DNA of 30,815 nucleotides from a virus. A model generated the notes under the pieces. The model was not told the DNA's origin, did no database searches, and saw only the letters and a program-made list of their open reading frames with translations. Below are positions 1 to 30,815 of this stretch, one piece after another. How positions within the stretch are numbered: the first letter of the stretch is position 1; every line of letters begins with the position of its first letter. Location: the IMG/VR virus record IMGVR_UViG_3300031951_000832, positions 1-30,815 of that record; one strand, given 5' to 3'. Both the position numbers and the translations under genes were made by a program.

Positions 1-169
1 TGGTTTATTAGTTAAATTTGGTTGTAAAAAACAATTTAACGTAGAACAACCATTTAAGTTTATGGAACAGATAGCTGTTGAAACAAAGGGTAACTTCTTT
101 GAATCAAGAACTATGGAGTACCAAAAAGCTAAATTGGGTGAGTCATTAACATTTACAGACGATTTTTAA
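1..169 (+). CDS. nrdB: Ribonucleotide reductase small subunit, C-terminal end (partial)
   Basis: This is an open frame entering from the left edge (codons from position 2) and ending in TAA at 167-169, about 55 residues. The visible tail contains FMEQIAVETKGNFFESRT followed by a short linker ending FTDDF. A phenylalanine-rich helix with NFFE-R-EYQ and a flexible acidic/aromatic terminus is typical of class I small subunits, where the last residues dock into the large subunit. The iron-ligand and tyrosyl-radical region lies outside the window, so class Ia or Ib cannot be told from here. The frame stops only 3 nt before nrdA, consistent with a two-gene operon. The assignment depends on this short tail plus the neighbour. 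Confidence 0.8.
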   Translation, partial: GLLVKFGCKKQFNVEQPFKFMEQIAVETKGNFFESRTMEYQKAKLGESLTFTDDF

Positions 170-172
170 AAT

Positions 173-2587
173 ATGATGTCATTAAAGATAAAGAAAAGAG
201 GGGGGGACGAAGTTTCGTTCAACCCCCAAAAAATATATCAGAGAGTTAAACGTGCTGCTAAGGGGTTGAACGTTAATGCTGATGAGGTGTTTATTAAAGT
301 TATTACTTCAGTTCCGACAGAGGGGGTTATTACAACCAAAGAGTTGGATAAGTTAGTTTATGAGATTGCTGCGGCATATACCGGAAGTCATCACGACTAC
401 TCAAGATTAGCGTCTTCGGTAGCGATTTCTGCATATCATAAAGAAACTGATGAAAGTTTCTGTAACACAATGCACACATTACACATTGATGGTATTATTA
501 ACGATAAGTTAATGGAAACTATTGAAAAATATGGTCCTGAAAATATTGATTCTGTAATAAATCACGAGAATGATTACAATTTTGATTATTTTGCGTGGAA
601 ATCATTACAAGAAATGTATCTGTTGAAAACTCCTGAAGGTAGAGTAATTGAAAGACCACAACATATGTATATGAGAGTGGCTTTATGGGTTACTAAATCA
701 TTTGAACAAGCGGTTGAGTATTACCAATCATTATCAAATCAACTTATTTCTCCTGCGACACCAATTATGATTAATGCGGGGACTAAAACACCTCAACTAG
801 CATCTTGTGTATTGAAATACAATCACGGGGACTCAAGAGAAGGTTTATTACAAACATTCAATGATATTTCAACTTATTCATCAGATGCGGCAGGTATTGG
901 TTTATGTATGTCTAACGTTCGTAGTAAAGAGAGTCGTATTAACTCATCAGGTGGATTTGCGGGTGGTTTATTGAAATATCTAAAGATTGTTAATGAAGGG
1001 TTAAGATTCTTTAATCAACAAGGTCGAAGACCGGGAAGTGCGGCTATCTACATTGAACCTTGGCATAAGGATATTATTGATTTATTGGATATTAAAAAGA
1101 ATACAGGTGCTGAGGAGTTAAGAGCAAGAGATTTGTTTACCTCAATTTGGTTACCGGATAACTTTATGAATGCGGTTAAAGACAATAAGGATTGGTATTT
1201 GTTCTGTCCTAATGATATTGTTAAAGCGGGTATCAAACCATTACAAGAGGCTTACGGTGATGAGTATGAATCAAACTACAACAAAGCGGTTGAACTTGGA
1301 CTTGGTAAAAAAGTAAAAGCTCAAACAATTTGGAATAAAATTATTGAATCTCAAGTTGAAACCGGAGTTCCTTACTTATGTTCCAAAGATAGTGCGAACA
1401 GAAAAACCAACCATCAAAACATTGGGGTGATTAAACAATCTAACTTATGTAATGAGATTTATCAATATACTGATGAGAACACCACAGCAATCTGTACATT
1501 ATCATCTATGGTGTTGAAAAACTTTATTGTTAAAGGTGAGTTTGATTTCAAATTACTTTATAATGAGGTTAGAAAGGTTGTTAGAGCACTTAACAAAGTT
1601 GTTGACATCAATAGTTATTCAACTGAACAAGGTAGAAAAGGTGGTTTAGAACAAAGAGCAATTGCTATTGGAACTCAAGGTCTTGCTGATGTATTCTATT
1701 TAATGGATTATATTTTCACATCTGAAGAGGCAAGAAAGTTAAACAAAGAAATCTTTGAAACTATCTACTTCGCGGCAATTACTGAAAGTATGGAATTATG
1801 CAAATCAGGTGAATATAAACCATATGAATTCTTCAAAGGTTCACCAATGTCAAAAGGAGTATTCCAATTCGATATGTGGGGATTAGATTACGAAGGATTA
1901 GGAAGAATGTGGGATTGGGACTCACTTAAGTTAGAAGTATCCAATTATGGGGTTTGTAACTCGTTATTCACGGCTCAGATGCCGGTAGCGTCATCAGCTA
2001 AGATTACAGGTTCATTTGAAATGACTGAACCGGCTCACTCGGCATTATTTAATCGTCGTGTAGTTGGTGGAGAAATCTTAATTGTTAATAAATACTTAAT
2101 TAACGATTTTGAAAAAATTGGTATTTGGTCTGAAGATTTGAAAAATGAAATTATTATGAATGAGGGTTCAATTCAAAACATTAACTTTAATCATTACCTT
2201 GATGTTGAGGATAAAAATTACAATAAGAAAGTTAAGAGAATTGAACATTTAATTCCAAAATACAAAACAATTTGGGAAATATCTCAAAGAGAACTTATTG
2301 ATATGGCGGCTGACAGAGCACCATTCATTGACCAATCACAATCAATGAATATCTATATGTCTAACCCGACATTATCTAAAATATCATCATCACACTTCCA
2401 TTCTTGGGGTAAAGGATTGAAAACTCTTTGTTATTATGTTAGAACAAAGGCAATATCAACCGGAGCAAAACATTTGGCGGTGGATATCTCAAAAGTAGGA
2501 CAACCAAAACCAATTGAGAAACCAACGGTTGATTTAACACAAAAACCTTCGGATTCCGAGTTTGAGTGTTTCGGATGTGGTTCTTAA
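173..2587 (+). CDS. nrdA: Class I ribonucleoside-diphosphate reductase, large (alpha) subunit
   Basis: The enzyme reduces ribonucleoside diphosphates to deoxyribonucleotides together with the NrdB radical subunit, feeding phage DNA synthesis in the cytoplasm. It has 804 residues against about 760 for E. coli NrdA. An N-terminal ATP-cone (about residues 4-90, beginning KKRGGDEVSFNPQKIYQRV) suggests allosteric activity control. The active site is intact: C212 in QLASCV and C441 in AICTLSS form the redox pair; N424, C426 and E428 lie in NLCNE; Y754-Y755 are the radical-transfer tyrosines. The C-terminal CFGC (C799, C802) is the shuttle pair for thioredoxin or glutaredoxin. No intein or intron interrupts it, a common event in phage nrd genes. 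ATG at 173 or the adjacent ATG at 176 could start it; there is no Shine-Dalgarno. The hairpin downstream closes the operon. Confidence 0.97.
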   Translation: MMSLKIKKRGGDEVSFNPQKIYQRVKRAAKGLNVNADEVFIKVITSVPTEGVITTKELDKLVYEIAAAYTGSHHDYSRLASSVAISAYHKETDESFCNTMHTLHIDGIINDKLMETIEKYGPENIDSVINHENDYNFDYFAWKSLQEMYLLKTPEGRVIERPQHMYMRVALWVTKSFEQAVEYYQSLSNQLISPATPIMINAGTKTPQLASCVLKYNHGDSREGLLQTFNDISTYSSDAAGIGLCMSNVRSKESRINSSGGFAGGLLKYLKIVNEGLRFFNQQGRRPGSAAIYIEPWHKDIIDLLDIKKNTGAEELRARDLFTSIWLPDNFMNAVKDNKDWYLFCPNDIVKAGIKPLQEAYGDEYESNYNKAVELGLGKKVKAQTIWNKIIESQVETGVPYLCSKDSANRKTNHQNIGVIKQSNLCNEIYQYTDENTTAICTLSSMVLKNFIVKGEFDFKLLYNEVRKVVRALNKVVDINSYSTEQGRKGGLEQRAIAIGTQGLADVFYLMDYIFTSEEARKLNKEIFETIYFAAITESMELCKSGEYKPYEFFKGSPMSKGVFQFDMWGLDYEGLGRMWDWDSLKLEVSNYGVCNSLFTAQMPVASSAKITGSFEMTEPAHSALFNRRVVGGEILIVNKYLINDFEKIGIWSEDLKNEIIMNEGSIQNINFNHYLDVEDKNYNKKVKRIEHLIPKYKTIWEISQRELIDMAADRAPFIDQSQSMNIYMSNPTLSKISSSHFHSWGKGLKTLCYYVRTKAISTGAKHLAVDISKVGQPKPIEKPTVDLTQKPSDSEFECFGCGS

Positions 2588-2596
2588 TAAGAATAT

Positions 2597-2628
2597 AAAT
2601 CACGGCTTAGGTCGTGATTTTTTATTTT
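2597..2628 (+). terminator. Rho-independent terminator after nrdA
   Basis: AAATCACG (2597-2604) pairs perfectly with CGTGATTT (2613-2620). A G-T and a C-G pair extend the stem to 10 bp around a TTAG loop, and a T-rich run follows. It lies directly after the nrdA stop and before the first baseplate gene, so it separates the nucleotide-metabolism operon from the late structural genes. Confidence 0.85.
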
Positions 2629-2633
2629 AGGGG

Positions 2634-2668
2634 TATTTATAAAAAATAATCACGACACTATATTTATA
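2634..2668 (+). promoter_or_regulatory. Candidate late promoter region (two TATTTATA boxes)
   Basis: The 84-nt gap between nrdA and the gp25-like gene holds two copies of TATTTATA, at 2634-2641 and 2661-2668, just after the terminator, where a new transcription unit should start. The second copy ends only 3 nt before the ATG. The same octamer, or TATTTATC, precedes several other transcription starts in the window. It is the reverse complement of the T4 late box TATAAATA, so it should not simply be equated with it. Promoter function is inferred from position and recurrence. Confidence 0.4.
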
Positions 2669-2671
2669 GTT

Positions 2672-3127
2672 ATGGCAAATGGTAAAACATATGGAATAAA
2701 TTTTCCCTTTAACGATTCTCGTACTGGAAGATATTTAAGTCTTTCAGATAACGCGGCTCAGGAGATAAGAACCGATTTAATACATCTTTTATTAACAAGA
2801 AAGGGTACGAGATATTATTTACCTGATTTTGGTACAAGATTGTATGAATTTATATTTGAACCAATGGATGGACCAACTTTTTCTGAGATTGAGGCTGAAA
2901 TTAGAGCGTCTGCAGAAGAATATATCCCAAACATTACCATAACTAATATAAGTGTAACTTCCGCTGATATGGGTGAGGAAGACAAAGGTACTTATGTTGA
3001 AGGTGATGAAAGAATTTATAGAGTACCCGGAATCGGGCTTAAAGAACATACCGCAAAGGTTAAAATTGAATACACTATTAGTGATGATGTTTTTAACGCT
3101 AGCGACTTTGTAATAATTAACATTTAA
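2672..3127 (+). CDS. 25: Baseplate wedge protein, gp25-like (GPW/gp25 family)
   Basis: This is a small baseplate protein of the GPW/gp25 family (T4 gp25, P2 gpW, TssE in type VI secretion), with 151 residues against about 130 in T4. It is part of the core wedge that nucleates sheath assembly. The family signature is clear in the first half: an N-terminal segment ending LLLTRKGTRYYLPDFGTRL, then FIFEPMD and a helix, where glycine and arginine precede P-x-F-G and an FEP motif follows. The C-terminal half adds beta strands. The ATG at 2672 has no Shine-Dalgarno and sits 3 nt after a TATTTATA box. The gp6-like gene begins 4 nt after its stop, the usual gp25-gp6 pairing. Confidence 0.9.
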   Translation: MANGKTYGINFPFNDSRTGRYLSLSDNAAQEIRTDLIHLLLTRKGTRYYLPDFGTRLYEFIFEPMDGPTFSEIEAEIRASAEEYIPNITITNISVTSADMGEEDKGTYVEGDERIYRVPGIGLKEHTAKVKIEYTISDDVFNASDFVIINI

Positions 3128-3131
3128 TATT

Positions 3132-4970
3132 ATGGCTAATAAGAAAATATCGTATACTACGAGAGACTTTCAATCAATAAGAACTGAGTTAATAAATTTC
3201 ACAAGAACTTATTATCCTGAGTTAATAGATAACTTCAATGATGCGGGGGTATTCTCGGTGTTGTTGGACTTAAATGCTGCAGTTACAGATAACTTACAGT
3301 TTAATATTGATAGAAGTATCCAAGAAACTGTATTACAATACGCACAACAAAGGTCTTCAATTTTTAATATTGCAAGAACATACGGATTAAAAGTTCCGGG
3401 ACAAAGACCATCGGTCGCTTTAGTTGATTTTTCAATTACAGTACCTGCTTATGGTGATAAGGAAGATTTAAGATATTGTGGTATCTTACGTAGAGGGTCA
3501 CAAGTTAATGGTGCCGGTCAAACCTTTGAAACAGTATATGATATTGACTTCTCATCACCAATTGGTGCGGAGGGATTCCCTAATAGGTTAAAAATACCTA
3601 ATTTTGATAATAACAACAAATTAATCAATTACACTATTGTTAAAAGAGAAACTGTTGTTAATGGTGTTACGAAAGTATTCAAAAAAGTGATAACTGCGAA
3701 TGATATTAGACCATTTTTAGAAGTTTTCTTACCTGAAAAAAACGTTTTAGGGGTAACTAGTGTATTATTAAAAGATAGTACTCAGTATTCTAACGTTCCT
3801 TCAGTACAGGAGTTCTTAGGGGTTGATAATAGGTGGTATGAGGTAAATGCGTTGGCTGATAGTAGAGTATTTATTGAAGACCCAACTAAAGTATCTGACC
3901 AACCTGGTATTAAGGTAGGAAAATATATTGAAACAAGTACTAAATTTATTACAGAATTTACTCCGGAAGGATTTATGAAAATGACCTTTGGTGGTGGTAA
4001 TCAATCTGCGGATGAACAATTGAGAGAATTTGCAAGAGATGGTTATAATTTGAATTTATATAAATACTCAAATAATTTAGCATTAGGTAGTACATTAAAA
4101 GCTAATTCAACTTTATTTGTTCAATATAGAATTGGTGGTGGTACCGGAAGTAATTTAGGTGTGAATGCTATAACTCAAATTGGGACTGTTTCGTTCTTTG
4201 TTAACGGACCAAGTCAAAGTCAAAATACAAATGTGATTAACTCATTATCTTGTAATAACGTAACCGCGGCAATCGGTGGGGCAAATTACCCAACTACCGA
4301 AGAAGTTAGAAACTTAGTGGCGTTTAACTTCTCAGCACAACAAAGAGCGGTGACAGTTAATGACTATGATTCTATTATTAGAACAATGCCATCACAATTT
4401 GGTGCACCTGCTAAAGTTGCTATCACCGAAGAAAACAATAAGATTAAAGTACAAATGTTATCATATGATGAAAATGGTAATTTAACAAATATTGTTTCAA
4501 ATACCTTAAAAAATAACGTCGCAAACTACCTTTCAAATTATAGAATGATAAATGATTATGTTTCTATTGAAACCGCTAACGTAATTGATTTAGGTATTAA
4601 TGTTGATATAGTGTTAGATAACAGTCAAAATCAAGGTACTGTAATTTCACAAGTTATTAATCTTATTACAACATTCTTTGAACCAACAAATAGACAAATG
4701 GGTGAGAATGTTAATATATCTGAATTAAGACGTTTAATTCAAAGTGAAAATGGTGTAATTTCATTATCGGACATTATATTTTATAACAGAGTTGGTGGTG
4801 AATATTCGTCATCTCAAACTTCACAAAGATACTCTGATTCAGATACAAGACAAATACAATTGGTTGACGACACTATCTTTGCTGAACCAAGTCAAATTTA
4901 TCAAATTAGGTATCCGGGCAAGGATATTAACATTAGAGTTAAAAATCTTAAAACAGTTAACTTCACGTAA
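3132..4970 (+). CDS. 6: Baseplate wedge protein, gp6-like (Baseplate_J family)
   Basis: The protein has 612 residues, close to T4 gp6 (660). Proteins of this family (T4 gp6, P2 gpJ, TssF) form the ring that joins baseplate wedges and triggers the conformational change on adsorption. The N-terminus, starting SYTTRDFQSIRTELINFTR and followed by a helix with PELIDNFNDAGVFSVLLDL, is characteristic. The centre (about residues 280-430) is the J-like region, with glycine-rich GGGTGSNLG and the segment VTVNDYDSIIRTMPSQFG, a highly conserved signature of gp6-like proteins. The C-terminal domain (about 470-612) carries the ferredoxin-like portion. Coupling to the gp25-like gene and the size agree. No Shine-Dalgarno is present. 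Confidence 0.92.
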   Translation: MANKKISYTTRDFQSIRTELINFTRTYYPELIDNFNDAGVFSVLLDLNAAVTDNLQFNIDRSIQETVLQYAQQRSSIFNIARTYGLKVPGQRPSVALVDFSITVPAYGDKEDLRYCGILRRGSQVNGAGQTFETVYDIDFSSPIGAEGFPNRLKIPNFDNNNKLINYTIVKRETVVNGVTKVFKKVITANDIRPFLEVFLPEKNVLGVTSVLLKDSTQYSNVPSVQEFLGVDNRWYEVNALADSRVFIEDPTKVSDQPGIKVGKYIETSTKFITEFTPEGFMKMTFGGGNQSADEQLREFARDGYNLNLYKYSNNLALGSTLKANSTLFVQYRIGGGTGSNLGVNAITQIGTVSFFVNGPSQSQNTNVINSLSCNNVTAAIGGANYPTTEEVRNLVAFNFSAQQRAVTVNDYDSIIRTMPSQFGAPAKVAITEENNKIKVQMLSYDENGNLTNIVSNTLKNNVANYLSNYRMINDYVSIETANVIDLGINVDIVLDNSQNQGTVISQVINLITTFFEPTNRQMGENVNISELRRLIQSENGVISLSDIIFYNRVGGEYSSSQTSQRYSDSDTRQIQLVDDTIFAEPSQIYQIRYPGKDINIRVKNLKTVNFT

Positions 4971-5005
4971 TAATTTATTTTATAAATTAATGAATTATCT
5001 TTTGA

Positions 5006-5028
5006 AAATAGTAAATAAACTATTTATC
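5006..5028 (+). promoter_or_regulatory. AT-rich inverted repeat with TATTTATC box
   Basis: In the 71-nt gap before the giant 2075-aa gene, AAATAG (5006-5011) can pair with CTATTT (5020-5025), and TATTTATC lies at 5021-5028, 13 nt before the ATG at 5042. The stem is only A/T plus one G-C pair and lacks a clean T-tract, so it is a poor terminator. The box recurs before other genes, which favours a promoter or processing site. Confidence 0.35.
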
Positions 5029-5041
5029 AAAAAAGAATGTT

Positions 5042-8000
5042 ATGCCAAAATCATATAGAATACGAACTGACGTAGGGGTTGACAAATCCGTTAGTATATC
5101 AATTGACCAAGAATTTGAATATTTGGAGATTTTATCTCTTAAAGTTTTACAGAGTGATATCTATACTCGTGTATGTTCAGACTATGGTGTGGTTATTGGA
5201 CGTGTTAGTGTAAATGACGGATTTGGTATTCCAAACGCAAAAGTTTCTATCTTTATTCCATTAAGTAATGAAGACGCAGAAGACCCAATAATTTCTCAAA
5301 TTTATCCATATAGAACAGTTTTAGATGTTAATGATGATGGTTATAGATACAATTTATTACCTTACGAACCATCTTACAGTGCTCACAAACCAACAGGGAC
5401 ATTTCCATCAAAAACTGACGTTTTAACAAATCCAACTCTTATTGAAGTTTATGATAAGTACTATAAGTTAAATGCTGTAACAAATCAGAGTGGAGATTTT
5501 ATGATATTTGGGGTTCCGGTGGGGTCTCAAACACTTGTTGTGGATATTGACTTATCAGATATTGGTGAATTTTCTTTATCACCTCAAGATTTAATTAGAA
5601 TGGGTATTGCAACTGAATCACAGGTTAGTGGTACAAATTTTAAAACATCATCAAATCTAAGAGAATTACCTCAAATTGTTAGTTTTAATAGAACTATTGT
5701 TGTAGAACCATTATGGGGTCAATCAGAATATTGTAATTTAGGTATTACAAGAACGGATTTTGACTTGAGTAATGAATCAAATATTAATATTGAGCCAACA
5801 GCAATATTTATGGGGTCTTTAATATCAACCAATGATGACCAATTTCAAAAGAAAAATTGTAAACCAAAACCCAAATCAGGTCAATTATGTTCATTAACAA
5901 CAGGACCGGGAGAAATATTAGCTATTAGACAAACAATATTTTTAGATGTGAATGGTCGTCCTGTACTTGAAACTTTTGATTTAGAACAAGGTGGTCAAGT
6001 AATTGATGAAAATGGTACTTGGTTATTAGATGTGCCAATGAACTTAGATTATTTAATTACTAATGAATTTGGTGACCAAGTTATATCTGATGACCCAAAA
6101 AAAGGTATACCAACAAGAGGTAAATATAGATTCAAAGTTAAATGGAATCAATCACCGACATTAAATGAGGCAATCAGAAGAGGATACTATCTTGTACCGA
6201 ATATTAAAGAGTACGGATGGGCGGATTCAAGTAGTGACCCACGTAATGAACCAAAAACCTCAACTGAATACATTAATTTTGTTAAATCTTATTCTTTTAG
6301 TTTAGATTGGAATGATTATGGTACTCAACAAATGATACAAGAGGCTATTGATTGCGAAGATAGATTTTATATGATGTCATATAATAAAGTCTATACTGTA
6401 TCACAATTGATTACTCAATATAGAAAGGGTTATGCTGCTAATGCTATAGTATCTATAAAAAATATTGTAACTGATGAATGTAGTAGTGATATAAATAAAT
6501 TCCCGACAAATGATGCTGTTTATCGATTTGATTTAATATTTTTTCTATTAAAAATATTATCATATGTGTTTAAACCGACTTTGATAGGGTTGGTTATTGT
6601 TGCACATATAGTTTATATAGCAATATTTTTATTGTCTTTGATTCTACGATTTTTAATTTATGTTATTGGTACTGTAGTTGTTGCTCTATGTCAAGTTGTT
6701 AAAGTCATAATAAGAGTAGTTAATGGTTTATCAGGTGGAAGCATACGATTAAGTGTTAAATGTCCAAAGATGAGTGATGTTAATAAATTAGCTGAAAGAT
6801 TTAAAAACATTCAAGACCAATTTAGAAATATCAAAATTCCAAATTTATCTTATCCTGATTGTGATGTTTGTAATTGTAAAGACTCTGACCAAGTACAAGC
6901 AGAATCAGACTCTGAAACTGATGCTGTATCGCAACAAATACAAAATTCAGGTGGTGCGGGTGGTGTTACAAATTTTTTCGACTTTGAATCATATCCAATA
7001 ACTGGTACAACAATATTAAATACTCAAGATAATTATTTTTATCAACAACTTTATACTGGTTTACAGTGGATTGAGGGAGACGAATATACTGCTCAATTAG
7101 TTCAATCGAGAGCGCCTCAATTGATAACTATTACTACACCTAATCCGGCCGACCCACCAATCCCACCTACTCTTAAAGTTACTGACACATTTACTTCAAG
7201 TATTCCAATTGGAGAAAGATTAAATTTATTTAACACTAAAGCAAAATATTTTAATGGTCCTCAGGATATGCCGAGTGTTGCTTTAACAGGTAGTGGTATA
7301 ATATCAGATTTAGCTACTCCAACACCTGGTGTGGGTAATATTTTAACTGTTACATCAATAAGTAATCCATATTTATTTGTTGGAGCTTTATTAACCGGTT
7401 CGGGTATTGCTCCCAATACAAGAGTTTTATCTCAAATAAGTGGAGTTAATGGGGGTGCTGGTACCTATATTGTTTCACCATCTCAATTAAGGTCTTTAGG
7501 GTCTTTTACAGTTTCAAATTTTGCGACAGATTCACCAAACTCATCACCATTATATGATAATCCGGGTGGTGGTGTTAATAGAATCAAGGTTAAAGTTGAA
7601 AAAACAATTTCAACAAATTCAGGTAAATTTCACTTAGATAATGTAATCGCACTTGTTGTGAAGAATGAGGTATTAACAGAGTTAGAATCAGGACAGATTT
7701 TATCTTTTCAAGACCCTGAATTGAGTATGGATAGAAATATGACAGGAGGTACTTTGAATTTTGATAGTAGACAATCAATCGTTGGTAAAACACTAACACC
7801 TTTGATTTCAGGTAGAGCAAAGGTGGCAAACAATACTTTCCCTATTACATCAGGTAACACGTTAACGGTTAATGATATTACTTATATTACTAACCCCAAC
7901 GTTAATGGGTTACTTCCAAATACTATGATAGAGATTGAAGGTGATGTTGATGGTTTGGGTAATCAAATAATAAGAAAAATAGTTAGTCAAAATTCAATAT

Positions 8001-11000
8001 TTGCACCAAGTAATAACTTACCACCAACACCATATGGTTTGGGGACTTATACCATAGACGGACCTGTTGCATTAATTAATCCATCTAAATTTGTCGTTGT
8101 AACCCCAACAAGTAGACAATTATCTTATGCTGACCCATCAGGTAGTGGTGTTGATATTTCTGTAACATATGATTTGGTACTTAGAGGTAATCCTCAATTT
8201 CCTGATTACGATTATCTAAAATTCCCAATGGATTTGGAATATTTACAAGTTATTACCGGTATGACTTATTCAGATTACTTTTCATTAGTTAATCAAAATC
8301 CTGATTTAACACAAACAAGTTGGGATAATTTAACTTTTAATAGAAGGTTTTTAGATAATGATACTATGATTTATAACGTACGAGGATTTTTAACCGAATG
8401 GGATAGATATAACAAATTTGGTGGTAGTGCGGTCGACGGTAATCCGGCTTATTTACCTAAAATTCAATACAATTTTAATGATAATTTCACGGACTTAAAT
8501 GAACAGGGTGTTATATTTTTAGTAAGAGGTGTTGACCCTCAATCTCATAGAGTAAACATTGAATATGATTTAAGTAAATTATTTGGGTACTATAATTTTG
8601 GTGTGGGACCTATTGTTAGTGGAAAATTTAAATTGAATCATCCGATAAAAGGAGGTTTTAAAACTGTTAACCACAAAAATGTTAATTTTAATGACGATAC
8701 TGATTCTTATTCTGGTTTGAAATTATTTTATAATTCGTTTTATATGACTTTAGAACCGAATGGTTCTTCACCAACAGTTCCACCACCATTCCAACCGACA
8801 TCTGAACCAGGTGAACCACCACCAACTTACTTTCCTGATATTATCATAGGAAGTGGTTTCAGCGCATTTACAAGTAATACAATATCTTATTATTCTTCAT
8901 TTGATAATAACACATTGACATCATCACCATTATTTAATCCTGGTACAGGATGTCCATATTCTAATGATATATCACTCGGAGGTTATGGACCATCAAGTCC
9001 CATTGTTCCATTAATTACTGATGGTTCTCAAACTTATTCAAAAGGTGCTAGATTAAAAAGGTCGAATTTTGGTCCAATCCCACCATCTTTATTAGAATCA
9101 GTTTCGAATAATAGAACTATAGGTAATAATGGATTCGTTGTTGAATGGAAACAATATGCGACAGTTAATGCTGGTGTTGATTGTGCTATTTGTTTTCCTC
9201 CTTATGCAGGTGGTGATAGATACAATACAGAATCAAATACTTTTGGTACAGATACAAGAAAAAATAGAGGTTATTTTGAAACTGAAATAGTTGAAGGTTC
9301 AGGGTTTATGTATCAAGATATTGATATGGGTCAATCATTTTATGATTTTCGTACTATTGCTGGTGTTACATACCTTTGTTGTATTAATAATGGTGATAGA
9401 AAAGCAAATGGATTCTATTACGCTCCGGGATATTCTCAAACAGATACACTTGTTGAATTTAGTGACCGAACATTAATGGTTATGAGGTCGGATAAATTAC
9501 CAACATCAACAGCATTACAACCAAATTATTGTAATACTTTCCCATTACATAATAATAATAACTTTACTATTTTTACATTCAGCGAAGATGGAACAACAGG
9601 AGTGGTTGGAGGACTAAATGGTTCTACAGATAATAATACCTTTGCGGATTTAGATAGTGGTTCAAAAAGAATTAATCAAGTACTAAACTCATTTACTTGT
9701 GCTAATATGGCTCCTTTACCTTGTTATGATGTGACACAAGAGGGACCATTTAGTGGTACTGGACTTTGTACTTCAGAATTTAGAGTAAGACCTAAAAGTG
9801 ACAAATGTTGGGAATCGGGTCCTGGTGTAGGTGCTCGAGGGTTTGAAGGTGGATGTTATGTATTTGTAACAGTTCCTTTATTATCATTAGTAAATGGTCA
9901 CGATATAAGGGCGATTTTTGAATGGTCAGAAAGACTTTTAATTACTTTTGGTGCTTGTAGGGATGTTTTTTCTCATTTATTTACTAATAATTGGGTTAAT
10001 GGAACTTTATACGCTTGGTCATTTAATAATAATGTAACATATTCTTCACCTTTATTAACAAACGGTAATCAACCAAGTAGTCAATTTTGTAGAGACACTT
10101 TAATGTTGCATCCCACAACTAACAATTTTTATTATAGAAGTAGTCCGTATAATGATACTAATGATGCTTTTGTAGGTGCTGATAGACCTAAAGTTACTGG
10201 TATGCTCAGGTTTAATGAATATAATGGTAATTTTCATAATTTATTATATCCAACTACTATAATTGATTTAGGACCAAGAAATAATTATATGCAAGAAATA
10301 GTTATGTCAGATGAATTTGATGGTTATGTTGTGAATAAACTAGGTCCGACAAGTTTCCAAGATGTTTCAGATTTATTAAATTTATTTTTAATTTCGAGAT
10401 TGGGTAATCTTGGGACTTTTTCACTACCAGGTATATTAACTGGAGGTGTACAAATTGAAACATTTTTTGATAGAAACGAATCCGGATTTTTAGGTATAGG
10501 TGGAACTAAGATGGTTGATGGGGACTATGCTCAAATGATATCAATTAATTCTGAATTAGGGGTTATACCATTCAATGAAATCAATTATATGGATTATACA
10601 GAAGCCGGTATTCAAGACCCAATATTTATAACGAGTGGAGGTTATAAGGAAATTGTTATTGGTATTTTTTATAGAGCTAATTTACAATTAAGGGATTTTA
10701 TTACACCTAAAAGAACAATAATTGATGGGTTATCACCAATTACTACTCAAGTAAATAGTATTAATTGTAACGTAAATAATTTTCCTGTAAAATCACAAAA
10801 AGTACCTTTTTATAATTGGGATATTAGAACAGGGGGTCCAAGATATTGTACTAGTACTGCAACAATATTCGGAAGTCAAAAGAATGATTGGTATTCAAAA
10901 CCTATAAATAGTAATGGAGGGTTTATGTCTCATAGATATCAAGATTTGAAGAGAGAAGAACCTACTTCGAGATATTTTAGAACAGAACCAAATACTCTTG

Positions 11001-11269
11001 GATTAAATTATTATCCCGGATTTATTTCTGCGGTTCAGGCAAGTGGACCATATTTAGACCCGACAACAGGTGATTATTATAGAAATGCTGACGGATATTA
11101 TAATTACACCGCGGACGAAAATTATTGGGACCAAACAAACAATGTGCCGAGAGCAATTCATACGGGAGCCCCTTTTTACTTTTATTTTGGGTTAAAAAAA
11201 GGTCAAACGGCTTATGATAGATTTTCTAGAAAATGGATACCAACACAAACAATTTTGACATATGAGTAA
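5042..11269 (+). CDS. Giant 2075-aa baseplate/tail structural protein with internal hydrophobic segment
   Basis: The largest gene of the window follows gp6, the slot held by gp7 in T4, but it is twice gp7's size and not recognisably similar. Residues about 45-185 resemble a transthyretin/carboxypeptidase-regulatory beta sandwich (VVIGRVSVNDGFGIPNAKVS; later NQSGDFMIFGVPVG). Residues about 498-561 are almost uninterrupted hydrophobic, enough for two or three membrane helices. A soluble helix and a CDVCNC cluster (about 606-612) follow. Residues about 746-830 form a GSGI...GAGTYIVS unit of a type common in phage fibre proteins. The last 900 residues are Asn/Tyr/Gly-rich, with several cysteines. 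The C-terminus overlaps the next gene by 8 nt. A virion role is inferred from locus and composition; the exact function is unknown. Confidence 0.7.
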   Translation: MPKSYRIRTDVGVDKSVSISIDQEFEYLEILSLKVLQSDIYTRVCSDYGVVIGRVSVNDGFGIPNAKVSIFIPLSNEDAEDPIISQIYPYRTVLDVNDDGYRYNLLPYEPSYSAHKPTGTFPSKTDVLTNPTLIEVYDKYYKLNAVTNQSGDFMIFGVPVGSQTLVVDIDLSDIGEFSLSPQDLIRMGIATESQVSGTNFKTSSNLRELPQIVSFNRTIVVEPLWGQSEYCNLGITRTDFDLSNESNINIEPTAIFMGSLISTNDDQFQKKNCKPKPKSGQLCSLTTGPGEILAIRQTIFLDVNGRPVLETFDLEQGGQVIDENGTWLLDVPMNLDYLITNEFGDQVISDDPKKGIPTRGKYRFKVKWNQSPTLNEAIRRGYYLVPNIKEYGWADSSSDPRNEPKTSTEYINFVKSYSFSLDWNDYGTQQMIQEAIDCEDRFYMMSYNKVYTVSQLITQYRKGYAANAIVSIKNIVTDECSSDINKFPTNDAVYRFDLIFFLLKILSYVFKPTLIGLVIVAHIVYIAIFLLSLILRFLIYVIGTVVVALCQVVKVIIRVVNGLSGGSIRLSVKCPKMSDVNKLAERFKNIQDQFRNIKIPNLSYPDCDVCNCKDSDQVQAESDSETDAVSQQIQNSGGAGGVTNFFDFESYPITGTTILNTQDNYFYQQLYTGLQWIEGDEYTAQLVQSRAPQLITITTPNPADPPIPPTLKVTDTFTSSIPIGERLNLFNTKAKYFNGPQDMPSVALTGSGIISDLATPTPGVGNILTVTSISNPYLFVGALLTGSGIAPNTRVLSQISGVNGGAGTYIVSPSQLRSLGSFTVSNFATDSPNSSPLYDNPGGGVNRIKVKVEKTISTNSGKFHLDNVIALVVKNEVLTELESGQILSFQDPELSMDRNMTGGTLNFDSRQSIVGKTLTPLISGRAKVANNTFPITSGNTLTVNDITYITNPNVNGLLPNTMIEIEGDVDGLGNQIIRKIVSQNSIFAPSNNLPPTPYGLGTYTIDGPVALINPSKFVVVTPTSRQLSYADPSGSGVDISVTYDLVLRGNPQFPDYDYLKFPMDLEYLQVITGMTYSDYFSLVNQNPDLTQTSWDNLTFNRRFLDNDTMIYNVRGFLTEWDRYNKFGGSAVDGNPAYLPKIQYNFNDNFTDLNEQGVIFLVRGVDPQSHRVNIEYDLSKLFGYYNFGVGPIVSGKFKLNHPIKGGFKTVNHKNVNFNDDTDSYSGLKLFYNSFYMTLEPNGSSPTVPPPFQPTSEPGEPPPTYFPDIIIGSGFSAFTSNTISYYSSFDNNTLTSSPLFNPGTGCPYSNDISLGGYGPSSPIVPLITDGSQTYSKGARLKRSNFGPIPPSLLESVSNNRTIGNNGFVVEWKQYATVNAGVDCAICFPPYAGGDRYNTESNTFGTDTRKNRGYFETEIVEGSGFMYQDIDMGQSFYDFRTIAGVTYLCCINNGDRKANGFYYAPGYSQTDTLVEFSDRTLMVMRSDKLPTSTALQPNYCNTFPLHNNNNFTIFTFSEDGTTGVVGGLNGSTDNNTFADLDSGSKRINQVLNSFTCANMAPLPCYDVTQEGPFSGTGLCTSEFRVRPKSDKCWESGPGVGARGFEGGCYVFVTVPLLSLVNGHDIRAIFEWSERLLITFGACRDVFSHLFTNNWVNGTLYAWSFNNNVTYSSPLLTNGNQPSSQFCRDTLMLHPTTNNFYYRSSPYNDTNDAFVGADRPKVTGMLRFNEYNGNFHNLLYPTTIIDLGPRNNYMQEIVMSDEFDGYVVNKLGPTSFQDVSDLLNLFLISRLGNLGTFSLPGILTGGVQIETFFDRNESGFLGIGGTKMVDGDYAQMISINSELGVIPFNEINYMDYTEAGIQDPIFITSGGYKEIVIGIFYRANLQLRDFITPKRTIIDGLSPITTQVNSINCNVNNFPVKSQKVPFYNWDIRTGGPRYCTSTATIFGSQKNDWYSKPINSNGGFMSHRYQDLKREEPTSRYFRTEPNTLGLNYYPGFISAVQASGPYLDPTTGDYYRNADGYYNYTADENYWDQTNNVPRAIHTGAPFYFYFGLKKGQTAYDRFSRKWIPTQTILTYE

Positions 11270-13091
11270 TAGAAATGATACAAGAATAGTTTTAGGTTCT
11301 TTAAGATATAAATCCGCGTCAAATACTGATTTGGGGTTAAAAATCCCATTTATACAAACAACTAAAGAAAATGTTGAATTTGACAGGTCGTTGAATATTA
11401 ATTTAGGTCAATTATATGCTGATGAGAGACAAACCTCAACAAATTTTAGACCTTCGTGTAAATTTTCAATTTTATTTAAAAATTCATATACAGGTTTTAG
11501 TGACTATGATTTATTAGAAAATCAATTATATTATACTGATGAGTATACAAATGCTGACCAAAATTGTCCTCCGAACTCAAATGTTGATTGGGGTGGTTTT
11601 CCCCAATATAACGAATTTGATTTTATTAGAACCGACTATAATGTTTCGGGATATACAGTTCCTGATATCAATGGGAATGTTCACGTTAATTTTGTGAGTA
11701 AAAGTGCTTCAACATATAATTGGAATTATTTTATGAGTTACGCATTTGAAAATGATTATAATAAACCAATGTCGGCAATTGATTCAATTAGTCAACAAAC
11801 TCTTAATTGGGTTGCATCCGATGGTATACCATTTGTTGTTGTCCCAACCACAGTTGGTGGGGTTAATTTAATATCGTTTAGATGTCCTGTTAAACATAAT
11901 TTAAAAGTTGGTGAATCGGTTAAATTAAGTTTATCGTATAATGGTTTTGATACTTTTCAAGTGACCTCACTGGGTACAGGTATTTCTGGTACTGAATTCT
12001 ATACGTTTAATATTGATGATATTGGATTTACAGGTGTAACATTCAGTAATAATAAAAAGGGTACCTTTAAGAGGGTAATTAATTCTGAAATTCCAAATGA
12101 AACAACATCAAAATATTATGTAAGACGACATAAAATTTTGACAGATATTAATGACGCGGTTTTGGTTAATTCAGGTTTTGAACAAAATATTTATGGTCAA
12201 AAAAGAAAATATGAAAGTAGTGGATTAACACCTAATTATATTTCAAGAGTATCTGTTAAAGAAGGTGCGCAATCCTATACACTGTCATTCAATAATGATA
12301 TCAATATTAATGAAATGATTGATAATCAAAAAAGACCGGTTAGTGAATTATTTTTCACTGTAATATATAAAGGATATTTTGGGTTAATGTTTGGACAATT
12401 AACTAATTCTAGTTTATATTCAGGTTTAAAGCAAGGGTATGATTTTAATTTACCATTAGATGAAAGTTTCAACCCCCCATTACCATCGCCTTGGTGGAAT
12501 ATTAACAATACTAATTCTGATACAAACTTCCCATTAGGTTTTTATACAAAAACAATAGGACCTTCGATAAGACCTTTATTTTATGTAAAAACTTTTAAAA
12601 AAGGAGATGTTTTAGATGGTGATTATTGTGAATGGAATGATTCAGAACAAACAGAAAGGGTAATTTCTGAAATTAATCATAAATTATGTTACAATCCATC
12701 AATGTTTTACATTGTAACAACAACAAACAATAATCAAATTTTAATAGATAATCCTTTTGGATATTATTACAAACCACATAACAAATTAACAATTAGAGGT
12801 TTTTCAGATTATATTGAAACCGGGTCGGCAAAAAACGTTGTTGGTATTCCTGATTACGCATATTTTTCTGAATCACAAAATCTTTTTATTTGGAGGGACA
12901 TTTACACATATGGTTTCAAAGATAATAACGGGAATGGTGTTGACTATCCATTTTTTAATTATACTCATTATCCTTACGATAATTATGTTTTTAGAATTAT
13001 ACCAGAAGGTACTAATTATATAGAAAGCGACTTGAGTCATAACGCTAGTATCTACGGTACTGGACAACCTAAAGTGGATAAATGTGAATAA
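11262..13091 (+). CDS. Tail/baseplate structural protein of unknown family (609 aa)
   Basis: I do not recognise this family. The start codon lies inside the end of the preceding gene (ATGAGTAA shares 8 nt), implying translational coupling and probably matched stoichiometry. The protein is rich in Asn, Tyr, Phe and Gly with few predicted helices, as in other beta-rich baseplate or fibre-attachment proteins here. The N-terminus reads SNRNDTRIVLGSLRYKSAS. A glycine/threonine-rich stretch near residues 190-265 could be a beta domain, and the C-terminus ends in VDKCE. No signal peptide or membrane segment is seen. A virion component is inferred from its position between two other late structural genes. 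Confidence 0.6.
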   Translation: MSNRNDTRIVLGSLRYKSASNTDLGLKIPFIQTTKENVEFDRSLNINLGQLYADERQTSTNFRPSCKFSILFKNSYTGFSDYDLLENQLYYTDEYTNADQNCPPNSNVDWGGFPQYNEFDFIRTDYNVSGYTVPDINGNVHVNFVSKSASTYNWNYFMSYAFENDYNKPMSAIDSISQQTLNWVASDGIPFVVVPTTVGGVNLISFRCPVKHNLKVGESVKLSLSYNGFDTFQVTSLGTGISGTEFYTFNIDDIGFTGVTFSNNKKGTFKRVINSEIPNETTSKYYVRRHKILTDINDAVLVNSGFEQNIYGQKRKYESSGLTPNYISRVSVKEGAQSYTLSFNNDININEMIDNQKRPVSELFFTVIYKGYFGLMFGQLTNSSLYSGLKQGYDFNLPLDESFNPPLPSPWWNINNTNSDTNFPLGFYTKTIGPSIRPLFYVKTFKKGDVLDGDYCEWNDSEQTERVISEINHKLCYNPSMFYIVTTTNNNQILIDNPFGYYYKPHNKLTIRGFSDYIETGSAKNVVGIPDYAYFSESQNLFIWRDIYTYGFKDNNGNGVDYPFFNYTHYPYDNYVFRIIPEGTNYIESDLSHNASIYGTGQPKVDKCE

Positions 13092-13932
13092 CAAATTTAA
13101 GTTTATATTACCTAATACTGACCAATATATTAATTTACCAATAGAATTAAAATGGGATTTTTATGGTAGAGATGATAGTATTGATGTTTATGAGGCGGAT
13201 GTTATAAAAGAATTAGTTGGTAGTGCTGAGGATTTTGAAATATTAAGATTTGCTCACGCACCATATAGTAGTGATACTAAAACGGATATTAAATACAATT
13301 TTTATTTTTTTAGTGTTAATGGTGCGGTTCCCCCAAATCCTACAGTAAATGTTACAGCTTCAACAGCATCTGATTGGGTTACTAGTTATATCCCTGAAGG
13401 ATTTACAAAAAATGAAATTTATTATTATAATCGACCTTTTACCCAATCTTTTTTTAAATTGGATTTTTATGATAGTAATGATTCAATACAACAAACTAAT
13501 TATTTTACGGTAATTATTCCTGTTCAACAAGGTGCGACAGAAACGGCAATGATATCACCATTTGTACCATTGGTTCAAATCAAAAAACCTGAATTTACTT
13601 TGGATTATGTTGGTGATAAAGAAGGGTTCTTTTTATATTGGTTAAGAAAAAAAGACTTTTTGAATATAAATCCAAATCTAAGTAATACAACAGAAACATT
13701 TTATATGAGTGCAAAGTTTTTTGATGCGAGATTAGGTATTTTTGTTAAAATGAGTACTGACCCTCAAATTGTAATAAATTCTACAAATCCTTTTCAATTT
13801 AATCCTGATAGATATTTCTATTATAAAGTTGTTTTAGATTATCCTACGTACACTTATAAAATATTTGATTGGCAAGATGTTAGAGTAGGGGCAGGTAGTC
13901 CCATAAAATGGTATGAATATGTAAACCCGTAA
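13084..13932 (+). CDS. Late structural protein of unknown family (282 aa, GTG start)
   Basis: The start is GTG at 13084, giving the 8-nt overlap GTGAATAA with the upstream gene, the same arrangement as the pair before it (ATGAGTAA). This regularity is why I accept the non-ATG start. The protein begins MNNKFKFILPNTDQYINLPI and is rich in Phe, Tyr, Asp and Asn. There is no recognisable catalytic motif, signal peptide or membrane helix. A PVQQGATETAMISPFVPLVQ linker near residue 145 divides it into two probable beta domains. It ends 1 nt before the next ATG. It could be a baseplate adaptor or fibre-attachment protein, but this rests on context only. Confidence 0.6.
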   Translation: MNNKFKFILPNTDQYINLPIELKWDFYGRDDSIDVYEADVIKELVGSAEDFEILRFAHAPYSSDTKTDIKYNFYFFSVNGAVPPNPTVNVTASTASDWVTSYIPEGFTKNEIYYYNRPFTQSFFKLDFYDSNDSIQQTNYFTVIIPVQQGATETAMISPFVPLVQIKKPEFTLDYVGDKEGFFLYWLRKKDFLNINPNLSNTTETFYMSAKFFDARLGIFVKMSTDPQIVINSTNPFQFNPDRYFYYKVVLDYPTYTYKIFDWQDVRVGAGSPIKWYEYVNP

Positions 13933-13933
13933 T

Positions 13934-15148
13934 ATGGAAGATAGAAATTATCACATTAAAATTTCACCTGAGGTAATCCTTGGGGATGTGTTTAAGGTTC
14001 CATATTTTGCGGGACAATTAACCACATATAATGATTATAAAGTTTGTTGTAAGGCATATAAGGCACCGGTAGTAACAAATATTACGGATGTGGCATATGT
14101 TTATTCATCAATGACTCAAATATTAACAGGTGCAACGGGAACAACGGCGACTTCTAATATTTCAAAGGCGACACTTAGTCCGGGAACATCATTGTTAACC
14201 GGATTAACTATACCTATTTTATTTACAGAAAATACTGTGGATATTGGATATTATTCGGTGTTTGATGGTATGGCGGTTCAAAAAGATGTTATGACTAATT
14301 TCATTTTTTCAGCAACACCATTAAGTGCTATGACGGTCTTCTTTTATAATACGTCTGATATTGAATTCAAGAAATATTTGGAATTTTCAACGTATACGTT
14401 AGATTGGGGTGATGGGACTGCAAAACAAACCGTAACAAGTTTTACCCCTAATTTTTATAGCCACATATATTCTCAACCAAGTCCTGATAGTGGATATACA
14501 ATAAGTTTGTCGGGTATGAGTCCTTGGGGTTCAAATGTTGTTAAAAAGTCTGTTTACGTACCTTATAATAATGTTACAATACTAAATCCAAAAGGTACCG
14601 CAACATTTACACCGGCAGGTGGTAGTTGGTCGGCGACTTCACTAATGTATGATTTTATATATAGTGGAGATAGTACTTGTGATACAACACTTACAAGTAT
14701 TACTAATTTTACAACAGTTCCTATAACAGTAACGGGGTATACTCAATCAAGTTTGAATGATTTGAAACAGTATGGTCAAACACCTTTTAAATTGGGTTTT
14801 ACTGTTACAGGAACATCCGGTAATGTTGGTATTTACAAAGGACCAACAAATGATGGTTTAGGAATTAGATACGAAGTAAATGGTATTGATTATGTTGATT
14901 ACCAAGATGGTACAACCATATTTATGGTTAAATCATCAGGATTAACTTCTGATATGTTAATATGTTCGGCAATAACTAAAAATGAGGTGTTGTTAAATGT
15001 TATTGACGAAGCCGAGGTTCAATCTGAAATATTTATTGAACGAGGAAAACAATCTAGTTTAGAGAGAGTGGAAAGATTAGGTGAAGTAGATAACATTGGG
15101 GACTTGGTAAAATATGGGTATAAATTTTTTAATATAATAAAAACATAA
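13934..15148 (+). CDS. Late structural protein with PKD-like domain (404 aa)
   Basis: A PKD-type Ig fold is visible around residues 130-215: YTLDWGDGTAKQTVTSF, then HIYSQPSPDSGYTISLSG, with the hallmark WGDGT turn and the H-x-Y strand. The N-terminal domain (about 1-60) begins MEDRNYHIKISPEVILGD. A Thr/Gly-rich stretch near 57-75 looks like a flexible linker. The C-terminus is a predicted helix, IFIERGKQSSLERVERLGEV then LVKYGYKFF, which could be an attachment or coiled-coil element. PKD folds on virions commonly sit on fibres or decoration proteins and bind carbohydrate weakly. The gene starts 1 nt after the preceding stop and ends 33 nt before the next start. Confidence 0.65.
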   Translation: MEDRNYHIKISPEVILGDVFKVPYFAGQLTTYNDYKVCCKAYKAPVVTNITDVAYVYSSMTQILTGATGTTATSNISKATLSPGTSLLTGLTIPILFTENTVDIGYYSVFDGMAVQKDVMTNFIFSATPLSAMTVFFYNTSDIEFKKYLEFSTYTLDWGDGTAKQTVTSFTPNFYSHIYSQPSPDSGYTISLSGMSPWGSNVVKKSVYVPYNNVTILNPKGTATFTPAGGSWSATSLMYDFIYSGDSTCDTTLTSITNFTTVPITVTGYTQSSLNDLKQYGQTPFKLGFTVTGTSGNVGIYKGPTNDGLGIRYEVNGIDYVDYQDGTTIFMVKSSGLTSDMLICSAITKNEVLLNVIDEAEVQSEIFIERGKQSSLERVERLGEVDNIGDLVKYGYKFFNIIKT

Positions 15149-15154
15149 ATTTGA

Positions 15155-15162
15155 TATTTATC
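15155..15162 (+). promoter_or_regulatory. TATTTATC box upstream of the 302-aa gene
   Basis: This is an exact copy of the octamer found before the 2075-aa gene and, on the other strand, before the 971-aa gene. It ends 19 nt before the ATG at 15182, in one of the few intergenic gaps (33 nt) of the late block, so an internal promoter here is plausible. Function is inferred. Confidence 0.35.
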
Positions 15163-15181
15163 AATATAACAACAAAATAAT

Positions 15182-16090
15182 ATGGCAACAGGCATCTATG
15201 GTACTATTAGACCGGCAGACGTATCTCCCCAAGATGTGGAGATTATTTTAAATTACACACCAAGTCGTGATGAAACTGATAACTTTGTTTTAACAACATT
15301 AGACGCTTTATCGGTGTTAAGACCTTATTACAATAATGATAATACAGGTGGGAATCCTAACGTTGAAATTTTAGGTGGTTTATATAATTTAAGACTACCT
15401 GCGGAGACATTTAATAAATTAGGTATATACACATTATTCATTAGACCTGCTCAAATTAGAACAAGGATATTAGATTGTGGTGTGTTATCTTCATTACCTA
15501 ACGTAAAAGGGATTGTTATTGATTTAAATGATGTCCCTTCAAATTTTAGAAATAAGTTTGTTAATCAAGGATTAGTTGGTTTCAGAGTTGAATACTTAAA
15601 TTCAGATGGAACTAAAATACCTAATTTCTTTAGGTTAATAACATCTTCGTTTTTTTGTGAACCGGTTGTACAAAATTTAACAAATACTGCTGCAAAGGGG
15701 ATTAGATATAGATATACTGATAATAACACTAATTTAATTTTTTGTACATTATCACCATCTTCTGCTCCGACTAACAAACCAAATGCAACACCATTTATAG
15801 GTCAACCAAACCAAGATATTATTATAACTAATACATTCTTTAATCCAATTACTATGGATATTGAAATTGTTGAACACGATTTCTCTACATTGGCAATTGC
15901 GTTATTTGGTAATCAAACTAAATCTATGGATGACGGAATTTACACGTTATATGATAGTCAAAACAATATTTATAAACAATACAATTTATACGAAATTAGA
16001 GACCAATTTAATACCTTACTTTATGAAGTTAGAAGAGATAGAGGTGATAATATTGATTTTAGTAAAAACTTTACAAATATAACAGAATAA
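15182..16090 (+). CDS. Conserved-looking tail/baseplate protein, unknown function (302 aa)
   Basis: The protein starts MATGIYGTIRPADVSPQDVE, followed by FVLTTLDALSVLRPYY. It is well structured and less repetitive than its neighbours, with mixed beta strands and no signal peptide, transmembrane segment or known catalytic motif. The C-terminus is charged and probably helical (YEIRDQFNTLLYEVRRDRGD). This suits a core baseplate or wedge component better than a variable fibre. It ends with TAATG overlapping the next start by one base, suggesting coupled expression with the gpI/gp7-like protein. Candidates by synteny are small wedge proteins such as gp53 or gp8 equivalents, but no sequence signature decides it. 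Confidence 0.6.
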   Translation: MATGIYGTIRPADVSPQDVEIILNYTPSRDETDNFVLTTLDALSVLRPYYNNDNTGGNPNVEILGGLYNLRLPAETFNKLGIYTLFIRPAQIRTRILDCGVLSSLPNVKGIVIDLNDVPSNFRNKFVNQGLVGFRVEYLNSDGTKIPNFFRLITSSFFCEPVVQNLTNTAAKGIRYRYTDNNTNLIFCTLSPSSAPTNKPNATPFIGQPNQDIIITNTFFNPITMDIEIVEHDFSTLAIALFGNQTKSMDDGIYTLYDSQNNIYKQYNLYEIRDQFNTLLYEVRRDRGDNIDFSKNFTNITE

Positions 16091-19000
16091 TGGCGATAAC
16101 AAAATATACTTGTCCTCCACAATCAGCAAGCGGTGCTGGTACGTTTTCAGATGATTTAGTTGGATTCCAATTGGTTACTGGTGGTGGTTTAACGCAAGGT
16201 AATTTTGAATTTGTTGCATCGTTTAATGAAAAGAGTGATAGAACATTTACAACGGGTAATTTTTCAGAACCAATAACTTTAGATTCTTTAGGTATTGAAA
16301 GTTCAATACAATCAAAACGAATTGTTGAAAATAATTTTAAGGTTTATCCTAATTTTGATTTAAGTCAAATAACTAATTTTAGTTTATACGGGTCAATGGT
16401 TAAAAGAATTTCAACATCAGTTGAAACTATTATTAGTTTTTTTCCCGCAGGTCTTGAATCAACATTTTTGGGAATTAATTATGTTACGGGTGCCACAGCA
16501 ATTAATATTTCGTTTGATTCAGTTCAAAACATAACAACATTTGATTTAGATATTGCAAGAATTAGAAATCCGTTTAATATTGATTTTACGGTAAGTTCAA
16601 CTAGAAATTTATCATTATTAGAGATACCGGTTTCACCGTTAAGAGACTTAACTAAACAATATGCGAAATATTCGTTGTATTATAATAGTACAGGTTATAC
16701 TGTAACATCTATAGTTCCAACAACATCATTAACAAGTGGGAACCTAACTATTACAGTTGATGGTAATCCTTTTTCATATCAAACAGTTGTATACGATGAT
16801 TTAGTTGTTAGACCTAATGATTATGAGGTTGCAAGAGTTTTTAATGAAGACTTAGATGAAGTTGAAAACTTTTTATTAAATAGAACTGTTACTCCAATAT
16901 ATACATCAACTTTTAAGGTTCCTAAAGAGAGTGATGACGGTAGTTATTACACTTTCAATCAAACGGTGACTTGGCCTTTGTATGGTAATTGGAATTTAGA
17001 TATATTAACACCATCATTCACTAATTATCTTATTAAATTAAATGAGATTTCTGAATCGTTAGATTCTTATAAAACAAATTTAGTTTCAAGGTTTTTAACG
17101 ACCGGGGCATTTAAGGATTTTGACACTGTTGACCAAAAAATGGAAAAAGTGTTACAAGTTTATGGTAGAAGTTTTGATGAAACTAATAAATTTGTGAGTG
17201 CTTTAGCGTATATGAATTCTGTTAATTATAATGTGGGTAATGATATTCCTTCACAATTATTAAAGAATTTATCACAAACATTGGGTTGGTCTATTAATAT
17301 TTCACCAATAACTAATGACGATTTTTTAAGTTCTGTTTTTGGTCAAACAAATGAGGATAAATCTAGTTTTACGGGTGTTGGTATTGCATCAACTCCTGAT
17401 GAATTAAATTATCAATTTTATAGAAATTTAGTTCTGAACTCGGCTTATTTATTTAAATCAAAAGGTACTAGAAAATCTATAGAGACCTTAATGAGAATGA
17501 TAGGTGCTCCGGACGCGTTAGTTGAATTTAATGAATATATTTATTTGGCGGATGGTAGAATAAATATGACGGATTTTGATACTCAATTTGCTCAAATATC
17601 CACAGGTACTTATTTAAGAGAATTACCTGTCTTAGACCCCAATAATATATACACTATTCTAGGACCTCAAAATGTGTATACAGGTTTTACCACAACATCA
17701 ATAATTAAAGATGTTAATATTACTCTAAATGAATATCCAATAGATGAATATGGTTATCCGTCAATGATGGAAAATAGTGATGTATACTTCTTCCAAATGG
17801 GTAGTGGGTGGTTTGAATCAACACCTCAACATAGGGCACCACAACAAGTGGATTTAACTAATAGTGTGTTTACAGGTAGTAATCCTAATTATCAAACAAG
17901 TTTAAAACCGTATACCTATGGTCAAGAATATTTGAATAATTATAGACAATTACCATTTACTGATTTAGGATTTAATTTAACGGCTCAAGTAGATAATAAT
18001 AAATCTTGGGTTGATAATGAAGTTGGGTTAAGAAGTAATCTTGACGGTAGTTATAATGCAAGGTATTTTACAGAAAGTGATAATTTGGTAATCAATGTTA
18101 AGAATGTTGATTTATTTATGAATCCGGGTCAAGGTTTATCCTATGATGTTTGGCACTTATCAAGAACAACTGATTTCCCAATATCGGACAATGGGTTGGG
18201 TTGGGTTGAACCAACAATATGTGACCCTTTTCCTATTGTCAACTATCCAACAAGAAAAAGTGTTGATTGGACTGTAATTGACCCCCAACCAAAAAGAAAA
18301 ACATTCTTTGAGTTTGCTCAAACATTTTGGTTAAATACAATTAACGTTAGAAATAGACAATTTAATACTGATGGTAAAACAAGTGGATATCCAACATTAT
18401 CATCAATTTATTGGAAATATTTGGAATCTGAAAAAATAGCAGGTGTTAGAAACGATAACTTCACATATAAGACAATGATTGAGTATGTGGATGGTATGGG
18501 TGATTATTGGATTAGATTGGTTGAACAATTAATACCTGCAACAACAATATGGAACACAGGGGTTAAATATGAAAATTCAATTTTCCATAGACAAAAATTT
18601 GTGTGGAGAAGACAAATGGGTTGTGAGTTAATACCAATCTATTGTACTCCTTGTTCATTAACAACAGGGTTGTTTAGAAATGATTGTCCGACTCAAATTG
18701 TTGAATGTCCAATATACCCAACCGAAACAACATTTAATGGTGTGTTAGGTGATGTATTAAATAATTATTTGGATAATAATGGATATGACTTAAATAACTG
18801 TAAAGTTAATAAGTTAAATTCACAATGGTTTGTTGAAATATATATAGATAACTCACTTAAAATTAGTTATCCATTTTTTAATGGTGTTGGTTATACTAAT
18901 CCGTCACCTTGTGTTGAAACACCAACATTTTCAGGTCTTAGTTCACCTTGTGATTCTGTTTGGTATAGTGCACTTTTAATTGCTTTAGATGGTTTAGAAA

Positions 19001-19134
19001 CTTTTGGATATGATTATTATATAACAGAGGAAGGTAATGTTGCAATTTATAATATAATATGTGACGTATCAAGAATTGGTGTTAACTTTGAAATAAAGGT
19101 GGGAATAAATTTTAATATTTTGTGTAGTAAATGA
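16090..19134 (+). CDS. Baseplate wedge protein with P2 gpI / T4 gp7-like segment (1014 aa)
   Basis: Residues about 389-477 resemble the tail protein I family (P2 gpI, related to the conserved part of T4 gp7 and TssG). LLKNLSQTLGWSINISP is followed by YRNLVLNSAYLFKSKGTRKS and IETLMRMIGAP, where the family has W-x-x(5)-Y/W, an alpha helix, the KGT motif and a glycine-terminated helix. The N-terminal 380 residues are beta-rich and the C-terminal part is Cys-containing (CELIPIYCTPCSLTTG). The last 90 residues match a module in the next protein. With the gp25- and gp6-like genes this would complete the core wedge set. It starts at TAATG and overlaps the next gene by ATGA. The gpI assignment is by motif and context only. 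Confidence 0.65.
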   Translation: MAITKYTCPPQSASGAGTFSDDLVGFQLVTGGGLTQGNFEFVASFNEKSDRTFTTGNFSEPITLDSLGIESSIQSKRIVENNFKVYPNFDLSQITNFSLYGSMVKRISTSVETIISFFPAGLESTFLGINYVTGATAINISFDSVQNITTFDLDIARIRNPFNIDFTVSSTRNLSLLEIPVSPLRDLTKQYAKYSLYYNSTGYTVTSIVPTTSLTSGNLTITVDGNPFSYQTVVYDDLVVRPNDYEVARVFNEDLDEVENFLLNRTVTPIYTSTFKVPKESDDGSYYTFNQTVTWPLYGNWNLDILTPSFTNYLIKLNEISESLDSYKTNLVSRFLTTGAFKDFDTVDQKMEKVLQVYGRSFDETNKFVSALAYMNSVNYNVGNDIPSQLLKNLSQTLGWSINISPITNDDFLSSVFGQTNEDKSSFTGVGIASTPDELNYQFYRNLVLNSAYLFKSKGTRKSIETLMRMIGAPDALVEFNEYIYLADGRINMTDFDTQFAQISTGTYLRELPVLDPNNIYTILGPQNVYTGFTTTSIIKDVNITLNEYPIDEYGYPSMMENSDVYFFQMGSGWFESTPQHRAPQQVDLTNSVFTGSNPNYQTSLKPYTYGQEYLNNYRQLPFTDLGFNLTAQVDNNKSWVDNEVGLRSNLDGSYNARYFTESDNLVINVKNVDLFMNPGQGLSYDVWHLSRTTDFPISDNGLGWVEPTICDPFPIVNYPTRKSVDWTVIDPQPKRKTFFEFAQTFWLNTINVRNRQFNTDGKTSGYPTLSSIYWKYLESEKIAGVRNDNFTYKTMIEYVDGMGDYWIRLVEQLIPATTIWNTGVKYENSIFHRQKFVWRRQMGCELIPIYCTPCSLTTGLFRNDCPTQIVECPIYPTETTFNGVLGDVLNNYLDNNGYDLNNCKVNKLNSQWFVEIYIDNSLKISYPFFNGVGYTNPSPCVETPTFSGLSSPCDSVWYSALLIALDGLETFGYDYYITEEGNVAIYNIICDVSRIGVNFEIKVGINFNILCSK

Positions 19135-22100
19135 GTTGTTTATTAAGTGTTGTAAGAAGTTTTACAGGTGATTGTACAAATAGTAGTATTGGGGCAATTA
19201 ACGTTGAGATTACGGGTAGTGCTCCTGATTATACGATACAGTGGGTACAACCATCATCTTATGGTGTTATTTCTTTAGGTGCTGGTGTTACAGGGTATAC
19301 GCAAACCGGATTATCAGGGGGTACTTTTATTTTCAATGTTATAGATAGTTGTGCTGTTGAAAATACGGTTTTACCGGTTAGTTTTTATATTTCAACAGGA
19401 ACTTGTGTAAGTATTACATCAACTCAAGATACTACCTGTAATTTCAATAATGGGATATTAACAGCGAGTACCGCTAATTTATATAATGAAACGGCGAGTT
19501 TTTATCTATATAATAACAGTCTTGGATATGTAACAAGTGGTTTCAGTTATACTAATGAATATGTTTTTACAAATTTATCTCCGGGAACTTATTATGTGAT
19601 TGGTGATGATGGAGGTGGATGTACAGGTAAATCTGAAACGTGTATAGTTAAACCGTCGACAGAATTAGATTTTGGGTTTTTTGTTGTGAATAACTCGGGA
19701 TGTGGTAATGGTGATACTGGTAAATTATATGTAACCGGATTAACGGGTAACGCACCATATTATTATTTATGGTCAACAGGTAGTATAGATGACTATCTTA
19801 CAGGATTAACTTCCGGTAATTATTCTGTAACTATTACAGATAGTAGTGGGTGTATTATTACCAAAAGTACTAATGTGAGTGACGTACCACCCTTAGGTGT
19901 TCAATCTGTATCTACAACACCTCCTGACTGTTTTGTAACAAATGGTTCAGCGACTATTGTAATACAAGGAGGTACTGCTCCGTATCATTATTTAGGTTCT
20001 AATGGTTATAGTGATGTTTCGTATTCAACTAGTTATACTTTCAACAATTTAGGGTCTGGAAATTTTGTTATTTCAGTAACTGATTCTGCGTTATGTAATT
20101 TAGTTACAAACACCTCGATTATAGCTCCCCAAGCATTTTCTGTTGTAACTGTTGGAATCAATAATTCTACTTGTAATAATTCTACGGGGTCATTATCCCC
20201 AATAATATTAATTGGTCCAAATCTGACATATATTTATTCCTTAACATATCCGTCCGGATATATTATGAGTAGTACTACTACAAGTACATTTTGGGAGTAT
20301 AATAATTTGGCTTCAGGGATTTACTCTTTAACCATTAGTGGTGGTGATTGTGTATTTACTCAACAATATGAAATTAATAATACGGTTGTCTATACTTTAA
20401 GTGCAACTACAACACCAACAACTTGTAATAAAGTTAATGGTTCTGTGTTATTGGAAATTTCTCAAGGGGGTGTTGCTCCCTATACGTTTACTATTACCGG
20501 TAAACCACCTATTCAGACTAGTTTTTCTTCTGTAACATTTAATAACTTAGCGTCAGACACCTATACAGTAACCGTTATTGATTCTAATGGGTGTGCACAA
20601 ACAGATACGATAATAATAAATTCATCACCAACGGTTGATTTTGTCTTAAATAAAAACGATGCTACAACAGGTTCTAATGGAAGTATTCAAACATATATTA
20701 CAAGTGGAACACCACCATTTACATATTTGTGGAGTAATGGTCAAACAACGGCAAACATATCGGGATTAAATGATGGTGATTATACTTTAACAGTTACAGA
20801 TATTAATGGTTGTGTGAAACAAAGAACTGTAACAATTTATGGTTATGATAACGTTTCTTCATATCAATCATACACTATTTGTGATGATATATTTGCTGAT
20901 GGGGGAAATGTTAAAAAAGGTATTAAACAGATGTTTATTGAAGGGTACTTAGATTCAATTTCTGACGATTACAATTGTATCTTAGATTCGGCAATATTTA
21001 TTGGTCAAGTTACGGTTGGTAATGAAATAACTTCTTTTCCTTTTTATGTTTCAAATAGTTTAACTGAATATCCATCTGACAATCAATGGTTTGAATTTGT
21101 AAAATCAATACTTGAAGATTATCCAAATATTGGTGATGTAATTATTGATTACGTTGGTAATACAATAACAATTAACACTAATTGTGACCCGGAATCTTTA
21201 TTTAATACTAATGTTATCGTTAGATTAAGAATTGAATATTTTATTTCTTGTGAGAAATGTAATCTTTCTTGTGATATTGAATATACTCAAATTCCATTAG
21301 AAGAATTTATAATTAATGCGGTAGGTGTTACTCAAATTTACCAAACACCTAACAGTGGATTTACAATAAATTCATCACTTACTTATGATATAGATTGGGG
21401 TGACGGAATTATAGAGACATTCCCACCCGGAACTACTAAAATAAATCACACATATTCATCACCATATACAGGACAAATTAAAATTTTATCAACAAATTTA
21501 ACGACAATAACATCATTTACCTCAGAAACAAATCCTCATAACTCTCAATCATTATGGACATCAACAAGTGAATTAAATAAATTAGATGGATTATTAACTT
21601 TAAATGTTCAAAATGGTAATGGTTTATTTATTACTGGTGACGTTACTGATTTACCTACAACTTTAACAAGTTTAATAGTTTATAACAATAATCTTAGTGG
21701 TGACACATCTAATATACCACCAATTTTAACACTTATGGCTATATATGGTGTTAATACAATTAGTGGTGACACATCAGGATTTCCAAGTACTTTAACTAGT
21801 GTATTAGATTTACAGGGTAATAATACAGTTAGTGGTGATACATCTGATTTACCACGTATGCTGACAGGCTCAACAATGATTATTAAAGGTCAAAACACTA
21901 TAAGTGGTGATACAACTGATTTACCTGCGGTAAGACAATTAAGAATTACAGGTTTTAACACAATAAGTGGTAGTGTTTTAAATTTACCAAGGTCATTTGT
22001 AATTTGTGAAATTGATGGTTATAACACAATAAATGGTAATATATCTACAGTACCACCAAACATACAGATTTTATCAATTAGTGGTAATAACACAGTTAGT

Positions 22101-22487
22101 GGGGATGTAACAACATTGCCTTCAACATCAGTTGCTATTGATATTGAGGGTTCTAACACATTAACAGGTGATTTATTTTCATTACCACCACTAATAGTTA
22201 ATTTTTTTATAAGAGGTAATAATACCTTTACTTATTCTTCATCAGGTAGAGTTTGGGCTTCTAATTACACAATTCTATTTATAGAACCAACGGGTGGCAT
22301 TTGGACAGGGTTTAACTCAACAGAAACAGACAATATATTAATTGATATTCAACCTAGTTATATTAATACTTCTTTTAGTGAATTTACAATTAAATGTGGT
22401 TCAACACCTAAACGAACGTCAGCGAGTGATACGGCTTTTAACGCATTAGTAGCACTTATTGGAGCAGGTGATGTAGTTTTAAATTAA
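19131..22487 (+). CDS. Modular adhesin-like protein: SprB-type repeats, PKD-like domain, leucine-rich solenoid (1118 aa)
   Basis: Residues about 1-570 are roughly seven tandem beta-sandwich repeats of 75-95 residues. The clearest reads SGTPPFTYLWSNGQTT, then ISGLNDGDYTLTVTDINGC, the signature of SprB repeats found in Bacteroidota gliding adhesins. A bridging domain (about 575-720) resembles the C-terminus of the preceding protein. A PKD-like turn, DIDWGDGIIETFPPG, lies near 752. From about 830 to 1040 nine units of 21-24 residues with consensus NTISGDTSDLPxxLTxLxI form a leucine-rich solenoid. A capping region with ETDNILIDI follows. No signal peptide is seen, so it is assembled in the cytoplasm as a virion part. 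The ATGA overlap couples it to the gpI-like gene. Role inferred: side fibre or adhesin contacting the cell surface. Confidence 0.75.
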   Translation: MSCLLSVVRSFTGDCTNSSIGAINVEITGSAPDYTIQWVQPSSYGVISLGAGVTGYTQTGLSGGTFIFNVIDSCAVENTVLPVSFYISTGTCVSITSTQDTTCNFNNGILTASTANLYNETASFYLYNNSLGYVTSGFSYTNEYVFTNLSPGTYYVIGDDGGGCTGKSETCIVKPSTELDFGFFVVNNSGCGNGDTGKLYVTGLTGNAPYYYLWSTGSIDDYLTGLTSGNYSVTITDSSGCIITKSTNVSDVPPLGVQSVSTTPPDCFVTNGSATIVIQGGTAPYHYLGSNGYSDVSYSTSYTFNNLGSGNFVISVTDSALCNLVTNTSIIAPQAFSVVTVGINNSTCNNSTGSLSPIILIGPNLTYIYSLTYPSGYIMSSTTTSTFWEYNNLASGIYSLTISGGDCVFTQQYEINNTVVYTLSATTTPTTCNKVNGSVLLEISQGGVAPYTFTITGKPPIQTSFSSVTFNNLASDTYTVTVIDSNGCAQTDTIIINSSPTVDFVLNKNDATTGSNGSIQTYITSGTPPFTYLWSNGQTTANISGLNDGDYTLTVTDINGCVKQRTVTIYGYDNVSSYQSYTICDDIFADGGNVKKGIKQMFIEGYLDSISDDYNCILDSAIFIGQVTVGNEITSFPFYVSNSLTEYPSDNQWFEFVKSILEDYPNIGDVIIDYVGNTITINTNCDPESLFNTNVIVRLRIEYFISCEKCNLSCDIEYTQIPLEEFIINAVGVTQIYQTPNSGFTINSSLTYDIDWGDGIIETFPPGTTKINHTYSSPYTGQIKILSTNLTTITSFTSETNPHNSQSLWTSTSELNKLDGLLTLNVQNGNGLFITGDVTDLPTTLTSLIVYNNNLSGDTSNIPPILTLMAIYGVNTISGDTSGFPSTLTSVLDLQGNNTVSGDTSDLPRMLTGSTMIIKGQNTISGDTTDLPAVRQLRITGFNTISGSVLNLPRSFVICEIDGYNTINGNISTVPPNIQILSISGNNTVSGDVTTLPSTSVAIDIEGSNTLTGDLFSLPPLIVNFFIRGNNTFTYSSSGRVWASNYTILFIEPTGGIWTGFNSTETDNILIDIQPSYINTSFSEFTIKCGSTPKRTSASDTAFNALVALIGAGDVVLN
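21624..22240 (+). repeat. Nine tandem 63-72 bp units encoding a leucine-rich solenoid
   Basis: The core AGTGGTGATAC or a close variant recurs in frame near 21633, 21696, 21762, 21831, 21903, 21966, 22032, 22098 and 22164. Spacing is always a multiple of 3 (63, 66, 69 or 72). Units differ at many third positions, so the array is old or under selection for protein structure rather than freshly amplified. Confidence 0.8.
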
Positions 22488-22528
22488 TAAAATGTGCAAA
22501 AAAATTAAAAAATAGTTATAATATCATT

Positions 22529-23968
22529 ATGCCAACAACAATACAAATAACAACAGATAATTACGACGGACAAACCGCGGTAATAACTTATTACCCTGAT
22601 ACGGGAGGAACTATTAATTTAGGTTCACAAGTGTTACCATATAATTATGTTACGGATTATTATTATGGAACTTATAGTTTATATTTTCCGGCATTTGATA
22701 CAACTTGTACCTTAATTATACAAAATCAAACACCGACACCTACTTCTACGATTACACCTACACCTACGATTACTCCTACACTGACACCAACGCCTACACA
22801 AACATCATCTAAACAATATTATGTTTATAAGTTATGTAATTCAAATCCACCACAATATGTGGTTCAAACACAACAAGGATTAACGGGAACTCCGGGTAAA
22901 GTAATCCGAAAAGTAACAGATAATAGTTGTTGGGAATTTTTATATCAAACAACTAATCCAAATCCATTTCCTCCGGGTACTAGTGTTATTGATTGGGATG
23001 GTGATTATTTATCACCAACATTGGGAATTATTTTTGATAATTGTACCGATTGTTTATCATATGTTGAACCAATTCTAACTCAAACTCCTACACCAACAAA
23101 AACAATTACTCCAACACCAAGTATAACACCAACAAAAACAATTACACCTACACCAACAAAAACAACTACTCCTACACCAACACAAACTCCTACATCAACT
23201 TCAAGTACCCCTGTATTATTTTCTTATTGTCCAAATAATGTACTTACTCCGACTACACCATATTATTGGAAAGGGTTAACTACCACACCAGATGGTACAG
23301 TATATGGTTGTACATTAAATGGTCTTGTTCGTCAATATCCTATAGGAGGACCTTGGTCTAGTGTATCAGTACCAACTACTATAGATGCGGCAATTGCTGG
23401 AGATTCTTTAGGTAATGTATATGCGGCAAGATTTAATGAAGGTCTTTATATAAAATTATTTGGTAATTCATATTTTCAATCATTTATATCTTCTCTTGGA
23501 TTTAAACCTTGGACAGGTTTGTTTGTAGACCAATTTGATACATTGTGGGCGCTTGATACTACAGGTTCTATTTTTACAAAAGCAGTATCTACAACTACAT
23601 TTGTATATCACGGTCCGTCAATTGCGGCAGCAAGAGATATTACTGTAGCACCTAATGGAGATGTTTATGTGTGTCGTCCTGATAGTATGTTGAAACAAAC
23701 AGGAGGAGTTGGACCATTTGTTGCACTACCAACAAATCCAGGATATTGGACTAGTGTGTCGGCAGCACCTAATGGAGATATAATTTGTGTTGGTGAAAAA
23801 CAAGCTCCTTATGATGGAGGTATTTGGGTAATATATTCAGGAACAAATACTTTTGTTAAATTATCTTGTGATTCAGATTCTGATTGGGAAAGTGTTCACG
23901 CAATTGCAGGTGGTAAATTCTATGCGGGACAAGGTATTAGTGATGGACAAGTTCATATATTTGGTTAA
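22529..23968 (+). CDS. Fibre-like protein: TP linkers, Cys module and six-bladed tectonin-like propeller (479 aa)
   Basis: The order is: a beta domain (about 1-65, starting MPTTIQITTDNYDG); a TP-rich linker (about 67-93); a Cys module (about 95-180) with CW at 134-135, W156-D-G158 and a final C-x2-C at 172/175; a second TP linker (about 185-228); and a propeller (about 240-479). The propeller has six units of 35-42 residues such as WKGLTTTPDGTVYGCTLNG and YWTSVSAAPNGDIICVG, where W...V...PnGdvY resembles tectonin or NHL-type blades, often glycan-binding. The architecture (stalk, spacer, terminal propeller) suits a receptor-binding tip. It is the last rightward gene and meets the leftward block after 33 nt. 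Its first 24 bases nearly match a mini-ORF at 28886-28966. Confidence 0.72.
   Translation: MPTTIQITTDNYDGQTAVITYYPDTGGTINLGSQVLPYNYVTDYYYGTYSLYFPAFDTTCTLIIQNQTPTPTSTITPTPTITPTLTPTPTQTSSKQYYVYKLCNSNPPQYVVQTQQGLTGTPGKVIRKVTDNSCWEFLYQTTNPNPFPPGTSVIDWDGDYLSPTLGIIFDNCTDCLSYVEPILTQTPTPTKTITPTPSITPTKTITPTPTKTTTPTPTQTPTSTSSTPVLFSYCPNNVLTPTTPYYWKGLTTTPDGTVYGCTLNGLVRQYPIGGPWSSVSVPTTIDAAIAGDSLGNVYAARFNEGLYIKLFGNSYFQSFISSLGFKPWTGLFVDQFDTLWALDTTGSIFTKAVSTTTFVYHGPSIAAARDITVAPNGDVYVCRPDSMLKQTGGVGPFVALPTNPGYWTSVSAAPNGDIICVGEKQAPYDGGIWVIYSGTNTFVKLSCDSDSDWESVHAIAGGKFYAGQGISDGQVHIFG
22727..22808 (+). repeat. Low-complexity ACNCCNACN repeat encoding a TP-rich linker
   Basis: The tract encodes about 27 residues dominated by Thr-Pro (TPTPTSTITPTPTITPTLTP). 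The codon choice varies (ACA/ACG/ACT/ACC with CCT/CCA/CCG), which limits perfect slippage. It links the N-terminal domain and the Cys module. Confidence 0.85.
23081..23214 (+). repeat. Low-complexity TP/TK-rich linker repeat
   Basis: About 44 residues alternate TPTPTKTITPTPSITPTKT and similar, separating the Cys module from the propeller. Blocks such as ACACCAACAAAAACAATTAC recur with one or two changes, a possible recombination or slippage site. Confidence 0.85.
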
Positions 23969-24001
23969 AATATATATAAAATTAATTAAAACTTATTTTT
24001 T
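23969..24001. other. Convergent junction of the two late blocks
   Basis: These 33 nt separate the last rightward gene from the last leftward gene. They are nearly all A/T, with the short palindrome TTAATTAA but no GC-containing hairpin. I see no conventional bidirectional terminator, so transcripts from the two sides may overlap here. Confidence 0.5.
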
Positions 24002-24601
24002 TTACCAAATATTTTCTTGTCTCATATGACCTAAGACACAACAATAAGCGTCTGTTTGGTCGTAATTTTCTTTTTTGAGAGTATTGTTTCTTGTATATTG
24101 CCAAGTGATTTGAGGTTCTTTTTTTGCGACTAATTCCCAAATAATTTGTTTCTTATCGATATCTTTTGGAAGACCACCAAATAGAACAAATTTACCTTTA
24201 TCATTTTGTTTTACTAATTCAGGGAATGCAAACTTACGAGAATCATAAGTTGATATAAATTCCGGAACAACGTCTAATACGTCATAAATTTCTTTAGTGA
24301 TTAAAGTATTAAACCTTAAAAGAGTTTGTACAGTATATATGTTGTTTGAGTTTAATAGAGGTGTTTCGATAATGACTTTGGTAATACCTAAATCTTTATA
24401 TTGTAAAAGTTTGGTTCTAAAAATTTCACTTTTAAGAAGTAGCTCTTTTATTTTATTTTCTTCTTTTGGTTTTGGAATCGGAGAAACGTGAGTTAATTCT
24501 AACAGTTCTTTACTCTGTATGTCAAATAATGCCCAACCAATTGTTTTAGTTGAGACATCAAGCCCTAAAACTTTAGGGCTCTCTTTTAATGTCTTTTTCA
24601 T
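24002..24601 (-). CDS. RuvC-like Holliday junction resolvase / RNase H-fold nuclease (199 aa)
   Basis: RuvC-type enzymes cut four-way DNA junctions; in phages such resolvases clear branched DNA before packaging. The RNase H fold is recognisable. D15 lies in VLGLDVSTKTIGWALFD (first strand plus T/S-x-T-G-W turn), E79 in KVIIETPLL, and D181 and D184 in the C-terminal ENYDQTDAYCCVLGH, giving a complete D-E-D-D acidic set. The length is close to RuvC (about 170) with a modest insertion. It is the last gene of the leftward block, starting two codons after the stop of the 971-aa gene in the same frame (TAA GAT ATG), an odd place for a DNA-processing enzyme. Exact substrate (Holliday junction or other branched DNA) is inferred. 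Confidence 0.85.
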   Translation of the reverse strand: MKKTLKESPKVLGLDVSTKTIGWALFDIQSKELLELTHVSPIPKPKEENKIKELLLKSEIFRTKLLQYKDLGITKVIIETPLLNSNNIYTVQTLLRFNTLITKEIYDVLDVVPEFISTYDSRKFAFPELVKQNDKGKFVLFGGLPKDIDKKQIIWELVAKKEPQITWQYTRNNTLKKENYDQTDAYCCVLGHMRQENIW

Positions 24602-24604
24602 ATC

Positions 24605-27520
24605 TTAAAAATCAAATTTTACCAAAAACTGTTGAATACCCTGTCTTTGTACAGGAGATTGTAGCTTTGATACAATCATAAGATTCATTTCGTTATCGTA
24701 AAGACCAATTTCAGAAATATATGATGGTGTGTTAACTGACCAAGAAGGATTTGATGATGCTAAGAACTCTGCTTGACCAAGATTTATCTTATATCTCATC
24801 TCATAAATTGTTGCTTGAATGTCAGTTTCTATTGAACCATAGAAGTAATATTCGTCACCAAAATTTAATGTTGTGCCGGTACTACCACTAAGAGGTAAAT
24901 TTAAGTCATTATAAAGTGGGTCATTCAAATTATAATAAGGTGCGTCTTCATAATCCATTTCATTGATTACAAAAGTATTCCCTATAAGACCACTTTGGGT
25001 AATATACCCATTAATACTATTACCACTAATTTGAGATGTAACATCAATAATTTTCCATTCAGCCGACTCAGGTCTTGTATCACCTGTAACTCTTTGACAA
25101 ATAAGTTCTAATTTTTCACCAAAGAATCCTGATGTTAAATTACAAGATATTGCACATAAACCACCGGTTGTTTCCGAAATATAAGGTGATGGTATAAGAG
25201 GAGTCCAAATTCCAACAGGATATTCTCCGGTATATTCCAAATAACCGGCAAGGTCATTTTGATACCAAGATTCCCATCTATCTAATTCCGGGTTCCAAAA
25301 TATTTCGAAACCTTCAACGGAATATGAATATTTACCATTTATTTCTCCCGAAGGGATACCGTTTAAATAAGAAGGACATCCACTTGGATTATTAACACAT
25401 TCTGAAATAATAGTTATACAAATAGTCCCCGCACTAAAATCCAATTGATTTAAACAAGGAAAATCACCACCAAATCTAACAGATACGTTTTGACTCAATT
25501 CAATACCACAATTAATGTCCGGTCCTTGAATTTTTGTGTAATAGTTACAATGTAATGAATTTGTAAATGAATTTTCATTTGTAAATCTATAAGTAACATA
25601 AAGATATTCGGTAGAATTTGCTAATAAACCTGTGCTAGTTTCACCATTAGAACCACAAGTGTTTGGAACGATTAATCCAAGTCTTGGTGCCGGTAATGTC
25701 CAATTTCTATTTGATTTATAAGACATTGCGGCAATGATTTCTTCATCATCTATAATAATGATTTGGTCATCAGGGAAAACTTTACCAATTCTATTTGGTT
25801 TACCTAAATTATTTGGGTTTGGATTTGTATCCCATAAATGGTAATATCTTAATCCCGGATTATTCATATCAGAATTTTTCTTCGACAGTAAATAATACGG
25901 TGTGAAAAGATTCAAATCATCAAATCCAGGAGGGTCAACATAGAATGTTTGACCATAACAACATTCAGGGTTCTTATGCCACATTAATGTCGGTATATGG
26001 ATTCTAAAATTTCTAGCTTCACCGGTCGAACCATCAACAAATGGTTCTAAGGCAAATTTTTCACCATAAAAGAAATCTATACTTTGGTTTGTGTAATGAA
26101 TAATTGCAATAGCTTTTTGTTCTTTAGGTTCTACTTTAATTACGTCACCAAAAGAGTTGTAATAAAAAACTAAACTAGTGTCTGTTTGACCACTATCTGA
26201 CATATAACCAAAATATTCTTTAGCACCAATATATGATGTTGAACCAAATTTAGTGTAATCAAATAAAGTACCTACAAATGTTCCTGCGGGGTCTTCACTC
26301 CAAGGAATGTTCATATTCCAAACTTTAACATCAAATTGGTCTGTATCACATACGGATTCAAAATTAATAACGTCATCTTTCCAATGAGGTGTTGGTGTAA
26401 TACTATCGTATAATGAAGTCATATTTGGTGGATAAACTATTGTTCTTGCATAACAACAATCATCAAACATTGAGAAATCAGGTGTTGGTCTATCTAAAGT
26501 TATTTGTGACCCACAAATATCAATAATTTTATAAGTTAAAATTGTATAACAACTACTCACAGACATCTCACAATTTGCGGGTGCCGGTGGTGGACAATAA
26601 TATGGTTCAGTGACACATAATGTTGCACTTGGTGTAGGTGTTGGTGGTGGGTCACAAGAAAATCCGTAACTTGGTGTTGGTGTTGGTGTCACTTGACTTG
26701 ACATACAAGTTGTACAAGAATTAACATCATTACCCCAATCACCACCATTCCAAATTAAATTAGCACTACCTCCTATAGGGTAGTTAACTAAATAACATTG
26801 GTTGTAAATATCGGTAACAACCTCCCAACTATCATAGGTATCAGGTAATGACATAATACCGTCAGGGCTCACACCATCACAATTAGTCATATAATATGTT
26901 TGATAGTTTGTTGGCATTGTACTAGGTGTTGGTGTTGGACTAGGCGTTGGTACATAACTACAATCACAATTAGTTTTTCCACTACCATCAAAGAAGATGG
27001 TGATTAAATCACCAACCATTGGTAATCTAACAATATTTATATTACAACCTGAATAGACAACATCAATCACGGTTCCACCTGATAATGTAGACATATCTAC
27101 AATATAGTTAGAATTAATAGTATATACGTTATTAGTGTAAGCACTCCAATTAATGGTATCTGCGGTTGTATTACCGGTAAAAAAACCTCTCATCGCAGCA
27201 GTATTAAATACTGGTTGAACTACAGATGATAAAAATGGGATTCCATAAGTATTACCTGTTATTCCGTCAACATAATATGGATATTTTACATATTGTTTAT
27301 TTGATTGCGGTATTCCCGTAGAATTTTGTGAATTAAAGTTTGGTACCAAAATATTGGTGTCAAATTGATTGTATGATGTACCTGATAATGTGTACGAAAC
27401 TTCACTATCACCAACTTGGAAATATGAGATATTGAAAGTACCTTTAGATATATTTTGTCTAGCGGTATCTGTTAATCTCGTATTAATTAATCCTGATGTA
27501 TTTTTTATAATAAAACCCAT
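24605..27520 (-). CDS. Large Cys-rich fibre-like virion protein (971 aa)
   Basis: The N-terminus (FIIKNTSGLINTRLTDTARQ, then GTFNISYFQVGDSEVSY) looks like the virion-attachment domain of tail-fibre proteins, in which a residue run T-D-x-A/G-R is followed by an F/Y-F-x-x-G-D-S/G motif. Two TP-rich linkers (about residues 188-201 and 277-298) flank a Cys module with WNGGDW and a final CTTC. A second Cys-rich stretch follows (CYTILTYKIIDICGSQ...CC). The middle contains HIPTLMWHKNPECC and a beta-rich body. Near residue 730 is a module with NGKYSYSVEGFEIFWN that recurs in the neighbouring 434-aa protein. There is no signal peptide or membrane helix. The RuvC-like gene follows 3 nt downstream. A TATTTATC box ends 3 nt before its ATG. 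A fibre or baseplate-attached adhesin is the best inference. Confidence 0.7.
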   Translation of the reverse strand: MGFIIKNTSGLINTRLTDTARQNISKGTFNISYFQVGDSEVSYTLSGTSYNQFDTNILVPNFNSQNSTGIPQSNKQYVKYPYYVDGITGNTYGIPFLSSVVQPVFNTAAMRGFFTGNTTADTINWSAYTNNVYTINSNYIVDMSTLSGGTVIDVVYSGCNINIVRLPMVGDLITIFFDGSGKTNCDCSYVPTPSPTPTPSTMPTNYQTYYMTNCDGVSPDGIMSLPDTYDSWEVVTDIYNQCYLVNYPIGGSANLIWNGGDWGNDVNSCTTCMSSQVTPTPTPSYGFSCDPPPTPTPSATLCVTEPYYCPPPAPANCEMSVSSCYTILTYKIIDICGSQITLDRPTPDFSMFDDCCYARTIVYPPNMTSLYDSITPTPHWKDDVINFESVCDTDQFDVKVWNMNIPWSEDPAGTFVGTLFDYTKFGSTSYIGAKEYFGYMSDSGQTDTSLVFYYNSFGDVIKVEPKEQKAIAIIHYTNQSIDFFYGEKFALEPFVDGSTGEARNFRIHIPTLMWHKNPECCYGQTFYVDPPGFDDLNLFTPYYLLSKKNSDMNNPGLRYYHLWDTNPNPNNLGKPNRIGKVFPDDQIIIIDDEEIIAAMSYKSNRNWTLPAPRLGLIVPNTCGSNGETSTGLLANSTEYLYVTYRFTNENSFTNSLHCNYYTKIQGPDINCGIELSQNVSVRFGGDFPCLNQLDFSAGTICITIISECVNNPSGCPSYLNGIPSGEINGKYSYSVEGFEIFWNPELDRWESWYQNDLAGYLEYTGEYPVGIWTPLIPSPYISETTGGLCAISCNLTSGFFGEKLELICQRVTGDTRPESAEWKIIDVTSQISGNSINGYITQSGLIGNTFVINEMDYEDAPYYNLNDPLYNDLNLPLSGSTGTTLNFGDEYYFYGSIETDIQATIYEMRYKINLGQAEFLASSNPSWSVNTPSYISEIGLYDNEMNLMIVSKLQSPVQRQGIQQFLVKFDF
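26618..26692 (-). repeat. TP-rich linker coding repeat (GGTGTTGG on + strand)
   Basis: GGTGTTGGTGTAGGTGTTGG-type blocks on the + strand read as short Thr-Pro runs within the Cys-rich part of the 971-aa protein. This is the inverted-orientation counterpart of the linkers in the rightward fibre gene. Confidence 0.75.
26917..26957 (-). repeat. Short TP-rich linker repeat
   Basis: It encodes TPSPTPTPSTMP just before the Cys module of the 971-aa protein. It is shorter than the other linkers but has the same TP alternation. Confidence 0.75.
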
Positions 27521-27523
27521 AAT

Positions 27524-27531
27524 GATAAATA
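27524..27531 (-). promoter_or_regulatory. TATTTATC box before the 971-aa gene
   Basis: On the minus strand TATTTATC lies 3 nt upstream of the ATG, the same spacing as the TATTTATA box before the gp25-like gene on the plus strand. If it acts as a -10 element the transcript would be leaderless or nearly so; an alternative is a translation-initiation signal. Function is inferred. Confidence 0.35.
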
Positions 27532-27555
27532 TTGTCTTTTTCTTTTTGTGATGTT

Positions 27556-28860
27556 TTAAGTTATGATTATATTACAACAATCACAACCATTTATGATTGC
27601 ATTTAATAATGAATAAGTGTCTGTACTGTCACCAACAGTACATAAATTATATTCTGATTTGGTTACACTAGTTGTTGTGTTAATAACAAGACTATCAGTA
27701 TTAACCATAGTTAATGACATCCAAGTTTCAGTTAAACCTGTTTGATATACGGTTAAATCTTGACAACCTGGTGTGGTATTAACAGTTGTGCCGGTGGAGT
27801 TATTAGTACTATTATAACTTATTATACTACTATTCTTAGTTATTGTTGTATTTGTAATCAATGTTGACGTATTGTCATTTGGTGATGACTTAAAGTTATT
27901 GTTGTGTATTAAATCAAATGTGATTGAAACTCCATTAGGTAATGCTGGTGTTACACTGATTGTTGTTGTGTATTCTTTTGTTAGAATGTATGTTGTACTT
28001 GTTGTTGTATTAACAGTGGTATTTAATGATATATTATAAGTTGTTGGTGGTATCGGAGCATTTAATGTTACTGTGTTACCATAAACAACTGAATCTGAAT
28101 CTAATACAGTAATATTATATATACCGGTACATAAGTTATTAAAGAATGGTGAGGTTGAATACGTAGAACCGTTGTTTATTGAGTATGTGTATGGTGCAGT
28201 ACCGTTTAAGTTTTGTGTGTTAATAATAATATTACCATCACATCCACAATTAGGTTGATTAACACTATATGGTGTGTTAATACGTCTAAACTCTGTTGAT
28301 GGTCCTCCCGGAGTACAAACACCTGAATAAACGGTTACTTCTCCATCCAAACCAAATATATCCCAATTTGTTAAAGGCGGATATGTACCCGGTGTTGTGA
28401 CCTGTTTAATAATTGGACAAATAATACCAAAACAAGGCCAAGTCTGTAATTCCCAAGTATTTAGGGAGTTATTCCAAACAATTTGGTATGTTTCATCATC
28501 AGATATCCATTTATGTTTTCCATTACTATCAAACTCATTTGGGTTGAAATGTATATTGTCCGTGCTAACATCAGGTATAACTATGTTCATACAAAAATCA
28601 TATAATTCATCGGTTGGTAAGGCCTCAATAAATTGTGGTGGACATTTCGGGTTACTTATTATAATTTGTGTTGTTGAATCAGGTACAATAACATTAACAC
28701 CGGTCGTTCCCGTAAGTTGTGTTAAAGTTAAACCTGTTGCGGGTAAACCCGTTGAAAATATTGTTGCAGTACTACCTGAAGACACAGTATTCCAATAAAT
28801 GGTATATGGTCCGGGAGACGTTGAAGTTGGTGTTATATTTACGGTGTAATATCTACTCAT
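27556..28860 (-). CDS. Beta-rich virion protein with SprB-like repeat (434 aa)
   Basis: The protein starts MSRYYTVNITPTSTSPGPYT, a Thr/Ser/Gly-rich beta domain of about 70 residues. A module with NGKHKWISDDETYQIVWNN and W-E-L follows (about residues 112-140), shared with the 971-aa protein. Residues about 205-265 form one SprB-like unit: GTAPYTYSINNGSTYSTSP, then LCTGIYNITVLDSD. The rest is very rich in Thr, Asn and Ser (TTVNTTTSTTYILTKEYTTT) and ends in a CDCC cluster. About 13 cysteines are present, with no signal peptide. It sits between the right-edge fibre gene and the 971-aa gene in the leftward operon. The most likely role is a fibre or decoration protein; the receptor is unknown. Confidence 0.65.
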   Translation of the reverse strand: MSRYYTVNITPTSTSPGPYTIYWNTVSSGSTATIFSTGLPATGLTLTQLTGTTGVNVIVPDSTTQIIISNPKCPPQFIEALPTDELYDFCMNIVIPDVSTDNIHFNPNEFDSNGKHKWISDDETYQIVWNNSLNTWELQTWPCFGIICPIIKQVTTPGTYPPLTNWDIFGLDGEVTVYSGVCTPGGPSTEFRRINTPYSVNQPNCGCDGNIIINTQNLNGTAPYTYSINNGSTYSTSPFFNNLCTGIYNITVLDSDSVVYGNTVTLNAPIPPTTYNISLNTTVNTTTSTTYILTKEYTTTISVTPALPNGVSITFDLIHNNNFKSSPNDNTSTLITNTTITKNSSIISYNSTNNSTGTTVNTTPGCQDLTVYQTGLTETWMSLTMVNTDSLVINTTTSVTKSEYNLCTVGDSTDTYSLLNAIINGCDCCNIIIT

Positions 28861-28870
28861 TTTTTATTTT

Positions 28871-28884
28871 AATATTATAATATT
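28871..28884. repeat. Perfect 14-bp AT palindrome
   Basis: AATATTATAATATT is a perfect palindrome 10 nt upstream (on the minus strand) of the ATG of the 434-aa gene. It could be a protein-binding site or a chance AT palindrome. It lacks GC pairs, so it is not a convincing terminator. Confidence 0.3.
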
Positions 28885-28885
28885 G

Positions 28886-28966
28886 TTATTGTAAAATAGA
28901 CTTATTAATGGATACTTGAGATATAAATACTTCATTAGTTGGTGTTATTTGTATTGTTGTTCGCAT
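28886..28966 (-). CDS. 26-codon ORF or gene-start remnant (MRTTIQIT...)
   Basis: In the 118-nt gap between the right-edge gene and the 434-aa gene, a minus-strand ATG at 28966 opens a 26-codon frame ending TAA at 28886. Its start MRTTIQITPTNE parallels MPTTIQITTDNY of the 479-aa fibre gene at 22529. At DNA level 23 of the first 24 bases match, after which the two diverge. It may be a truncated copy of a fibre gene start left by recombination, or a short peptide gene. It contains a TATTTATA box (28922-28929) that may serve the downstream gene. Confidence 0.35.
   Translation of the reverse strand: MRTTIQITPTNEVFISQVSINKSILQ
28922..28929 (-). promoter_or_regulatory. TATTTATA box upstream of the 434-aa gene
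   Basis: On the minus strand this reads TATTTATA, 61 nt before the ATG at 28860. On the plus strand it reads TATAAATA, the T4 late-promoter core, but nothing downstream on that strand is a credible gene. The minus-strand reading fits the recurring box of this window. Confidence 0.3.
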
Positions 28967-28978
28967 ATATTAATTTTA

Positions 28979-30815
28979 TTATTCAATTGCACCATAAAAC
29001 CTTACATCTACTAAATAAGGAGATTCTCCTGGTAGTATTGTAATTGTTGGTGACGTTATTGATATTCCTGTTTGTACATCATAAAATACCGTTCCGGATA
29101 AATTGGATATGGTGACTTCTACTGTTGTGCTTTCAACGGGTGCTGTAGGAATAGCTTCAACAACTAATATATCTCCGACATTACAAGGTGTTATTGAACC
29201 TGAACCATCAGTAGTTTGTGCTAAAACACTAATACTATTTAGCTCTATTGATAAAAGTCCTTCTGCTGGTGAAGTTTTTTCATAAACCCAATTTAAAACT
29301 GAAGGAGTTGTTGATGTTGTTGGTGTTGGTGTTGGTGTTAATGTGTTAGTAGGTGTTTGGGTTGGAGTTATCGTGTTAGTTGGTGTTGGTGTTGGTGTTT
29401 TAGTAGGTGTTGGAGTTGGAGGTGTAAACGATTTAATTATTCCGACAAAATCACAATCGGTTTTTGCCGTTAAAGTACAAGTTGTGGTTGCAGTAAAATC
29501 ACCCCAATAATCAACAACAGTAACCGTATAATCTCCTACAGGAACCTCATCAATTGCCGGAGCGTGATTATTATTACCAATATTTGTTCCTTCCCAAGTG
29601 TATTTATATGGTGGTGTTCCACCTGTAATAGACACTGACACATAACCATCATATGATTCCGGTGTTGAAGGTAATATCGAAACACATTCAATGTCCATTG
29701 GAAATATAGTAATAACATTACATTCATTTGTGTACCCGATAATCTGTTGTGTTGGAGGCGGAGGACAAGGATGTTCAATTTTACAATCTTCACAACTATC
29801 ATATCCGTTTAAGTCAATATTATCATTATTAAAATCGTATAATGTTACAGGGTATGGCACTGAAGATACTGTTTTAACACAAAATGTGTTAGTACCAATA
29901 GTTATTGAAAAATATGAATCTTTTGATATTATTAGACCATTATAATTAAAAACCCCTAAATATTGACCAATATTACAACATCTTTGAAAATATATAATTG
30001 TTGGTTTAGATGTTGGTGTGGGCGTTAAAGTTGGTGTAGGTGTAATTGTTGGTGTTGGTGTAGGTGTTTTAGTTGATGTGGGGGTTGGTGTTGGTGTTTC
30101 TTGTTGACAAAAATAGTTATTTATTACTTGACAGTCATTACATCCACCAACATCATACCAAGTACCATTCCAATCTAAATTTGCAGTTCCTCCCTCAGAG
30201 ACTTCAACAATTTTATAACAAGTACTGTCGGTTGAAGAACCAACAACTTGGTTGGCTAATAAATTTGGTGGTAACTCCATATAACCATCAGGTTTATCAC
30301 CACAACAGTCTGAAACTAAATATACACTATAAGGAGATGGATTACATCCTAAGTCAGATTCACAAGTACTTCCAAGTTCAACTGTAAATGTTGGTGTTAT
30401 TGGAACACCACCTTCAAAAAATTCAGGTTCAGTACGAGAACATAAGTAATATGTTAATGTACTATCAATATTTTGTGTATATTGGATATTAGTTAAAACT
30501 TCAACTTGGTCAATAAAATCACCATCTGTGTTTGTATATGAAATATCTAATGATGATGTAATATCACCTGGATTAACTGTCCAAGTATAACAATTATTAA
30601 CCGCAGCTGAACAACCACCACAAGGTGTATCATTAACGTTTATAGCAAATGATAAACCATTTGAAGATGCGTCAATAGGTTCATATAACGAACAGTAATA
30701 AACAATTGTTGGTCCTGTAGTTTCAGGTTGTGCGGGTGGGACTTCAATATCTCCCGACCATTCACCTGTATTACAATCTTGATAGTTAAAATAACCGGAG
30801 AAATTTGCAGAATTA
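28979..30815 (-). CDS. Cys-rich, TP-linker fibre-like protein (5' end beyond right edge)
   Basis: Read on the minus strand, this frame has no stop from the right edge to TAA at 28979, about 612 residues. A Met at 30280 is internal and splits a domain, so the true start lies outside the window. Visible order: Cys-rich beta region (30815-30340); Cys module (about 30130-30334) with PDGYMELPPN, CYKIV, DWNGTW and CNDC; TP linker; a second, divergent Cys module (about 29780-29999) ending CEDC; a SprB-like unit (GTPPYKYTWEGTN, then VPVGDYTVTVVDYWGD); a second long TP linker; and a C-terminal domain of about 110 residues with SLNWVYEKTSPAEGLL-like beta sequence ending RFYGAIE. Sharing modules with genes on the other strand, it is probably a fibre or adhesin. 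Confidence 0.72.
   Translation of the reverse strand, partial: NSANFSGYFNYQDCNTGEWSGDIEVPPAQPETTGPTIVYYCSLYEPIDASSNGLSFAINVNDTPCGGCSAAVNNCYTWTVNPGDITSSLDISYTNTDGDFIDQVEVLTNIQYTQNIDSTLTYYLCSRTEPEFFEGGVPITPTFTVELGSTCESDLGCNPSPYSVYLVSDCCGDKPDGYMELPPNLLANQVVGSSTDSTCYKIVEVSEGGTANLDWNGTWYDVGGCNDCQVINNYFCQQETPTPTPTSTKTPTPTPTITPTPTLTPTPTSKPTIIYFQRCCNIGQYLGVFNYNGLIISKDSYFSITIGTNTFCVKTVSSVPYPVTLYDFNNDNIDLNGYDSCEDCKIEHPCPPPPTQQIIGYTNECNVITIFPMDIECVSILPSTPESYDGYVSVSITGGTPPYKYTWEGTNIGNNNHAPAIDEVPVGDYTVTVVDYWGDFTATTTCTLTAKTDCDFVGIIKSFTPPTPTPTKTPTPTPTNTITPTQTPTNTLTPTPTPTTSTTPSVLNWVYEKTSPAEGLLSIELNSISVLAQTTDGSGSITPCNVGDILVVEAIPTAPVESTTVEVTISNLSGTVFYDVQTGISITSPTITILPGESPYLVDVRFYGAIE
29301..29424 (-). repeat. 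Long TP-rich linker coding repeat
   Basis: About 40 residues of the PTPTPTKTPTPTPTNTITPT type between the SprB-like unit and the C-terminal domain of the right-edge protein. On the plus strand it appears as GGTGTTGGTGTTGG blocks broken by TTAGTAGGTGT units. Confidence 0.85.
30000..30104 (-). repeat. TP-rich linker coding repeat
   Basis: About 35 residues (TPTPTPTSTKTPTPTPTITP and on) between the two Cys modules of the right-edge protein. Its unit structure is close to the linker at 29301-29424 and to those in the gene at 22529 in inverse orientation. Confidence 0.85.

Follow-up and report, generated by a model that had tools for sequence, protein, structure and literature searches.

A conserved SprB-repeat shaft with an exchangeable tip in a candidate tail adhesin of probable Bacteroidota jumbo phages

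The nearest published precedent for the protein described here is the BACON array of crAssphage, a set of tandem repeats (de Jonge et al. 2019, PMC6949934). In both cases an Ig-like domain of Bacteroidota surface proteins is found in tandem in a phage protein encoded at the tail locus, the C-terminus is poorly conserved, and the array is distinct from the bacterial copies and arose as units were duplicated within the phage lineage. The two differ in repeat family, which is SprB here (a Pfam scan at E≤1 finds no BACON domain in our protein), and in the phages concerned, which are environmental jumbo phages with a contractile-type baseplate; in addition, swapping of the tip can be shown at the DNA level for this clade. 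SprB thus appears to join BACON as a Bacteroidota surface domain turned phage tail module, and the route may be a general one.

The same repeat family is found in the SprB-type adhesins that Bacteroidota secrete by the type IX pathway (T9SS), which also share multi-domain company such as PKD. These adhesins have long homogeneous arrays, however, whereas the phage protein has seven divergent units and possesses neither a Por_Secre_tail nor a CHU_C domain, nor an obvious signal peptide. GhpA of Aureispira (PDB 9flp and related entries) has a comparable tandem Ig-like shaft but is a bacterial protein of 5898 aa and no phage tail protein. Closest among viral proteins is A0A6J5LD72, from an uncultured Caudovirales phage, which is 34% identical over about 714 residues and evidently belongs to the same family; no functional study of it was found in the literature. 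Because this uncharacterised entry carries the name 'SprB repeat', SprB in phages has already been auto-named in databases. A literature search of incomplete coverage found no paper that deals with SprB repeats in tail proteins of phages. The 14-repeat protein of LR756502.1 is likewise an array of SprB units from a Bacteroidota phage but, unlike ours, is host-like (signal-peptide-like start, PKD, CHU_C T9SS domain), and it is not an orthologue of the tail-locus protein.

The stretch analysed, referred to below as the window, is IMG/VR virus record IMGVR_UViG_3300031951_000832 (30,815 bp). Its 5′ end is occupied by a ribonucleotide reductase gene, followed by two baseplate wedge genes, several tail-block genes without assignment and then the gene pair that concerns us here:

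2672-3127, + strand: gp25-like baseplate wedge subunit (PHROG 261, E=3.8e-17)
3132-4970, + strand: gp6-like baseplate wedge subunit (PHROG 219, E=2e-22), with a relative in Flavobacterium phage immuto
16090-19134, + strand: conserved baseplate-type protein of 1014 aa, provisionally gpI/gp7-like, directly upstream of the next gene
19131-22487, + strand: putative SprB-stalk tail adhesin of 1118 aa, translationally coupled (ATGA) to the gene before it

The initial annotation had placed the SprB gene in a phage late operon and coupled it to a gpI-like wedge gene. The two frames overlap by exactly ATGA, the stop of the upstream one lying at 19134 and the SprB start at 19131, and the tail/baseplate setting is borne out by the gp25-like and gp6-like genes upstream on the same strand and by a gene order kept across the clade.

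Several lines of evidence bear on the host. NrdA has its best phage relatives in Cellulophaga and Tenacibaculum phages, and relatives of gp6 are found in phage immuto and also in a Microcystis phage. None of 204 long ORFs (from the window and 22 clade loci) is preceded by a Shine-Dalgarno motif, the upstream regions being A-rich; missing Shine-Dalgarno motifs are usual in Bacteroidota. On two clade contigs there are genes for proteins that carry T9SS sorting domains. Taken together, these features point to a host that is very likely a member of the Bacteroidota. The Bacteroidota promoter motif TTTG-N18-20-TANNTTTG shows a weak excess (26 observed against about 17 expected) and was set aside.

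The identity of the 1014-aa protein is less clear-cut. No Pfam or PHROG match was found (Tail_P2_I appears in one of 36 members, at E=0.34), a PDB search gave no match, and the structure model was of low confidence (pLDDT 40.8) and could not be used. A weak tie to known baseplate proteins is seen with hhalign (probability 68-71%), and a SAYLFKSKGTRKSIETLMRMIGAP-type motif is common to this protein and to a protein of the same block in phages immuto and Mel-JY01. Elsewhere in the block, the gene for a 2075-aa protein (5042-11269) is mostly poorly conserved relative to three related loci (L014, L016 and L017) after its first 1.3 kb (6412-11185), the flanking genes retaining 75-82% DNA identity.

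That the 19131-22487 frame encodes SprB repeats was confirmed by a search with PF13573 (E=2.9e-16, 59.2 bits; the curated Pfam cut-off is 28 bits), in which two lone units score above the cut-off (19908-20006 at 34 bits and 20400-20501 at 31.9 bits); 14 control genomes gave no match to the family. A profile made from four unit positions recovers seven units, as had been estimated, the three positions outside the profile scoring 14.9-18.8 bits against 7.0 for the best of 650 shuffled proteins. Of the seven units, each of about 75-85 aa, four are strong and three divergent:

19167-19349, + strand: SprB/Ig-like unit 1 (residues 13-73), divergent
19425-19658, + strand: SprB/Ig-like unit 2 (residues 99-176), divergent
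19680-19895, + strand: SprB/Ig-like unit 3 (residues 184-255)
19914-20138, + strand: SprB/Ig-like unit 4 (residues 262-336), best Pfam match, 34 bits
20160-20381, + strand: SprB/Ig-like unit 5 (residues 344-417), divergent
20412-20636, + strand: SprB/Ig-like unit 6 (residues 428-502), 31.9 bits
20643-20855, + strand: SprB/Ig-like unit 7 (residues 505-575), SGTPPFTYLWSNGQTT
20856-21266, + strand: conserved linker domain (residues 576-712), modelled as alpha/beta

The repeats thus fall within 19167-20855; the span first proposed, 19131-20840, stopped short of their end at 20855, and the gene itself runs on to 22487. In a structure model of the 1118-aa protein the units are Ig-like beta sandwiches arranged in tandem (pLDDT mostly 77-91), followed by an alpha/beta linker domain at residues 598-706; the tip is modelled with low confidence. 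The best PDB match is the GhpA shaft (sequence E=3e-19, Foldseek E=1.2e-20) and the best viral model match is A0A6J5LD72 (BFVD). VIA-align returned a large number of generic FN3/Ig proteins without pointing to a sharper family.

Relatives of the 1014-aa neighbour are present in at least 94 IMG/VR stretches, the best 80 of which lie on contigs of up to 318 kb, and the same gene pair is seen in about 70 IMG/VR contigs. Downstream sequence could be read at 72 of these 80 loci; nearly all have a homologous SprB gene next, with a start anywhere from 4 nt ahead of the neighbour's stop to 53 nt beyond it. Residues 1-712, comprising the seven units and the linker domain, are 42-91% identical to the window protein in every case, and PF13573 matches all 50 records (49 viral contigs plus LR756502), 47 of them above the cut-off. 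Shaft identity correlates with that of the neighbouring gene (Spearman 0.68), as expected for vertical descent. Among INPHARED phages, the neighbour has no relative and LR756502 is the sole relative of the SprB tail protein. Eight clade loci contained no tRNAs.

Beyond residue 712 the picture is quite different:

21267-22484, + strand: swapped tip at the C-terminus; close relatives lose DNA homology at about 21,290 and regain it at about 22,511-22,528
21639-22235, + strand: nine LRR-like repeats of 21-24 residues (DxSxLPxxLxxLxIxGxNTISG) within the tip, model pLDDT about 53-79

The junction is sharp. DNA homology to four relatives (L014, L016, L017 and L018) stops at about 21,280-21,290; in L014, L016 and L018 it comes back only from the next gene, whilst L017 has a diverged copy of the window tip. 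Window and L018 are 92% identical in the neighbour protein and 85% in the shaft, yet their C-terminal 400 residues cannot be aligned. At 70% mutual coverage, 34 phages display 23 tip architectures. The tip of L016 is a Fib_succ_major domain (E=5e-42), those of L040, L061 and L067 are DUF285 repeats (E down to 1e-136) and others comprise carbohydrate-binding-like or Pro/Thr-rich segments; the PKD plus LRR-like form is that of the window and L017. The PKD-like turn and leucine-rich solenoid already described for the window are visible in the sequence, as a YDIDWGDG...HTY motif starting at 21384 ahead of the nine repeats, but neither yields a Pfam PKD or LRR match.

We interpret the protein as a modular host-recognition tail arm of a contractile-tailed Bacteroidota jumbo phage, in which an old SprB/Ig-like shaft carries an exchangeable receptor-binding tip, and we put the probability of this reading at roughly three in four. 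The seven Ig-like units and the linker domain would form a conserved N-terminal shaft, presumably docked on the baseplate via the 1014-aa protein, and the C-terminus (PKD plus LRR-like solenoid in the window) would be the receptor-binding tip, which related phages would swap through recombination at a junction of fixed position. On this view, the SprB units entered the phage lineage before its radiation and now act as a spacer. As the tip is the variable part, it probably contacts the receptor; a conserved N-terminus with an exchangeable C-terminus is the architecture of phage receptor-binding proteins, and by this analogy the protein is predicted to be part of the virion. If so, these uncultured, widespread Bacteroidota jumbo phages gain a concrete candidate host-recognition gene and, since the conserved shaft and the swap junction have been defined, receptor specificity becomes testable.

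In the alternative that survives best, it is the SprB units that would bind to the surface of the host, either to a glycan or to the host's own SprB filaments, with the shaft as the receptor-binding element. Cell-surface binding was proposed for the similar array in the BACON study (PMC6949934), Flavobacterium phage resistance has been linked to gliding loss, with the gliding machinery proposed as receptor (PMC7345892), and a binding role for the shaft retains some weight because units 4-6 vary more than the first and last units among close relatives. Clade-wide, however, the units are conserved by position while the tips differ, and repeated recapture from hosts is not seen, so that we consider this unlikely.

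Less probable still is that the protein lies outside the virion, as a surface or secreted product of the infected cell encoded beside tail genes by chance. Putatively exported SprB proteins are indeed encoded by other phages and by one phage in this clade. The C-terminal T9SS sorting domain (PF18962 or PF13585), however, is present in all five bacterial SprB proteins scanned and absent from the window protein and the eight orthologues scanned. Nor is there an obvious signal peptide at the N-terminus, where the model has residues 5-12 forming the opening strand of unit 1. Where a locus has both genes, this gene is in nearly every case coupled to the baseplate-type gene or lies close to it, and a conserved shaft with a swapped tip is the pattern of a receptor-binding protein. 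Sub-threshold partial PF18962 matches (17-18 bits) in three orthologues were the only hint of a T9SS-type signal in the tail protein, and this candidate was rejected.

The initial annotation suggested that the phage had captured host surface-adhesin modules, either to recognise the same ligand or to mimic the host's own surface. When 84,980 genomes of bacteria and archaea were scanned with a five-unit profile, at least 553 relatives were identified, and 79 of the best 80 are Bacteroidota adhesin-like proteins, in keeping with the affiliation first proposed. The remaining one (L128) comes from a metagenome-assembled genome labelled Rickettsiales, where mis-binning is likely. Shared Pfam family, similar domain company (PKD, DUF285, Fib_succ_major) and these Bacteroidota relatives are all compatible with capture, but identity to cellular proteins reaches only 28-37% among the best 80 of at least 553. 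In a tree of 312 units, U1-U5 and U7 each fall on one side of a branch with support of 97-99, U6 needs two changes and host units lie elsewhere; the tree is built on 75 columns, at which the grouping by position is clear and deep branching is beyond its resolution. As units group by position, the array was assembled once, before the clade radiated; as each repeat position is its own phage clade, it is old and vertically inherited rather than recently captured. With the SprB part a conserved shaft clade-wide, the array old and inherited, the variation in the tip and no T9SS sorting domain, neither same-ligand capture nor mimicry finds support. Shaft conservation and unit phylogeny speak against recent capture in either form, which we rate as highly improbable. 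The SprB units nevertheless appear to share ancestry with the repeats of Bacteroidota T9SS adhesins, and because SprB occurs phylum-wide in Bacteroidota, host to phage is the likelier original direction of transfer. A generic phage Ig-like family unrelated to SprB can be dismissed, the matches exceeding the PF13573 cut-off and the nearest cellular relatives being Bacteroidota.

Putatively exported SprB proteins occur in this clade and beyond. On the 203-kb contig G032 (the contig of locus L054, same clade), a separate 1855-aa protein (L189:5925-11492, equivalent to G032 191924-197491) opens with a signal-peptide-like segment and carries SprB repeats, PKD-like domains and a Por_Secre_tail. Its flanking genes keep their order in two further contigs, G047 and G049, so that the gene is phage-borne and a chimeric contig was rejected as its origin. 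In the 308-kb G047, a 629-aa frame with a Por_Secre_tail lies next to several genes whose products have Bacteroidota-style signal peptides, and this island (L200, about 33,300-40,850) sits between genes conserved in other clade phages. Outside the clade, the 1670-aa protein of the 642-kb phage LR756502.1 (L093:18831-23843) combines a signal-peptide-like start with 13-14 SprB repeats, PKD and CHU_C, and further CHU_C/Por_Secre_tail genes lie elsewhere in that genome. Al-Shayeb et al. (PMC7162821) described a complete, curated 642-kb genome, predicted that phages in this size class have Bacteroidetes hosts and noted that some phage proteins are predicted to reach the host surface. It is conceivable, if rather doubtful, that members of the clade use SprB in two coordinated roles, as a virion adhesin stalk and as a separate T9SS-exported adhesin displayed by the infected cell. 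Such an adhesin could exclude competing phages or stick infected cells to new hosts, and the phage would be exploiting its host's own adhesin secretion pathway; T9SS cargo in some clade phages raises the question of what a phage gains from export via the host T9SS.

Three further features lie downstream of the SprB gene:

22529-23968, + strand: second modular adhesin-like gene, conserved from its start to about 23,070, with Pro/Thr linkers and a variable C-terminus
28057-28260, - strand: single SprB-like unit in a leftward 434-aa protein (27556-28860), 35.2 bits
29507-29668, - strand: single SprB-like unit in a leftward 611-aa protein (28979-30814, open at the contig edge), 39.7 bits

With its conserved start, Pro/Thr-rich linkers and variable C-terminus, the first of these looks like a second swappable adhesin. 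The lone SprB-like units noted earlier in both leftward proteins are real, their scores comparing with 7 bits for the best of 650 shuffled proteins.
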